Assembly (NCBI RefSeq): GCF_900106755.1
Contig: NZ_FNNN01000011.1
Location: 62,001 to 126,000 of the forward strand
DNA: 64,000 nucleotides
Origin: Bacteroides faecis MAJ27
GTDB taxonomy: Bacteria > Bacteroidota > Bacteroidia > Bacteroidales > Bacteroidaceae
Direction of reading: 5' to 3'
Numbering within the stretch: position 1 is the first letter of the stretch; the number at the start of each line of letters is the position of its first letter. The notes under the pieces are model-generated. The model saw nothing but the letters and a program-made list of their open reading frames with translations. It did not search any database and was not told the origin of the DNA. This document shows positions 1 to 64,000 of this stretch, in pieces. A program made the translations under genes and the position numbers.

Positions 1-39
1 AGCATACCGGAACCGGAAAGATTGTCCGATAAGCCCTAA
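1..39 (+). CDS. C-terminal tail of an upstream gene (partial)
   Basis: From the first base a plus-strand frame stays open for 12 codons (SIPEPERLSDKP) and ends at TAA 37-39, just ahead of a strong hairpin at 48-85. A stop followed directly by a terminator-like hairpin suggests the end of a gene that lies mostly outside the window. The fragment is too short to identify, and another frame cannot be excluded. Confidence 0.3.
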   Translation, partial: SIPEPERLSDKP

Positions 40-47
40 AAAATGAA

Positions 48-120
48 GTTACCCCCTGCTACAGATGATTGTAACAGGGGGTAACTGGTTAAAAGGAAGT
101 CTGTCAGGCAGTCTTCTTTT
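48..120 (+). terminator. Two consecutive hairpins, probable terminator of the upstream gene
   Basis: The arms 48-58 (GTTACCCCCTG) and 75-85 (CAGGGGGTAAC) form a perfect 11-bp stem. A second hairpin, 96-103 with 109-116 and one mismatch, is followed by four T residues at 117-120. The position right after a stop codon and before the fimbrial locus fits transcription termination of the upstream gene and insulation of the downstream one. Confidence 0.6.
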
Positions 121-240
121 CTATGTCCGAAAGCCCGTAAAACAGCAGAAAATGACAAAACGCCACAAAGTAGGGACAAAATGCAATACTTTTTCGACCG
201 CATTTAACCTAATTTGCAACAAGAAAAAAAGCAGAGCCCC

Positions 241-552
241 ATGAATGATTACATCAACTTTATCTCTCTAGGAATTGCCTTTTGCTCGCTGGTAATTGTG
301 ACATCCGTCTTCCTGCATTGCCGGAAGATAGAAAAGAAATGCAATTATTATATGGCGAAAAGTATCCGTGAGCAAGATAGTCTGGTAAAGGAACTGGAAC
401 GGATACGTGTAGAAAAAGAAATGATGGAAAAGGTGCTCAAAGCGGAATTGTCGGAAGCCGTGAGAGCTACCATCGAGAACAAAGAGACCGGTGAACGCAT
501 GACTGACCCCATGACACACACGCTGCGAATTGATATAACTTATTTTATTTAA
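241..552 (+). CDS. Small single-pass membrane protein with coiled coil
   Basis: This 103-residue protein is not from a family I recognise. Residues 1-26 begin MNDYINFISLGIAFCSLV and form a hydrophobic segment, followed by a basic stretch (HCRKIEKK). From about residue 40 to 85 the sequence is charged and heptad-like (SLVKELERIRVEKEMMEK), so a coiled coil is likely. I chose ATG 241; an in-frame TTG at 214 would add nine polar residues in front of the membrane segment and is less likely. It sits just upstream of the fimbrial genes. Its first residues resemble the 36-residue protein at 5880-5990 on the other side of the locus (shared MNDY, then a CSL and LH within the hydrophobic stretch), so it may be an accessory membrane protein of the fimbrial system. 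That role is inferred only from position and similarity. Confidence 0.6.
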   Translation: MNDYINFISLGIAFCSLVIVTSVFLHCRKIEKKCNYYMAKSIREQDSLVKELERIRVEKEMMEKVLKAELSEAVRATIENKETGERMTDPMTHTLRIDITYFI

Positions 553-574
553 CACACAACTAATATATGAACCT

Positions 575-1252
575 ATGAAACATTTACAAAAAATTCTGTT
601 GGCTCTCCTTGTCTGGGGTATTGCCGCAACCGGAAATTCTTTCGCGCAACTCCCCCGGGGAGTGCCGGATGCGATTGTCTCCTCACCGACAAACGCAGTT
701 ACCCCTGATGGAATACTGCCTTCAAAACCTTACTACTTCGCTGTGCGGACGAACATGTTGTATGATGCCATACTGCTGCCTACACTCGGTGTGGAGTGGC
801 GGGTGAACCGCGACATGGGTATCAAGTTAGACGGTAGCTTTGGCTGGTGGGGAAGCAACAGCGATAAGATACAGAAGGTCTGGTTCCTGAACCCGGAAGT
901 GCGTTGGTATCTGCTACGTGATAAACGATTTTATGTGGGCGCATCGGGCAGCTACGGGGAATACAATATATATAAGTATCCCGTGGGAAGCCTCTTCTCG
1001 AAGGACACCGGCTATCAGGGCAAACTGTGGGGTGGGGGTGCTACAGTCGGTTATCAACTTCACCTTTCCCATCATTTCTCGATCGATTTCAATATTGGTC
1101 TGGGATATACACATTCGGAATATGATAGTTATGGAATGATCGACAGAGTGCGTGTTTTTCAAGATAAAAATAAGGCCAAAAACTTTTGGGGACCCACTCA
1201 GATCGGAATTAGCTTTTTGTGGACAATAGTAGGAACCAAACAGAACAAATAA
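575..1252 (+). CDS. DUF3575-type outer-membrane beta-barrel protein
   Basis: The 225-residue product has a cleavable signal peptide (residues 1-24, ending ATGNSFAQ). The body alternates polar and hydrophobic residues and is rich in aromatics and glycine (SFGWWGS, VWFLNPEVRWYL, GGGATVGYQLHL), as in small outer-membrane barrels. The sequence matches what I know of DUF3575, a family often found at the head of Bacteroidota fimbrial loci. The gene lies 22 bp after the preceding small ORF and 12 bp before the FimB/Mfa2-like lipoprotein gene, so all are probably co-transcribed. A role in fimbria export or anchoring is an inference from context; no biochemical function is established by the sequence. 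Confidence 0.8.
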   Translation: MKHLQKILLALLVWGIAATGNSFAQLPRGVPDAIVSSPTNAVTPDGILPSKPYYFAVRTNMLYDAILLPTLGVEWRVNRDMGIKLDGSFGWWGSNSDKIQKVWFLNPEVRWYLLRDKRFYVGASGSYGEYNIYKYPVGSLFSKDTGYQGKLWGGGATVGYQLHLSHHFSIDFNIGLGYTHSEYDSYGMIDRVRVFQDKNKAKNFWGPTQIGISFLWTIVGTKQNK

Positions 1253-1264
1253 AAAACGATCGAT

Positions 1265-2170
1265 ATGAGAACAAAAGCAATTATCCCATTCTTTGGGTGC
1301 GCGCTACTGCTGGCAGTAAGTTGCGACGTGAAAGACCCGATCTACAACACACCGCATCCCGACCACGGCACGGTAACCCTTACCGCCGACTGGTCGCGGC
1401 GGGGCACGGGCATCGACATCCCCGCGTCCTACACGGTGCAGGCGGGCGACTACTCGACCACGCTCGGCAACACGACAAACCGGATAGACCACCTGTTCGA
1501 GCCGGGAACATACTGTACCTATATCTATAACACACCGGAACAGGTCTCGATAAGCGGCACAACCGCTACCGTTGCCGCAGCTTTCGGTAATTGGGACGGT
1601 GTGGGCGCGTTCGTGGCTGCCTCTCCCGGTTGGCTGTTCACGTGCGCTATGGATGTAGTAATCGAAAAGGACACCGAGTACGAACTGACCGCCACCATGC
1701 AGCAGCAAGTACGCCAACTGACGCTCATCATCGAACCTACGGGCAGCACCACGGACAGGATAAAACGCATCGAGGGCTACCTGTCGGGCGTAGCAGGGAC
1801 GTTGGACTTCTCTGCCGGCATCCACGCCACACCCGCTAACGTGGAATTGCAGTTCGCGAAGATAGCCTCCGGCGCCAATGCCGGGAAATACGCGGCAACC
1901 GTGCGCCTGCTTGGCGTGGCGGGTGAGCAGCAGAAGCTGAACGCCATCATCCACTTCACGGGTGGCAACCCTAAGGCAATGAGCCTCGGCAGTGACCTCA
2001 CCACGGAGCTTGCCGCGTTCAATGCCGACAAGACAAAGCCCCTTACCCTGGGCGGAAAAGTAGTGGAGACGCCTACGGGAGCCGACTTCTCCGCCACCAT
2101 TACAGACTGGACACCGGGCAACGGCGAAGACGGCGAGGACGGCTCCGCCGGAATGGAAACGAACCATTAA
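1265..2170 (+). CDS. FimB/Mfa2-like fimbrial anchor lipoprotein
   Basis: This 301-residue lipoprotein precursor has a lipobox (LLAVSC) around residue 20, so Cys is expected to carry lipid. It resembles the FimB/Mfa2 (DUF5119-like) group, which caps or anchors fimbriae at the outer membrane and limits their length. Two beta-rich domains can be seen: an N-terminal one with an ADWS motif, and a C-terminal one that ends in TDWTPG, the motif shared with fimbrillins. It follows the DUF3575 gene by 12 bp and precedes the first fimbrillin, the usual anchor-then-subunit order. Its GC content is visibly higher than that of the chromosome after 6 kb. The family call is good; the exact subfamily is less certain. 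Confidence 0.75.
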
Positions 2171-2210
2171 ATTAATTATCAATATCAATAACACCAAAAA
2201 GAGTAAGATT

Positions 2211-3148
2211 ATGAAACTTAGAAATTTATCAATCATTACCGCAGCAGCCTTTGCGCTGGCAGCCTGCAATAACGACAACGAAGTAGCCACTGACAACTGG
2301 AATGGTGAAATCCGCCTCACCAGCGGCATCATCACCTCCCAGACCCGTTCCTACGGCCTCGACACGCAACTCGCCCCAGGCCTGCAAGTATCTGCCTGGG
2401 TAGATGATAGCCAAGCCGGCCCCCTCTACCAGAACAACATCCTCACCGCCGACGGCACCGGAGGCTTCGCTTACGCCAGCGAAATGTACTACATCTCGCC
2501 CGACCCCGTGAACATCTATGCCATCCATGCCAACCCTGCCCTGACAAAAGAAGCTTTCCCCGCGTCAGTGTCCCACGAAGTGAAGGCCGACCAGACCACG
2601 AAAGATGCCTACACCGCCTCCGACCTGCTCTATTCCACCAAGCGGAGCGTAGCCCCCACCGCCTCCAGTGTGCCCCTTACCTTCTACCACCTGCTGGCTA
2701 AAGTAGAAGTAGTGCTGAAGCGCGGCAACGGTGCCCCCGACCTCACCGGTGCCACCGTGACCCTGGAGAACACCGCCCTGAAAGCCACCTTCACCCCCAA
2801 GAAAGCCGCCGACATGAGTTCACAGTCTGAACGCCAAGCGATGATAGCCCTCGCTACTGATGCCAACCCCGCCGCCCCGATTGCCATCCCCACGGTAGTG
2901 ACGACAGACTTTGACACCAACACCCAGTACGCCGAAGCCATCGTGGTACCGCCTTTATCCGCGTGAAGCTGGCAGACGGCACGGCCTTCGCCTACAAAAT
3001 CCCCGCCGGAGACGACTTGAAGCTCGATAGCGGCAAGCGATACATTTATAAGATAACTGTAGATTATAACGGACTGACGCTGGACACCACCATCAAGGAC
3101 TGGGAAACCGTAGGCACACCCGTATATGGCTCTGCATTCCAGGAGTAA
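2211..3148 (+). pseudogene. Fimbrillin-family lipoprotein interrupted by a frameshift
   Basis: The first frame runs 2211-2966 and starts with a lipoprotein signal (FALAAC). It then follows the Mfa-like/fimbrillin pattern: an ITSQTRSYG segment that could be the arginine processing site, SDLLYST, and [15 protein letters not shown]. The frame changes at about 2950 and the rest of the domain ([35 protein letters not shown]) continues in another frame to 3148. Together the two parts make a normal fimbrillin of about 312 residues. Fimbrillins I know have a short linker between the VVP strand and FIRVKL; here it is absent, so a small deletion that is not a multiple of three is more likely than a one-base reading error. 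It may be a true pseudogene, a programmed switch, or an assembly error. Confidence 0.7.
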
Positions 3149-3187
3149 CCCGTAAACAGCCTTAATAAGTATAAATACAAAGAATAA

Positions 3188-4079
3188 ATGAAAAAGACTA
3201 ATATACCTATATATATAATGTACCTATGGGCAGCCTTAGCTTTGGCTGCCTGCACGGGCGATGACGACGCGGCATGGCCCGAAGGCGGCGTGCCGCTGGA
3301 GCTCAATGCCGTCGTAGAGGGATATGAGGCAAACGGTACCCGTACACGGGCGGCTACCACCGAAAACAGGTGGGAAGGGGGAGAAAAGGTAACGCTATGT
3401 GTTCGAAGTCCAAGCCTCGGAGAGCAACAGGAGGGACTCTCTATGGATTCCGATGGAAAGCTGGTTGCAACTAAAGCGGTGAACTGGATGAGCCCGGATG
3501 AGGAAAAGACCATTTATGCGCATTATCCGATGTCAATAAATGCACTTTCATTCCCTGTACAGGATAACCAAACAGATGAAGGATACCAGCAGAGCGACTA
3601 CATGCTTGCTCCCTACATCCGTATCACCCGTAACATCCCCCGATAAAACCCTAACCTTCCGCCATCTCACAGCCAAGGTGGTGGTACACCTCGAAGCAGG
3701 CTACGGAGTGACCAGCGATGAACTTCAAAACGCCACCGTAACCTTTGAAAACCTCAATCGTACGGGATACGGAATTGATTGGAATGAAGGAACTGCATCA
3801 CAAGTGTCTCCTGCCACCGACCGCATCATCCCCAACGAAGTGACCCCTGCCGCCAACAGATACGTACGCACCGTGCGTGCCCTGTTCATCCCGCAGGATA
3901 TGTCGGGACGGAAGTTCGTGAAAATAGTCACCACAGCCGGAAAGACCTTCTACTACATCCCCGCTTCGGGCACGGCAAACTTCTTCAGCGGCAAGATGTA
4001 CGAGTACCGCCTCACCGTAACCTCGGAAGGCATCAAAGATACCGGTGTGGAGGGAGGCACGTGGCTGCCAGCCGAGTAG
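3188..4079 (+). pseudogene. Second fimbrillin-family lipoprotein, also frameshifted
   Basis: Frame one (3188-3646) encodes a lipoprotein signal (ALALAAC), a variable region and the SDYMLAP motif, then stops. The matching C-terminal half (DKTLTFRHLTAKVVVHLEAG through FYYIPASGTANFFSGKMYEYRLTV) continues in the next frame to 4079. Removing one base anywhere between about 3611 and 3641, for example from the five-C run at 3637-3641, joins the halves into a 296-residue fimbrillin. The central part (about 3420-3560) has visibly lower GC than the flanks, which suggests a mosaic gene with a replaced variable region. It sits between another broken fimbrillin and an intact long fimbrillin. A sequencing error in the C-run is possible. 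Confidence 0.7.
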
Positions 4080-4115
4080 TAGTAAACAATTAATCAATTT
4101 ATAAAAAGAAACCGT

Positions 4116-5753
4116 ATGAAACAACATCATTCCATATTCCTCCTATCGGCTGCATCCCTCGCCTGCACCCTCATCCTGATGCTGGCGGCATGTACGCCCG
4201 ATGCACTGGACGAACTGCCCTCTGCCGGCACGGACTCCGACGCCCACCCCCTCACCATCAGCGTGAGCGACGGCGGCATGTACGCCACCGGACAAACCCG
4301 CGCCCAGGAACACGGCTACCAAACCGTCTTCACCGAAGGCGACCGCATCGGCCTCTACGTGGTGAACAACGGGACCCTCGATGTGGAGAACCTCTGCCTC
4401 ACCCTCCGCTCGGGCAAGTGGACGCTGCCGGACGGCGTTTCACAGCTCTTCTACTCGACCCATAAAAGTTATCATGCCTATTACCCCTATCGGGACGATG
4501 GCTATATGTACGACAAGGTATCGCCCGGCAACCAAGACTTCTTTGAGTCTGCAGTCGATGCCTGGAAAGTTAATACAGACCAGAGCACCTATGCCCAATA
4601 CACCGCCTCCGACCTGATGACGGCCCGTGGCGAGTATTATGGCATCAAGTATACGCTCAGCTTCGAGATGAAGCACCGCATGTCTCTGTTCATCCTTCAG
4701 GTGCCTGCTACGAAATATAACTATACCGAAATGATAGACGGCCAAGAGATTTCCAAGAGCTATTACCGTTACACGAAGAGAGGTGACAATAACGCTTTTT
4801 GGCAGGAGAACCCCTACACGGCCCGCCTGCTGGTGAACACTAAAACTGACAAGCAATCCATGCCGACGGATTATGAGTATTTTGTCTCCGAAACTAAGAA
4901 GACTTACTCCTTTACCTATTCCGACCTGAATCTTCAGCCCGGAAGATACACCGTCATCACGGTAAACGGCGGAGCGGTAACAGAAAAGACGCGAGCCCTT
5001 ATGGAAGGCGACTTTTACATGAAGGACGGTGGCATACTGCCCCAGGAAGACGTTCCAAACAAGATGTCCGGTGAAGAGAGTAAGAACTGCCTCGGCGTCG
5101 TCTTCTGGGTGGGCGAAATCGAGAGGATACACTGGACGCAGACCAGCTACCTATATGGCGACCACCTGCTGATGCGCGACCATCCGGAGTGTGTGCACGG
5201 CATGGTCGTTGCGATGCACGATGCCCCCAAGGGGGTGTATGCCACCGGAAAGGGGGCGACTGAAGATGCTTTTAATTGGGCCAAGTCATTCAGCGAATTC
5301 ACACCCGGAGAGCGGGATGATTGGGAAAAAATAGAGGACTCCGATGCAACTTTCGGTTATAGAAACTCCCGTTTAATGGCACTGTACGGCTCTCGGCACA
5401 GCGAAACCACCTTTCCTGCCCGCGATGCGATAGCCACTTATGCTGCCGCACACCCTGCGCCCGCAGGTAGCAGCGGGTGGTTCTTACCGAGCAGATATGA
5501 GCTTGCCACACTATGTTTCGGTGCGCCTACTAATTTTGCTGAATCGGAATCCCCCTACTTTTACAAGCATCTGAAGATGCTCAAAGAAATCAATCCCCAG
5601 ATTGTTATGGCAGCCGGTAATAAGCTTACCGGGGAGTATTGGAGTAGCAGCGAATTGGGTACTTCTGCCTGGCAGGTAGATCTTGACACCCCCAACTATA
5701 ACGCAAAGCCCAAAAACAATACCTATAAAGTCCGTGCCGTGCTGGCCTTCTGA
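4116..5753 (+). CDS. Long fimbrillin with C-terminal DUF1566-like domain, candidate fimbrial tip protein
   Basis: The 545-residue lipoprotein precursor has a lipobox around LMLAAC. Residues 40-310 follow the fimbrillin pattern (TRAQEHGYQT with a possible arginine cleavage site, FTEGDRIGLYVVNN, ASDLMTA, SFEMKHRMSLFIL). The C-terminal part (about 340-545) ends in GWFLPSRYELATLC, GEYWSSSELGTSAW and YKVRAVLAF, the hallmarks of DUF1566/FISUMP-type domains that fold like C-type lectins. Long fimbrillins with such a module are usually the last subunit gene and are thought to sit at the fibre tip as adhesins. It follows the second fimbrillin by 36 bp and is intact, unlike the two before it. The fimbrillin call is firm; the tip and ligand role is inferred. 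Confidence 0.75.
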   Translation: MKQHHSIFLLSAASLACTLILMLAACTPDALDELPSAGTDSDAHPLTISVSDGGMYATGQTRAQEHGYQTVFTEGDRIGLYVVNNGTLDVENLCLTLRSGKWTLPDGVSQLFYSTHKSYHAYYPYRDDGYMYDKVSPGNQDFFESAVDAWKVNTDQSTYAQYTASDLMTARGEYYGIKYTLSFEMKHRMSLFILQVPATKYNYTEMIDGQEISKSYYRYTKRGDNNAFWQENPYTARLLVNTKTDKQSMPTDYEYFVSETKKTYSFTYSDLNLQPGRYTVITVNGGAVTEKTRALMEGDFYMKDGGILPQEDVPNKMSGEESKNCLGVVFWVGEIERIHWTQTSYLYGDHLLMRDHPECVHGMVVAMHDAPKGVYATGKGATEDAFNWAKSFSEFTPGERDDWEKIEDSDATFGYRNSRLMALYGSRHSETTFPARDAIATYAAAHPAPAGSSGWFLPSRYELATLCFGAPTNFAESESPYFYKHLKMLKEINPQIVMAAGNKLTGEYWSSSELGTSAWQVDLDTPNYNAKPKNNTYKVRAVLAF

Positions 5754-5777
5754 GGCCGGGCAGGCGGGCGACACACA

Positions 5778-5817
5778 GCCGGGGTGTGCGGGCTTTATCT
5801 GCCCGCGCCTCCCCGGC
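5778..5817. repeat. GC-rich imperfect hairpin after the fimbrial operon
   Basis: Two nested stems are present: GCCGGGG at 5778-5784 pairs with CCCCGGC at 5811-5817, and GCGGGC at 5788-5793 pairs with GCCCGC at 5801-5806. No T-run follows. It lies 24 bp after the last fimbrillin stop and could be an intrinsic pause site, an mRNA-stabilising 3' structure or an attenuator ahead of the small ORF at 5880. Confidence 0.5.
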
Positions 5818-5879
5818 TCCGCCGCCGGATGCCACCGGGACGCTTTTCTCCCTATAACACGAATTAAAAAGATAAAATT

Positions 5880-5990
5880 ATGAATGATTATGCACTTCTT
5901 CTTATCGTTTCAGCGATTGCCTGCTGTTCGCTGATAGCCATACTCCTTATTTGCTTGCATTTTTCAGATGACACTCTTACCAAGAACTGA
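5880..5990 (+). CDS. 36-residue single-pass membrane protein
   Basis: ATG at 5880 opens a frame of 36 codons ending at TGA 5988-5990. The product starts MNDYALLLIVSAIACCSL, has one hydrophobic helix (residues 5-27) and a short polar tail (SDDTLTKN). Its first 27 residues parallel those of the protein at 241-552 (MNDY start, CSL at the same distance, then LH), so the two are probably related. It follows the fimbrial operon and the hairpin at 5778-5817 and comes before the proS promoter. The start is preceded by an AT-rich leader typical of these genomes. No function can be named. Confidence 0.5.
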   Translation: MNDYALLLIVSAIACCSLIAILLICLHFSDDTLTKN

Positions 5991-6044
5991 ATACTCCATA
6001 TAAAATTAATGCAGGAAGAATAAGCACAGTTCGTTCCTTTTTCG

Positions 6045-6053
6045 TATTTTTGC
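6045..6053 (+). promoter_or_regulatory. Bacteroides-type -7 element of proS
   Basis: TATTTTTGC matches the TAnnTTTG consensus of the Bacteroides primary sigma factor, 43 bp before the proS start. No clear TTG box is seen at the right distance. Confidence 0.55.
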
Positions 6054-6095
6054 ACCTTGTTTTAACAATCAAGAAAACTTAAATAGAAAAATATA

Positions 6096-7589
<1,494 letters not shown>

Positions 7590-7616
7590 AAAAGACGTTT
7601 CTGCTTCATTATAAGC

Positions 7617-7657
7617 AAGAGTCCGGAATCCGATTTTGAATTTCGGACTCTTTTTTT
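7617..7657 (+). terminator. Intrinsic terminator of proS
   Basis: The arms 7617-7629 and 7640-7652 (AAGAGTCCGGAAT with ATTTCGGACTCTT, one mismatch) are followed by an unbroken T-run to 7657. Confidence 0.85.
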
Positions 7658-7730
7658 ATCCATTTCAGTTTTATTTCAGAAATATCCCTTTTCTTTGTAA
7701 CAGATAAAAAAGAAGAAAGGAGAAGATTTT

Positions 7731-8408
7731 ATGAAGATATTAATTGTAGAAGACGAACCCTCTTTAAGAGAACTTATCCAGCGCTCACTTGAAAAAGAGC
7801 GTTATGTTGTAGAAACAGCAGGAGACTTCAACAGTGCATTATGTAAAATTGAAGATTACGACTATGATTGTGTCTTACTGGATATTATGCTGCCGGATGG
7901 GAGTGGCCTTGAACTTCTCGAACGCCTGAAAGCTCTTCATAAGCGGGAAAATGTGATTATAATTTCCGCCAAAGATTCGTTGGAAGATAAAGTCTTAGGA
8001 CTGGAACTGGGAGCGGACGACTACCTCCCTAAACCTTTTCATCTGGCCGAACTGAATGCCCGGATCAAAAGTGTCATCCGTCGTAACCAGCACGACGGTG
8101 AGATCACCATCCGTCAGGGAAATGTACGGATAGAACCCGACAAATATCGGGTCTTTGTCGACGAACAGGAACTGGAGCTAAACAGAAAAGAATATGATAT
8201 TCTGCTTTATTTTATAAATCGTCCCGGTCGCCTGGTCAATAAAAGCACACTGGCAGAATCAGTATGGGGAGACCATATTGACCAAGTGGACAACTTTGAC
8301 TTTATTTATGCGCAAATCAAAAATCTCCGCAAAAAGCTGAAAGATGCAGGAGCCAATATCGAAATCAAAGCTGTCTACGGATTCGGCTATAAAATGATTG
8401 TAGAATAA
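7731..8408 (+). CDS. OmpR-family response regulator
   Basis: The 225-residue protein has an N-terminal receiver domain (residues 1-115) with the acidic pocket (VEDEPS), the phospho-acceptor Asp51 (LLDIMLPDG) and Lys101 (YLPKPF). Residues 128-225 form an OmpR-type winged helix (LNRKEYDILLYFINRPGRL, YGFGYKMIV). Phosphorylation by the histidine kinase encoded 24 bp downstream should control its DNA binding. The target genes are not visible. The PepSY-like genes at 12966-14305 are candidates only because such genes are often linked to two-component systems. I do not equate it with RprY. Confidence 0.93.
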   Translation: MKILIVEDEPSLRELIQRSLEKERYVVETAGDFNSALCKIEDYDYDCVLLDIMLPDGSGLELLERLKALHKRENVIIISAKDSLEDKVLGLELGADDYLPKPFHLAELNARIKSVIRRNQHDGEITIRQGNVRIEPDKYRVFVDEQELELNRKEYDILLYFINRPGRLVNKSTLAESVWGDHIDQVDNFDFIYAQIKNLRKKLKDAGANIEIKAVYGFGYKMIVE

Positions 8409-8432
8409 TAAAAAAACAAGGAGCTATCATCC

Positions 8433-9710
8433 ATGAAACTAATATATTATATCATTCTTCGTATCACACTGGCTCTGACTCTTATCTTAACTGTCTGGGC
8501 AGTCTTCTTCTATGTTACGATGATCGATGAAGTCAATGACGAAGTGGATGATTCATTGGAAGACTATTCGGAAACAATCATTATCCGCGCACTGGCAGGA
8601 GAGGAGCTGCCTTCCAAAAACAATGGTTCCAACAATCAGTATTATCTGAAGGAAATAACCGAAGAATGCGCAAAGAGTCAGGAAGATATCCAATATAAAG
8701 ACTCTATGGTATACATCGTAGAAAAAGAAGAAACAGAGCCGGCACGTATCCTGACCACCATCTTCAAGGATAACGAAGGGCGTTATTATGAACTGACTGT
8801 ATCTACCCCCAGCATCGAGAAAGACGACTTGAAAAGTGCAATTCAGGTCTGGATTATCTTCCTGTATGTAGCCCTGCTACTTTGCATCATCATTATATCC
8901 GTATGGGTATTTTATCGCAATATGCGACCTCTGTACGTACTTCTTCATTGGTTGGACGGCTATCAGACCGGAAAGAAAAACAAACCCTTGAAAAATGATA
9001 CCCGTATTACAGAATTCCGAAAACTGAATGATGCAGCCGCCCGCTATGTGGACCGAACCGAACAAATGTTCGAGCAACAGAAGCAATTTATCGGAAATGC
9101 CTCGCATGAAATCCAGACACCGCTTGCTATCTGCCGTAACCGGCTGGAAATGCTGATGGAAGATGATTCTTTGTCCGAGAACCAGCTTGAGGAGTTGATG
9201 AAAACTCATCAGACACTAGAGTATATCACCAAACTGAATAAATCATTATTGCTACTTTCTAAAATAGACAACGGCCAGTTTACTGATACCAAAGATGTAG
9301 ACTTAAACGTACTCCTTAAGCAATATCTGGAGGATTATAAGGAAGTCTACGACTACAAGAACATAGAAGTAAGCATTACAGAACAGGCAGACTTCCATGT
9401 TACAATGAACGAGTCTCTGGCTATTGCCTTGCTGACAAACCTGCTAAAAAATGCATTCGTACATAACGTAGACGGAGGACATATCCGGATCATAATAACC
9501 AGACATAGCATCACCTTCCGCAATACCGGAGAAAAACAGCCACTGGATGAGAACCAAATCTTCGAACGTTTCTATCAGGGTCATAAGAAAGAAGGATCTA
9601 CCGGGTTAGGGTTGGCAATAACCGATTCTATCTGCCGCCTGCAACAGTTGAATCTACGGTATTACTTCGAACAGGGAGAACATTGCTTTGAAATCTCCAG
9701 CAAGAACTAA
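8433..9710 (+). CDS. Membrane sensor histidine kinase
   Basis: This 425-residue kinase is the partner of the upstream regulator. Transmembrane helices at about 9-29 and 139-160 enclose a periplasmic sensor of about 110 residues. A HAMP-like linker precedes the dimerisation helix with the phospho-acceptor His225 (GNASHEIQTPL). The ATPase domain shows an N box (LLTNLLKNAFVHN) and G boxes (FRNTGE, GSTGLGLAI). The sensor contains a charged acidic patch (IDEVNDEVDDSLEDYSE) right after the first helix, which could bind cations or peptides; that is speculative. The operon ends at the 27-bp inverted repeat at 9764-9841. Confidence 0.92.
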   Translation: MKLIYYIILRITLALTLILTVWAVFFYVTMIDEVNDEVDDSLEDYSETIIIRALAGEELPSKNNGSNNQYYLKEITEECAKSQEDIQYKDSMVYIVEKEETEPARILTTIFKDNEGRYYELTVSTPSIEKDDLKSAIQVWIIFLYVALLLCIIIISVWVFYRNMRPLYVLLHWLDGYQTGKKNKPLKNDTRITEFRKLNDAAARYVDRTEQMFEQQKQFIGNASHEIQTPLAICRNRLEMLMEDDSLSENQLEELMKTHQTLEYITKLNKSLLLLSKIDNGQFTDTKDVDLNVLLKQYLEDYKEVYDYKNIEVSITEQADFHVTMNESLAIALLTNLLKNAFVHNVDGGHIRIIITRHSITFRNTGEKQPLDENQIFERFYQGHKKEGSTGLGLAITDSICRLQQLNLRYYFEQGEHCFEISSKN

Positions 9711-9763
9711 AAAAACAAAAAGCTGGTTTTACTATAACAACTTTTATCGGGTCAGTCCGAACG

Positions 9764-9841
9764 GAAATGAAGAATGATGAATGATGAATTGGCTGCGCTA
9801 TCACGCTGCAAAGTAATTCATCATTCATCATTCTTCATTTC
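9764..9841. terminator. Perfect 27-bp inverted repeat between convergent genes, probable bidirectional terminator
   Basis: Bases 9764-9790 and 9815-9841 are exact reverse complements over 27 positions, with a 24-base loop. The arms are made of the triplet-like unit ATGATGA repeated. The element separates the convergent histidine kinase (ends 9710) and ABC permease (ends 9888), where a terminator is needed in both directions. Its length and simple sequence also fit a small dispersed repeat. Confidence 0.7.
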
Positions 9842-9887
9842 TCAAAATTACATCATAAACAGTAATTTAAGTCTGAACTCTTCTATA

Positions 9888-10844
9888 TTATCGTGACCGG
9901 ATCTCCCTTCTCATAAACATAATATATGAAATGGCAAAGCAGATAACCGTTGCCGCAATCAGCCCTGTAAGCTGCGGCCAGACAACAAGCAGACTCTGTC
10001 CCAACGGAAGCGGACTCGGAATAGCTCCTTGTACCTGCTCCATCGTTAGTGGTCCGATACTTCTGACGGAAGGCATCAACAGCGTAGTGGTAGCTTCATT
10101 AAACAACTCACTGGGTGCCAGCCGCATCAAACCAAGAATGAATTTCTGATAACTGATAATCTGATAAGGAGATGCCATCTGCGACGGACTTAACCCTTTT
10201 GCCACCAGATTCACAATCATCGTATAGAAGACACTGAAAAACAGCCATACAGCTACGGATGCCAGTGCAGAAGTGGCTGCCTGACGGAAACGGAGTGAAA
10301 ACAAGATGGCCAGGTTCAACCAAAAAGCTACATAGAAGACACTCGTTATGAGAAAGAAAACAATTCTCCAGAATTCTTCCGCTGTAGGAGGAATACCAAT
10401 GGCAATCAATCCGAATCCCATCACCAGAAAGCCCAGCACAAACAGCATAATACCTATTACAATCAGAGCAGCCACAAACTTCGCATTAATGATGCAATCG
10501 CGATGAATAGGCTGAGACAGCATACGGCTCAATGTCCCCTTATTCTGCTCCGAATTGACCGCATCAAATCCCAAAGCAATTCCCAGCAAAGGGCCCAGAA
10601 AGTTAATAAACAGCACAAAAGAGGGGAGAGTCCCGTCCGAAGCTGTGAATAACTTCAAAAAGAGGAACGAACTATCCGGATCATTCGGTTTGATAGCCGC
10701 ACCAATATTAGTAAGCGCCGTATATAGCGATCCCATACAAGTAAGCGCTATGATACCGATCAGAATAAGGAAACGCCAACTTCTGACATGGTCGGACACT
10801 TCCTTATGAACGATAACCCAAAAAGGATGATTGACTTTACTCAT
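9888..10844 (-). CDS. ABC-2 type transporter permease
   Basis: The 318-residue integral membrane protein has about six hydrophobic helices (for example FLILIGIIALTCMGSLYTAL, FVLFINFLGPLLGIALGF, LIVIGIMLFVLGFLVMGFGL). The motif NSEQNKGTLSRMLSQPIHRD after the second helix is typical of ABC-2 permeases related to NosY. I chose ATG at 10844 rather than the upstream ATG at 10865: a purine-rich AGGAGGAGAAGG stretch lies directly before it and the overlap with the ATPase gene shrinks to 8 bp, which suggests translational coupling. It forms the channel of a three-gene unit with the ATPase and the NEW3 protein. The substrate is unknown. Confidence 0.88.
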   Translation of the reverse strand: MSKVNHPFWVIVHKEVSDHVRSWRFLILIGIIALTCMGSLYTALTNIGAAIKPNDPDSSFLFLKLFTASDGTLPSFVLFINFLGPLLGIALGFDAVNSEQNKGTLSRMLSQPIHRDCIINAKFVAALIVIGIMLFVLGFLVMGFGLIAIGIPPTAEEFWRIVFFLITSVFYVAFWLNLAILFSLRFRQAATSALASVAVWLFFSVFYTMIVNLVAKGLSPSQMASPYQIISYQKFILGLMRLAPSELFNEATTTLLMPSVRSIGPLTMEQVQGAIPSPLPLGQSLLVVWPQLTGLIAATVICFAISYIMFMRREIRSR

Positions 10845-11580
10845 GTCCTTCTCCTCCTTCCTCAAAATAATGGTTATAAATATCAGACAAATCCTGCTTC
10901 TTGTCTTTCAGCTCCGCCATGTCGATCAAAGCAAGTATTTTACCGTTACTGAACAATCCCACTCGGTCGCACACTTTCTGTGCCTGATCCAGATGATGAG
11001 AAGAAAACAGTACGGTCAATCCTTCTTCCTTACTCAGCCAGTGGATCAGTTCAATAAATTCCTGAACACCCGCAGGGTCAATTCCCGAAGTCGGTTCATC
11101 CAGAATGATGATTTCCGGATTTTTAATAAGCACATCGGCTAGTCCCAGACGTTGTCTCATACCACGGGAATACTTTCCGGTTTTCTTTTTGAGCTGGTCT
11201 TCAAGCCCTACACGTTTCATCAGTTCCAGCGCTTTTACTTTCGCCTCCTTATCCGGAATGCCATTCAGCCGTGCTGTATACATCAGGTTCTCCGGCCCGG
11301 TCATGTCGTCATAGAATCCTACATCCTCGGGCAAATAGCCGATTTTCTTCTTGACTTCAATAGGATGTGTAGTAGAATTAATCCCACATATCTCGACAAC
11401 TCCCGATGTAGGTTCCGTCAATCCCAGCATCATCAAAATAGTAGTTGACTTTCCGGCACCGTTCGGACCCAGCAAACCGAATATTTCTCCTTTCCGGATA
11501 CTCAGGCGAATATGATCTACAGCTGTAAAATTACCGTATTGTTTGGTTAATTCGGTAAGTACGATCACTTGTTCGCCCAT
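10837..11580 (-). CDS. ABC transporter ATP-binding protein
   Basis: The 247-residue cytosolic ATPase contains Walker A (GLLGPNGAGKSTT), the Q-loop region (IGYLPEDVGFYDD), the ABC signature (YSRGMRQRLGLADVL), Walker B (PEIIILDEPTSG) and the switch histidine (LFSSHH). It belongs to the family that powers ABC-2 exporters of the NosF/CcmA type. It lies 3 bp after the NEW3-domain gene and overlaps the permease gene, so the three proteins probably form one complex. The cargo is not evident from sequence. Confidence 0.93.
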   Translation of the reverse strand: MGEQVIVLTELTKQYGNFTAVDHIRLSIRKGEIFGLLGPNGAGKSTTILMMLGLTEPTSGVVEICGINSTTHPIEVKKKIGYLPEDVGFYDDMTGPENLMYTARLNGIPDKEAKVKALELMKRVGLEDQLKKKTGKYSRGMRQRLGLADVLIKNPEIIILDEPTSGIDPAGVQEFIELIHWLSKEEGLTVLFSSHHLDQAQKVCDRVGLFSNGKILALIDMAELKDKKQDLSDIYNHYFEEGGEGHE

Positions 11581-11583
11581 GAT

Positions 11584-12735
11584 TTACCTCCTTCCATATT
11601 TACGGAACAGATAGTAGACAACACCGATAGTGGCCAGAATAATCAAGACGCCTACCCATCCCCATATCATCGGAGTTTTTACTGCAATTCTGAACTGTGC
11701 GTCCGCATTCACTTCCGGAGTCTTGGCCATCATAGTAGTCACATAATCACCCGGGAGCGCTTTTTTAGAGGCCTTCAGGATAGCTACGGCGGTAGCAGTT
11801 TCTCCGGCTTTCAGCATTTCTATCTTTGACGGTTCGAAAGTAACATCCCAGTCTACCGGCTTATTAGCGGACAGTTGAATGTCTTTTAATAAGGAAGAAC
11901 CTGTATTTTTAATTTCCAGTTCAATTCTTTTGGTATCACCGGCAGTCACGTCGGCACTCAATAACCCTCTCGGAGTGGTCAGTTCCATCTGATATGAACC
12001 GGTAACAACTACTTCCAGTTCCAGTTCTGCCGAAGTATTGCCTGTGGCGGCACGTACGGGAATTTTATAGCTGCCTGCTTCTACATTGGCAGGAGGAGTG
12101 ATATCGATACTTACATTCTGGCTGCTATTGGCTTCTACTTGTGCAGAAGTTGCCTGCTTATAGTTAGGTTTGAAAATGACGTTCCATCCTCTCGGTGCCT
12201 TAGCCATCAGTGCATACAGTTGCTGATCGGCAGTCTGATTCTTCAGTGTGGCATTAAAAGTAAAAGTCGATTTGGAGTTCCCCTGCATATTGGGCTGGTC
12301 GGTGGTAAATTCCGTCTGATAAGTACCTTGCTGTGCTACAACGACATTCAAGGGGAGTTGTGCTTCTCCGGCAGACACTACAAAATGGTAACTGCCTCTA
12401 CTTACTTTTAAGGGGACTTCTACCTTTAAGTTAAAGGTCTTCTTTTCTTTAGGGAGTACTGCCAGCTGACTAAGGTTCCAGCCGCCGGATTTCATTTCAT
12501 GCTTCCAGCTGCTCGACAGGCCACTGACAGAAAGATTGGCATTCATCAACTTGTCTGTGTTGTTAATCAGATCGATGCTGTAGTCAATAGACGCCCCCGG
12601 TGAAACGGAGATTTTTGTGTAAGGTGTGTACAAAATCACGCTTTTAGGAATAGAGTCGTTAGCGTGTGTGTTACTCATGGGAAGTATTCCCAGCAAAATG
12701 GTTAATAATAAAAAACAATTTGTTCTCATAGTCAT
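11584..12735 (-). CDS. Exported NEW3-domain protein with C-terminal membrane anchor
   Basis: The 383-residue protein has a signal peptide (residues 1-25, ending NTHA), then repeated immunoglobulin-like NEW3 domains of about 100 residues each (for example SPGASIDYSIDLINNTDKL and TAGDTKRIELEIKNTGSSLL). A C-terminal helix (about 355-378) is followed by a basic tail (FRKYGRR). The body is therefore periplasmic and tethered to the inner membrane. NEW3 proteins with this topology are commonly encoded directly before an ABC-2 ATPase and permease, as here, and probably act as the extracytoplasmic subunit that receives or presents the substrate. That role is inferred from gene order. Confidence 0.85.
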   Translation of the reverse strand: MTMRTNCFLLLTILLGILPMSNTHANDSIPKSVILYTPYTKISVSPGASIDYSIDLINNTDKLMNANLSVSGLSSSWKHEMKSGGWNLSQLAVLPKEKKTFNLKVEVPLKVSRGSYHFVVSAGEAQLPLNVVVAQQGTYQTEFTTDQPNMQGNSKSTFTFNATLKNQTADQQLYALMAKAPRGWNVIFKPNYKQATSAQVEANSSQNVSIDITPPANVEAGSYKIPVRAATGNTSAELELEVVVTGSYQMELTTPRGLLSADVTAGDTKRIELEIKNTGSSLLKDIQLSANKPVDWDVTFEPSKIEMLKAGETATAVAILKASKKALPGDYVTTMMAKTPEVNADAQFRIAVKTPMIWGWVGVLIILATIGVVYYLFRKYGRR

Positions 12736-12786
12736 ACGAAAGTTCTTATGGTTGATTTAATATGAATATTGCCCAATTTGTGCCTG

Positions 12787-12794
12787 CAAAAATA
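12787..12794 (-). promoter_or_regulatory. -7 element for the NEW3-ABC operon
   Basis: The minus strand reads TATTTTTG (TAnnTTTG consensus) about 50 bp upstream of the NEW3 gene start. Confidence 0.5.
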
Positions 12795-12908
12795 AGCGAT
12801 GTATTTATTAGTTGCTGTTAAAAGAAACAAAAGAATATAATAAGAGCAATTTCCTTTATTTTTTTTAGATTTCTCTCAAAATTCCCAAATCTTTTCAGAT
12901 TCTCCTCT

Positions 12909-12917
12909 CATCTTTGC
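12909..12917 (+). promoter_or_regulatory. -7-like element for the PepSY-like genes
   Basis: CATCTTTGC differs from TAnnTTTGC at one position and lies 49 bp before the chosen start of the first PepSY-like gene. An in-frame ATG at 12930 would leave almost no leader. Confidence 0.4.
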
Positions 12918-12965
12918 ATTATAAATTAAATGAAATCAGTAAAACCAATTAAAAAAACAATGATT

Positions 12966-13403
12966 ATGAAAAAGTTAGTATTCTTATTAGTATGCTTGTT
13001 CACTCTACAGACAGTAGCACGTGCAGATGATGATAAACCAATTCAGGTAACTCAAATGCCACAATTGGCGCAACAGTTTATCAAACAGCATTTCTCCGAC
13101 AGTAAAGTGGCATTGGCGAAAATGGAAAGTGATTTCCTTTACAAAAGCTATGAAGTGATTTTCACGAATGGCAATAAAGTAGAATTTGACAAGAAGGGAA
13201 ACTGGGAAGAAGTAGACTGTAAACATTCCTCCGTACCTGTGGCCATTATCCCTGCCGCCATCCAGAAATATGTAACGACCCATTATCCGGATGCAAAGGT
13301 GCTGAAGATAGAACGTGATAAGAAAGATTACGAAGTAAAACTTTCCAACCGTACAGAACTTAAATTTGACCTGAAGTTTAATCTGATTGATATTGATAAT
13401 TAA
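12966..13403 (+). CDS. Small exported PepSY-like protein
   Basis: The 145-residue product has a signal peptide ending near VARA, then two copies of the PepSY-like (DUF2874) pattern: LAQQFIKQHFSDSKV..VIFTNGNKVEFDKKGNW and AIQKYVTTHYPDAKV..VKLSNRTELKFDLKFN. Proteins of this group fold like small beta-lactamase-inhibitor domains and are placed in the periplasm; their function is not settled. I chose ATG 12966, which puts the hydrophobic signal at the N-terminus; ATG at 12960 or 12930 is possible. It is followed after 23 bp by a longer lipoprotein of the same family. Confidence 0.8.
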   Translation: MKKLVFLLVCLFTLQTVARADDDKPIQVTQMPQLAQQFIKQHFSDSKVALAKMESDFLYKSYEVIFTNGNKVEFDKKGNWEEVDCKHSSVPVAIIPAAIQKYVTTHYPDAKVLKIERDKKDYEVKLSNRTELKFDLKFNLIDIDN

Positions 13404-13426
13404 TCTTCTTAAAATCAACAATAACC

Positions 13427-14305
13427 ATGAAACTGAGAATTTATACATTATTGATAGCATTTTGTGCAGCTTGGAGCCTGCACAGCTGTGATAACGATGA
13501 CGATGACTCAATTGCTGTTCCTGCCGCATTGCAAGAAGCATTTTCTTCTAAGTACCCCAACGTCAAAAATGTGAAATGGGAAACGAAAGCAGGATATTAC
13601 GTAGCAGACTTTTATGATGGATATGAGGCATCTGCATGGTTTACTACGGATGGCAACTGGCACATGACGGAAACGGATATTCCGTATACTGCATTGCCAG
13701 ATCCGGTAAAGAGCGCATTTGAAACCAGTGAATACAAGACATGGAAGAAGGATGATGTGGATAAGCTCGAACGCCAAGGCATCGAAACAGTCTACGTCAT
13801 CGAAGTGGAAAACCAGAATCAGGAAATCGATTTATATTATTCTGCCGACGGAGTGCTGATTAAAAGCATCGCAGATACAGATGATGAGAACAGCCATCTT
13901 CCGACTACTCAACTGTCTGCTGCCATGAAGACTTTTATTGAAGAGAAATATGCAGGGGCCAGAATCGTGGAAGTCGATGTGGAAAATGATAAAAGCGACC
14001 GGGATTATGGATTTACAGAAGTTGATATCATCCATTTCGACAGTGACATCAACCGCAATACTTCTAAAGAGGTTCTGTTTGATAAAAATGGAGAATGGTA
14101 TTCTACCTCATGGGATGTGCGGAAAAACGAACTGCCTGTGGCAGTGACTACTACCATCAGTAACCAGTATGCAGGATATCAGATTGATGATGCGGAATAT
14201 TTCGAAATGGCAGCAGGAACAGCTTATTATCTGATTGAGCTGGAAGGAAATAACACTCTGGATATAAATATCAAGATAGCCGCAGACGGTACGATTCTTA
14301 AATGA
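13427..14305 (+). CDS. PepSY-like lipoprotein, repeated domains
   Basis: The 292-residue lipoprotein precursor has a lipobox around SLHSC at residue 21, followed by an acidic DNDDDD stretch. Four PepSY-like units can be seen, for example PAALQEAFSSKYPNVKNVKW..YEASAWFTTDGNW and AAMKTFIEEKYAGARIVEVD..VLFDKNGEWY. It is probably in the outer membrane or periplasm. It shares an operon with the smaller PepSY-like gene and ends at a strong hairpin. These proteins are often regulated by two-component systems in this phylum, but no direct evidence is present. Confidence 0.8.
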   Translation: MKLRIYTLLIAFCAAWSLHSCDNDDDDSIAVPAALQEAFSSKYPNVKNVKWETKAGYYVADFYDGYEASAWFTTDGNWHMTETDIPYTALPDPVKSAFETSEYKTWKKDDVDKLERQGIETVYVIEVENQNQEIDLYYSADGVLIKSIADTDDENSHLPTTQLSAAMKTFIEEKYAGARIVEVDVENDKSDRDYGFTEVDIIHFDSDINRNTSKEVLFDKNGEWYSTSWDVRKNELPVAVTTTISNQYAGYQIDDAEYFEMAAGTAYYLIELEGNNTLDINIKIAADGTILK

Positions 14306-14324
14306 GATAAGACACCCTTTTATA

Positions 14325-14370
14325 CAAATAGTGACACTATCCGGTTGGTATAGTGTCACTATTTGTTTTT
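14325..14370. terminator. Perfect 16-bp hairpin, bidirectional terminator
   Basis: CAAATAGTGACACTAT at 14325-14340 pairs exactly with 14350-14365, with a nine-base loop and a T-run on the plus strand (14366-14370). It lies between the convergent PepSY-like lipoprotein and tamB genes and overlaps the tamB stop region. The core GTGTCACTAT recurs in the 34-bp inverted repeat at 58993-59071. Confidence 0.8.
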
Positions 14371-17300
14371 ATTTCTGCGCCCGCTTTCTCTTTAGTTCCG
14401 ACTTTGCTTTATCATCGGCAATACTGTCCGTCTGCTGCTGTTGTACCTTTTCTGTTTCTTCACGTTTCCGTTTGTTACGCAGCTTCCATTTATTCCAGAA
14501 GAAAAGATCGCTCCATTTATTGAAATCCTTCTTGTACATAATACCGACTCCCTGCGTAGTAAGATTTGTCTTTGTGTAGTAACGGTCATTTGTTTCATTG
14601 TAAGCTTTCAGGCGGATATCCCCCGAACGGTTAATCAGCCATTCAGCCTCAAAGTCACCTATAAAGTTCGTATTCGCCATTGGATTATCGCGGTATCCGA
14701 AATTACCATTGACCAGAAGACGGTTATTCAGCAACTGACCGGACAAGATACCTTCCACTTCCATATCCGTCCATCCTTTATCACCCGTGCTCAGATTGGT
14801 ACCGATATTCCAGTTATTAGTTTCGAAAACCTGCGACAGGGCATTGTTCAGCTGACCGGACAGGGTAGAAGAGAGCACCGACGACATCACATTCGAATTC
14901 TGATTATTCCGTGCAGCATCTTCCGTATAGAACTTACCGATACCCAGCAGATATAGAATCTGCATATTCATCTGTTCCTCCGTACTAATATAGTTACGTA
15001 CCAATGTCTGAATTTCATCTCTTTCATTCGGAAGTTCGATACCCAACTTAATGGTTGGCCGCCATAAGATTCCACTTAGATTCATGATACAATTTACCCG
15101 TACATTGGTCTGTTGGGCAATGGAAGAAACATCGGGATTCAAATCATTCAATGAAGCGGAATTTACAGTATACGAAGCCTGAATATCCATATTCGCATCC
15201 AAAGGAGCACCGTTGAAAGTAATGGTACTTCCATCTTTGATGATAAAATCCTTGCGAATTACTTCCTGCAAACTGAACTTATAGATTCCCTGGTTGATGC
15301 GGTAATTGCCGAACATCTTCACATCTCCTTTATTATAAAACTCCGTCCGTATATTTCCCGTCCCCTTTGCACTGATGTAGTCTCCGGCAATAGGGTCCAT
15401 GATAATTTTCATGGTAGCATCGGGGGTAGCATCTACCAGAATGTTCAGACGGATATCTGTCTGGTGCTCCTCTTCGTCCGCCTGACGCTTCTGCTGCATC
15501 TGCTCAAAATAGGAAATGACCGGAATCGAATCCTGAATGCTGCGACGGGGAGTTTTGTCTACAAACTTTATAAACTGGTTGCTGGCAGCCGATGCCACAT
15601 TTCCATTGACATAAGTGAACACCGTATTCCGGTTGGTCGTCATCGCGAGATTTACGTCCAGCCCCTGTATTGCATTACCCGCGAGCAACGCATTTCCCGT
15701 AGCATACACCGTTCCATAAAAAGGCATATCCGTCGATTCCTTCGTATTCATCAGAAGCATATTATTAGCCTGAATCTCAAAACGGTAATTAATATTCTTG
15801 AAATGCTTGAAACGCAAATATCCGTTCATTGTTCCCGAATGTCCCTCCAGGTCAGCAATGTGCATATTGTTGAACTCCAGTCCGGTAGGAGCCAGGCGAA
15901 TCGTATCTCTAACGGCAAAGTGGGTATTCAGAATATCAAACTTCATAGAAGCATCCGTCATGACAGCCCCGTCCAGATTTAATCCCTTGAACTTTCCGTA
16001 AAAATGAACCTTTCCCGTTCCTCTTCCTTTTATATCCTGTGCTATTGATTTCATATAAAATTCGAGGAATTTCAGATTCAGTTCGTGGGCATCGATGTTC
16101 AGATCAAGTCCGCTTTCCGGTTTCAACGGATAAATCATACCGGTGACCCGTGATGGCGACGGCGCTATATCCTGAATAGATGCATCAAGATAAATACCTC
16201 TTTTCTCATTATCCCAGGCACCGTATACGTCCAGATCACCCAAACGCCCTTGATTGAGCGAGAAGTTCCTGACAAACAAACGGGTATTCATCACAGGTTT
16301 CTTGAACACGCCGCTGGCGTAGGCCGTTCCCGTAGCATCTCCTTCAAAGTTCACATCATCGGAAATGTTTGCAATATCAAATACATACCCCATATTGATG
16401 TCCTTCAGATCCACCTTGACGGTATCCGCAGGATTGTCGGAAAGCCGTCCGTTGATGCGCACATAACGGTCGTGATGACTGAAATAGAAATTATTCACAT
16501 CTACCTTGCCGGAGTCTACCACCACTTGTGAAGGATGTATCTGCCAAAGCGTATCATTCAATATTACGTCAGTCTGCTTCACATCCACCATCGCTTTCAA
16601 CAAAGGCTTTTCGCCTGCTGTACGCAGGAATTGTGCGACGGCAGCCAACTTTCCGCTATAAGTCGCTGTGGCGTTATTTCCCCAGTTCAAAGTGGTGCTG
16701 ACTTTATCTTCTTTGGCCTGTGCATCCAGAGAGAGGTTCACGGCCCCATTCTTTTTCAGACTGGTCAGACGAACCTTCGCACGGATATGGTCCGAAGGAT
16801 TCTCACACAGAATCATGCCCGACTCGATAAAGTTATTCTTGTATTGCAGACGGGGGAAGTAACCTTCTACGCGCAGTCGCTGCAAAGCATCATTAAAGTA
16901 TCCTTTCACCGTAGAATGTGTATATACAGTCAGCGGAATATCAAATATCGTAGATAAAATATCCGTATTATATATATTCACATCAAATGCGAAATTATTG
17001 TTCGTTTCTATCGGCTTCTTTGGCGGCAGTATCAAAGACGGGATATATCCGCGCATGATATTGAGAATACTTGCCGGCAATGTATGGTAGCGAAATTTCC
17101 CGGCTATGCTTGCTGTCAGAAACTCGGAAGTCAGTTTAAGCTGATTCTCATTGTCCTGCCGGGTAGCCCGCACATTCATGTTTTTCATGAAATACTCTTT
17201 ATCCGGTGCCCTGAACTCCAGACTATCCACATTAATCTCTCCGATCATTTCGTCGATAGACCCGCCGGTGAAGTTGGCCTTTACCTTCAGCGAGAACTCC

Positions 17301-18853
17301 GCATCCTGATAGTTGGGCGTAAGATTGAGGTCATAGGGGCGAATCTTGTCGACAACGGCAAGGAAGTTGAAAGTAGGAACCTTGGATGCTACATTCACAT
17401 CTCCATTCAGATAGATGGAACCATTCGGATCATCCAGCGCTATCTTTCCGTTGAATCCGCCCTGCTTATACTCTCCGTCCAGCGTAATATTCTCATATTT
17501 ATATCTGCTATACTCCACGGAAGCGATCAATCCCTTCAACTCTACGGCAGGAAGCTGTTTTTCAATATGCCGTCCATGTACATCCAGATTAAAAGTGATT
17601 TCTCCCAACTTGTCATTATTCAACAGCTTACCCAGCCCAAACTCTTCCGTTTTCACAGCACCGGAATAAGCAAACAATCCCTTAGTTTTGTCGGAACTCA
17701 ACTTTAAGTCAGTCTTTACATTGCCAAGCCCTGTACGCAACTGCCCGTAGGTAACCAGATCAGTGAAGTATCCGGAAATCTCCCCACGGAAATCAATATC
17801 GCCCAAACGTTCCAGAAGTGGAGGTACTCCATTGTAATTACTGCTCAAATTGCGGACCAGGAAACTGACTCCGCGACTATTGGCAGAAAGTTCGGAAAGC
17901 TTCCCGTACACATACGCATCCTGCGGATTCGAAAGTTCCTGAAGCGATACATCTCCCGAAAGCCGGAACTGGCGGTCATCAGCCGTAATCTCCAGATGGG
18001 AGCAGGTGAGCTGGTCTACCGTTCCTTTTACCTGCATATCCAATGTTATCGGTTCTTTGAAATGCGACAACACCGGCACAAAAGGAGAAATATCTTTCAA
18101 CGTAATCTGCGAGGGCAGGGTGCGGAAAGAAAAGTGAACCTTCTCCGAGAACTGATCAAAAGCTTTCAGACTGTCATACACCAAATGAATGGTATCCATC
18201 TTCAGCGAAGTTTCGGGCAGCTCGATAGCAAAGTTCTCAATATTGGTCTGTTTGTCATTGGCAACCAATTTCAGACTCAGTTTCTTCAGAGAGAATCCGG
18301 AAGCCTTTTCGTCAAAACTCAATCGTTTGATACCAAGATTCAAAGAGTCCCTGTTCATAGCCTTCAGAGAGATGTTGGCTATGATATTCTGAAGCTGGAC
18401 ATGCTTGGCATTAAACTTTCCGGGAGTTTTTTCCTCAGATAACACATGATAAGCCATCCTTCCCCGACGAATCAGCACGGAGTTGATACGCAAATCCAGC
18501 GAACTTTCCTTTTTCACGGTATCTTTCGAAGCGAAAGCATCCAGCACAAACTTGAAGTTCGGAGGAGAGTCGGGAGCCTGTTTGTTCAAATTGATGGTAA
18601 AGCCAAACAACTGGACACTACTGATGGAAATCTTTCCTTTAAAGAAGGGAAGGATGTCAAACTTGGCGGACAAACGGGTCACTTTAAGCATTTCCTTGCC
18701 GCTCTGATCATCGAGCAGCACATCATCAATGATAATACGGTTCAATAAACCGATATTGATTTTGCCGATAGTCAGGCGTGTGTTCAGTACTTCGGATAAT
18801 TCCTTGGCAATAAATACACTCATTGCTTGCTGAACATTTGGAATATTCAGCAA
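14369..18853 (-). CDS. tamB: TamB-like translocation/assembly protein
   Basis: This is a very long (about 1494-residue) envelope protein of the TamB/AsmA-like family, which bridges the inner and outer membranes and is linked to lipid transport and outer-membrane protein assembly. The N-terminus carries an AsmA-like region (TRLTIGKINIGLLNRIIIDD); the middle is repetitive beta-strand sequence that forms the long groove; the last 400 residues match the TamB C-terminal domain (DATPDATMKIIMDPIAGDYI, GNIRTEFYNKGDVKMFGNYR). The first standard start codon in frame is TTG at 18853, which leaves out the membrane anchor: 28 further in-frame codons upstream (back to 18937) encode a basic stretch and a hydrophobic helix (RWVVGIVLGVYIGTIVLL) but contain no ATG, GTG or TTG. 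The real start is therefore probably upstream and non-standard. Confidence 0.88.
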   Translation of the reverse strand: MLNIPNVQQAMSVFIAKELSEVLNTRLTIGKINIGLLNRIIIDDVLLDDQSGKEMLKVTRLSAKFDILPFFKGKISISSVQLFGFTINLNKQAPDSPPNFKFVLDAFASKDTVKKESSLDLRINSVLIRRGRMAYHVLSEEKTPGKFNAKHVQLQNIIANISLKAMNRDSLNLGIKRLSFDEKASGFSLKKLSLKLVANDKQTNIENFAIELPETSLKMDTIHLVYDSLKAFDQFSEKVHFSFRTLPSQITLKDISPFVPVLSHFKEPITLDMQVKGTVDQLTCSHLEITADDRQFRLSGDVSLQELSNPQDAYVYGKLSELSANSRGVSFLVRNLSSNYNGVPPLLERLGDIDFRGEISGYFTDLVTYGQLRTGLGNVKTDLKLSSDKTKGLFAYSGAVKTEEFGLGKLLNNDKLGEITFNLDVHGRHIEKQLPAVELKGLIASVEYSRYKYENITLDGEYKQGGFNGKIALDDPNGSIYLNGDVNVASKVPTFNFLAVVDKIRPYDLNLTPNYQDAEFSLKVKANFTGGSIDEMIGEINVDSLEFRAPDKEYFMKNMNVRATRQDNENQLKLTSEFLTASIAGKFRYHTLPASILNIMRGYIPSLILPPKKPIETNNNFAFDVNIYNTDILSTIFDIPLTVYTHSTVKGYFNDALQRLRVEGYFPRLQYKNNFIESGMILCENPSDHIRAKVRLTSLKKNGAVNLSLDAQAKEDKVSTTLNWGNNATATYSGKLAAVAQFLRTAGEKPLLKAMVDVKQTDVILNDTLWQIHPSQVVVDSGKVDVNNFYFSHHDRYVRINGRLSDNPADTVKVDLKDINMGYVFDIANISDDVNFEGDATGTAYASGVFKKPVMNTRLFVRNFSLNQGRLGDLDVYGAWDNEKRGIYLDASIQDIAPSPSRVTGMIYPLKPESGLDLNIDAHELNLKFLEFYMKSIAQDIKGRGTGKVHFYGKFKGLNLDGAVMTDASMKFDILNTHFAVRDTIRLAPTGLEFNNMHIADLEGHSGTMNGYLRFKHFKNINYRFEIQANNMLLMNTKESTDMPFYGTVYATGNALLAGNAIQGLDVNLAMTTNRNTVFTYVNGNVASAASNQFIKFVDKTPRRSIQDSIPVISYFEQMQQKRQADEEEHQTDIRLNILVDATPDATMKIIMDPIAGDYISAKGTGNIRTEFYNKGDVKMFGNYRINQGIYKFSLQEVIRKDFIIKDGSTITFNGAPLDANMDIQASYTVNSASLNDLNPDVSSIAQQTNVRVNCIMNLSGILWRPTIKLGIELPNERDEIQTLVRNYISTEEQMNMQILYLLGIGKFYTEDAARNNQNSNVMSSVLSSTLSGQLNNALSQVFETNNWNIGTNLSTGDKGWTDMEVEGILSGQLLNNRLLVNGNFGYRDNPMANTNFIGDFEAEWLINRSGDIRLKAYNETNDRYYTKTNLTTQGVGIMYKKDFNKWSDLFFWNKWKLRNKRKREETEKVQQQQTDSIADDKAKSELKRKRAQK

Positions 18854-18949
18854 AACAATAGTCCCGATATATACTCCCAGTACAATACCAACTACCCAGC
18901 GTACAGTCTTTTTCAGCGTTCTGATAAGCGATAACTTTTATTTAGCGAA

Positions 18950-18957
18950 CAAAAATA
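18950..18957 (-). promoter_or_regulatory. -7 element for tamB
   Basis: The minus strand reads TATTTTTG, 13 bp before the first in-frame codon that follows the upstream stop (18937). Such a position would give a very short leader and supports translation beginning near 18937 rather than at 18853. Confidence 0.5.
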
Positions 18958-18991
18958 TAAAATAGTTCGTTATGAATCGTAGTTTTATCAT

Positions 18992-19000
18992 TACTTTTGC
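18992..19000 (+). promoter_or_regulatory. -7 element for tsaD
   Basis: TACTTTTGC matches TAnnTTTGC, 23 bp before the tsaD start and divergent from the tamB promoter. Confidence 0.6.
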
Positions 19001-19023
19001 ACCGTTTAATAGTTTAAAAACTT

Positions 19024-20043
19024 ATGAGTGCAATAATATTAGGAATTGAATCCTCCTGTGATGATACGTCGGCAGCCGTAATCAAGGATGGTTATCTGCT
19101 GTCAAATGTGGTATCAAGTCAAGCCGTACACGAAGCATACGGCGGAGTAGTACCCGAACTAGCTTCACGGGCGCATCAACAAAACATTGTTCCAGTAGTA
19201 CACGAAGCACTGAAACGGGCAGGAGTTACCAAAGAAGAACTGAGTGCGGTAGCTTTCACACGCGGACCGGGATTGATGGGATCTTTGCTTGTAGGCGTTT
19301 CTTTCGCCAAGGGGTTCGCTCGTTCTCTAGGCATTCCTTTGATAGATGTTAATCATTTGACAGGACATGTTTTAGCTCATTTTATTAAAGCAGAAGGAGA
19401 AGAGAATATACAGCCGAAATTCCCGTTCCTTTGCTTGTTGGTATCCGGAGGCAACTCACAGATTATATTAGTAAAAGCCTATAATGATATGGAGATTCTC
19501 GGTCAGACGATTGATGACGCTGCCGGAGAAGCAATTGATAAATGTTCTAAAGTGATGGGACTCGGCTATCCGGGTGGTCCGATTATTGACAAACTGGCAC
19601 GCCAGGGAAATCCGAAAGCATATACTTTCAGTAAACCTCATATTCCGGGCTTGGATTACAGTTTTAGCGGACTGAAGACTTCATTCCTGTACTCATTGCG
19701 CGACTGGCTGAAAGATGATCCTGACTTCATCGAACATCATAAAGTAGACCTGGCAGCTTCTCTGGAAGCAACCGTCGTAGATATCCTGATGGACAAATTA
19801 CGGAAAGCCGCCAAAGAATATAAGATTAAAGAAGTAGCCGTAGCCGGTGGAGTCTCTGCCAACAATGGCTTGCGCAACTCTTTCCGGGAACATGCCGAAA
19901 AGTATGGCTGGAATATCTTTATTCCTAAATTCAGCTATACTACCGACAATGCAGCTATGATTGCCATTACCGGATACTTCAAGTATCTGGATAAGGATTT
20001 CTGCTCCATTGATCTTCCGGCTTATTCACGCGTCACTCTATAA
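19024..20043 (+). CDS. tsaD: tRNA N6-adenosine threonylcarbamoyltransferase
   Basis: TsaD transfers the threonylcarbamoyl group to A37 of tRNAs that read ANN codons (t6A synthesis), working with TsaB, TsaC and TsaE, which are not encoded here. The 339-residue protein has the metal-binding HxxxH motif (NHLTGHVLAH), the ASKHA-fold phosphate motifs (GIESSCDDTSAAV at the start, LLVSGGNSQI, VAGGVSANNGLR) and the DNAAMIA motif near the end. Length is normal. It has its own promoter and is transcribed away from tamB; the region after it is the structured intergenic stretch before cinA. Confidence 0.97.
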   Translation: MSAIILGIESSCDDTSAAVIKDGYLLSNVVSSQAVHEAYGGVVPELASRAHQQNIVPVVHEALKRAGVTKEELSAVAFTRGPGLMGSLLVGVSFAKGFARSLGIPLIDVNHLTGHVLAHFIKAEGEENIQPKFPFLCLLVSGGNSQIILVKAYNDMEILGQTIDDAAGEAIDKCSKVMGLGYPGGPIIDKLARQGNPKAYTFSKPHIPGLDYSFSGLKTSFLYSLRDWLKDDPDFIEHHKVDLAASLEATVVDILMDKLRKAAKEYKIKEVAVAGGVSANNGLRNSFREHAEKYGWNIFIPKFSYTTDNAAMIAITGYFKYLDKDFCSIDLPAYSRVTL

Positions 20044-20052
20044 AGTTGTTTT

Positions 20053-20149
20053 TTTGCCGTCACCCGTCACTTTGTATAATAACAATCTGTAATATAACAG
20101 ATTAAGCGGTGACAATTAAAGTGACGGAAGTAATAATAGTGACGGCAAA
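20053..20149. repeat. Nested inverted repeats built on GTGACGG
   Basis: TTTGCCGTCAC at 20053-20063 pairs with 20139-20149 and CCGTCACTTT at 20064-20073 pairs with 20118-20127. An inner hairpin is AATCTGT 20084-20090 with ACAGATT 20097-20103. The left arm carries two adjacent CCGTCAC units, the right arm their complements with an 11-base bulge. It follows the tsaD stop by 9 bp and may work as a terminator or be a dispersed palindromic repeat. Confidence 0.6.
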
Positions 20150-20300
20150 CGGTGAAAAAGTGACACCAATCAGCTAAGCGGCGACACAAAGAAGCCTTAC
20201 CAAAAAATAAAATGCACCTATATATAATAGGTAAACAAAGGAAGAAGAAGGATATAAGAAGCCTTCATTAAGAACCTTTGTTTATAGCATTTCTCCGTTT

Positions 20301-20378
20301 CACGTGCATGAACCGCTCGCTTCACGTACATGATCCATTCGGCTCACATACATGGAACGAAAGGACCACGTACGTGAA
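20301..20378. repeat. Four imperfect palindromes phased at exactly 22 bp
   Basis: CACGTGCATGAA (20301), CACGTACATGAT (20323), CACATACATGGA (20345) and CACGTACGTGAA (20367) start at steps of exactly 22 bp. With the preceding bases they approximate the palindrome TTCACGTACATGAA. Two helical turns would put every site on nearly the same DNA face, as in an array of operators. The sequence between the motifs is not conserved. Confidence 0.65.
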
Positions 20379-20469
20379 ACGAAGAAATGAAGTGAACAAA
20401 ATGACTAAACATAGCATATATACCTTATTAATATAGGTAACATATTCTATTAATTAACGTAGAAAAAAG

Positions 20470-21702
20470 ATGTTTGCTGAGATTATTACCATTGGCGACG
20501 AACTGCTGATAGGGCAGGTGGTCGATACAAATTCTGCCTGGATGGGGCAGGAGTTAAATAAGATAGGTATCGAAGTACTACGCATCGTTTCCATCCGTGA
20601 CCGCGAAGAAGAGATCATGGAGGCAGTAGATAATGCGATGAAAAGGGTGAATATTGTCTTGGTGACCGGAGGACTGGGCCCGACAAAAGATGATATCACC
20701 AAGCAGACTCTCTGTAAATACTTTCATACGGAACTGATATTCAGTGAAGAAGTATTTGAAAACGTAAAACGAGTGCTTGCCGGAAAAATACCGATGAATG
20801 CGCTGAACAAGAGCCAGGCAATGGTTCCCAAAGATTGCACGGTTATCAACAATCCGGTGGGAAGCGCATCTGTCAGCTGGTTCGAAAAAGAAGGAAAAGT
20901 GCTTGTGTCCATGCCGGGAGTTCCGCAGGAAATGACAACCGTTATGACAGAATCCGTACTGCCTAAGCTGCATGAGAAGTTTCGGACGGATGTAATCATG
21001 CACCGGACGTTTCAAGTGCAGCATTATCCCGAATCCGTACTTGCCGAAAAGCTGGAACCATGGGAAACAGCCCTGCCGGAAAGCATCAAGCTGGCATATC
21101 TGCCCAAACTTGGCATTATCCGCCTGCGGCTGACCGGACGCGGACAAAAGAAATCAGAAGTAGAAAACGCACTGAATCGCGAACAAGCCAAACTGGAAGC
21201 GATACTCGGCGATGATATTTTCTGTGAAGAAGATATTCCTTTGGAAGTAATCGTGGGCGAACTTCTGAAAAAGAAGAATTTAACCGTTTCCACCGCAGAA
21301 AGTTGTACCGGAGGAAGCATTGCAGCACGCCTGACGTCCATTGCCGGAAGCTCGGAGTATTTTAACGGAGGAATAGTAGCATACTCCAATGAAGTAAAAA
21401 TGAACTTGCTTCATGTTTCGCCGGAAACACTGGAAACGTATGGTGCTGTAAGTGAGCAGACTGTAACCGAAATGGTAAAAGGAGCGATGAAAGCGATGAA
21501 AACTGACTGCGCCGTCGCAACTTCGGGCATAGCAGGCCCCGGAGGAGGAACTCCGGAGAAGCCGGTAGGCACCGTTTGGATAGCCGCTGGTTATAAAAAT
21601 GAAATTCGTACTTACAGGCAGGAAACAAACCGTGGAAGAGCCATGAATATTGAAAGAGCAGGCAATAATGCCCTATTAATTCTTCGTGATTTGCTCAAAT
21701 AA
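20470..21702 (+). CDS. cinA: CinA family protein, nicotinamide-nucleotide amidohydrolase
   Basis: The 410-residue protein has two domains. The N-terminal MoCF-like domain (residues 1-170, [29 protein letters not shown]) is linked in CinA proteins to ADP-ribose pyrophosphatase activity. The C-terminal PncC domain (about 255-410, [36 protein letters not shown]) deamidates NMN to NaMN. Together they recycle pyridine nucleotides in the cytosol. It appears to be a single-gene unit preceded by the phased-palindrome region. Confidence 0.95.
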
Positions 21703-21743
21703 GGAAAAATTGGTGTCTACAAGTGAATTATTTTAAGAAATTC

Positions 21744-21774
21744 TTGTTTTATACGGATAAAAGTGCTTACTTTG
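21744..21774 (+). promoter_or_regulatory. Promoter of rpmB-rpmG-DUF4295
   Basis: TTG at 21744-21746 and TTACTTTG at 21767-21774 are separated by 20 bp. The second box differs from TAnnTTTG at one position. It is 51 bp before rpmB. Confidence 0.5.
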
Positions 21775-21824
21775 CGTCCTGTTTGAAATAAGTATAGATA
21801 TAAAACTATAAAAATAAGATAGAA

Positions 21825-22085
21825 ATGTCGAAGATTTGTCAAATTACCGGAAAGAAAGCCATGATTGGCAACAATGTTTCACACTCAAAGAGAAGAACTA
21901 AAAGAACCTTTGATTTGAACTTGTTTAACAAAAAGTTCTATTATGTAGAACAAGACTGTTGGATCAGCCTTAGCCTTTGCGCTAACGGTCTGCGTATCAT
22001 CAACAAAAAGGGACTGGACGCTGCACTGAACGATGCAGTAGCTAAAGGTTTCTGTGATTGGAAAAGCATTAAAGTAATCGGCTAA
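21825..22085 (+). CDS. rpmB: 50S ribosomal protein L28
   Basis: The 86-residue basic protein begins [20 protein letters not shown] and contains [19 protein letters not shown], both diagnostic of L28. It is a structural protein of the large subunit. It has two of the Cys residues of the zinc-binding form only in part (one near the start), so it is probably the zinc-independent type. It is first in the rpmB-rpmG-DUF4295 unit. Confidence 0.97.
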
Positions 22086-22106
22086 ACGTAGAGGAGAAAA
22101 CTTACA

Positions 22107-22295
22107 ATGGCAAAGAAAGCAAAAGGTAACAGAGTACAGGTGATTCTGGAATGTACAGAACACAAAGAGAGTGGAATGCCGGGAACATCTCGCTATATCA
22201 CAACTAAGAACAGAAAAAATACAACTGAAAGACTTGAGTTGAAGAAATACAACCCGATTCTGAAGAGAGTAACAGTACATAAGGAAATTAAATAA
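22107..22295 (+). CDS. rpmG: 50S ribosomal protein L33
   Basis: The 62-residue basic protein begins [20 protein letters not shown] and has [20 protein letters not shown], typical of L33. The four-cysteine zinc site found in some L33 proteins is absent (only one Cys). It lies 21 bp after rpmB and 14 bp before the DUF4295 gene. Confidence 0.97.
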
Positions 22296-22309
22296 TAATA
22301 GTATAACCC

Positions 22310-22468
22310 ATGGCAAAGAAAACAGTAGCAAGTTTGCACGAAGGTTCTAAAGAAGGTCGTGCTTATACCAAGGTTATCAAAATGGTGAAATCTCCGAAAA
22401 CTGGAGCTTACATTTTTGATGAGCAAATGGTTGCAAACGAAAAAGTACAAGACTTTTTCAAAAAATAA
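22310..22468 (+). CDS. DUF4295 small basic protein
   Basis: ATG 22310 opens a 52-codon frame: MAKKTVASLHEGSKEGRAYT at the start and ANEKVQDFFKK at the end. This is the DUF4295 family, a very short conserved protein that follows rpmG in Bacteroidota. Its basic nature and constant link to rpmB and rpmG suggest an association with the ribosome, but I know of no assigned function. The gene is followed by a strong terminator. Confidence 0.9.
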   Translation: MAKKTVASLHEGSKEGRAYTKVIKMVKSPKTGAYIFDEQMVANEKVQDFFKK

Positions 22469-22496
22469 TCGGAATAGCTTAAATCGCTATAAATAC

Positions 22497-22534
22497 AAAA
22501 TCCCCTCATTGGCAAACAGTGAGGGGATTTTTTA
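22497..22534 (+). terminator. Terminator of the rpmB operon
   Basis: AAAATCCCCTCA (22497-22508) pairs perfectly with 22520-22531 and runs into T residues. Confidence 0.85.
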
Positions 22535-22568
22535 TTGCTTCTTTTTTTACTTTTCCAATCCTTTGTTA

Positions 22569-22576
22569 TATCTTTG
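22569..22576 (+). promoter_or_regulatory. -7 element of the ftsY operon
   Basis: TATCTTTG matches TAnnTTTG and lies 32 bp before ftsY, just after the rpmB-operon terminator. Confidence 0.5.
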
Positions 22577-22608
22577 TAGCATAATGTATTATACAAATAA
22601 CTGTTGAT

Positions 22609-23568
22609 ATGGGATTTTTTAGTTTTTTTTCAAAGGAGAAGAAGGAAACTTTAGATAAAGGATTATCTAAAACCAAAGAGAGCGTATTCAGTAAAATCGC
22701 TCGCGCTGTGGCCGGTAAGTCGAAAGTGGACGACGAAGTATTGGATAATCTGGAAGAAGTTTTGATCACATCGGACGTGGGGGTAGAGACAACTTTGAAT
22801 ATTATCAAACGTATCGAAAAACGTGCTGCCGCAGACAAATATGTGAATACGCAGGAATTGAACCATATACTGCGCGATGAGATTGCTGCCCTTTTGACCG
22901 AGAATAATTCGGATGATGTAGCAGACTTTGATGTACCTATCGAGAAAAAGCCTTATGTAATTATGGTAGTGGGAGTAAATGGGGTAGGTAAAACAACAAC
23001 AATCGGAAAATTAGCTTATCAATTCAAGAAAGCGGGCAAATCTGTTTATCTGGGTGCAGCCGACACATTCCGCGCAGCTGCTGTAGAGCAGTTGATGATT
23101 TGGGGTGAAAGGGTAGGTGTACCTGTTGTCAAACAGAAAATGGGTGCAGACCCTGCATCTGTCGCTTTCGACACACTGAGTTCTGCCGTTGCCAACAATG
23201 CGGATGTGGTAATTATCGATACAGCCGGTCGTCTGCACAACAAAGTAGGCTTGATGAATGAGTTGACCAAAATTAAAAACGTCATGAAGAAGGTAGTTCC
23301 CAATGCACCGGACGAAGTGCTGCTGGTACTGGATGGTTCTACCGGACAAAATGCGTTCGAGCAGGCCAAGCAGTTCACTTTAGCTACGGAAGTGACCGCA
23401 ATGGCGATCACCAAACTGGACGGAACTGCTAAAGGCGGAGTGGTCATCGGAATTTCCGACCAGTTCAAGATTCCTGTAAAATATATCGGATTGGGTGAAG
23501 GCATGGAAGATTTACAGGTCTTCCGCAAGAATGAATTTGTTGATTCCCTGTTTGGAGAGAATGCATGA
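22609..23568 (+). CDS. ftsY: Signal recognition particle receptor FtsY
   Basis: FtsY is the membrane-associated GTPase that docks SRP-ribosome complexes at the translocon. The 319-residue protein has a short N-terminal region (no long acidic A domain), the N domain, and the GTPase motifs G1 (GVNGVGKTTT), DTAGR (G3), TKLDGTAKGG (G4) and GLGEGMEDL near the end. Its stop overlaps the rimO start by 4 bp (ATGA), so translation of the two is probably coupled. Confidence 0.97.
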   Translation: MGFFSFFSKEKKETLDKGLSKTKESVFSKIARAVAGKSKVDDEVLDNLEEVLITSDVGVETTLNIIKRIEKRAAADKYVNTQELNHILRDEIAALLTENNSDDVADFDVPIEKKPYVIMVVGVNGVGKTTTIGKLAYQFKKAGKSVYLGAADTFRAAAVEQLMIWGERVGVPVVKQKMGADPASVAFDTLSSAVANNADVVIIDTAGRLHNKVGLMNELTKIKNVMKKVVPNAPDEVLLVLDGSTGQNAFEQAKQFTLATEVTAMAITKLDGTAKGGVVIGISDQFKIPVKYIGLGEGMEDLQVFRKNEFVDSLFGENA

Positions 23569-24875
23569 AAAGAAAGAGAATAGATATTATTACTTTAGGT
23601 TGTTCCAAAAATTTAGTAGACTCGGAGCAGTTGATGCGTCAGCTGGAAGAAGCAGGATATAGCGTAACTCATGATACTGAAAAACCGGAAGGGGAAATTG
23701 CGGTGATCAACACCTGCGGGTTCATCGGTGACGCGAAAGAAGAGTCTATCAACATGATTCTGGAATTTGCAGAAAGAAAAGAAGAAGGCGATCTGAAGAA
23801 ACTTTTTGTAATGGGTTGTCTTTCCGAACGTTATCTGCAAGAACTGGCTATTGAAATTCCACAGGTGGATAAGTTCTACGGTAAATTCAACTGGAAAGAA
23901 CTTTTGCAGGACTTGGGAAAAACATATCATGAGGAATTATACATTGAGCGTACTTTGACGACTCCCAAGCATTATGCATATCTGAAGATTTCAGAAGGGT
24001 GCGACCGCAAATGCTCTTATTGTGCTATTCCCATTATCACCGGACATCATATATCCAAGCCGATAGAAGAAATTCTGGACGAGGTACGGTATCTGGTATC
24101 GCAAGGAGTAAAAGAGTTTCAGGTGATTGCTCAGGAATTGACATATTACGGAATTGACCTGTATAAAAAGCAAATGTTGCCCGAATTGATCGAACGTATT
24201 TCGGAAATACCGGGCGTAGAATGGATTCGTTTGCATTATGCGTATCCGGCACATTTTCCAACGGATTTATTCCGTGTAATGCGTGAACGTGATAATGTCT
24301 GCAAATATATGGATATTGCCTTGCAGCACATCAGCGATAATATGCTGAAATTAATGCGCCGGCAAGTAGGCAAGGAAGATACCTACAAGTTGATTGAGCA
24401 ATTCCGTAAAGAAGTGCCGGGCATTCATCTGCGCACCACGCTGATGGTAGGACATCCGGGAGAAACGGAGGAGGACTTTGAAGAGCTGAAAGAGTTTGTG
24501 CGCAAAGCGCGTTTTGACAGAATGGGAGCTTTCGCCTATTCTGAAGAAGAAGGAACTTATGCCGCCAAACAATATGAAGACTCTATACCACAGGAGGTTA
24601 AGCAAGCCCGACTGGATGAACTGATGGATATCCAGCAAGGTATTTCAGCAGAATTGAGCGCAGCGAAAATCGGTCAGCAGATGAAAGTGATCATCGACCG
24701 GATCGAGGGAGATTATTATATCGGACGTACAGAGTTTGATTCACCGGAGGTAGATCCGGAGGTGTTGATCAGCCATTCTGGAGAGGAACTTGAAATCGGG
24801 AAATTCTATCGGGTAGAAGTAACCGACGCGGACGATTTTGATTTATATGCAAAGATAATGAACAAGTATGAATAA
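23565..24875 (+). CDS. rimO: Ribosomal protein S12 methylthiotransferase RimO
   Basis: RimO is a radical-SAM enzyme that adds a methylthio group to a conserved Asp of ribosomal protein S12. The 436-residue protein has the N-terminal UPF0004 domain with three Cys (TLGCSKN, NTCGF, MGCLS), the radical-SAM CxxxCxxC motif (SEGCDRKCSYCAIP) and a C-terminal TRAM domain (about 370-436). It overlaps ftsY by 4 bp and the following HU gene by 8 bp, so all belong to one transcript. Confidence 0.97.
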   Translation: MKRKRIDIITLGCSKNLVDSEQLMRQLEEAGYSVTHDTEKPEGEIAVINTCGFIGDAKEESINMILEFAERKEEGDLKKLFVMGCLSERYLQELAIEIPQVDKFYGKFNWKELLQDLGKTYHEELYIERTLTTPKHYAYLKISEGCDRKCSYCAIPIITGHHISKPIEEILDEVRYLVSQGVKEFQVIAQELTYYGIDLYKKQMLPELIERISEIPGVEWIRLHYAYPAHFPTDLFRVMRERDNVCKYMDIALQHISDNMLKLMRRQVGKEDTYKLIEQFRKEVPGIHLRTTLMVGHPGETEEDFEELKEFVRKARFDRMGAFAYSEEEGTYAAKQYEDSIPQEVKQARLDELMDIQQGISAELSAAKIGQQMKVIIDRIEGDYYIGRTEFDSPEVDPEVLISHSGEELEIGKFYRVEVTDADDFDLYAKIMNKYE

Positions 24876-25140
24876 TAAGGAATTTACATCGGAACTGGCA
24901 GACAGACTGGGATATACTATCAAAGACACTTCTGAACTGATAAGTTCTTTATTGTCTGATATGACACAGGAACTGGAAGATGGAAATGTGATTGCCATAC
25001 AGGGCTTCGGTTCTTTCGAAGTGAAGAAAAAGGCGGAACGTATTTCGATCAATCCGTCCACCAAGCAGCGCATGCTGGTTCCTCCCAAACTGGTATTGTC
25101 ATACAGACCCAGTAATACACTGAAAGACAAGTTTAAATAA
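24868..25140 (+). CDS. HU/IHF-family DNA-binding protein
   Basis: This 90-residue protein has the complete HU fold: N-terminal helices (LADRLGYTIKDTSELISSLL), the GFGSFEV hinge, a beta-arm with the intercalating NP pair (SINPSTKQRMLVPPK) and the C-terminal helix (NTLKDKF). It bends DNA in the nucleoid. The gene overlaps rimO by 8 bp and lies 17 bp before a second HU-domain gene that encodes a membrane-spanning fusion. The tandem raises the possibility that the two HU domains form heterodimers; that is a hypothesis. Confidence 0.93.
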   Translation: MNNKEFTSELADRLGYTIKDTSELISSLLSDMTQELEDGNVIAIQGFGSFEVKKKAERISINPSTKQRMLVPPKLVLSYRPSNTLKDKFK

Positions 25141-25157
25141 TATATATTTTCCCAATT

Positions 25158-26597
25158 ATGAATGAAAGACTGACAATTCAAGACCTTATCGACTTATTGG
25201 CGGCTAAACATAGCATGACCAAGAAGGATGCCGAAGCATTCGTCAAAGAGTTCTTTCTCTTGATAGAACAAGCCCTGGAGAATGAGAAGACTGTGAAAAT
25301 CAAAGGATTGGGGACTTTCAAACTTGTTGATGTCGATAGCCGGGAAAGCGTTAATGTCAACACTGGGGAGCGTTTTCAGATAAAAGGGCACACCAAAGTA
25401 TCGTTTACTCCGGACACGACGCTCAGAGATACGATAAATAAGCCTTTTGCGCATTTTGAGACGGTAGTACTAAATGAGGGTACGGTATTGGAAGATACTC
25501 CGATGGAGGAATCCGATGAGGAAGAAGCCTCGGTTGCTGACAGTGAAGCCGAAATGGTCGATTCTGAAGTTACAGAGGATAAAAATACTGATGAAGATAC
25601 TCAGGAAGAAATACAGCCGGAAGAGCCCGCAATAGAAGAACCGGCAACTGAAGCAGTGGCTGCGGTTAAAGGAGAGGAGACCGATACGAATGAAACCGTT
25701 CCGACAGAAACAGAACCGGAACCTGCTGTTATAGAGCAACCTATGACCGAAGAATTATTGGAATCAGAAGCCGAATCGGAATCAATACTTGAAGATTCTT
25801 CAGAAGAGGAACCTTCAGAAACTCCATTAGAACCTGACTTCAGTCCGGCAGCAACAGAAGAGCCGGTTGAAGAAGCTTCGGAAGAAACAATTATAGAAGA
25901 ACCAGAAACAGAGAAGAAAAAAACAGAAACTACTGCAGAACAAATTATCGCCCAAGAACTTTATAAAGCGAATATGGAACCTGCAACACCGAAAAAAGAA
26001 CCGGAAACAGAACAGCCGAAAGCCGCCTATACCGATAAAGACAGTGATAAAAAGGAGAAATCAGCGATTCCTTATCTGATAGCAACGATTATTATAGTCT
26101 TGTTATTGTGTGGAGGAGCTATTCTGTTTATTTATTACCCGGATTTATTCTCTTCTTCATCTGATTCTGATAAGGATATAGTCGACATGCCGGAGGCCGT
26201 TCAGCCTGTTCAGCCGGAAGCACAACTTTCTGATACAATTGTGCAAAAAGATACAGTAGCGGAGGCAGCTCCTGTTATGCCCGACGAAACTGTGCAGCCA
26301 AAACCTGTAGTCAAGAAGGAACCGGCAGCGGAACCTGTCAAAGCAGAAAGTAAACCTGCCCAACAGCAACAGCCTGCAACCTCGGTATATTCGGATTCTG
26401 CATCCTATAAGATTACCGGTACCAAAACAAAATACACCATTAAAGAGGGGGAAACTTTAACACGAGTTTCATTACGCTTTTACGGTACAAAAGCGATGTG
26501 GCCATACATCGTAAAACACAACCCGAAAGTAATTAAGAACCCCGATAACGTGCCATACGGTACAACAATCGAGATACCGGAACTTACAAAAGAATAA
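25158..26597 (+). CDS. HU domain - acidic linker - transmembrane helix - LysM fusion protein
   Basis: The 479-residue protein combines four parts. Residues 1-92 are an HU/IHF-type DNA-binding domain (KKDAEAFVKEFFLLIEQAL, KGLGTFKL, TPDTTLRD), but the arm tip reads VNVNTGE instead of RNPxTG, so the intercalating proline is missing. Residues 110-260 are extremely rich in Glu. Residues 303-327 are one membrane helix (PYLIATIIIVLLLCGGAIL). After a Pro/Glu/Lys linker, residues 424-476 are a LysM domain (YTIKEGETLTRVSLRFYG, MWPYIVKHNPKVI). The expected topology is HU in the cytosol and LysM in the periplasm, so the protein could tie the nucleoid to peptidoglycan. It is last in the ftsY-rimO-HU operon. 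The domain calls are firm; the tether role is inference. Confidence 0.88.
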   Translation: MNERLTIQDLIDLLAAKHSMTKKDAEAFVKEFFLLIEQALENEKTVKIKGLGTFKLVDVDSRESVNVNTGERFQIKGHTKVSFTPDTTLRDTINKPFAHFETVVLNEGTVLEDTPMEESDEEEASVADSEAEMVDSEVTEDKNTDEDTQEEIQPEEPAIEEPATEAVAAVKGEETDTNETVPTETEPEPAVIEQPMTEELLESEAESESILEDSSEEEPSETPLEPDFSPAATEEPVEEASEETIIEEPETEKKKTETTAEQIIAQELYKANMEPATPKKEPETEQPKAAYTDKDSDKKEKSAIPYLIATIIIVLLLCGGAILFIYYPDLFSSSSDSDKDIVDMPEAVQPVQPEAQLSDTIVQKDTVAEAAPVMPDETVQPKPVVKKEPAAEPVKAESKPAQQQQPATSVYSDSASYKITGTKTKYTIKEGETLTRVSLRFYGTKAMWPYIVKHNPKVIKNPDNVPYGTTIEIPELTKE

Positions 26598-26613
26598 AAA
26601 CAAAAACGATTCA

Positions 26614-26650
26614 TTCACCCGGCTCATACAGTAATGTATAGCCGGGTGAA
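26614..26650 (+). terminator. Hairpin after the HU-LysM gene
   Basis: TTCACCCGGCT (26614-26624) pairs perfectly with 26640-26650. No clear T-run follows, so it may be a weak terminator or a 3'-end stabilising structure. Confidence 0.55.
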
Positions 26651-26724
26651 ATGTTATGTAAGTACAAAAGCGTATGAAAGTACCTTAATCTAAAGATTTC
26701 GCATTGTTTTTTAATAAAAATTAG

Positions 26725-26755
26725 TTGCAATCGTTAATTATATGGCGTACTTTTG
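26725..26755 (+). promoter_or_regulatory. Promoter of the MoxR-Bat operon
   Basis: TTG at 26725-26727 and TACTTTTG at 26748-26755, separated by 20 bp, form a near-consensus Bacteroides promoter. It lies 80 bp before the MoxR gene and no other good promoter was seen before batE. Confidence 0.65.
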
Positions 26756-26835
26756 GGAGCGAATTTAGAAGCCTTACACACTGGTAAGTCTTACATCTAA
26801 TTATTGAGAATTAAATAATAAAATATTAAGTATTT

Positions 26836-27831
26836 ATGGCTGAATCAATTGATATCCGCGAACTGAATGAGCGGATTGAAAGACAAAGTGCTTTCGTTAC
26901 CAATCTTACGACAGGTATGGACCAAATCATTGTTGGTCAGAAACATTTGGTTGAATCACTGCTTATCGGATTGCTTTCCGATGGACATGTTCTTCTGGAA
27001 GGTGTTCCCGGTTTGGCAAAAACTTTGGCTATTAAAACACTCGCTTCACTGATTGACGCGAAATATAGCCGTATTCAGTTCACTCCAGACTTATTGCCGG
27101 CTGACGTTATCGGTACCATGGTTTACAGCCAGAAAGATGAATCTTTCAAAGTACAAAGAGGACCTATCTTCGCCAACTTCGTATTGGCGGATGAAATAAA
27201 CCGTGCTCCGGCCAAAGTACAAAGTGCTTTGCTGGAAGCCATGCAGGAACGCCAGGTTACTATCGGCAAAGAAACATTTATGTTGCCGGAACCTTTCTTA
27301 GTTCTGGCTACCCAGAACCCGATCGAACAAGAAGGTACTTACCCGCTTCCTGAAGCACAGGTAGACCGTTTCATGCTGAAAGTAGTGATTGACTATCCGA
27401 AACTGGAAGAAGAAAAACTGATTATCCGTCAGAATATCAACGGAGAGAAGTTCAATGTGAAACCTATTCTAAAAGCAGAAGAAATAATCGAAGCCCGCAA
27501 AGTCGTTCGTCAGGTATATCTGGATGAGAAAATAGAACGCTATATCGTGGATATTGTATTCGCAACCCGTTTCCCCGAAAAGTACGACCTCAAAGAACTG
27601 AAAGACATGATCGGATTTGGTGGTTCACCCCGTGCTTCTATCAATCTGGCTCTGGCTGCCCGTACATACGCTTTCATCAAGCGCCGTGGCTACGTTATTC
27701 CGGAAGATGTACGTGCTGTTGCACATGATGTTCTCCGTCACCGTATCGGATTGACTTACGAAGCGGAAGCCAACAACATGACTTCGGACGAAATCATCAG
27801 CAAGATTCTGAACAAGGTTGAAGTGCCCTAA
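26836..27831 (+). CDS. MoxR-family AAA+ ATPase
   Basis: The 331-residue AAA+ ATPase has Walker A (GVPGLAKT), Walker B (VLADEINRAPAK), sensor 1 (LATQNPIEQEGTYPLPEAQ) and sensor 2 (GSPRAS) motifs of the MoxR class. MoxR proteins act as chaperones that remodel partners carrying VWA domains; here four such partners or accessory proteins follow. It is the first gene of the Bat operon, 25 bp before the DUF58 gene. Confidence 0.95.
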   Translation: MAESIDIRELNERIERQSAFVTNLTTGMDQIIVGQKHLVESLLIGLLSDGHVLLEGVPGLAKTLAIKTLASLIDAKYSRIQFTPDLLPADVIGTMVYSQKDESFKVQRGPIFANFVLADEINRAPAKVQSALLEAMQERQVTIGKETFMLPEPFLVLATQNPIEQEGTYPLPEAQVDRFMLKVVIDYPKLEEEKLIIRQNINGEKFNVKPILKAEEIIEARKVVRQVYLDEKIERYIVDIVFATRFPEKYDLKELKDMIGFGGSPRASINLALAARTYAFIKRRGYVIPEDVRAVAHDVLRHRIGLTYEAEANNMTSDEIISKILNKVEVP

Positions 27832-27856
27832 TTTGCGCTACTTAACTATTGCATAA

Positions 27857-28726
27857 ATGGAAACAAGTGAAATATTAAAAAAGGTTCGTCAGATTGAAAT
27901 CAAGACACGAGGACTGTCTAACAATATCTTTGCAGGCCAATACCATTCGGCCTTCAAGGGTAGGGGTATGTCTTTCTCGGAAGTCCGTGAGTATCAGTTT
28001 GGCGACGATATACGCGACATCGACTGGAATGTGACAGCACGATTCAACAAACCTTATGTGAAAGTGTTTGAAGAAGAGCGCGAACTGACAGTGATGTTGA
28101 TGGTCGATGTTTCCGGAAGTTTGGAATTTGGTACAGTGAAACAACTGAAGAAGGATATGGTAACGGAAATTGCAGCTACTCTTGCATTCTCCGCTATCCA
28201 GAACAACGATAAAATTGGTGTGATCTTCTTTTCAGACCGGATAGAGAAATTTATTCCTCCCAAAAAGGGGCGTAAACATATTCTATATATTATCCGCGAA
28301 CTGATTGACTTTCAGCCGGAAAGCCGCCGTACCAATATTCGTCTGGCATTGGAGTATCTGACTAATGTAATGAAAAGACGTTGTACTGCGTTTATTTTAT
28401 CCGACTTCATCGATCAGGACAACTTCAAGAACGCTTTGACTATCGCCAACCGGAAGCATGACGTAGTGGCATTGCAGGTGTATGACAGGAGAGTGAGTGA
28501 TCTTCCTCCGGTAGGACTGATGCGGATAAAGGATGCGGAAACCGGTCATGAACAATGGATCGATACTTCTTCCAAAGCTGTACGCCGGGCACACCGTGAC
28601 TGGTGGATCAACAAACAGACTGAACTGAACGACACATTTACCAAAAGTAATGTAGACTCCGTATCTGTGAGAACCGACCAGGATTACGTAAAGGCATTGT
28701 TGAATTTATTTGCCAAACGAAATTAA
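27857..28726 (+). CDS. DUF58/VWA-like protein of the Bat operon
   Basis: The 289-residue protein belongs to DUF58. It has the conserved N-terminal segment GRGMSFSEVREYQFGDDIRD and a degenerate von Willebrand A fold with a MIDAS-like DVSGS motif (MLMVDVSGSL). Its usual partner is the MoxR ATPase directly upstream. It has no membrane segment and is probably cytosolic, acting between MoxR and the membrane Bat proteins. The stop shares its last base with the ATG of the next gene (28726). Confidence 0.93.
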   Translation: METSEILKKVRQIEIKTRGLSNNIFAGQYHSAFKGRGMSFSEVREYQFGDDIRDIDWNVTARFNKPYVKVFEEERELTVMLMVDVSGSLEFGTVKQLKKDMVTEIAATLAFSAIQNNDKIGVIFFSDRIEKFIPPKKGRKHILYIIRELIDFQPESRRTNIRLALEYLTNVMKRRCTAFILSDFIDQDNFKNALTIANRKHDVVALQVYDRRVSDLPPVGLMRIKDAETGHEQWIDTSSKAVRRAHRDWWINKQTELNDTFTKSNVDSVSVRTDQDYVKALLNLFAKRN

Positions 28727-29814
28727 TGGAATCAAAAATGAATAGAAATATTATTCTGATAGCATTGTTATGTCTGCTGCCTATGGGTAGAACTGTAGCA
28801 CAGTCTGTTACGGTTGAAGCCAAGATAGATTCGTTGCAGATATTAATTGGCGAACAAGCGAAAGTACAACTACAAGTAGCGATGGACGCCAAGCAACGTG
28901 CTGTCTTTCCTGCTTATACCGATACGCTGGTGCGTGGGGTAGAAATTATAGAAACTGTCAAACCGGATACGCAATTTCTGAATGATCGCCAACGGATGCT
29001 GATCACTCAGGAATATATTATCACCTCGTTTGATTCAGCTCTCTATTATCTTCCGCCAATGCCCGTCACAGTGGATGGCAAAGAATATAGATCAAAAGCA
29101 CTGGCACTGAAAGTATATTCGATGCCGGTCGACACTTTACATCCGGACCAGTTCTTCGGACAAAAAACAGTGATGAAAGCACCTTTTGCCTGGGAAGACT
29201 GGTATGGACTAATCGGTTGCTCATTCCTTGCATTACCTTTGCTCGGTCTGTTAATCTATCTGATCATTCGTATCCGTGATAATAAACCTATTATCCGCAA
29301 GATAAAAGTAGAACCTAAGTTGCCGCCACATCAGGCTGCGATGAAAGAAATCGAACGTATCAAGAGTGAGAAGGTATGGCAGAAGGGAGAGCCGAAGACA
29401 TACTATACAGAACTGACGGATACTCTTCGTACCTACATCAAGGATCGTTTCGGATTCAACGCACTTGAAATGACTTCTTCTGAAATCATTGATAAGTTAT
29501 TGGAAATGAACGATAAAGATGCTATATCGGATTTGAAGGAACTCTTCCAGACAGCGGATTTGGTAAAGTTTGCCAAACATGATCCGCAAATGAATGAAAA
29601 CGATGCGAATTTGATTAACGCAATCGATTTTATCAACGAGACAAAGCAACCGGAAGAGGAGAATCAGAAACCGCAACCAACGGAAATCACAATCATCGAG
29701 AAACGTTCTCTGCGTACCAAAATATTATTAATCTGCGGTATTGTATTCTTATCTGCAGCATTAATCGGTACTTTTATATATATAGGTATGCAGCTTTATG
29801 ATCTCTTTGCATAA
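28726..29814 (+). CDS. Exported/membrane protein of the Bat operon (unnamed)
   Basis: The 362-residue protein has a signal-like N-terminus (residues 1-25, TVAQ), a periplasmic beta domain (about 26-145, similar in style to the N-terminal part of BatD), a membrane helix near 165-187, a cytosolic helical segment (residues 190-320, LPPHQAAMKEIERIKSEKVW, YYTELTDTLRTYIKDRFGFN) and a second helix at 330-355. The PHQAAMKEI segment is shared by proteins in this slot of Bacteroidota bat operons. The start may be at 28726 or at ATG 28738. No individual function is known to me; a part in a membrane VWA/MoxR complex is inferred from operon position. Confidence 0.8.
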   Translation: MESKMNRNIILIALLCLLPMGRTVAQSVTVEAKIDSLQILIGEQAKVQLQVAMDAKQRAVFPAYTDTLVRGVEIIETVKPDTQFLNDRQRMLITQEYIITSFDSALYYLPPMPVTVDGKEYRSKALALKVYSMPVDTLHPDQFFGQKTVMKAPFAWEDWYGLIGCSFLALPLLGLLIYLIIRIRDNKPIIRKIKVEPKLPPHQAAMKEIERIKSEKVWQKGEPKTYYTELTDTLRTYIKDRFGFNALEMTSSEIIDKLLEMNDKDAISDLKELFQTADLVKFAKHDPQMNENDANLINAIDFINETKQPEEENQKPQPTEITIIEKRSLRTKILLICGIVFLSAALIGTFIYIGMQLYDLFA

Positions 29815-29858
29815 TGTGGTGTGAATACTAAATAGTAAACTGTTAAATCGAAAATAAA

Positions 29859-30842
29859 ATGGTTTTTGCCAATATTGAATATCTGTTTTTGCTATTATTG
29901 CTTATACCTTATATTGTATGGTATATCTTAAAGCGAAAGAAATCTGAGGCTACGCTCCAGATTTCGGATGCACGGGTATATGCGCATACTCCCAAAAGTT
30001 ATAAGAATTATTTGCTGCATGCTCCATTTATACTACGTGTCATTGCATTAGCATTGATAATTGTAGTACTTGCACGTCCGCAAAGCACTAATAAGTGGCA
30101 AAACAGCGAAATAGAGGGAATTGATATTATGCTGGCTATCGACGTGTCCACCAGTATGCTGGCAGAAGACTTGAAGCCGAACAGACTGGAAGCTGCCAAA
30201 GATGTAGCTGCTGAATTTATTAACGGACGCCCGAATGATAATATTGGTATCACTCTGTTTGCCGGAGAAACGTTCACTCAATGCCCCCTGACTGTAGATC
30301 ATGCCGTATTGCTGGATATGATTCATAATATCAAATGTGGGCTTATCGAAGATGGTACGGCAGTAGGTATGGGAGTTGCAAACGCCGTAACCCGCCTGAA
30401 AGACAGTAAAGCCAAATCAAAAGTGGTCATCTTATTGACAGATGGTACAAATAATAAAGGAGATATTTCACCATTGACAGCTGCCGAGATTGCCAAAAGT
30501 TTTGGTATCCGTGTATATACCATCGGAGTGGGTACGAACGGAATGGCTCCATATCCTTATCCGGTCGGCAATACGGTACAGTACATCAATATGCCGGTAG
30601 AAATCGACGAGAAAACATTGACTCAGATTGCCGGTACTACGGATGGTAACTATTTCAGAGCTACGAGCAACTCGAAACTGAAAGAGGTATATGAAGAAAT
30701 AGACAAGCTGGAGAAAACAAAGCTGAACGTGAAAGAGTATAGCAAGCGGGAGGAAGACTATCGCTGGTTTGCACTGGCTGCCTTCCTTTGTGTATTGCTG
30801 GAAGTTTTATTACGTAATTCAATACTCAAGAAAATTCCGTAG
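29859..30842 (+). CDS. batA: Aerotolerance protein BatA (VWA domain)
   Basis: The 327-residue protein has membrane helices at about residues 8-24 and 52-70 and a C-terminal one near 305-322. Between them lies a von Willebrand A domain with a complete MIDAS (AIDVSTSM, then TLFAG and LLTDGTNNKGD). The order of genes matches the batABCDE operon described in Bacteroides fragilis, in which it affects tolerance to oxygen. It probably binds a metal through MIDAS and interacts with BatB and the MoxR ATPase. Confidence 0.93.
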   Translation: MVFANIEYLFLLLLLIPYIVWYILKRKKSEATLQISDARVYAHTPKSYKNYLLHAPFILRVIALALIIVVLARPQSTNKWQNSEIEGIDIMLAIDVSTSMLAEDLKPNRLEAAKDVAAEFINGRPNDNIGITLFAGETFTQCPLTVDHAVLLDMIHNIKCGLIEDGTAVGMGVANAVTRLKDSKAKSKVVILLTDGTNNKGDISPLTAAEIAKSFGIRVYTIGVGTNGMAPYPYPVGNTVQYINMPVEIDEKTLTQIAGTTDGNYFRATSNSKLKEVYEEIDKLEKTKLNVKEYSKREEDYRWFALAAFLCVLLEVLLRNSILKKIP

Positions 30843-30888
30843 GAATGTTGGGTCAATCGTGATTTGTAAATCGTAAAATAGGAAGAAG

Positions 30889-31917
30889 ATGTTTCGATTT
30901 GAAGAACCTGCATATTTATATTTATTGCTGCTGTTACCGTTTTTAGCAGCTTTCTACTTGTATTCCAACTACAGGAGACGAAGAAATATCCGACGTTTTG
31001 GAGATCCGGAATTGTTAGCGCAATTGATGCCGGATGTATCTAAATATCGTCCGGATGTGAAGTTCTGGCTCATTTTTGCTGCTATCGGCTTATTCTCGGT
31101 ATTGCTGGCCCGCCCGCAATTTGGTTCTAAGCAGGAAACGGTGAAGCGTAAAGGAGTGGAAGTGATTATCGCTCTGGATATATCCAATTCTATGTTGGCA
31201 CAAGATGTTCAGCCTAGCCGTTTGGAAAAGGCGAAGAGACTGGTATCCAGATTGGTGGATGAGTTAGATAATGATAAGGTAGGTATGATTGTATTTGCCG
31301 GAGATGCTTTTACTCAGTTACCAATTACCAGTGATTATATTTCTGCCAAGATGTTTTTGGAATCTATCAGCCCTTCGCTGATTTCCAAGCAAGGTACAGC
31401 AATCGGAGAAGCAATTAATCTGGCAACTCGCAGTTTTACTCCACAAGAAGGAGTAGGACGTGCTATCATTGTCATCACGGATGGTGAGAACCATGAAGGC
31501 GGGGCTGTAGAAGCTGCTAAGGCTGCTGCTGAAAAAGGTATTCAGGTGAGTGTGTTGGGGGTAGGTATGCCGGAAGGTGCTCCTATTCCGATAGAAGGAA
31601 CGAACGATTATCGTCGCGACCGCGAAGGTAATGTTATTGTAACTCGCCTGAATGAAGCTATGTGCCAGGAAATAGCCAAAGACGGAAAGGGTATCTATGT
31701 ACGGGTGGATAATTCTAACTCTGCTCAAAAAGCTATTAACCAGGAAATTAGTAAGATGGCTAAGTCTGATGTAGAATCGAAAATATATACAGATTTCAAT
31801 GAACAGTTTCAGGCTATTGCATGGATCATTTTACTGTTGTTACTAGCTGAGATGTTAATTTTGGACCGTAAGAATCCATTATTCAAAAACGTTCATCTGT
31901 TCTCTAATAAGAAGTAA
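30889..31917 (+). CDS. batB: Aerotolerance protein BatB (VWA domain)
   Basis: The 342-residue paralogue of BatA has the same design: two N-terminal helices (YLYLLLLLPFLAAFYLYS and FWLIFAAIGLFSVLLA), a VWA domain with MIDAS (ALDISNSM, VFAGDAFTQLP, ITDGENHEGG) and a C-terminal helix (AIAWIILLLLLAEMLIL). BatA and BatB are thought to work as a pair. It lies 46 bp after batA and 3 bp before batC. Confidence 0.93.
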   Translation: MFRFEEPAYLYLLLLLPFLAAFYLYSNYRRRRNIRRFGDPELLAQLMPDVSKYRPDVKFWLIFAAIGLFSVLLARPQFGSKQETVKRKGVEVIIALDISNSMLAQDVQPSRLEKAKRLVSRLVDELDNDKVGMIVFAGDAFTQLPITSDYISAKMFLESISPSLISKQGTAIGEAINLATRSFTPQEGVGRAIIVITDGENHEGGAVEAAKAAAEKGIQVSVLGVGMPEGAPIPIEGTNDYRRDREGNVIVTRLNEAMCQEIAKDGKGIYVRVDNSNSAQKAINQEISKMAKSDVESKIYTDFNEQFQAIAWIILLLLLAEMLILDRKNPLFKNVHLFSNKK

Positions 31918-31920
31918 GCT

Positions 31921-32649
31921 ATGCGTATGTTAAAAATGAAATATATTCTATTCGCTGCCTTTCTGTTATCAGCTGTCGGTATCTCGGCGCAGAAAGCAGA
32001 GCGTGACTATATCCGTAAAGGAAATCGTCTGTTCAATGATAGTGTATTCGTCGATGCAGAGGTCAATTACCGCAAGGCTTTGGAAATCAATCCTAAATCG
32101 ACTGTATCTATGTACAATTTAGGAAATACGCTTTCACAACAGCAAAAATTTCAAGATGCCATGGAGCAATATGCTTCTGCCAGCAAAATAGAAAAGGATA
32201 AAATGAAATTGGCACATATTTATCACAATATGGGAGTACTTTTTCAAGCTGGCAAGGATTATGCAAAGGCAGTAGATGCCTATAAAATGTCACTGCGTAA
32301 CAATCCTGCAGATCATGAAACACGGTATAACCTGGCTCTTGCACAGAAAATGTTGAAAGATCAGCAGAACCAACAGGATCAAGATCAAAACCAGGATCAA
32401 AACAAAGATCAACAGCAGAAGCAAGATCAGAAACAGGACCAAAATAAAGACAAGCAAAACGATCAGAAGAAAGATGATCAAAAAGACCAGCAACAACCGC
32501 CGAAACCTGAAAAACAAGATAATCAGATGTCAAAGGAAAATGCTGAACAGTTGCTTAATTCTGTAATGCAGGATGAGAAAGACGTGCAGGACAAAGTGAA
32601 GAAACAACAGAAAGTTATTCAGGGTGGTCGTCTGGAAAAAGATTGGTAA
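31921..32649 (+). CDS. batC: Aerotolerance protein BatC (TPR, low-complexity tail)
   Basis: The 242-residue exported protein has a signal peptide (ending GISAQ), three TPR repeats (about residues 28-140, for example AEVNYRKALEINPKSTVSMY and AVDAYKMSLRNNPADHETRY) and then a tail of about 55 residues made almost only of Gln, Asp, Lys and Asn (QDQNQDQNKDQQQKQDQK). This is expected for BatC; the tail is probably disordered and may differ in length among strains. It acts in the periplasm and probably binds other Bat proteins through its TPRs. Confidence 0.9.
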   Translation: MRMLKMKYILFAAFLLSAVGISAQKAERDYIRKGNRLFNDSVFVDAEVNYRKALEINPKSTVSMYNLGNTLSQQQKFQDAMEQYASASKIEKDKMKLAHIYHNMGVLFQAGKDYAKAVDAYKMSLRNNPADHETRYNLALAQKMLKDQQNQQDQDQNQDQNKDQQQKQDQKQDQNKDKQNDQKKDDQKDQQQPPKPEKQDNQMSKENAEQLLNSVMQDEKDVQDKVKKQQKVIQGGRLEKDW

Positions 32650-32682
32650 TAATAAAAGTTGATGATATAAATTTCATAAGCA

Positions 32683-34512
32683 ATGAAAAAACTGATTGTT
32701 ATATTGATGGCATTGATAGCATACAGCACCCAGGCGCTTGCCGACAAGGTGTCATTTACTGCTTCCGCTCCTGATGTAGTGGTGGTAGGAGATCAATTCA
32801 GGCTATCTTATACAGTAACCACACAAAAAGTAAAAGACTTTCAAGCGCCGTCTATCAAAGGATTCGATGTTTTGATGGGGCCGAGCCGTTCTCAACAAAG
32901 TAGTACACAGATAATGAATGGTAATGTCACATCTACGAGTAGCATTACATTTACTTATATATTGATGGCAAATACCGCCGGTGAATATACAATCCCCGGT
33001 GCTTCTATTGTTGCGGATGGTAATCAGATGGTTTCCAACTCTGTAAAGGTGAAAGTGTTACCACAAGACCAGGCTAGTAATGGAGGACAAAGTGATGGCA
33101 GTTCATCTGCACGTTCGTCTTCATCTGGCACAAGCGTATCCAATCAGGACTTGTTTATTACAGCTACAGCCAGTAAAACAAATGTATATGAACAGGAAGC
33201 ATTCGTCTTGACGTATAAAATATATACCAGAGAGCATGACTTACAACTGAATAATGCCAAACTTCCTGACTTTAAAGGTTTTCACTCACAAGAAATTGAG
33301 ATGACTACTAACGCAAGATGGACGCAGGAGCATTATAAGGGACGTAACTACAATACGACGATCTATCGTCAATTTGTATTATTTCCCCAACAATCGGGCA
33401 AATTATTTATAGAACCGGCACAATTCCAGATGACAGTGGGTAAGGCAATCCAATCCGATGATCCTTTCGATGCATTTTTCAATGGTGGAAGTAATGTTGT
33501 CAGAGTTCAGAAATCAATTGTTACTCCTAAAATAGCAATCAATGTTAATCCGCTTCCTGCTGGAAAACCCGCAAGCTTTTCAGGTGGAGTGGGAGAGTTC
33601 AACATCTCATCTTCAATCAATAGCAAAGAGCTGAAAACCAATGATGCTATTACCATCAAGTTAGTGATCTCCGGAACAGGAAACTTGAAACTGATTTCTA
33701 ATCCGGAAATTAAGTTCCCGGATGACTTTGAAGTATATGATCCTAAAGTAGATAACCAAGTCAGACTAACTCAAGAAGGTCTCACTGGAAATAAAGTCAT
33801 TGAGTATCTGGCTATTCCAAGACATGCTGGCAATTATAAAATTCCGGGAGTTTCTTTTAGCTATTTCGATATCCGTTCAAAATCTTACAAGACATTGAAA
33901 ACGGAAGATTACGTAATCAATGTTGAAAAAGGTGCAGGAAACGCTGATCAGGTGATTGCTAATTTCACCAACAAAGAAGACTTGAAAGTACTGGGTGAAG
34001 ACATTCGTTACATCAAGCAAAATGAAGTAACTCTCCAACCTAAAGGTAGTTTCTTCTATGGCTCAGTGACGTATTGGCTGTTCTATATCATTCCCGCTCT
34101 TGCTTTCATCATATTCTTTATCGTCTACCACAAACAGGCAGCAGCAAACGCTAATGTTGCTAAGATGAAGACAAAGAAAGCTAATAAGGTAGCAACTAAA
34201 CGTATGAAACTAGCTGGTAAACTGCTCTCTGAAAACAAGAAAGATGCTTTCTATGATGAAGTTTTGAAAGCATTGTGGGGATATATCAGTGACAAACTAA
34301 GTATTCCAGTCTCTCGTTTATCAAAAGACAATATTGAAGAGAAATTGAGAAACCATGGAGTAAGTGAAGAATTAATTAAAGAATTCCTGAATGCATTGAA
34401 TGATTGTGAGTTTGCTCGTTTCGCTCCGGGGGATGAAAATCAGGCGATGGATAAAGTTTATTCATCTTCAATAGAAGTGATAAGCAGGATGGAAAATTCA
34501 ATAAAACATTAA
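32683..34512 (+). CDS. batD: Aerotolerance protein BatD
   Basis: This 609-residue membrane protein of the BatD (oxygen tolerance) family has a signal peptide (ending QALA), a long periplasmic part of Ig-like beta domains (residues 22-445; a Ser-rich linker SSSARSSSSGTS near 145), a transmembrane helix near 455-478 and a cytosolic helical domain (residues 490-605) that resembles the end of the protein at 28726-29814 (YDEVLKALWGYISDKL compared with YYTELTDTLRTYIKDRF). It is probably the scaffold of the Bat complex. Confidence 0.9.
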   Translation: MKKLIVILMALIAYSTQALADKVSFTASAPDVVVVGDQFRLSYTVTTQKVKDFQAPSIKGFDVLMGPSRSQQSSTQIMNGNVTSTSSITFTYILMANTAGEYTIPGASIVADGNQMVSNSVKVKVLPQDQASNGGQSDGSSSARSSSSGTSVSNQDLFITATASKTNVYEQEAFVLTYKIYTREHDLQLNNAKLPDFKGFHSQEIEMTTNARWTQEHYKGRNYNTTIYRQFVLFPQQSGKLFIEPAQFQMTVGKAIQSDDPFDAFFNGGSNVVRVQKSIVTPKIAINVNPLPAGKPASFSGGVGEFNISSSINSKELKTNDAITIKLVISGTGNLKLISNPEIKFPDDFEVYDPKVDNQVRLTQEGLTGNKVIEYLAIPRHAGNYKIPGVSFSYFDIRSKSYKTLKTEDYVINVEKGAGNADQVIANFTNKEDLKVLGEDIRYIKQNEVTLQPKGSFFYGSVTYWLFYIIPALAFIIFFIVYHKQAAANANVAKMKTKKANKVATKRMKLAGKLLSENKKDAFYDEVLKALWGYISDKLSIPVSRLSKDNIEEKLRNHGVSEELIKEFLNALNDCEFARFAPGDENQAMDKVYSSSIEVISRMENSIKH

Positions 34513-34530
34513 CCCTGAAGAGATTGTGTC

Positions 34531-35364
34531 ATGAAAAAAATATTGTTTTTTATATTATTATCGATGTCAGTTACTTGTTTCGGACAAGGATCTCAAAACA
34601 TTGATTCTATACAAACAACTGAAGTTGATTCTATCCATGCGGGTTCACATGCATTTCCCGATACGAAATTGGAAGATGCAACAAAAGCTGAAGGAGATTC
34701 CGCATATATAAAAGATGATTATACAACTGCTATCCAGATATATGAGTCCTTATTAAAAAATGGAGAGTCTGCAGATGTGTATTACAATTTAGGAAACAGT
34801 TATTATAAAATTGGAGAAATAGCCAAAGCCGTACTCAATTACGAACGCGCTTTGCTCATGAAACCGGGAAACAGTGATATCCGTGCCAATCTGGAAGTAG
34901 CGCGCGCTAAAACAATAGATAAAGTAGAACCGGTTCCGGAAGTTTTCTTTGTATCATGGACTAAGGCTCTGATAAACAGCATGAGTGTAGATGCATGGGC
35001 TACATGGGGAATTGTCTCATTCATTCTATTTATCATCACTCTTTATTTCTTTATCTTCTCCAAACAGATTATGCTGAAGAAAGTAGGGTTTATCGCAGGC
35101 ATCGTTTTCCTGATCGTTATGATATGTTCTAATCTGTTTGCCTCAGAACAAAAAGAACGTCTGGTAAATCGAAACGAAGCGATTGTCATGAATCCTAGCG
35201 TAACAGTTCGCAGCACTCCAAGTGAAAGTGGAACTAGCTTGTTTATTCTTCATGAAGGACGTAAGGTCAGTATCAAAGACAATTCAATGAAAGAATGGAA
35301 GGAAATTCGCTTGGAAGACGGCAAAGTAGGATGGGTACCGGCTTCCGCTATTGAAGTGATATAA
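34531..35364 (+). CDS. batE: Aerotolerance protein BatE (TPR and SH3)
   Basis: The 277-residue protein has a signal peptide (ending VTCFGQ), TPR repeats in residues 45-120 (YYNLGNSYYKIGEIAKAVLN), two membrane helices (about 155-175 and 185-202) and a C-terminal bacterial SH3 domain (residues 215-277, VTVRSTPSESGTSLFILHEG, GWVPASAIEVI). The SH3 module may contact peptidoglycan or a partner. It is the last gene of the operon, followed by a terminator at 35394-35432. Confidence 0.9.
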   Translation: MKKILFFILLSMSVTCFGQGSQNIDSIQTTEVDSIHAGSHAFPDTKLEDATKAEGDSAYIKDDYTTAIQIYESLLKNGESADVYYNLGNSYYKIGEIAKAVLNYERALLMKPGNSDIRANLEVARAKTIDKVEPVPEVFFVSWTKALINSMSVDAWATWGIVSFILFIITLYFFIFSKQIMLKKVGFIAGIVFLIVMICSNLFASEQKERLVNRNEAIVMNPSVTVRSTPSESGTSLFILHEGRKVSIKDNSMKEWKEIRLEDGKVGWVPASAIEVI

Positions 35365-35393
35365 AATTCATAAACAGAATAGATGAATTTAGG

Positions 35394-35432
35394 AAAAAAG
35401 ATAAGCAAATAATTTGTTTTATCTTTTTTTTT
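35394..35432 (+). terminator. Terminator of the Bat operon
   Basis: AAAAAAGATAAGCAAA (35394-35409) pairs with 35413-35427 with a small bulge and continues into T residues to 35432. Confidence 0.75.
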
Positions 35433-35497
35433 GCTTAAGTTTATAGCGTGATAAAAAATTAAATACAATATAGTATTAACCATTAAATTTATGAGAC

Positions 35498-35788
35498 ATG
35501 AGAACAATAACATTTAATGAACTTCGCAAGATTAAAGATTCATTGCCTAGCGGTAGCATGCATAGAATAGCAGACGAACTTGGTTTGCACGTCGATACAG
35601 TGCGCAACTTCTTCGGAGGGCACAATTTCAAGGAAGGAAAAAGTGTCGGAATACATCTTGAGCCCGGTCCGGATGGCGGGCTTGTAATGCTGGATGATAC
35701 AACTGTTCTCGACCGGGCTCTAAAAATCTTAGATGAAATAAACTTGAGTATGCAAAAAGAACAAGCTACCGAACCTATGCAAATTTAA
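35498..35788 (+). CDS. Small helix-turn-helix DNA-binding protein
   Basis: The 96-residue protein has an N-terminal HTH-like segment (GSMHRIADELGLHVDTVRNF, residues 19-38) followed by a GGHNFKEGKSVGIHLEPGPD stretch and a C-terminal helix. It resembles small conserved DNA-binding proteins of Bacteroidota. The recognition helix would be LHVDTVRNFFGG. It has its own terminator and lies between the Bat operon and the Usp fusion. Targets are unknown. Confidence 0.75.
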   Translation: MRTITFNELRKIKDSLPSGSMHRIADELGLHVDTVRNFFGGHNFKEGKSVGIHLEPGPDGGLVMLDDTTVLDRALKILDEINLSMQKEQATEPMQI

Positions 35789-35800
35789 AATATAAAACAG

Positions 35801-35828
35801 AATCCCAATTGCCCAAACAATTGGGATT
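35801..35828 (+). terminator. Terminator of the small HTH gene
   Basis: AATCCCAATTG (35801-35811) pairs exactly with 35818-35828; a T-rich stretch follows. Confidence 0.75.
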
Positions 35829-35861
35829 TCTTATTTGTTTACCTTCAAAAATAGATAAATT

Positions 35862-36983
35862 ATGGAAGATAAATTAGTAACCTTAGCTATTCTGACTTAT
35901 ACAAAAGCTCAGATTCTAAAAAATGTCCTCGAAAATGAAGGAATAGAAACATATATTCATAATGTAAATCAAATACAACCAGTTGTCTCTTCAGGAGTAC
36001 GCCTGCGAATTAAAGAAAGTGATTTACCGCGTGCATTAAAAATAACTGAAAGTTCTACTTGGTTATCTGAAAGTATAGTGGGAGAGAAGACGCCAAAGTC
36101 GGACAGTAAATCAAACAAAATTTTAATACCTGTCGATTTCTCCAGTTATTCGATGAAAGCGTGCGAATTCGGCTTTAATTTGGCAAAAACAGAGAATTCT
36201 GAAGTAATTCTATTACATGTTTACTTTACACCTATATACGCTTCATCATTACCATATGGTGACGTTTTTAATTATCAGATTGGAGATGAGGAATCTGTTA
36301 AAACAATCATCCAACAGGTGCATTCTGACCTCAACATACTATCTGATAAAATAAAGGAAAAAGTCGCATCTGGAGAATTCCCTGATATTAAATATAGTTG
36401 TATATTACGGGAAGGTATCCCTGAAGAAGAAATCTTAAGGTACGCCAAGGAGCAACGTCCTAAGGTTATCATTATGGGTACACGTGGAAAAAGCCAGAAA
36501 GATATCGACTTGATTGGTAGTGTCACAGCTGAAATCATTGATAGAAGCCGCACAGCAGTATTAGCCATTCCGGAAAATACTCCGTTCAAAGAATTCAATG
36601 AAGTAAAACGCATTGCTTTCCTAACCAATTTTGATCAAAGAGACTTGATTGCTTTTGAAGCTTTTTTCAATACGTGGAAATCCTTTCATTTTTCTGTCTC
36701 ATTAATACATCTGGCTGAATCAAAGGATACTTGGAACGAAATTAAGCTTGCTGGTATCAAGGATTATTTCCAAAAACAATATCCCGGGCTTGAAATCCAT
36801 TATGATGTGGTAATGAATGATAATCTATTGAAAGGACTTGATCAGTATATCAAAGATAATCAAATAGATATAATAACATTAACTTCCTATAAAAGAAATA
36901 TATTTGCTCGCTTATTTAATCCAAGTATCGCTCGTAAGATGATTTTCCATTCCGATACGCCATTGCTTGTTATTAACGGTTGA
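35862..36983 (+). CDS. DUF2007 domain fused to two universal stress protein domains
   Basis: The 373-residue cytosolic protein begins with a DUF2007-like domain (residues 1-66, TYTKAQILKNVLENEGIETY, LRIKESDLPRALKI), which resembles PII-like folds and is thought to sense or transmit signals. Residues 85-232 are a UspA domain with the ATP-binding G-2x-G-9x-G motif (MGTRGKSQKDIDLIGSVTAE). Residues 236-373 are a second Usp fold (IAFLTNFDQRDLIAFEAFF) that lacks this motif (TLTSYKRNIFARLFNPSIA). One nucleotide-binding and one degenerate Usp domain suggest a pseudo-dimer. It is a single-gene unit close to the oxygen-tolerance operon, which fits a stress role, but this is inferred. Confidence 0.85.
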   Translation: MEDKLVTLAILTYTKAQILKNVLENEGIETYIHNVNQIQPVVSSGVRLRIKESDLPRALKITESSTWLSESIVGEKTPKSDSKSNKILIPVDFSSYSMKACEFGFNLAKTENSEVILLHVYFTPIYASSLPYGDVFNYQIGDEESVKTIIQQVHSDLNILSDKIKEKVASGEFPDIKYSCILREGIPEEEILRYAKEQRPKVIIMGTRGKSQKDIDLIGSVTAEIIDRSRTAVLAIPENTPFKEFNEVKRIAFLTNFDQRDLIAFEAFFNTWKSFHFSVSLIHLAESKDTWNEIKLAGIKDYFQKQYPGLEIHYDVVMNDNLLKGLDQYIKDNQIDIITLTSYKRNIFARLFNPSIARKMIFHSDTPLLVING

Positions 36984-37089
36984 TCGGAAGGAAGCAAAAT
37001 AAGTTGTTTACGTTTAGGGAATAATACTGATTATGTTTAATAGAAAAAAAGATAATACTAATAACGACTCTCTCTTCTCTCTCTAAAAT

Positions 37090-37129
37090 AAAAGCGGCAT
37101 CCCAAAAATAAATGTAGATGCCGCTTTTT
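37090..37129 (+). terminator. Terminator of the DUF2007-Usp gene
   Basis: AAAAGCGGCATC (37090-37101) pairs with GATGCCGCTTTT (37117-37128) and enters a T-run. Confidence 0.8.
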
Positions 37130-37168
37130 CATTCTCCCCTCAAAAACATCAAAACTTAAGATAAAAAT

Positions 37169-37207
37169 AAAAAAGACCATCTCATTAATATTGAGATAGT
37201 CTTTTTT
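37169..37207 (-). terminator. Terminator of the TPR-protein gene
   Basis: The arms 37169-37184 and 37192-37207 (AAAAAAGACCATCTCA and its complement, one mismatch) form a stem with A/T ends, so it can work in both directions. It sits 22 bp beyond the minus-strand TPR gene stop. Confidence 0.75.
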
Positions 37208-37228
37208 ATAATAACTGATTAATGATAA

Positions 37229-38446
37229 TTATTTCATCATCTTATCAATTTCTTCAAATTCAGGCCCCATGTTCAAATTGTAATAAACACGATAGAGACC
37301 CTGCAACCACAAATCTTTCTGATCTGGCTTCAAAGCTCTGGCTTTTTCGTAAAATGGCTTAGCTTCTTCATAGAATTTCTTCACTGTAGCCTGTGCCTCT
37401 GCATATTTAGGATCATTGATATCTGTTGTAGCTTTATCAGCATAATCTTGAGCCTTCATCAAATATACCAGTCCTACATTAGAATATGCTTCTGCATATT
37501 CAGGATCTGCAGCGATAGCTTTTTTGTAAAATTCAATAGCATTATCATACTCTTTCATATTATGATAAAGATATGCTTTTACATATAAATATAACTTGTT
37601 GTTGGCATCAGTAGATAACATTCTATCAGCAAATTCCATTGCTTTAGATGCTTGGTTAGAACTAGTGTAGTAATCAACCAAATTCGCAAAGAAATAGTCA
37701 TTTCCCGGGAACTTTAAAATACCCTCTTCCAATGATTTAACCCATGCAGCTGTATCACCTTTAGCTTTATAAGCATCTGCCATCAATTGCATTGCAAATT
37801 TACCTCCATCCTTATCTTCCAAAGCAGCAGGAGCATACTTAATAATTGCATCTTTGTCTCCTACTCTGTCAGCAGCTAATGTTGCGTAATATGCAATTTG
37901 TGCCAGAAGAGTATCTGTTTTAGCTAAATTTTGTTCTGCTAACATAGGATAAGAAGCTGACTCTACGTATGTTGCAAAGAACTGCAAAGCTTCCTTATTC
38001 TTATCAAGGTTGAAGTATTGAATACCACCGTTAATCAAATTAGGACGCTCAACTAATATAGTTGAAGCATTTGCTTTTCTGTATTTGTTTTTAATTTTAC
38101 CTTTTTCATTAGGTACTTGAGCTAAATCATCACATTTAGTATAATACTCAAACATTTTCAAAATGCTATTGTATGCCTTTAATGTGTCAAACGGCTGTTT
38201 CAAAACGCCTTTCTTGTCACGTTCTTCTTCGATAAAGCGTTTCTGAATAAATCCAGCAACGTCCCATGTGTCAGGAAGATCTTTAGTCTCAGGATTCTTA
38301 ATAGCTTCATTAATCAGCTTTTCAGCCTGACCAAAATTCGGTTTTACATCACTGGCAATGCTTTTGGCTTCTTTTACATTCTTCATTTGAGCGAATGATA
38401 AGCTAACGGCCATCAATAAAACCATTGAAAATAATACTCTTTTCAT
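37229..38446 (-). CDS. Exported tetratricopeptide-repeat protein
   Basis: The 405-residue protein has a signal peptide (residues 1-19, ending LSFAQ), repeats of the TPR type along its length (clearest at EYDNAIEFYKKAIAADPEYA and ASKAMEFADRMLSTDANNKL) and an acidic, lysine-rich composition. It is probably a periplasmic scaffold. It lies 32 bp downstream of gyrA on the same strand and is therefore likely co-transcribed with it, although a functional link is not evident. Family members are common next to gyrA in Bacteroidota, from memory. Confidence 0.82.
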   Translation of the reverse strand: MKRVLFSMVLLMAVSLSFAQMKNVKEAKSIASDVKPNFGQAEKLINEAIKNPETKDLPDTWDVAGFIQKRFIEEERDKKGVLKQPFDTLKAYNSILKMFEYYTKCDDLAQVPNEKGKIKNKYRKANASTILVERPNLINGGIQYFNLDKNKEALQFFATYVESASYPMLAEQNLAKTDTLLAQIAYYATLAADRVGDKDAIIKYAPAALEDKDGGKFAMQLMADAYKAKGDTAAWVKSLEEGILKFPGNDYFFANLVDYYTSSNQASKAMEFADRMLSTDANNKLYLYVKAYLYHNMKEYDNAIEFYKKAIAADPEYAEAYSNVGLVYLMKAQDYADKATTDINDPKYAEAQATVKKFYEEAKPFYEKARALKPDQKDLWLQGLYRVYYNLNMGPEFEEIDKMMK

Positions 38447-38478
38447 GATTGTTGTTTGATTAATTATTAATATTATGT

Positions 38479-41058
38479 CTATTCCTCAATTTCGTTATTG
38501 TTTTCATCAATATCTGTGTCAACATCTGCATTGTCGACCTCCGGAGCGTCATTAGACAGATCGCTTACAATAGTACCTTCTGTTTCTTCTGTAGGAATTT
38601 CATCCTCAAGGCTTTCTGTCATGACTTTACATACAGAACCAATCTGGTCATTACGTTTTTCAAGATTAATCAGACGAACACCTTGAGTAGCACGTCCCAT
38701 AATGCGAACATCAGCCACTTTCAGACGGATAGTAATTCCGGATTTATTGATAATCATTAAATCGTTCTCATCGGTCACTGACTTGATTGTTACCAACTTA
38801 CCTGTTTTCTCGGTAATGTTCATGGTCTTTACACCCTTACCACCGCGATTAGTCTTACGATAATCTTCGATTTCAGAACGCTTGCCATATCCCTGTTCAG
38901 AAACAACCATTACAGATTCTGTTTCTAAATCTTTGATGCAAATCATTCCTATTACTTCGTCCTGGCCATCATTATCTAGTGTAATACCACGCACACCTGT
39001 TGCTGTACGCCCCATTACACGGACTGCAGCCTCATGGAAACGAATAGCCCGACCATTGCGATTAGCAATAATAATTTCATTATTACCATTCGTCATTCGA
39101 ACTTCAATTACACTGTCATCCTCACGAATTGTAATAGCATTTACACCATTCTGACGTGGGCGTGAATATTGTTCAAGTAATGTCTTCTTGATAACACCTT
39201 TCTTTGTACAGAATAATACATAATGACTATTGATATATTCAGAATCATCCAGACTCTTAACACGCAAATATGCAGTTACACTATCATCAGAGTCGATATT
39301 TAACAAGTTTTGTATAGCACGTCCTTTGGAGTTCTTCGTTCCTTCTGGTATTTCGTATACTTTCAGCCAGTAACATTTCCCCTTCTGTGTGAAGAACATC
39401 ATAGTATTGTGCATAGTAGCCGGATAAATATGCTCTACAAAGTCCGCATCACGGGTCTCTGTTCCTTTAGAACCTACTCCACCACGATTCTGTGCACGAA
39501 ATTCAGTTAATGGTGTACGTTTGATATAACCCATGTGAGAAATCGTAATAATCATCTGATCATCGGCATAGAAGTCTTCCGGATTGAATTCTTCGGAAGA
39601 ATATACGATTTCAGAACGACGTTCGTCACCATATTTCGCTTTAACTTCTAATAATTCATCCTTCATCACCTTACGACATACCTCATCATCAGCCAAAATG
39701 CTTTCCAAATAAGCAATCTGTTTCATGATTTCTTCGTATTCAGCATGAAGCTGATCTTGCATCAGACCAGTCAACTGCCGCAAACGCATCTCTACAATTG
39801 CACGTGACTGTATTTCTGTCAGATTAAAACGTTCTATCAAACCAGCTATTGCATCATTTGGAGTCTTGGCTGCACGAATGATACGGATAACTTCATCAAT
39901 ATTATCAGAAGCGATAATCAAACCTTCAAGGATATGGGCACGCTCTTTTGCTTTACGCAAATCGAACTGAGTACGACGAATAACCACCTCGTGTCTGTGT
40001 TCCACGAAGTATTTAATCATATCCCTCAGATTCAGCGTTTTCGGACGTCCATGAACTAATGCTACATTATTCACACCGAAAGAAGTCTGCAAAGCTGTCA
40101 TCTTATACAACTTATTCAGTACTACGCTCGCATTGGCATCACGTTTTACATCAATAACGATACGCATTCCGTCACGGTCAGACTCATCATTTGCATTCGA
40201 GATACCTTCTATTCTCTTATCATTAACAAGATCAGCTATATATTTAATCAGTTCAGCCTTATTGACATTGTAAGGGATCTCAGTCACTACGATTTTATCA
40301 TGTGTCTGTCCGGTTTCAATTTCCGCTTTCGCACGCATAACCACTCGGCCACGACCTGTCAGATACCCTTCGCGCACCCCACTTATACCATATATATAAC
40401 CGCCTGTAGGGAAATCCGGAGCCTTGACATAATTCATCAATTCTTCCACTGTGATTTCCTGATTATCAATATATGCTTCACAAGCATCAATCACTTCCGA
40501 AAGGTTATGAGGAGGCATATTAGTCGCCATACCTACAGCAATACCAGAGGCACCGTTAACCAAAAGATTAGGGATACGGGTTGGCATAACTTTCGGTTCC
40601 GTCAACGTATTATCAAAGTTAGGTTCGAAGTCTACAGTTTCCTTATACAGGTCATCCATCATCGCTTCACCCAACTTGTTTAGACGAGCCTCCGTATAAC
40701 GCATAGCAGCGGGGCTATCACCATCTACAGAACCAAAGTTACCTTGGCCATCTACTAAAGGATAACGCATTGCCCATTCCTGAGCCATACGCACCATAGC
40801 ATAATAAACTGAAGAGTCTCCATGCGGGTGGTACTTACCCAGTACTTCACCCACAATTCTTGCAGATTTTTTATAAGGTTTGTCTGAAGTATTACCCAAT
40901 TCCATCATTCCGTATAAAATTCTACGGTGAACGGGCTTAAATCCATCTCTAACATCCGGAAGGGCACGTGAAACAATGACCGACATGGAGTAGTCAATGT
41001 ACGATGACTTCATTTCCTCCTCGATGTTAATCTTTATAATTCTGTCTTGTTCAAGCAT
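38479..41058 (-). CDS. gyrA: DNA gyrase subunit A
   Basis: GyrA cuts and reseals DNA in the A2B2 gyrase that adds negative supercoils. The 859-residue protein has the N-terminal breakage-reunion domain with catalytic Tyr121 ([13 protein letters not shown]) and the quinolone region [17 protein letters not shown], in which Ser82 is unchanged (the usual sensitive residue). The position matching E. coli Asp87 is Tyr. The C-terminal beta-pinwheel contains a GyrA box variant ([10 protein letters not shown]). A Glu/Asp/Asn-rich tail ends the protein. Length is normal. Confidence 0.98.
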
Positions 41059-41463
41059 TTAAAATGATTATTAATTATACATTGTATGGTCTGTGAAAAA
41101 CCACGCTAAAGTACTACTTTTCCACGATATACGAAAGTTTTTCCGAAGAAAGTTTTTTTCTGCTTGAAGGACAGTCTATTTGTTCATATTTAGTTATTAA
41201 AATTAAAAATTCCAGTGAACGAATTGACTTCCAACCATTAATATTAGAAAAAGAAAAGAGAAAAAGAATAAATGCCATCATAAAAAAACATATTCACGAA
41301 AAACAGGGGACAATATTTGTTATACCTTATATATATAACTAAAAACATGGCATTTTATGGCACGCCATTTGTAGAGATAAGAAATAAAGCAAATATGCAA
41401 TACAAACTTGATTAAATGCGTATATTTGCCAGTAAATAACCCCTTAGAAGAAAAGGAAAAAGT
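41059..41463. other. 405-bp intergenic region between divergent gyrA and clpC
   Basis: No gene was found. Near gyrA the minus strand reads TACTTTAG at 41106-41113, one base from the -7 consensus. Near clpC there is a TATATTTGC box. The middle (about 41190-41400) is AT-rich with runs of A and contains no clear repeat or RNA structure that I can support. Confidence 0.6.
41421..41429 (+). promoter_or_regulatory. -7 element of clpC
   Basis: TATATTTGC matches TAnnTTTGC, 34 bp before clpC. No heat-shock operator of the CIRCE type was seen around it. Confidence 0.55.
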
Positions 41464-43989
41464 ATGAATAATCAATTCTCACAAAGAGTTTCCGACATTA
41501 TCGTCTATAGCAAGGAAGAAGCTAACCGATTGAGGAGTAGGCATATCGGACCTGAGCATCTACTTCTGGGAATGCTTCGTGACGGTGAAGGAAAAGCTAT
41601 CGAGATATTGTCAAAACTCAACACCAATTTAGCTGCAGTAAAGCAGCAGATTGAAGCTCGGCTGAAGACAGAAGCTGATGATATGCTATTGCCTGACGCA
41701 GAGATACCGTTGTCTAACGACGCGGCCAAAATATTGAAAATGTGTATTTTAGAGGCACGTGGAATGAAAAGTAATATAGCTGATACAGAGCATGTTTTGT
41801 TAGCGATCCTAAGAGAAAAAAACAATATGGCAGCTTCCGTGCTCGAAGCTAATGACATTAATTATGTGAAAGTGTTGGAACAAGCTACATTACAGCCAGA
41901 TGTAAATTCCGGCATGGGATTCACAGAGGACGATGATGACGAAGAAATGTCTTCTCCCCGATCCGGTGGAAGCGGTTCTGAAGAACGCCAGCAACAGGCG
42001 CAAACAGCTTCGAAAAAGCCTTCTAATGACACTCCTGTGCTTGACAATTTCGGTACAGATATGACAAAAGCGGCAGAAGAAGGACGTTTGGACCCGGTAG
42101 TAGGCAGAGAAAAGGAAATCGAACGTTTGGCTCAAATCCTCAGTCGGCGCAAAAAAAATAATCCAATTTTGATTGGTGAGCCTGGCGTAGGAAAATCGGC
42201 AATCGTTGAAGGACTTGCTTTGAGAATCATTCAAAAGAAAGTATCGCGTATCTTGTTTGATAAACGGGTGGTAGCTCTTGACATGACCGCGGTTGTGGCA
42301 GGAACAAAATACCGTGGTCAATTCGAAGAGCGTATCCGTTCCATTCTCAACGAGTTACAGAGGAATCCGAATGTGATTTTATTCATTGATGAGATCCATA
42401 CAATTGTAGGTGCAGGGTCTGCTGCCGGCTCAATGGATGCGGCCAATATGCTGAAACCTGCATTGGCACGGGGCGAAATACAATGTATCGGTGCCACTAC
42501 TCTTGATGAATATCGCAAGAATATAGAAAAAGACGGGGCCTTGGAACGTCGTTTCCAGAAAGTAATGGTAGAACCTACTACTGCTGATGAAACTCTTCAG
42601 ATTCTGCGTAATATCAAGGATAAATATGAAGACCATCATAATGTAAACTATACGGATGAAGCCTTAGAAGCTTGTGTCAAGTTGACAGACCGCTATATTA
42701 CGGACCGTAACTTCCCCGACAAGGCTATTGATGCTTTGGATGAAGCAGGATCACGTGTACATCTAACCAACGTCAACGTGCCTAAAGAAATTGAAGAACA
42801 GGAAAAGCTCATTGAAGAAGCCAAAAGCAAGAAAAATGAAGCTGTGAAATCACAGAATTTCGAACTCGCTGCCAGCTTCCGCGATAAGGAGAAGGAACTT
42901 ACTATTCAGTTGGATGAAATGAAACGGGAATGGGAAAACAGCCTGAAAGAGAACAGACAGACTGTTGATGCAGAAGAAATTGCTAATGTTATTTCTATGA
43001 TGTCCGGTATTCCAGTACAACGTATGGCACAAGCTGAAGGAATCAAGTTAGCCGGCATGAAGGAGGACCTGCAATCAAAAGTCATCGCACAGGATCCGGC
43101 TATAGAAAAACTAGTCAAGGCTATTTTAAGAAGCCGTGTGGGATTGAAAGATCCTAATAAGCCCATTGGGACCTTTATGTTTTTAGGTCCGACTGGTGTA
43201 GGTAAAACCCATTTAGCTAAAGAATTGGCTAAATACATGTTTGGTTCTTCCGATGCGCTAATCCGAATAGATATGAGTGAATTCATGGAGAAATTTACGG
43301 TCTCACGTCTGGTTGGAGCACCTCCGGGATATGTAGGATATGAAGAAGGCGGACAATTAACAGAGAAAGTGCGTCGCAAACCTTATTCTATTGTCCTACT
43401 TGATGAAATTGAAAAAGCACATCCTGATGTGTTCAACCTCCTTCTTCAAGTGATGGATGAGGGTCGTTTGACTGACAGTTATGGCAGAATGGTTGATTTT
43501 AAAAATACAGTTGTTATCATGACTTCCAATATTGGTACTCGCCAGTTGAAGGAGTTTGGACGTGGCGTAGGATTTGCAACGCAAAGTCGCCTGGATGACA
43601 AAGAATTCTCACGAAGTGTCATACAAAAGGCTTTAAATAAATCATTCGCGCCTGAATTTATTAACCGTATCGATGAAATCATAACGTTCGACCAGCTTTC
43701 TCTGGAGGCTATCACAAAAATCATTGACATTGAGCTGAAAGGACTGTATGAGCGTATTGAATCTATTGGATATAAGCTTATTATTGATGACGAAGCAAAA
43801 CGATTCGTAGCCGAAAAAGGATATGATGTGCAATTCGGAGCCCGCCCATTAAAGCGAGCTATTCAGACTTATTTGGAGGATGGACTATCAGAACTCATCA
43901 TTACTTCTTCTTTAAAAGAAAAAGATGTAATTCAAATCTCGCTAAACAAAGAAAAAGGCGAATTGGAGATGAAAGCTATTGCTTCCTGA
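41464..43989 (+). CDS. clpC: AAA+ protein-unfoldase ClpC
   Basis: ClpC unfolds proteins and feeds them to the ClpP protease. The 841-residue protein has two N-terminal Clp repeat motifs (residues 1-145), a Ser/Glu/Gln-rich linker, AAA domain 1 with Walker A near residue 238 (GEPGVGKS), a UVR-like coiled segment in the middle ([20 protein letters not shown]) and AAA domain 2 with Walker A near 575 (GPTGVGKT). The presence of the UVR motif separates it from ClpA and ClpB. It has its own promoter and terminator. Confidence 0.95.
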
Positions 43990-44030
43990 GAGAAGGTTTC
44001 CTAGATAAAACAAGTCATAAAATATGCCAG

Positions 44031-44062
44031 AATGTCAGACCTCAAGGTCTGGCATTTTTTTT
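44031..44062 (+). terminator. Terminator of clpC
   Basis: AATGTCAGACC (44031-44041) pairs with GGTCTGGCATT (44046-44056, one G-U) and runs into seven T residues. Confidence 0.85.
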
Positions 44063-44128
44063 GTCTCTATCTGAACAAATATCAATTAAAAACATTCTAA
44101 TAAATAAACCAAAAAAATATACGTTATT

Positions 44129-46174
44129 ATGCAAAAAGGTAATATTGGGGTTACAACAGAGAACATTTTCCCTATCATCAAAAAGTTCTTGTACAGTGAC
44201 CATGAAATTTTTCTTCGCGAATTAGTATCTAATGCAGTAGATGCCACTCAAAAATTGAATACCCTTGCCTCTATTGGTGAGTTTAAAGGTGAATTGGGTA
44301 ATCTGACAATTCACGTTGAATTAGGTAAAGACACTATTACTATCTCTGACCGTGGTATTGGTCTGACTGCAGAAGAAATTGAAAAGTACATCAACCAGAT
44401 TGCATTTTCAGGAGCCAATGACTTTCTGGAAAAATACAAAGATGATGCAAATGCAATCATTGGACATTTCGGCTTAGGTTTCTATTCTGCTTTTATGGTT
44501 GCAAAAAAAGTAGAAATTATCACTAAATCCTACAAAGATGGAGCACAAGCTATAAAATGGACTTGTGATGGCAGTCCGGAATTTACTCTTGAAGAAGTAG
44601 ATAAGGCAGATCGTGGTTCAGATATCATCCTATATATCGATGAGGACTGCAAAGAATTCCTCGAAGAAGCGCGTATTTCTGAGCTTCTAAAGAAATATTG
44701 CAGTTTCCTTCCCGTACCTATCGCATTTGGTAAAAAGAAAGAATGGAAAGATGGTAAACAGATAGAAACTACTGAAGACAATATTATCAACGATACCACT
44801 CCCTTGTGGACTCGCAAACCGAGTGAACTGTCAGACGAAGATTACAAATCATTCTATACCAAGCTGTATCCGATGTCAGATGAACCACTGTTTTGGATTC
44901 ATCTGAATGTAGATTATCCATTCCATTTGACTGGTATTCTTTATTTCCCGAAAGTAAAGAGTAATATTGAACTGAATAAAAATAAGATTCAGTTATATTG
45001 CAACCAAGTATATGTAACGGATTCTGTAGAGGGAATTGTACCCGACTTCCTGACTTTATTACATGGAGTTATAGATTCTCCGGATATTCCATTGAATGTA
45101 TCCCGTTCTTATTTGCAAAGCGACTCGAATGTGAAGAAGATCTCGACCTATATCACGAAGAAAGTTTCCGATCGCCTGCAATCTATCTTTAAGAACGATC
45201 GCAAACAGTTTGAAGAGAAGTGGAATGATCTGAAAATATTTATCAATTATGGCATGCTAACTCAAGAAGATTTCTATGAGAAAGCGCAAAAATTCGCCCT
45301 TTTCACCGATACAGATAACAAACATTATACATTTGAAGAGTATCAGACTCTTATTAAAGATAATCAGACAGATAAAGATGGAAATCTGATTTATTTGTAT
45401 GCTAATAATAAGGACGAACAATTCAGCTATATTGAAGCTGCCACAAATAAGGGATACAATGTCTTGCTTATGGATGGTCAATTAGATGTAGCTATGGTAA
45501 GCATGTTGGAACAAAAGTTTGAGAAATCGCGCTTCACTCGTGTAGACAGTGATGTTATCGACAACCTTATCATCAAAGAAGATAAAAAAGGCGAAACATT
45601 GGAAGGAGAAAAGCAGGAAGCCATCACAACTGCTTTCAAGAGTCAATTGCCTAAGATGGATAAAGTTGAGTTCAATGTAATGACACAAGCATTGGGAGAT
45701 AATTCAGCACCGGTGATGATTACTCAAAGCGAATATATGCGTCGTATGAAAGAAATGGCAAATATTCAAGCTGGAATGAGCTTCTATGGAGAAATGCCGG
45801 ATATGTTTAACCTGGTTCTAAACTCCGACCATAAGCTTATTAAGCAAGTGCTTGATGAAGAAGAAGCAGTTTGTCATCCTGAAGTAGCTCCTATACAAAC
45901 AGAGATGAACAGTGTCAATAAGCGTCGCAATGAACTAAAAGACAGTCAGAAGAATAAGAAAGAAGAAGAAATTCCTACTACCGAGAAAGACGAATTGAAT
46001 GACTTGGACAAGAAATGGGATGAACTTAAAAATAAAAAAGAGAACATCTTTGCAGGATATGCCAACAACAACAAGGTAATCCGCCAACTCATCGATTTAG
46101 CCCTATTGCAGAATAATATGCTAAAAGGTGAAGCATTAAATAACTTTGTGAAGCGTAGTATTGAGCTGATTTAA
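44129..46174 (+). CDS. htpG: Molecular chaperone HtpG (Hsp90)
   Basis: HtpG is the cytosolic bacterial Hsp90. The 681-residue protein contains the GHKL ATPase domain (LRELVSNAVDATQKL, ISDRGIGLTAEEI, IGHFGLGFYSAFMVA), the middle domain with the catalytic arginine region (SRSYLQSD) and the C-terminal dimerisation domain. A charged insert with Glu/Lys repeats (KDSQKNKKEEEIPTTEKDEL) near residues 605-625 is unusual compared with the E. coli protein but occurs in Bacteroidota. It forms a single-gene unit closed by a terminator at 46207-46248. Confidence 0.97.
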   Translation: MQKGNIGVTTENIFPIIKKFLYSDHEIFLRELVSNAVDATQKLNTLASIGEFKGELGNLTIHVELGKDTITISDRGIGLTAEEIEKYINQIAFSGANDFLEKYKDDANAIIGHFGLGFYSAFMVAKKVEIITKSYKDGAQAIKWTCDGSPEFTLEEVDKADRGSDIILYIDEDCKEFLEEARISELLKKYCSFLPVPIAFGKKKEWKDGKQIETTEDNIINDTTPLWTRKPSELSDEDYKSFYTKLYPMSDEPLFWIHLNVDYPFHLTGILYFPKVKSNIELNKNKIQLYCNQVYVTDSVEGIVPDFLTLLHGVIDSPDIPLNVSRSYLQSDSNVKKISTYITKKVSDRLQSIFKNDRKQFEEKWNDLKIFINYGMLTQEDFYEKAQKFALFTDTDNKHYTFEEYQTLIKDNQTDKDGNLIYLYANNKDEQFSYIEAATNKGYNVLLMDGQLDVAMVSMLEQKFEKSRFTRVDSDVIDNLIIKEDKKGETLEGEKQEAITTAFKSQLPKMDKVEFNVMTQALGDNSAPVMITQSEYMRRMKEMANIQAGMSFYGEMPDMFNLVLNSDHKLIKQVLDEEEAVCHPEVAPIQTEMNSVNKRRNELKDSQKNKKEEEIPTTEKDELNDLDKKWDELKNKKENIFAGYANNNKVIRQLIDLALLQNNMLKGEALNNFVKRSIELI

Positions 46175-46206
46175 TATCGCCCCTTTATTTATAACATAAA
46201 TCAATG

Positions 46207-46248
46207 AAAGAGCATTCAACACTAAAACATGTTGTAATGCTCTTTTTT
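46207..46248 (+). terminator. Terminator of htpG
   Basis: AAAGAGCATT (46207-46216) pairs with AATGCTCTTT in 46236-46245, with further pairing CAACA/TGTTG and a T-run. Confidence 0.8.
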
Positions 46249-46343
46249 CATCATAAAACGAACGCTAAAATATCGATAATTTGGAAAGTATTGCATATAT
46301 TTGAACACTAAATGATAAAAACTTCAATTGTTTGATTCAGGTT

Positions 46344-48644
46344 ATGAGAAAAATACTTTTAGTGTTAATTGCTATATGGTTATTCATACCAACTGTCTGC
46401 GCCCAAAAAGTAGGTCTTGTTTTAAGTGGAGGTGGCGCTAAAGGATTGACACACATCGGTATCATCCGTGCCTTAGAAGAAAATAACATTCCCATTGATT
46501 ATATTACAGGAACCTCTATGGGAGCTATCATTGGCTCTCTCTATGCGATGGGGTATTCTCCTGACGATATGGAAGAATTATTAAAATCGGAAGACTTTAA
46601 AAGATGGTATTCAGGACAGATAGAAGAAAAATACGTATATCATTTCAAAAAAAATGTCCCGACACCGGAATTTTTTAATATTCGTTTTTCGTTCAAAGAC
46701 TCATTAAAAAATTTCAAACCACAATTTTTGCCCACAAGTGTGGTAAATCCCATACAAATGAATTTGGTATTTGTAGATTTGTATGCACGTGCTACAGCCG
46801 CATGTAAAGGTGATTTCGATAAGTTATTTGTCCCTTTCCGCTGCATAGCCTCTGATGTATACAATAAAAAGCAACTGGTAATGAAAAATGGAGATTTGGG
46901 GGATGCTGTCCGGGCCTCCATGAGTTTTCCCTTTATGTTTAAGCCGATAGAGATTGACAATGTTTTAGCATATGACGGGGGAATCTACAATAACTTCCCT
47001 ACAGACGTTATGAGAGATGATTTTCACCCGGATATTATAATTGGGAGCGTTGTATCTACCAATCCTACTAAGCCCAAGGAAAATGACCTTATGAGCCAAA
47101 TAGAAAATATGGTTATGCAAAAAACCGACTATTCTATTCCAGATTCAATGGGTATTTTGATGACATTCAAATATGACAATGTCAGTTTGATGGATTTTCA
47201 GCGAATAGATGAATTACACGATATTGGTTATAACCGGACCATAAGTATGATGGATTCTATAAAAAGCCGCATACACAGGCGGGTGAATCTAGATAATATA
47301 CGTTTGAGAAGAATGGTATATCGAAGCAACTATCCGGAATTACGCTTCAAGAACATCATCATTGACGGAGCAAATCCCCAGCAACAGGCATACATTAAAA
47401 AAGAATTTCATAGTTCTGACAATAAGGAATTCACTTATGAAGACTTGAAAGAAGGATATTTCCGGTTACTTTCAGATAATATGATTTCTGAGATCATTCC
47501 ACACGCTGTATACAATCCGGAGGATGAAACATATGACCTGCATTTAAAAGTTAAACTGGAAAATAATTTTGCCGTACGATTAGGAGGGAATATTTCCACA
47601 TCCAATTCCAACCAAATTTATCTCGGACTCAGCTATCAGGATCTAAATTATTATGCGAAGGAGTTGCTTTTTGACGGACAACTTGGGAAAGTCTATAATA
47701 ATGCACAATTTATGGCAAAGATTGACTTTTCTACGGCAATCCCAACCTCTTACCGTTTTATCGCATCCATCACAACTTTTGATTACTTCAAAAAAGACAA
47801 GTTATTTTCCAGAAATGACAAACCGGCATTTAATCAGAAAGATGAACGCTTTCTCAAACTTCAGGTAGGATTACCATTTCTTTTGAGTAAACGAGCTGAA
47901 TTTGGAATAGGAATCGCCAGAATAGAAGACAAATATTTCCAGAGAAACATCATCGACTTTGAGAAGGATAGATTTGACAGAAGTCGTTACGATTTGTTCG
48001 GTGGCTCTATTAGCTTCAATGGTAGCACGCTTAATTCACGACAATACCCGACGCAGGGCTACAAAGAAGCCCTTATCGCACAGATATTTATAGGCCGGGA
48101 AAGATTCTATCCCGGCGAAGAAACCAAAGGAATTCAAATAAATAAAGAACACCATTCCTGGTTACAATTATCATATATGAAAGAAAAATACCATACGATG
48201 AACGAGCACTGGGTCTTAGGGTGGTATTTAAAAGCTCTGTATGCTTCTAAGAATTTCTCAGAGAACTATACGGCAACTATGATGCAAGCTGGTGAATTTT
48301 CGCCTACACAACATAGTAAGCTTACCTATAACGAAGCTTTTCGTGCCAATCAATTTGTGGGAGCTGGTATCCGCCCAATCTATCGTCTCAACCAAATGTT
48401 CCACCTGCGAGGTGAATTTTATGGTTTTATGCCTATTTATCCGATTGAAAGAAACTCATTAAATAAAGCATATTATGGAAAAGCTTTCTCTAAATTCGAA
48501 TATTTAGGAGAAATTTCTGTAGTGTGTCAATTACCCTTCGGAGACATCTCTGCTTATGTAAATCATTATAGCTCACCGAGAAGGGAGTGGAATGTCGGGT
48601 TAAGTATCGGTTTCCAACTGTTTAATTACCGTTTCATCGAATAA
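46344..48644 (+). CDS. Patatin-like phospholipase with C-terminal outer-membrane barrel
   Basis: The 766-residue protein has a signal peptide (ending PTVCAQ), a patatin lipase domain (residues 22-215) with the oxyanion motif SGGGAKG, the nucleophile Ser58 in GTSMG and the catalytic Asp in AYDGG, then a POTRA-like region (about 320-400) and a BamA-like beta-barrel that ends with alternating residues and a final aromatic pattern (GFQLFNYRFIE). The order matches PlpD-type (type Vd) surface lipases. I chose ATG 46344; an in-frame TTG at 46332 is less likely. The active site is complete, so the protein is probably a lipase in or passing through the outer membrane. Confidence 0.9.
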   Translation: MRKILLVLIAIWLFIPTVCAQKVGLVLSGGGAKGLTHIGIIRALEENNIPIDYITGTSMGAIIGSLYAMGYSPDDMEELLKSEDFKRWYSGQIEEKYVYHFKKNVPTPEFFNIRFSFKDSLKNFKPQFLPTSVVNPIQMNLVFVDLYARATAACKGDFDKLFVPFRCIASDVYNKKQLVMKNGDLGDAVRASMSFPFMFKPIEIDNVLAYDGGIYNNFPTDVMRDDFHPDIIIGSVVSTNPTKPKENDLMSQIENMVMQKTDYSIPDSMGILMTFKYDNVSLMDFQRIDELHDIGYNRTISMMDSIKSRIHRRVNLDNIRLRRMVYRSNYPELRFKNIIIDGANPQQQAYIKKEFHSSDNKEFTYEDLKEGYFRLLSDNMISEIIPHAVYNPEDETYDLHLKVKLENNFAVRLGGNISTSNSNQIYLGLSYQDLNYYAKELLFDGQLGKVYNNAQFMAKIDFSTAIPTSYRFIASITTFDYFKKDKLFSRNDKPAFNQKDERFLKLQVGLPFLLSKRAEFGIGIARIEDKYFQRNIIDFEKDRFDRSRYDLFGGSISFNGSTLNSRQYPTQGYKEALIAQIFIGRERFYPGEETKGIQINKEHHSWLQLSYMKEKYHTMNEHWVLGWYLKALYASKNFSENYTATMMQAGEFSPTQHSKLTYNEAFRANQFVGAGIRPIYRLNQMFHLRGEFYGFMPIYPIERNSLNKAYYGKAFSKFEYLGEISVVCQLPFGDISAYVNHYSSPRREWNVGLSIGFQLFNYRFIE

Positions 48645-48671
48645 TTTTCCGCAAAAAAAGTCGCCAAACGC

Positions 48672-48701
48672 TTGCTAATTCGGGAAAAGTACGTATCTTT
48701 G
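48672..48701 (+). promoter_or_regulatory. Promoter of the tRNA-Arg cluster
   Basis: TTG at 48672-48674 and TATCTTTG at 48694-48701, separated by 19 bp, fit the Bacteroides promoter consensus exactly. The first tRNA starts 21 bp after the second box. Confidence 0.75.
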
Positions 48702-48722
48702 CACCCGTTAAAACGAAACAAT

Positions 48723-48796
48723 GGTCGCGTAGCTCAACTGAATAGAGTAGCTGACTACGGATCAGCCGGTTACAGGTTTGAATCCTGTCGCGATCA
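48723..48796 (+). tRNA. tRNA-Arg(ACG), copy 1
   Basis: The 74-nt sequence folds as a tRNA: acceptor GGTCGCG with CGCGATC, D-stem, anticodon stem GCTGA/TCAGC with loop CTACGGA (anticodon ACG), and T-arm ACAGG-TTTGAAT-CCTGT. Discriminator is A. CCA is not encoded. The ACG anticodon, with A34 probably changed to inosine, reads CGU, CGC and CGA. Confidence 0.93.
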
Positions 48797-48815
48797 CTTT
48801 TTCGGAAAACAGAAT

Positions 48816-48889
48816 GGCCGCGTAGCTCAACTGAATAGAGTAGCTGACTACGGATCAGCCGGTTACAGGTTTGAATCCTGTCGCGGTCA
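48816..48889 (+). tRNA. tRNA-Arg(ACG), copy 2
   Basis: It is identical to copy 1 apart from a paired change in the acceptor stem: GGCCGCG with CGCGGTC, so position 3:70 is C-G instead of T-A. Anticodon ACG. It follows copy 1 after 19 bp. Confidence 0.93.
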
Positions 48890-48908
48890 CTTCTACAATA
48901 CTTAACAA

Positions 48909-48982
48909 GGTCGCGTAGCTCAACTGAATAGAGTAGCTGACTACGGATCAGCCGGTTACAGGTTTGAATCCTGTCGCGATCA
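48909..48982 (+). tRNA. tRNA-Arg(ACG), copy 3
   Basis: The sequence is the same as copy 1 in the acceptor stem (GGTCGCG with CGCGATC) and has anticodon ACG. It follows copy 2 after another 19-bp spacer, and a strong hairpin terminates the unit 2 bp later. Confidence 0.93.
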
Positions 48983-48984
48983 CC

Positions 48985-49020
48985 AAAATCCTCTGCATTT
49001 TTGCAGAGGATTTTGCATTT
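48985..49020 (+). terminator. Terminator of the tRNA-Arg cluster
   Basis: AAAATCCTCTGCA (48985-48997) pairs exactly with 49002-49014, with a four-base loop, followed by a T-rich stretch. Confidence 0.85.
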
Positions 49021-49178
49021 TCCCCCATTTCATCGAGGAAAATCGACATCAAGAAAGATATTTTAAACCGACCGCTTGATTACATTCAAAATAGGATGTT
49101 TTTCTCAAACACTTCAATACTTATTTTCAAACATCAGAAAGTTTATCTTTGAACATTAGGAAGATTAGAATTTCACTC

Positions 49179-49235
49179 AAAAAAAAAACCTCCACCACAC
49201 TCGCATTAATTAAGAATTACGAGAGAGGGTGAAGG
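49179..49235 (-). terminator. Terminator of dapA
   Basis: On the minus strand an imperfect stem (49189-49203 with 49221-49235) is followed by a T-run (A residues 49179-49188 on the plus strand), about 50 bp after the dapA stop. Confidence 0.65.
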
Positions 49236-49287
49236 GGAAATATTTATAATAAGATGCACGGAAGATTAATACCTTTCCCGGATCCTA

Positions 49288-50181
49288 TCAGCATTTAATA
49301 TTTAACTCGTTTAAAACCTTACGTATTGCCTCAAACGTTGTTATTCTTGTTGGAACAAGTGGCAATCGAAGCTTATTTTCGATCATTCCCATTGCATTCA
49401 ACATTGATTTTACTCCAGCCGGATTTCCATCCACAAACAAAAGATCAAATAACTCAGTAAACCTGTGATGAATAGTAAGAGCATTAGCAAAATCCCCCTG
49501 AAGCGCCAAGCGTGTCATACGGCTAAATTCACGTGGGAAAGCATTACCGATTACAGAGATCACCCCAACAGCTCCCAATGTTATTAGCGGGAAAGTGATG
49601 CCGTCATCACCAGAAATAACATTGAAATTATCTGGTTTATTCTTGATAATATCATCCATTTGGGTAATGTTACCGGAAGCTTCCTTAATGGCAATTACAT
49701 TGCTGAAATTGCGGGCAATGCGCAAAGTTGTTTCAGCCGTCATATTTACCCCTGTGCGCCCCGGGACATTATACAACACAATAGGGAGTTCTGTAGCTTC
49801 TGATATAGCTTTATAATGCTGATAAATTCCCTCTTGCGATGGTTTATTATAATATGGCACTACAGACAATATAGCGTCAACTCCTGTAAAATCGTCATTT
49901 TTTAATGTTTCTACTATTGCACGTGTATTGTTACCACCTACACCCAATAAAATAGGAATTCTGCCGTTAACACGATCAATCACCATTTTTTTGATAGTCT
50001 TCTTCTCATCCTCGGTAAGAGTCGGAGTTTCGGCTGTAGTTCCCAGCACGCACAAGAAATCCGCATTATTCTGCAATAGATAGTCTACCAAACGCATCAA
50101 CGCATCATAATCAACGCTTTCATCCTCTTTGAAAGGAGTAATCAGTGCTACCCCCATTCCTTTCAATTTAGTCTGTATCAT
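49288..50181 (-). CDS. dapA: 4-hydroxy-tetrahydrodipicolinate synthase
   Basis: DapA condenses pyruvate with aspartate semialdehyde in lysine and diaminopimelate synthesis. The 297-residue TIM-barrel protein has the Schiff-base Lys166 (VIAIKEASG), the proton-relay Tyr137 (VLYNVPGRTG), and the LGTTAETPTL pyruvate-binding segment near residue 47. Length is normal. It is read as a single unit from a promoter at 50216-50223 that lies between ligA and dapA. Confidence 0.97.
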   Translation of the reverse strand: MIQTKLKGMGVALITPFKEDESVDYDALMRLVDYLLQNNADFLCVLGTTAETPTLTEDEKKTIKKMVIDRVNGRIPILLGVGGNNTRAIVETLKNDDFTGVDAILSVVPYYNKPSQEGIYQHYKAISEATELPIVLYNVPGRTGVNMTAETTLRIARNFSNVIAIKEASGNITQMDDIIKNKPDNFNVISGDDGITFPLITLGAVGVISVIGNAFPREFSRMTRLALQGDFANALTIHHRFTELFDLLFVDGNPAGVKSMLNAMGMIENKLRLPLVPTRITTFEAIRKVLNELNIKC

Positions 50182-50215
50182 GAGTTTTAATTATAATCTC
50201 TAATTTTATTAGGCG

Positions 50216-50223
50216 CAAAAGTA
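50216..50223 (-). promoter_or_regulatory. -7 element of dapA
   Basis: The minus strand reads TACTTTTG, 35 bp before the dapA start and beyond the ligA stop, so dapA does not need ligA transcription. Confidence 0.55.
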
Positions 50224-50240
50224 CGAATATTTTTCATATC

Positions 50241-52241
50241 TTACGATATAAGTTTCAGAAATTCGTCCTCGCTTAGTATGGTTACTCCAAGTTTTTTTGC
50301 TTTTTCCAGTTTGGCTGGCCCCATATTGTCTCCGGCAAGGATAAAACTAGTCTTTGCAGAAATACTTCCTACATTCTTACCGCCATTTTTCTCAATAAGA
50401 TCTTTGTACTCATCTCGCGAATGATGCGTAAACACACCGCTAATCACAATAGACTGACCAGCTAATTTATCCGTATACCCACTCATATCTTCTTCTCTGC
50501 GATAAAGTTGAAGTCCGGCTGCTTTTAACCTGCCAACTAACTCGCGATTGGACTCATTTGAAAAGTACAAAAGAATGCTCTTTGCTATTTTTTCCCCGAT
50601 TTCATCGATACTTATCAGCTTTTCAAGGTCAGCCTGTTGCAGCTCATCAATATTTTCAAAAGACTTGGCAATTTTCTTTGCTACTGTCTCGCCAACAAAG
50701 CGAATCCCCAAAGCAAAAATGACACGCTCAAAAGGAACGGTCTTGCTCTGTGCAATTCCCGTAATAATATTCTCGGCAGATTTTTCTCCCATACGGTCCA
50801 GTCCTTTAATATCATCAGCTGTCAACTCATACAGGTCTGCCGTATTATGAATTAAGCCTAAACGATAGAACATATCCACCGTTTCAGGTCCCAATCCATC
50901 AATATTCATAGCTTTCCGACTTATAAAATGCTCTATTTTGCCTTTTATCTGTGGAGGACAGGCAGTTTCATTTGGACAATAATGAGCGGCTTCACCTTCA
51001 TATCTTATTAATTTGCTGCCACATTCGGGGCAATTGGTAATGAACCTGACTTTCTCACCAAGCATAAAACTACGGGCATCTTTATCCACTCCTGTAATTT
51101 TAGGAATGATTTCACCTCCTTTTTCTACATATACCATATCTCCGATATGCAGATCAAGCCCTTCAATTATGTCCGCATTATGCAATGAAGCACGTTTTAC
51201 AATCGTTCCAGAGAGCTGAACAGCATCTAAGTTGGCAACAGGAGTAACAGCGCCTGTTCTGCCTACCTGATAAGTAACCATATTCAACCGGGTTAATGCA
51301 CGCTCTGCCTGAAATTTATAAGCAATTGCCCATCTGGGAGATTTTGCCGTAAAACCGAGATTCTTTTGCTGTCTCAAACTATTTACCTTTAAAACAATGC
51401 CATCGGTAGCTACCGGCAGATTCTTCCGTTCTACATCCCAATAATTGATAAAATCAAATACTTCTTCCAGTGTCTGACATTTACGTGTCAAATCAGATAT
51501 TTTAAATCCCCATTTTGCAGCTTCCTGAAGATTTTCATAATGTCCGTCACATGGAAGCTTATCTCCCAACAGGTAATACAAATATGCATCCAACTTACGA
51601 GAAGCCACAACAGAAGAGTTCTGAAGCTTCAGCGTACCGGAAGCCGCATTTCTTGGATTAGCGAATAACGGCTCTTCACGTGCTTCTTTTTCACGATTCA
51701 ACTCTTCAAATACCTCCCAAGGCATGAGAATTTCGCCACGTATCTCAAAAGAGGAAGGATAATTGTCACCATGAAGTACAAGTGGGATAGAGCGGATCGT
51801 CTTCACATTATCCGTCACATCATCACCCTTTTCTCCATCTCCACGAGTGACGGCACGAAGCAATTTTCCATCTTCATAGGTCAGAGAAATAGAAGTACCA
51901 TCATATTTCATCTCACAGCAAATCTCAAAATCCTCATTCAACGCCTTTCGTACACGCTCATAAAAATCCGTGACTTCGCCTTCAGAGTATGTATTTGCCA
52001 AAGACAACATAGGATATTTATGCGCAACCTGGGTAAAATTTTTGTTGATATCACTACCGACGCGCATGGTAGGCGAATTTTCGTCTCTATATTCCGGATA
52101 TGCCTGCTCCAAATCCTGAAGTTCTCGCATCTTATCATCAAAGTCTTTATCTGAAATTTCAGGGGCATTCAACACGTAATAATTATAGTTATGCCGATGA
52201 AGTTCAGCACGCAATTCCTCTATTTTTTCCTTTATATCCAT
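50241..52241 (-). CDS. ligA: NAD-dependent DNA ligase
   Basis: LigA seals nicks in replication and repair using NAD. The 666-residue protein has domain Ia (residues 1-65, [19 protein letters not shown]), the adenylation Lys112 ([12 protein letters not shown]), the OB fold, a four-Cys zinc finger ([19 protein letters not shown]), HhH motifs and a C-terminal BRCT domain (about 590-666, [17 protein letters not shown]). Its promoter is divergent from that of trmD. Confidence 0.98.
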
Positions 52242-52261
52242 ATTTCTTCGATTGTTTAAGG

Positions 52262-52269
52262 CAAAAATA
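52262..52269 (-). promoter_or_regulatory. -7 element of ligA
   Basis: The minus strand reads TATTTTTG, 20 bp before the ligA start. Confidence 0.5.
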
Positions 52270-52291
52270 CAGGTTTATCTTTGAATATTTG

Positions 52292-52299
52292 TACTTTTG
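52292..52299 (+). promoter_or_regulatory. -7 element of trmD
   Basis: TACTTTTG matches the consensus and ends 19 bp before ATG 52318. It includes the TTG at 52297 that would otherwise extend the frame, which supports the ATG as the start. Confidence 0.55.
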
Positions 52300-52317
52300 C
52301 GAAAAATTATAAAGATT

Positions 52318-52995
52318 ATGCGTATTGATATTATAACAGTTTTACCCGAAATGATTGAGGGGTTCTTCAATTGCTCTATAATGAAACGGGCTCAGGATAA
52401 AGGACTTGCAGAAATACATATCCACAATCTGCGCGACTATACCGAAGATAAATATCGCCGTGTTGATGACTACCCTTTTGGCGGATTTGCCGGAATGGTC
52501 ATGAAAATAGAACCTATCGAACGTTGCATTAACGCTTTGAAGGCAGAACGAAACTATGATGAAGTGATTTTTACGACCCCTGATGGAGAACAGTTCAATC
52601 AGCCAATGGCTAACAGTCTTTCTTTGGCTCAAAACCTGATTATCCTTTGCGGACATTTTAAAGGTATTGATTATCGTATCCGTGAACATCTGATCACTAA
52701 AGAAATCAGTATCGGTGACTATGTATTGACAGGAGGTGAACTAGCAGCAGCAGTCATGGCAGATGCAATTGTCCGTATTATCCCTGGAGTGATTTCAGAT
52801 GAACAATCTGCACTTTCCGACTCCTTCCAGGACAATCTGCTGGCAGCCCCTGTCTACACTCGTCCTGCCGACTATAAAGGCTGGAAAGTACCCGATATTT
52901 TATTATCCGGCCATGAAGCAAAAATAAAAGAATGGGAACTACAGCAATCTTTAGAACGCACCCGGAAACTTCGTCCTGACTTACTAGAAGACTAA
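52318..52995 (+). CDS. trmD: tRNA (guanine-N1)-methyltransferase TrmD
   Basis: TrmD methylates G37 of tRNAs that have G36, using SAM, which prevents +1 frameshifting. The 225-residue protein begins [17 protein letters not shown] and has the trefoil-knot SAM site ([26 protein letters not shown]) and the catalytic Asp region ([13 protein letters not shown]). In many bacteria trmD is with rpsP and rplS; here it stands alone between ligA and pyrD. Confidence 0.97.
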
Positions 52996-53010
52996 TGAAT
53001 ATATGTAAAT

Positions 53011-53053
53011 AAAAACGACGGCAAGAAATTCAAGAAGTCTTACCGTCGTTTTT
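53011..53053 (+). terminator. Terminator of trmD
   Basis: AAAAACGACGGCAAGA (53011-53026) pairs with 53038-53053, one G-U, with A/T ends that let it work in both directions. It also lies beyond the pyrD stop on the minus strand. Confidence 0.8.
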
Positions 53054-53213
53054 ATTTATCTTCTATAAGAAAGACAAATCTGCTATTTTACTCTTCGGCC
53101 TAAATATCTTTTTCATCTATCATTCCCGTTAACGATTTTATTAGGCAAACTTTGGATAGCAAAATAACATTTTTCTTTCAGTTTCTATACGAAGGGTTAT
53201 TGTATGTTTTCAA

Positions 53214-54125
53214 TTATACCTCAAGTGCACCAATTATCTCTTTAACAGACTTACATCCGTGTCTCTCTAAGTAATCATTTATACCATCTTCAACTTTAAT
53301 GGTAACAGCCGGATCTATGAAATTTGCTGTACCAATCTGGATAGCAGATGCACCAGCAAGCATGAACTCAACAGCATCTTTCCAGTTCATAATCCCCCCT
53401 AATCCTATGACAGGAATATTTACCGATTTCGCAACTTGCCAAACCATACGTAAAGCGATCGGTTTCACAGCAGCACCGGACATTCCCCCTGTTACAGTTG
53501 ACAAAATAGGACGCTTACGCTCCGCATCAATAGCCATTCCTAGCAATGTATTGATTAATGATACACTATCCGCACCACTTTCTTCTGCTGCGCGGGCTAT
53601 TTCTGTTATATCGGTAACGTTCGGAGAGAGTTTAACGATAAGTGTCTTTTTGTAAGCAGCACGCACTGCTTTTACCACTTCTGAAGCACCTTTTGCTGAC
53701 ACACCAAAAGCCATACCTCCTTGTTTTACATTAGGGCACGAGATATTCAATTCTATAGCAGGAATTTTGTCAAGTTCATTAATAATCTCTGCAGTTTTCA
53801 CATAATCCTCAATAGCAGACCCGGATACATTTACAATCATATTCGTCTGAATATCCTTTATACGGGGATATATCTGTTCAACAAAGTAATCAACACCCTT
53901 ATTTTGCAGTCCTACAGCGTTTAACATACCAGAAGGAGTCTCTGCCATACGAGGATATGGATTACCTTCACGTTTGTGAAGAGTAGTACCTTTTACAATA
54001 ATACCGCCTATTCGCGCTATATCAATGAAATCTGAGAACTCTTCACCATATCCAAATGTACCAGATGCTGTCATCACCGGATTCTTCATCTGTAATTCAC
54101 CTATATTTACACTCAAATCTGCCAT
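53214..54125 (-). CDS. pyrD: Dihydroorotate dehydrogenase B, catalytic subunit
   Basis: The 303-residue FMN enzyme (class 1B) oxidises dihydroorotate to orotate in pyrimidine synthesis and passes electrons to NAD through PyrK. The ELNISCPN motif contains the catalytic Cys of class 1 enzymes, FMN contacts are seen in [13 protein letters not shown] and [18 protein letters not shown]. Its start overlaps the end of pyrK by 13 bp, the usual coupled arrangement. Confidence 0.96.
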
Positions 54126-54889
54126 AGTAGTTTATTTATATTAAAAACAGGACCTTCTTTACATACACACAAATGTCCTTCTGTCGTATTTTCCACACAA
54201 CAGAGGCATGCTCCGATTCCACAAGCCATTGTGTTTTCTAAAGAGACTTCACATTCTATCTGATTACTTTTGGCATATTTTGCCACAGCCATCATCATTG
54301 GTTTAGGCCCGCAAGTATAAATCTGCTCAAAACGTACCTGATTTAATATAGAATGCTGAGTGACATACCCTCTTTCTCCGTGACTTCCGTCTTCTGTGGT
54401 AGTATACACCTCGCCATACTTAGCGAATTCTTCCAGTTGCAGCAGATCTTTATCACTGCGGGCACCCAAAAGAAAGGTAGGCTTATGACCATTTTTCGCC
54501 AATTGCTCACCTAAATATAACATAGGAGCTGTTCCGACACCTCCACCTACTAATAGAAGCTTATCTGAAGGCTTTTGAGGTATTGTATAGCCATTTCCCA
54601 AAGGAAGTACTACATTGATCACATCGCCCGGATTTACTTCTCCTAAACGTCTTGTTCCATCTCCAATCAATTGAATAAGAAACCATACCTCGTTTTGTCG
54701 CTTGTCTACAAAATTAATAGAAATAGGACGGCGTAAAAAAGTGGTTAATGAACCGTCCACCCGAAGCTCAGCAAACTGCCCCGGCAACATTTCGGGCAGT
54801 AATGACTGAGAAGTCAATTTCAGCAACACATAGTTTGCATTCAATCTAATATTCTCAGTGACTGTCAGATCTAAAATAAATTTCTTCAT
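54113..54889 (-). CDS. pyrK: Dihydroorotate dehydrogenase B, electron-transfer subunit
   Basis: The 258-residue iron-sulfur flavoprotein is PyrD's partner: it carries FAD (RRPISINFV) and a [2Fe-2S] cluster bound by cysteines in CGIGACLCC and CVCKEG, and has an NAD-binding domain ([14 protein letters not shown]). I chose ATG 54889 ([10 protein letters not shown]). A frame extension to 54928 would start inside the promoter box at 54926-54933 and add residues that do not fit the family. Confidence 0.95.
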
Positions 54890-54925
54890 GTATGGATATA
54901 AAAGTATAAATTCGTATTCCGGATG

Positions 54926-54933
54926 CAAAGATA
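54926..54933 (-). promoter_or_regulatory. -7 element of pyrK-pyrD
   Basis: The minus strand reads TATCTTTG, 37 bp before the chosen pyrK start. Confidence 0.55.
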
Positions 54934-54965
54934 CAGGAATTTGCTCAAACCACCGATTTTACCTC

Positions 54966-55436
54966 TCATTTTTCAGGTCGAAAGGTTTCATAAGTATTAT
55001 CATCAAAAAAGATTCTTATTTCAGTGATTTTTCTGGCAGGCTTTTCTATATACCTAATCTCCTGTTTTACAATCTCTTTGGGTGCATTTTCAGTACTTCT
55101 TAATGGCATTTCCTTGCGATTTTCCGGATTGAACGGCTCTTTGGACGAATTTACAGGATTCTCATCAAATAAAGAAGGCTGATAATCGCCACTGGAAGAA
55201 ACTATAGAAGCATCTTCTACAGAAGCTATCATTTCACCTTTACCATAAAGCAGCCATTCAAGATTTACATAACTATAAGTCTGATGTACCTTCATTACAA
55301 CCTCCAAGCTTGGTTTATTCCGATCATTCAAAATATGTGAGAGAGTGGACTGCTGAACTCCAATTGTCTCAGCAAAAACCCTGGGAGGAACTTTTTCTCT
55401 CTCCATTATCATTCTAATTCTGTCTTTTATTTCCAT
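54966..55436 (-). CDS. XRE-family helix-turn-helix regulator
   Basis: The 156-residue protein has an N-terminal Cro/CI-type HTH (residues 8-62, VFAETIGVQQSTLSHILNDR, KPSLEVVMKVHQTYSYVNLEW with the WLLYGKG end typical of this group). The C-terminal half is polar, probably flexible, and ends in a short basic segment (EIRYIEKPARKITEIRIFF). It lies beside 1.2 kb of DNA without genes, where TTACAAAT-like motifs recur close to its own promoter, so it may regulate itself. The targets are unknown. Confidence 0.85.
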   Translation of the reverse strand: MEIKDRIRMIMEREKVPPRVFAETIGVQQSTLSHILNDRNKPSLEVVMKVHQTYSYVNLEWLLYGKGEMIASVEDASIVSSSGDYQPSLFDENPVNSSKEPFNPENRKEMPLRSTENAPKEIVKQEIRYIEKPARKITEIRIFFDDNTYETFRPEK

Positions 55437-55510
55437 ACAGCCTTTTCTTGTTACAATTGTATGTATTAAACATAGATTTCACAGAAATATCAACTATCTC
55501 TATGAATATA

Positions 55511-55542
55511 CAAAGGTAAATATTACAAATCACAAATGCAAA
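55511..55542 (-). promoter_or_regulatory. Promoter of the XRE-family regulator
   Basis: The minus strand reads TTTG (55542-55539), 20 bp, then TACCTTTG (55518-55511), a good Bacteroides promoter about 75 bp before the gene. TTACAAAT and TCACAAAT motifs lie between and next to the boxes and could be operator sites. Confidence 0.6.
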
Positions 55543-56586
55543 TTACAATTATAAAAATATTAATATCACAAAAGTATGCACGTTATTACAAATGGAATAT
55601 CACTCTTGTAAAACATGAAAAAACATACAAAAACAACTAATATATAAGATTTAATAAAGTCCAATAATCAACTGATAAACAGTCGTATAACAAACAAAAC
55701 CAAGGAGATACACAAGAATTTCACAAAAATATAAGCCAATCAAATCACCTTTTTAGAGTAATAATTTAGAAATAGATGATATTTATATGATATACAATAA
55801 TATAGTAGTATAAAGATAGAATGTTAACCGCCCTCCTATTACATCTATACACACATTATTATTAATGTAAATTACTGCATTTACTTTTGTACTCAGCATC
55901 GTATAATAACATTTGTATCGCGTTCACGAATATAAAATTCACAAACAAACAAATACGTTTATACAAAAGTAAATTTCAATAGTTGCAACAGCAATAAATC
56001 AAGGGATAAAATACGCCATTTACTTATGTATATTAAGAACTACTCAAATCTTCCTTTACATTTACCTCTGATCTAGCTCACAAATAGCAAATCCTTGCCA
56101 TATTTCTGCATATTCGGTCGATTGATGATTTTTTTTCGATTCTAGAAGCATTATTTTCACAATAACAATCTATACTACAGCGGATTAAGCTCATTTTATC
56201 AATATCAAAATTTAGACTAACTAGGAAAAACATAGTAAAACACCTCAATTATTTTCCCGAATTATCAAAATGACATTTTATAAGTTTAGGAGAAAGAAGA
56301 GTCTCCCTCTATTTTATATAAAATCTATCTATGCCAATATGGTTTTCCATTCTATATTATAGTCTGAACGAAATCCGATTTTTTCAATTCTAAAAAATGA
56401 TTATAGTATAAACTAAATAAGAGAAATACTGCTAAAAGAGAATTTAAATAGAGAAAGTGAAATTATTCAGATTCCTTTTCATGAATAAAAAATAAAGAGA
56501 AAAGAATAACTGATTCATTGTAAAATATTCACCTTAAAAAAGAGATTTGACTATGAGCTTAACCAAGTATTATTTGAAGCATACAA

Positions 56587-56633
56587 AAAAGGCATATACT
56601 TAATCTGCTTTACAGTAAAAGTATATGCCTTTT
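56587..56633 (-). terminator. Terminator of holA
   Basis: AAAAGGCATATACTT (56587-56601) pairs with 56619-56633 exactly; A-runs on the plus strand provide the T-run for minus-strand transcripts. It is about 25 bp past the holA stop. Confidence 0.8.
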
Positions 56634-56656
56634 ATTTATTAGAATATTCAGTTTCG

Positions 56657-57676
56657 CTAATGCAAAATTTTAAACACTAATTCACGAAGAATATCTCCGT
56701 CGGACATTGAACTGTTCTTCACTCCTTTTGATTTAGCATCAGCATATCGTATTTCACCAACAATCTGCATTGTCTTCACTCCACTATATTTGCGCATCGC
56801 AACAGCATAATCCCGAGCTTGCCAAGGAGTTCTTAATCCCAGCATATTGGCAATTCCCTGCTCCGACTTATCAGGTGCATAATACGCCAACATCAAGTTC
56901 GAATAAAAGCTGAACAACAGAGACAATGTCATTTGAATTGGATTCGTTTTTGGATTTTCCTCAAAGTATTTTATTATTTTATTTGCTTTCAGAATATCCT
57001 TTTCAACCAGAGCGCTTCGTAATTCAAAGTTATTATAATCTTTGCTTATGCCTATATTCTTCTCGATTTGTTCGGGAGTTACACGTTTCTGCCCCACAGG
57101 TAAAGTGATAATCAGCTTTTCCAATTCACCCGTCAAACGGCTTAAATCCGAGCCGACAAAATCAGCCAGCATAGCCGTTGCCTTGGGTTCCACATCTACT
57201 CCTTTCCGCTTCATATAAGAAGCAATGAAAGCTGGAAGCTGAGCATCTTTTATCTTCTTGGATTCAAACAGCACACCGGTCTTTTCTACTTCAGCAGCCA
57301 GTTTCTTTCTACGGTCCAACGTTCCGTGCTTATGACATATCACCAAAATAGTGGAATGAAGCGGTTTCTGAAGATAGTACGATAATTCTTCGATGTTTCG
57401 GACTGCTTGTGCCTCCTTGACTACTACTACCTGATGTTCAGACATCATAGGATAGCGTTTTGCAGCATTTATGATAGTCGCTACATCCACATCAGCCCCG
57501 TACACTACAGTCAGATTGAACTCTTTTTCCGTTTCGTTCAACACATTATCGGTAATGTAATCGGCAATTAAATCGATATAATACGATTCTTCCCCCATCA
57601 AATAGTAGATGGGACGATACTGCTTCGCCCTCAGTTCTTTGAGGATATCATCACAGGTCAGTTCTTGTTTTGCCAT
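56657..57676 (-). CDS. holA: DNA polymerase III subunit delta
   Basis: HolA is the clamp-loader subunit that opens the sliding clamp. The 339-residue protein begins MAKQELTCDDILKELRAKQY and shows the delta signature LMGEESYYIDLIADYI, a degenerate AAA+ fold (no Walker A) and a C-terminal collar domain (LSLLFSFYSNLMLAYY, SSMSDGDILRELVFKI). The length is normal for the phylum. It follows the AMP nucleosidase gene by 24 bp on the same strand and may be co-transcribed. Confidence 0.93.
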   Translation of the reverse strand: MAKQELTCDDILKELRAKQYRPIYYLMGEESYYIDLIADYITDNVLNETEKEFNLTVVYGADVDVATIINAAKRYPMMSEHQVVVVKEAQAVRNIEELSYYLQKPLHSTILVICHKHGTLDRRKKLAAEVEKTGVLFESKKIKDAQLPAFIASYMKRKGVDVEPKATAMLADFVGSDLSRLTGELEKLIITLPVGQKRVTPEQIEKNIGISKDYNNFELRSALVEKDILKANKIIKYFEENPKTNPIQMTLSLLFSFYSNLMLAYYAPDKSEQGIANMLGLRTPWQARDYAVAMRKYSGVKTMQIVGEIRYADAKSKGVKNSSMSDGDILRELVFKILH

Positions 57677-57700
57677 ATATATTTTTAGAAAGGCCGGTGG

Positions 57701-58477
57701 TTACCAGTCGAATTTCAAGTGTTTTACAGTTTTCTTTGCATCAATAATCATGCGCAAAGAAGCAATGCCTATCTCGACATGCTCTTCCACATAATTCTTG
57801 GTGACCAAATTATCACTTTTATCTGTCTTCACTCCATCCGGAGTCATAGGTTGATCGGACACTAGCAATAAAGCGCCTGTTGGAATGTGGTTGGCAAAAC
57901 CGCAACTGAACAAAGTAGCCGTTTCCATATCTACTGCCATTGCCCGGGTTTTTTTCAGATATTCCTTAAATACTTCATCATGTTCCCAGATACGGCGGTT
58001 AGTAGTGTAGACAGTACCCGTCCAATAATCGCGGCCATAGTCACGAATTGACGAAGAAACGGCACGCTGCAACATAAACGCAGGTAAAGCAGGAACTTCA
58101 GGTGGAAAATAATCATTGGATGTTCCTTCACCACGAATAGCAGCAATAGGAAGAATTAAATCGCCAATCTGATTTTTCTTGTCGATGCCGCCACATTTCC
58201 CCAAAAACAGGCAGGCTTTCGGACGAATAGCTCCCAATAAATCCATGATAATGGCAGCATTAGGGCTACCCATACCGAAGTTAATCATTGTAATGCCCTC
58301 GGCTGTAGCAGAAATCATATTGGCATCTCTACCCAAAATAGGAACATCAAATTGATTTGCGAAAATCTCTACGTACTTGTTGAAGTTAGTCAACAGAATA
58401 TACTCTCCAAAATCTTCCAGGTTACGTTTTGTGTAACGGGGTAGCCAATTAGCTACGATTTCTTCTTTCGTTTTCAT
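57701..58477 (-). CDS. AMP nucleosidase (Bacteroidota-type)
   Basis: This 258-residue nucleoside-phosphorylase-like enzyme splits AMP into adenine and ribose-5-phosphate. It is the short form without the extra N-terminal domain of E. coli Amn. Diagnostic segments are NFGMGSPNAAIIMDLLGAIR, LGKCGGID and the MetGlu motif AVDMETATLFSCGF of the PNP/UDP family. A regulatory link to holA downstream is not evident. The specificity call rests on the family as I know it from Bacteroides. Confidence 0.88.
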   Translation of the reverse strand: MKTKEEIVANWLPRYTKRNLEDFGEYILLTNFNKYVEIFANQFDVPILGRDANMISATAEGITMINFGMGSPNAAIIMDLLGAIRPKACLFLGKCGGIDKKNQIGDLILPIAAIRGEGTSNDYFPPEVPALPAFMLQRAVSSSIRDYGRDYWTGTVYTTNRRIWEHDEVFKEYLKKTRAMAVDMETATLFSCGFANHIPTGALLLVSDQPMTPDGVKTDKSDNLVTKNYVEEHVEIGIASLRMIIDAKKTVKHLKFDW

Positions 58478-58528
58478 AATTATCTATTAAATTTGTGGTT
58501 CCAATAATAGAAACCGTTATTTAACTTA

Positions 58529-58536
58529 CAAAAATA
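58529..58536 (-). promoter_or_regulatory. -7 element of the AMP nucleosidase gene
   Basis: The minus strand reads TATTTTTG, about 50 bp before the gene; the plus-strand HsdR-N gene starts 5 bp beyond it. Confidence 0.5.
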
Positions 58537-58540
58537 ATAA

Positions 58541-58990
58541 ATGTTATCGTTAAACCTACCAGTATTCGACACTAAAATAAACGTACGAAACGGAAAAAAT
58601 GTAATTTTCGACGTGATTCGCAAACGATATGTCGCGCTTACCCCCGAAGAATGGGTACGTCAACACTTTGTTCACTTTCTTATTGCACACAAAGGATATC
58701 CGAGCGCGCTGCTTGCCAACGAGGTAATGGTCAAGCTGAACGGTACAACCAAAAGATGTGATACCGTGCTTTACCGGAGAGATCTGTCAGCGCGAATGAT
58801 CGTAGAATACAAAGCCCCGCACATCGAAATCACACAAGCCGTATTCGATCAGATAACCCGCTATAATATGGTGTTGAAAGTTGATTATCTGATAGTAAGC
58901 AACGGAATGCAACATTATTGTTGCCGGATAGATTATGCACATCAGAGTTATACCTTTCTTCAGGATATTCCCGATTATAACATCCTATAA
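58541..58990 (+). CDS. Solitary HsdR N-terminal-like (PD-D/ExK) protein
   Basis: The 149-residue protein resembles the N-terminal nuclease domain of type I restriction R subunits (HSDR_N_2). It has RKRYVALTPEEWVRQHF at the start and the nuclease core D-x(13)-E-x-K (RCDTVLYRRD, MIVEYKAP). The helicase domain of HsdR is absent and no methyltransferase or specificity gene is near, so it does not form a restriction system here. Similar stand-alone proteins are frequent in Bacteroidota; their role is not known to me. DNA cleavage or a repair role is possible. Confidence 0.82.
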   Translation: MLSLNLPVFDTKINVRNGKNVIFDVIRKRYVALTPEEWVRQHFVHFLIAHKGYPSALLANEVMVKLNGTTKRCDTVLYRRDLSARMIVEYKAPHIEITQAVFDQITRYNMVLKVDYLIVSNGMQHYCCRIDYAHQSYTFLQDIPDYNIL

Positions 58991-58992
58991 AA

Positions 58993-59071
58993 ATGGTGTC
59001 ACTATGTGCTTGGGATACTGACACTATACCAGACACATAGTATCAGTATCCCAAGCACATAGTGACACCAT
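58993..59071. terminator. 34-bp inverted repeat, probable bidirectional terminator
   Basis: Bases 58993-59026 pair with 59038-59071 with one mismatch (29 bp perfect from the outer end), loop of 11. It separates convergent genes that end at 58990 and 59114. The outer part shares the core GTGTCACTAT with the hairpin at 14325-14370. Confidence 0.7.
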
Positions 59072-59113
59072 AATATTATTGATTTCAGATACGTTGCAAA
59101 CGATATTCTATTT

Positions 59114-62100
59114 TTACATATTCGTATCTTTTTTCACATCATTATCCTTCTTCTTACTAAATCTTTCCTGCAATTTCTGCATCAATTCATAGAAGTTAGG
59201 AATATAAATCGTCGCTAATAAAGTATTCATTGCCATACCGAAAACGACCGCAGTCCCCAATGCTATACGACTCTGTGCACCGGCTCCGGCAGCGAAAAGC
59301 AAAGGCATCACCCCTAATACAAAAGCAAAAGAAGTCATCAGAATCGGGCGCAAACGAACATGTCCAGCTTCGTATGCCGCCTCACGAATAGAGTTTCCTT
59401 CGGCACGAAAATCACGGGCAAATTCTACAATCAGAATACCGTTTTTGGCCGAAAGTGCAACAAGCAGGATAATACCAATTTGTGTATAGACACTGACCGA
59501 AGTCCCCATGATCAGACAGCCTATCATCGCTCCCAGCAGAGCTACAGGCAACCCGATAACAGCAGCTACCGGACTGGTCCAGCTTTCATACTGCGCAGCC
59601 AGAACCAAGAAAGCTACAATTAAAGCCATAACCAAAACAACAGTAGTAGTATTTCCCGCCTGCGTTTCCTGATAGGCAACCGATGTCCATTCATAACCAA
59701 ATTCGTCTCCCAACTGTTCTTTGAACAAAGCTTCCATTTCTTGAATAGCCTGTCCTGAGCTACTGCCGGGAGCTACGTTACAGGTCAGAGCAGCTGTCGA
59801 ATACATATTGTAACGATTGATCTGATCCTGCCCCAACCGTTCTTCCACTTTGGTAAAGGAAGAAAGAGGCACCATCTCTCCTGCCGAGTTGGCAACACTT
59901 AGTTTTAAAACGTCATCAATAACCCGTTGCGCCTGGTCACGTGCTTCTATTTTCACTTGATAAATGTGGCCAAATTCAACAAAATCATTCACGTATGCCG
60001 CACCCATATAGTAACTTAATGTCGAGAATACATCATTTAGGGCAATACCCATGAATTGCACTTTATCACGGTCGATATTCAAGAAGTATTGCGGAACATT
60101 TGCCTGGTACTGGCTGGATACAGAAGCCAAAGCCGGTTTGGAATGATAAGAAGCAAGCAGCGAGTTAATAGCCTGTTGCATTTCCGTCGGCCCTAAATTT
60201 CTCCGGTCCTCCAGCTGAAGTTGCAAACCACCGGAGGCACCCAAACCGGGAATAGCCGGAGGTACCATAGCAAATGCCTGGCCAGCCTGGATTTCCATAT
60301 ACGCTTCCCCATTAAAACGGTCGACAACGGCAGCAGCCGTATGCTCCTTCCCTTTCCTTTCATCCCAGTTTTTCAGAACAACAAAATAGGTAGCGGAATT
60401 GCTCTGCTCACCTCCTCCCATTACGGAAAAACCGGAGATTCCAATATAATTCTCCACTTCCGGATAAGAATCTAAAATAGCATTGATTTTATCCCCGACA
60501 GCTTGCGTACGCTCCAGACTGGCTGCCGGAGGGAGCTGAACAACAGCTATAAAATAACCATCATCTTCATCCGGAATAAATGTCGACGGCCAACGCATAA
60601 AGAGTATGATGGCAATAACCGTCAAAACAGCAAAAGACACAAAAGAAATGACCGGGCGCTGGAGCAACCACTTCACCGTGCTGTCATACACTCCCTGCGT
60701 TTTATCATACGCTTTATTGAATCCCTTGTATATAAAGAAATTAGATGGTTTGCTCTTTTCCAAAAACAACGCACAGAGAGCAGGTGTCAGTGTCAATGAG
60801 TTAAAACCACTCAATACTGTGGAAGCAGCAATTGTCAATGCAAATTGCTTATACAACTGACCGGAAATTCCGCTGATCATCATCGTCGGAATAAATACGG
60901 CAAGCAGCACAAGCACCACTCCGACAATCGGTCCTGTAATTTCTCCCATGGCTTTCGTTACTGCTTCACGAGTCGAATATTGTCCGGTTTCCAATAATCT
61001 CGAAGCATTTTCAACCACCACTATGGCATCATCCACAACAATGGCAACTGCCAGAATCAATCCGAACAAAGTAAGCGTATTGATGGAAAAACCAAATGCT
61101 GCCATGACTGCCAGCGTACCGATTAATGATACAGGAATGGTGATACAAGGAATAATAACCGCTCTCCAGTTCTGCAAAAACAAGAAAATTACCAGTACCA
61201 CAAGCAGTGTTGTTTCAAAGAATGTCACCATTACCTCATCAATAGAGGCATGAATTACATCCGTTGTATCCAAGGTTACGTTATAGGCAATTCCTGCGGG
61301 AAAACTAGCTGCCATTTCCTCCATTTTTGCCTTCACCCCTTTTGAAACGTCCAGCGAATTGGAACCCGGTTGCTGATAGATAGCAATAGCTGCGGTAGGC
61401 TTACCTTTCAACCGGGATACTACATTATAAGAAGCAGACCCCAAATCTATTCGCGCAATATCTTTGAGACGAAGCATTGCCCCATCCTGTTCCCGACGAA
61501 TGATAATATTTCCAAATTGCTCCGGAGAAGTAAGTCGTCCCTGTACATTAAGCGTATATTGAAAAGCGTTTTTATTGTCCTTTCCAATAGGTTGACCGAT
61601 ATAACCGGCGGACACCTCCATATTCTGAGATTGGATAGACTGATACACTTGTGCCGGAGAGATGTTCCGGATACGCATGGCTTCAGGGTCCAGCCAGATA
61701 CGCATGGAGTAATCACCCGCTCCCATGACATTAACAGCCCCTACACCCGGCACACGCGATAACTGATCGACTAAATTCAGTTTTGCATAGTTAGTCAGAT
61801 AAAGACTGTTGTAAACGGAATCCTGCGAAGTCATTGTCAAAAACATGACGATATTGGAAGACTGTTTCTGCACCGTTACTCCCTGCACCACTACAGGCTC
61901 CGGCAGGGAGGACTGTGCAACACTTACCCTGTTCTGGACTTGCACGGTAGCCATATCAATATCTGTACCGACGGCAAATGTTATTGTCAACGAATATGCT
62001 CCCGAAGAGGAAGAATTTGAAGACATATAAAGCATACCGTCCACCCCATTCACCTGCTGTTCGATGGGAAGCCCTACTGTTTGGGCTACAGTTTCGGCAT

Positions 62101-62260
62101 TTGCACCGGGATAGACAGCCGACACTTGTACTGTCGGAGGCGTTATCTCGGGAAATTGCGCCACAGGTAATATATTGAGCGCGATCAAACCGGCTACCAC
62201 AATGAGCAGGGCAAGTACGGTAGCAAAGATTGGTCGGTTAATGAAAAACTTAGAAAACAT
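59114..62260 (-). CDS. RND efflux transporter, HAE1/AcrB type
   Basis: The 1048-residue inner-membrane pump has the AcrB plan: helix 1 ([17 protein letters not shown]), the first porter loop, the proton-relay aspartates in [14 protein letters not shown] and the relay lysine in [16 protein letters not shown], and a second loop with the [10 protein letters not shown] region. It exports drugs or bile-type compounds with the adaptor and outer-membrane channel encoded upstream in transcription order. Related pumps in Bacteroides fragilis are called Bme. The substrate cannot be told from sequence. Confidence 0.95.
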
Positions 62261-62346
62261 AATATATAAGTTTACGATTAATATTTAGTTAAGGACAAAT
62301 AGTTACTTGCCTACACCGTTCGGGGAAAACCAACAAACCGATCATA

Positions 62347-63456
62347 TCAAGGTATCGGCTTTATCTTCATTCCATCCCTGACTTTCATCAGAGCTTCGGT
62401 TACATATCGTTCCTGAGGTGAAAGTCCTCCCAATACTTGGCGTAAGGTATCATTAATCAATTGTCCTACCTCAATATGCCGATAACGTACTATATCCGAA
62501 TCATTAACAGCATACAGGAATTTACCGAGCTGATCGGTTCCGATTGAAGCCTCTTTCACAAGAACTGCATGATCAGCCTCTCCATAAGGCAATGTAATGC
62601 TGACGTACAATCCGCTTTTCAATACCCCCTGCGGATTGTCAAAGTTGGCACGAACCATCAAAGTTCCTGTATTCAAATCCACGTTCGGTGACAGATAATC
62701 CAGTGTTGCCGGATAAGTTTCAGCCCCCTCTTTCCCCAACTGAACCATAATCTTCTGCGGGAGGCTCTTCGCCGATTGCTGATTATTCATAGACATCTCC
62801 AGCCATTGATTATCAGCGACATTAAAATACGCGTACATCTGGTCGTCCTTATAAATAGTGGCCAATGTGACCGGTTGCAAAGAACCGCCTACATAGCTGC
62901 CGACATCGACTGTCGATTTACTGATTGTCCCGTCAAAAGGAGCACGGACATAGCAATACCCTAAATTTGTACGTGCTGTACTTAAAGCAGCTTCCGCATT
63001 GCTGACAGCCGCTACCCCCTCTTTCACAGACGATTCCGACTGCAACACTTGTATCTTACTCACAGCATCACTCTTCACCGCCTCTTTCATCCGGCTATAA
63101 TTATTACGAGCGTATTCCAGCTGCGCCTGAGCTGTTTTCAGTTCAGCTTCCGCCTGCGCCACTTTATCATTATATAAGGCAGGCTCTATTACAAACAGCA
63201 GTTGCCCCTTTTTTACCCGTCCGCCCGGTGTGTAAGAAACAGACTGTAATGTTCCGTTCACTCTGGCTACAAGATTTACAGTCTTCTCCGTCGTCAGATA
63301 GCCCGGATAATCTTTCGTCAAAGTGATATCCTTCACTATAGGTTTCGCTACGCTAATTGCCGGCGTCGGCATTCCCTTCATTGCCCCGGCGTTTTTTTTC
63401 TCCTTGCAACCAGTCAATACCGACAATACAAGAAAAATATACATTAGTTTTTTCAT
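62347..63456 (-). CDS. RND efflux periplasmic adaptor lipoprotein
   Basis: The 369-residue membrane-fusion protein has a lipobox (SVLTGC), a biotinyl-lipoyl-like half (LVARVNGTLQSVSYTPGGRV), a coiled-coil hairpin (residues 90-150, AQAEAELKTAQAQLEYARNN) and the matching second half (LGYCYVRAPFDGTISKSTVD), followed by a beta-barrel domain. It connects the pump (86 bp downstream) with the outer-membrane channel (33 bp upstream), all on one minus-strand transcript. Confidence 0.95.
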   Translation of the reverse strand: MKKLMYIFLVLSVLTGCKEKKNAGAMKGMPTPAISVAKPIVKDITLTKDYPGYLTTEKTVNLVARVNGTLQSVSYTPGGRVKKGQLLFVIEPALYNDKVAQAEAELKTAQAQLEYARNNYSRMKEAVKSDAVSKIQVLQSESSVKEGVAAVSNAEAALSTARTNLGYCYVRAPFDGTISKSTVDVGSYVGGSLQPVTLATIYKDDQMYAYFNVADNQWLEMSMNNQQSAKSLPQKIMVQLGKEGAETYPATLDYLSPNVDLNTGTLMVRANFDNPQGVLKSGLYVSITLPYGEADHAVLVKEASIGTDQLGKFLYAVNDSDIVRYRHIEVGQLINDTLRQVLGGLSPQERYVTEALMKVRDGMKIKPIP

Positions 63457-63489
63457 ATCCGTTAGGTTATATTTTATTTATAGATTCTT

Positions 63490-64000
63490 TTATTCTCTCC
63501 AACCGCCTCCCAGTGCTTTATAAAGATTTATCAGTTGCAGTAACGAGCTTCCCTGCGCCTGTACCAATTGATTCTCATAAGATAACAGAGACCGCTGTGC
63601 ATCAAGCACATTCTGGAAAGGAGAAAGTCCTTGTTTATAAAGTTCTAGTGAAAGCTTCAAGGTTTCGACACCCTGATTACGTACTTCCCGCAAAGCTACA
63701 ATCTGCTTGATCGAATTCCGGTAGGAGTTCATGGCATTATCCGTTTCTTGTACTGCAGTCAGAACCGTCTGATTAAATTGATTGATAGATTCATCCAACT
63801 GCGCCTTCGCCAGTCTTGTTGCATTTATCAGTTGCCCCCCGCTAAAGATTGTCCAGCTCAATGAAGGAGCAATCTCATAAGTCATACTTTTGCTTTTCAC
63901 CAGATCATTCAAATCACGGGCTGCATATCCAAACGAACCTTTCAGAAAGACCTTCGGCAACCAATCGGATTTGGATGCGCCGAGCAATGCGGCCTGAGCA
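63490..64000 (-). CDS. RND outer-membrane channel, TolC/NodT family (partial)
   Basis: The minus-strand frame is open to the window edge, so the 5' part of the gene is missing. The visible 170 residues are the C-terminal part of an outer-membrane efflux protein: the barrel strand SDWLPKVFLKGSFGYAA, the alpha-helical segment VQETDNAMNSYRNSIKQIVA and the end LYKALGGGWRE, typical of NodT-type channels. It is the first gene of the pump operon with the adaptor and RND protein. Confidence 0.92.
   Translation of the reverse strand, partial: AQAALLGASKSDWLPKVFLKGSFGYAARDLNDLVKSKSMTYEIAPSLSWTIFSGGQLINATRLAKAQLDESINQFNQTVLTAVQETDNAMNSYRNSIKQIVALREVRNQGVETLKLSLELYKQGLSPFQNVLDAQRSLLSYENQLVQAQGSSLLQLINLYKALGGGWRE

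Follow-up and report, generated by a model that had tools for sequence, protein, structure and literature searches.

A strictly paired HU/IHF-family protein and HU-LysM membrane protein as a candidate nucleoid-to-envelope tether in Bacteroidaceae

Two adjacent genes of Bacteroides faecis MAJ27 encode a short HU/IHF-family protein (A) and a larger protein (B) in which an HU domain is joined, through an acidic linker and one predicted membrane helix, to a LysM-type domain. The A+B unit is real and conserved, with gaps. We consider it reasonably probable that the two proteins form an asymmetric IHF-like heterodimer in which A would grip DNA and B would hold membrane and wall, tying the nucleoid to the envelope. 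At the level of sequence, this reading is supported by the domains themselves, the strict pairing of A with B, the loss of arm chemistry in B and one natural A-B fusion. To our knowledge, the placement and segregation of the nucleoid relative to the envelope are poorly understood in Bacteroidota, and the A-B unit, strictly paired and widespread in the family, would provide a direct two-gene handle on this question. It presents an HU pair in which one subunit has dropped its DNA arm chemistry and appears to have become an anchor, and naturally occurring forms with a shortened arm, without LysM or with A and B fused separate the functions of the unit.

The window analysed is a stretch of 64,000 nucleotides, and the coordinates below count from its first letter. 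For comparison we examined 199 loci, 198 of which contain a B frame of 150 aa or more. These yielded 148 distinct B proteins, on which the trait counts were made: 119 from Bacteroidales and 29 from f48, one family in another class of the Bacteroidota phylum, referred to below as the second class. The features of A and B in the window are as follows.

24868..25140, + strand: A, short HU/IHF-family protein of 90 aa, proposed DNA-gripping partner (PF00216 at 90.6 bits; basic arm, NP kept)
25158..26597, + strand: B, 479-aa protein with HU, acidic linker, single membrane helix and LysM in this order, proposed to act as the anchor
25158..25442, + strand: HU domain of B, residues 1-95 (PF00216; AlphaFold blocks at pLDDT 76-93; Foldseek matches to IHF/HU)
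25335..25394, + strand: beta-arm of B, residues 60-79 (V67 at the proline position; shortened in some relatives)
25434..25472, + strand: B-specific motif following the HU domain, residues 93-105, INKPFAHFETVVL (pattern in 119/119 Bacteroidales B and 22/29 second-class B)
25485..26057, + strand: acidic fast-evolving linker, predicted cytosolic, residues about 110-300 (composition; pLDDT mostly <50)
26067..26135, + strand: membrane helix of B, residues 304-326 (AlphaFold helix; hydrophobic segment)
26148..26411, + strand: low-confidence linker, predicted periplasmic, residues 331-418 (AlphaFold confidence)
26415..26591, + strand: LysM-type domain of B, residues 420-478 (pLDDT 93-97; profile from B homologues)

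Architecture and predicted topology of protein B

The HU fold originally predicted at the N-terminus of B is borne out by a Pfam scan, in which residues 6-94 score 83.4 bits on PF00216 against a cut-off of 22.4; the source genome as a whole has 21 matches to this family. Membership of B in the HU/IHF family rests on profile and fold, and not on the arm proline. The acidic character claimed for residues 110-260 is equally clear, with 58 D/E and 5 K/R among 151 residues. AlphaFold gives confident folds for the HU domain, for a helix at residues 304-326 (10-residue blocks at pLDDT 83-93) and for residues 421-479 (blocks at pLDDT 93-97), with low confidence in between. Where measurable, dN/dS values of 0.02-0.06 for A and for the HU and LysM domains of B point to strong constraint, dS being high and the values therefore rough. 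For the HU domain of B the ratio is 0.03-0.06 in four comparisons (rough, with dS about 1), and for LysM it is 0.02-0.04 in the three of four comparisons with measurable dS. The linkers are fast-evolving, the acidic one having a dN of 0.67-0.73 and a dS that is not measurable. A helix is predicted within the acidic linker at residues about 259-272 (window 25932-25973) and is a possible docking site; a motif near these residues occurs in 16/119 Bacteroidales homologues and 0/29 of the second class.

The order HU, helix, LysM recurs in related genomes, being found in 139 of the 148 distinct B proteins and in two classes, which rules out that the fusion is an assembly artefact. That B has one membrane helix is supported both by the AlphaFold helix and by the homologues, 144 of which carry exactly one hydrophobic segment, while three have none and one has two. 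K/R are more frequent in the 15 residues that precede the helix than in the 15 that follow it in 119/148 proteins and less frequent in 10, and no strong hydrophobic N-terminus was seen. The single segment and the K/R bias fit an HU domain in the cytosol and a LysM domain in the periplasm, the topology that had been proposed at the outset.

The C-terminal LysM assignment is less clear-cut as to score. In the window protein Pfam LysM (PF01476) reaches 14.2 bits, below its cut-off of 20.9, and NCBIfam NF008399 (peptidoglycan-binding protein LysM) reaches 28.4 bits against a cut-off of 134; at E<=0.1 the Pfam model matches 24 of 28 B homologues, the window protein included. A profile built from 28 of these B proteins, and hence a lenient test, finds a LysM-type domain in 139/148, always after the helix. 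Three of the nine proteins without a match were not scored as losses: L123 runs into a contig end, L209 is truncated where the analysed stretch stops, after 611 residues of a 726-aa frame, and in L163 the C-terminus has diverged. The other six (L042, L043, L051, L127, L151 and L159) are short, ending at or soon past the helix, and retain the HU domain and the membrane helix. Loss of LysM by frameshift is ruled out for L042, L043 and L051, where no downstream frame of at least 30 aa restores it. Because six B proteins are without LysM, membrane anchoring appears to be more conserved than the predicted wall binding, and peptidoglycan contact by B is predicted to be usual, not universal.

A chain predicted to cross the membrane once, with LysM outside and a domain of a DNA-binding family in the cytosol, would also suit a membrane-bound regulator in which the state of the envelope, sensed via LysM, alters the action of the HU pair on nearby promoters. 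We regard this as very improbable, given that long disordered linkers on both sides of the membrane and the loss of LysM in some species are unsuited to tight signal transfer, and that HU proteins bind DNA with little sequence specificity.

Pairing with protein A, distribution and genomic neighbourhood

At every one of the 198 loci that contain a B frame, the gene immediately preceding B, in the same orientation, is A. In the window 17 bp separate the A stop from the B start, while among the distinct B proteins the two genes overlap by 8 nt in 33/148 and by 4 nt in 19/148. The original prediction had correctly picked out this upstream HU gene, its spacing and its retained NP, and had suggested heterodimers of the two proteins. 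This suggestion, itself a prediction, is strengthened by the 198/198 pairing, by a single-chain structural model and by a natural fusion. The fusion occurs in G410 (locus L247, 1204-2289), alone among the genomes examined, where A and B share one 361-aa frame between rimO and moxR; the hydrophobic segment and LysM still follow, and most of the B beta-arm is missing.

A tree of 77 HU domains, drawn from 23/119 Bacteroidales pairs, 14/29 second-class pairs and three other HU proteins of the source genome, groups the B domains of the two classes together (branch support 100/97) and likewise their A domains (95/82). Because the alignment has few columns and two of the three other HU proteins sit on long branches, both flagged by the tree program, the evidence for co-inheritance of A and B is suggestive and not firm. 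Both proteins have their best NCBIfam score on the IHF-alpha model, both below cut-off. Coupling of the A and B distance matrices beyond rimO, ftsY and moxR was no more than moderate, at a partial r of 0.42 over 43 loci. When two controls were used, A-B gave 0.52, but B-moxR also reached 0.46. Although it exceeds permutations, we did not retain this coupling as evidence, since it is insufficiently specific.

At 21 loci A and B lie in the same frame, and a single A-B chain was obtained by reading the A stop as Gln. The AlphaFold model of this chain (pLDDT 84.3, pTM 0.78) has single-chain IHF as its best PDB matches (2iif and 2iie; 197 columns, TM-score 0.57-0.59, rmsd 4.9), a match that is moderate. 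AlphaFold probably docks any two HU chains. Because of this, and because the A stop was read as Gln and the match is moderate, the model gives no specificity for A:B. The predicted A:B dimer is compatible with an IHF-like arrangement in the model, which does not imply a preference of A for B.

In a whole-protein search, B matched 34 of 61 genomes (its own included) at E<=1e-20, and 13 more had weaker matches alone. The B HU-domain profile matched 283 of 298 sampled family genomes at E<=1e-15; six of the remaining 15 have pieces in frames of 361-502 aa, that of G410 being the sole frame read. At the same threshold 45 of 295 genomes of the order matched, 44 with frames of 313 aa or longer and the remaining one with a 156-aa frame. 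In a sample of the phylum, a wider profile matched 45 of 392 genomes at E<=2.5e-25 (5 Bacteroidales and 40 f48), every one in a frame of 340 aa or longer; among the matches listed, the next ones below the threshold sit in frames of 91-271 aa. At least seven f48 genomes in this sample gave no match to the wider profile at that threshold. Seven genomes of the same genus (63-94% complete), chosen as having no strong match in the whole-protein search, showed no B, the profile giving short HU frames alone or nothing, and with the B HU profile the same was found for G858, also of this genus and 99% complete. If those assemblies are right, the A+B unit is dispensable.

Upstream of A, three further features define the neighbourhood.

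22497..22531, + strand: terminator-like stem of 15 pairs ahead of ftsY (consensus match only)
22609..23568, + strand: ftsY, first gene of a probable ftsY-rimO-A-B operon in Bacteroidales (PF00448/PF02881; overlapping frames; synteny)
23565..24875, + strand: a gene we take to be rimO from its domain set UPF0004, Radical_SAM and TRAM_2 (4-nt overlap with ftsY, 8-nt overlap with A)

The layout makes an ftsY-rimO-A-B operon probable in Bacteroidales and is consistent with a start after the stem; a scan for sigma-70 promoters returned 11 sites versus 10.1 in shuffles. Both rimO and ftsY are found upstream of A-B at 94/96 Bacteroidales loci with enough flank, and moxR within 1 kb after B at 77/95, whereas each of the three is beside A-B at 0/13 second-class loci (these counts include some genomes twice, as present in two collections, and one locus without a 150-aa B frame). 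The association with ftsY, to which the original prediction had drawn attention, therefore holds for Bacteroidales and fails in the second class, and we rejected it as a clue to function. Since the A-B pairing occurs in both classes and ftsY is not beside it in the second, A+B is best seen as an old unit and ftsY as a Bacteroidales-only neighbour; the invariant partner of B is A, not ftsY. In the window, a moxR-type AAA gene and a DUF58 gene lie directly downstream of B (26836-28726), and three tandem tRNA-Arg (acg) genes are found at 48723-48985.

Arm chemistry and the assignment of DNA contact

Arm positions are given in what we take to be E. coli HU numbering (R53, R55, R58, R61, P63, R80), the alignment of B to these positions being likewise our assumption. 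The arm of B reads VNVNTGE, with V at the HU proline position, and the predicted loss of the intercalating proline proved general in its order: among 119 Bacteroidales pairs, the P63-equivalent position is P in 118 A and in no B, where it is V/I in 118. The R53-, R55- and R80-equivalent positions are K/R in 118, 119 and 117 of the 119 A proteins, while in B they are mostly I/V, V and T. At the R61-equivalent position the basic residue has been lost in A too (V/I in 115/119), B also having V or I. Averaged over the 119 pairs, the net charge of the HU domain is +6.2 for A and -1.7 for B, and that of the A arm and saddle is +6.9. In the second class, the arm proline is retained in A (29/29) and B (29/29), and because both proteins keep it there, one-armedness is not general.

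The arm of B is also variable in length. We searched 25 genomes with a low score or no match and read the B-like frames of 13. Of these relatives, picked for low score, ten have a shortened arm, one of them being the A-B fusion of G410, two have a diverged arm of full length, and one has a frame broken by undetermined bases. In the alignment, the A proteins beside the ten shortened arms keep the proline in 6 cases and have lost it in 4. All 148 distinct B proteins have 26 aligned residues between residues 57 and 82 of the window protein, shortened arms being confined to the extra relatives. A regular-expression count of arm length, which gave no value for 16 of 148, returned a length of 9 in 7/148; this was discarded as an accidental pattern fit, seven also being the number of second-class proteins with Y before N-P.

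Because B has lost the R53, R55, P63 and R80 equivalents and some arms are shortened, DNA contact is better assigned to A than to B, and in Bacteroidales B by itself would, judging from its sequence, bind DNA poorly. Two basic residues of B do persist in Bacteroidales: K47, aligned to IHF-alpha K45 (an equivalence drawn from structure chain names and alignments), is K/R in 117/119, and R62, aligned to HU R58, is R in 117/119. Through these residues the HU body of B might possibly touch DNA. They would also leave room for some DNA contact if B homodimerised and tethered DNA by itself, with A as an ordinary neighbouring HU protein, and the HU body of B is intact and under constraint. We nevertheless find this arrangement improbable in view of the invariant pairing with A, the shortened arms, the neutral to acidic DNA face and the one natural fusion.

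The same losses bear on another possibility, namely that B is a protein hub resembling HubP/FimV, whose acidic region recruits clients to a position set by LysM, with the A:B head serving as a dimerisation or client platform that makes little DNA contact. CCDC81-type HU domains have been proposed to act as platforms of this kind. The loss of most DNA-contact residues from the B HU domain, the shortened arm in some species and, in four of the ten species concerned, the absence of the arm proline from A would all agree with such a hub, as would the acidic, fast-evolving region, which resembles HubP/FimV in composition. However, the strongly basic arm of Bacteroidales A, with its proline in 118/119, would be strange in a platform that is not for DNA, the second class retains the proline in both subunits, and the Pfam scan finds no FimV domain in B. 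On balance we judge a hub unlikely.

The asymmetric A:B heterodimer remains our preferred reading. In it, the HU body at the N-terminus of B would lie in the cytosol and provide half of the dimer as well as the anchor, while the basic, proline-tipped arm of A would grip and bend DNA. The acidic disordered linker of B would let the DNA-bound head extend away from the membrane, and may keep it off the anionic membrane surface. The single helix would fix B in the inner membrane and LysM would hold peptidoglycan, so that nucleoid DNA is tied to the envelope for positioning or segregation of the nucleoid. DNA binding, wall binding and this cellular role are what we infer from the features above.

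Comparison with known systems

A nucleoid-to-wall tether of this design had been called a new type of system, which is too strong, as the same genome already encodes an HU-CCDC81/SPOR protein. On the same contig, outside the window, L074 1324-2400 encodes 358 aa with PF18174, PF18175 and SPOR (PF05036) all over cut-off. This protein has two CCDC81-type HU domains, a hydrophobic stretch (by eye, unscored) and SPOR. PF18175, counted as a single domain, is over cut-off in 37 of 198 phylum genomes. B itself scores 23.1 bits on PF18175, below the cut-off of 35, and gives no PF18174 or SPOR match at E<=1. Burroughs et al. 2017 (Cell Cycle) reportedly proposed chromosome-envelope roles for the HU-CCDC81/SPOR group; that paper lay outside the reach of our literature search, which yielded no account of an HU-LysM protein among the matches listed.

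Like B, HU-CCDC81/SPOR proteins are single chains in which a hydrophobic stretch separates HU from a domain of peptidoglycan type, and they have two HU domains per unit, as do A plus B and the A-B fusion of L247. They differ in having SPOR and two short HU domains in one chain at a different locus, whereas A-B has LysM and two genes. The novelty of A+B relative to HU-SPOR lies in the wall domain, the two genes and the one-armed asymmetry. We put forward more tentatively, as possible though short of probable, that A and B, as a one-armed HU/IHF-type heterodimer, tether DNA to peptidoglycan across the envelope in Bacteroidaceae, and that the natural fusion and the shortened arms of the pair illustrate how tandem-HU wall tethers with short arms, such as the CCDC81/SPOR proteins, could have originated.

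A second comparison is with the polar hubs HubP and FimV of gammaproteobacteria. HubP, a hub composed of LysM, membrane and acidic regions, connects chromosome positioning with the cell pole in Vibrio cholerae (PMC12918733, PMC8789113), where it binds ParA1 and thereby influences the location of the chromosome 1 origin (PMC8789113). In Pseudomonas putida the LysM of FimV interacts with peptidoglycan, while FimV is not involved in chromosome segregation (PMC12918733). HubP/FimV have a periplasmic LysM, one membrane region and a long acidic cytosolic region, features also predicted for B, but unlike B they have LysM at the N-terminus and a C-terminal FimV TPR domain. Chromosome contact by HubP runs via ParA1, while B itself has a domain of DNA-binding type. 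By analogy, HubP would be the closest working counterpart of B, and not a relative in chain order or domains.

For the head of the proposed tether, the nearest comparison is with IHF alpha/beta and HU alpha/beta, which like A-B consist of two related HU-fold chains, and it is single-chain IHF that the A-B model matches best. IHF is a soluble protein with a proline at the tip of each of its two arms; in A-B, one subunit is predicted to be membrane-bound, and in Bacteroidales that subunit, B, has shed the proline and most of the arm charges.
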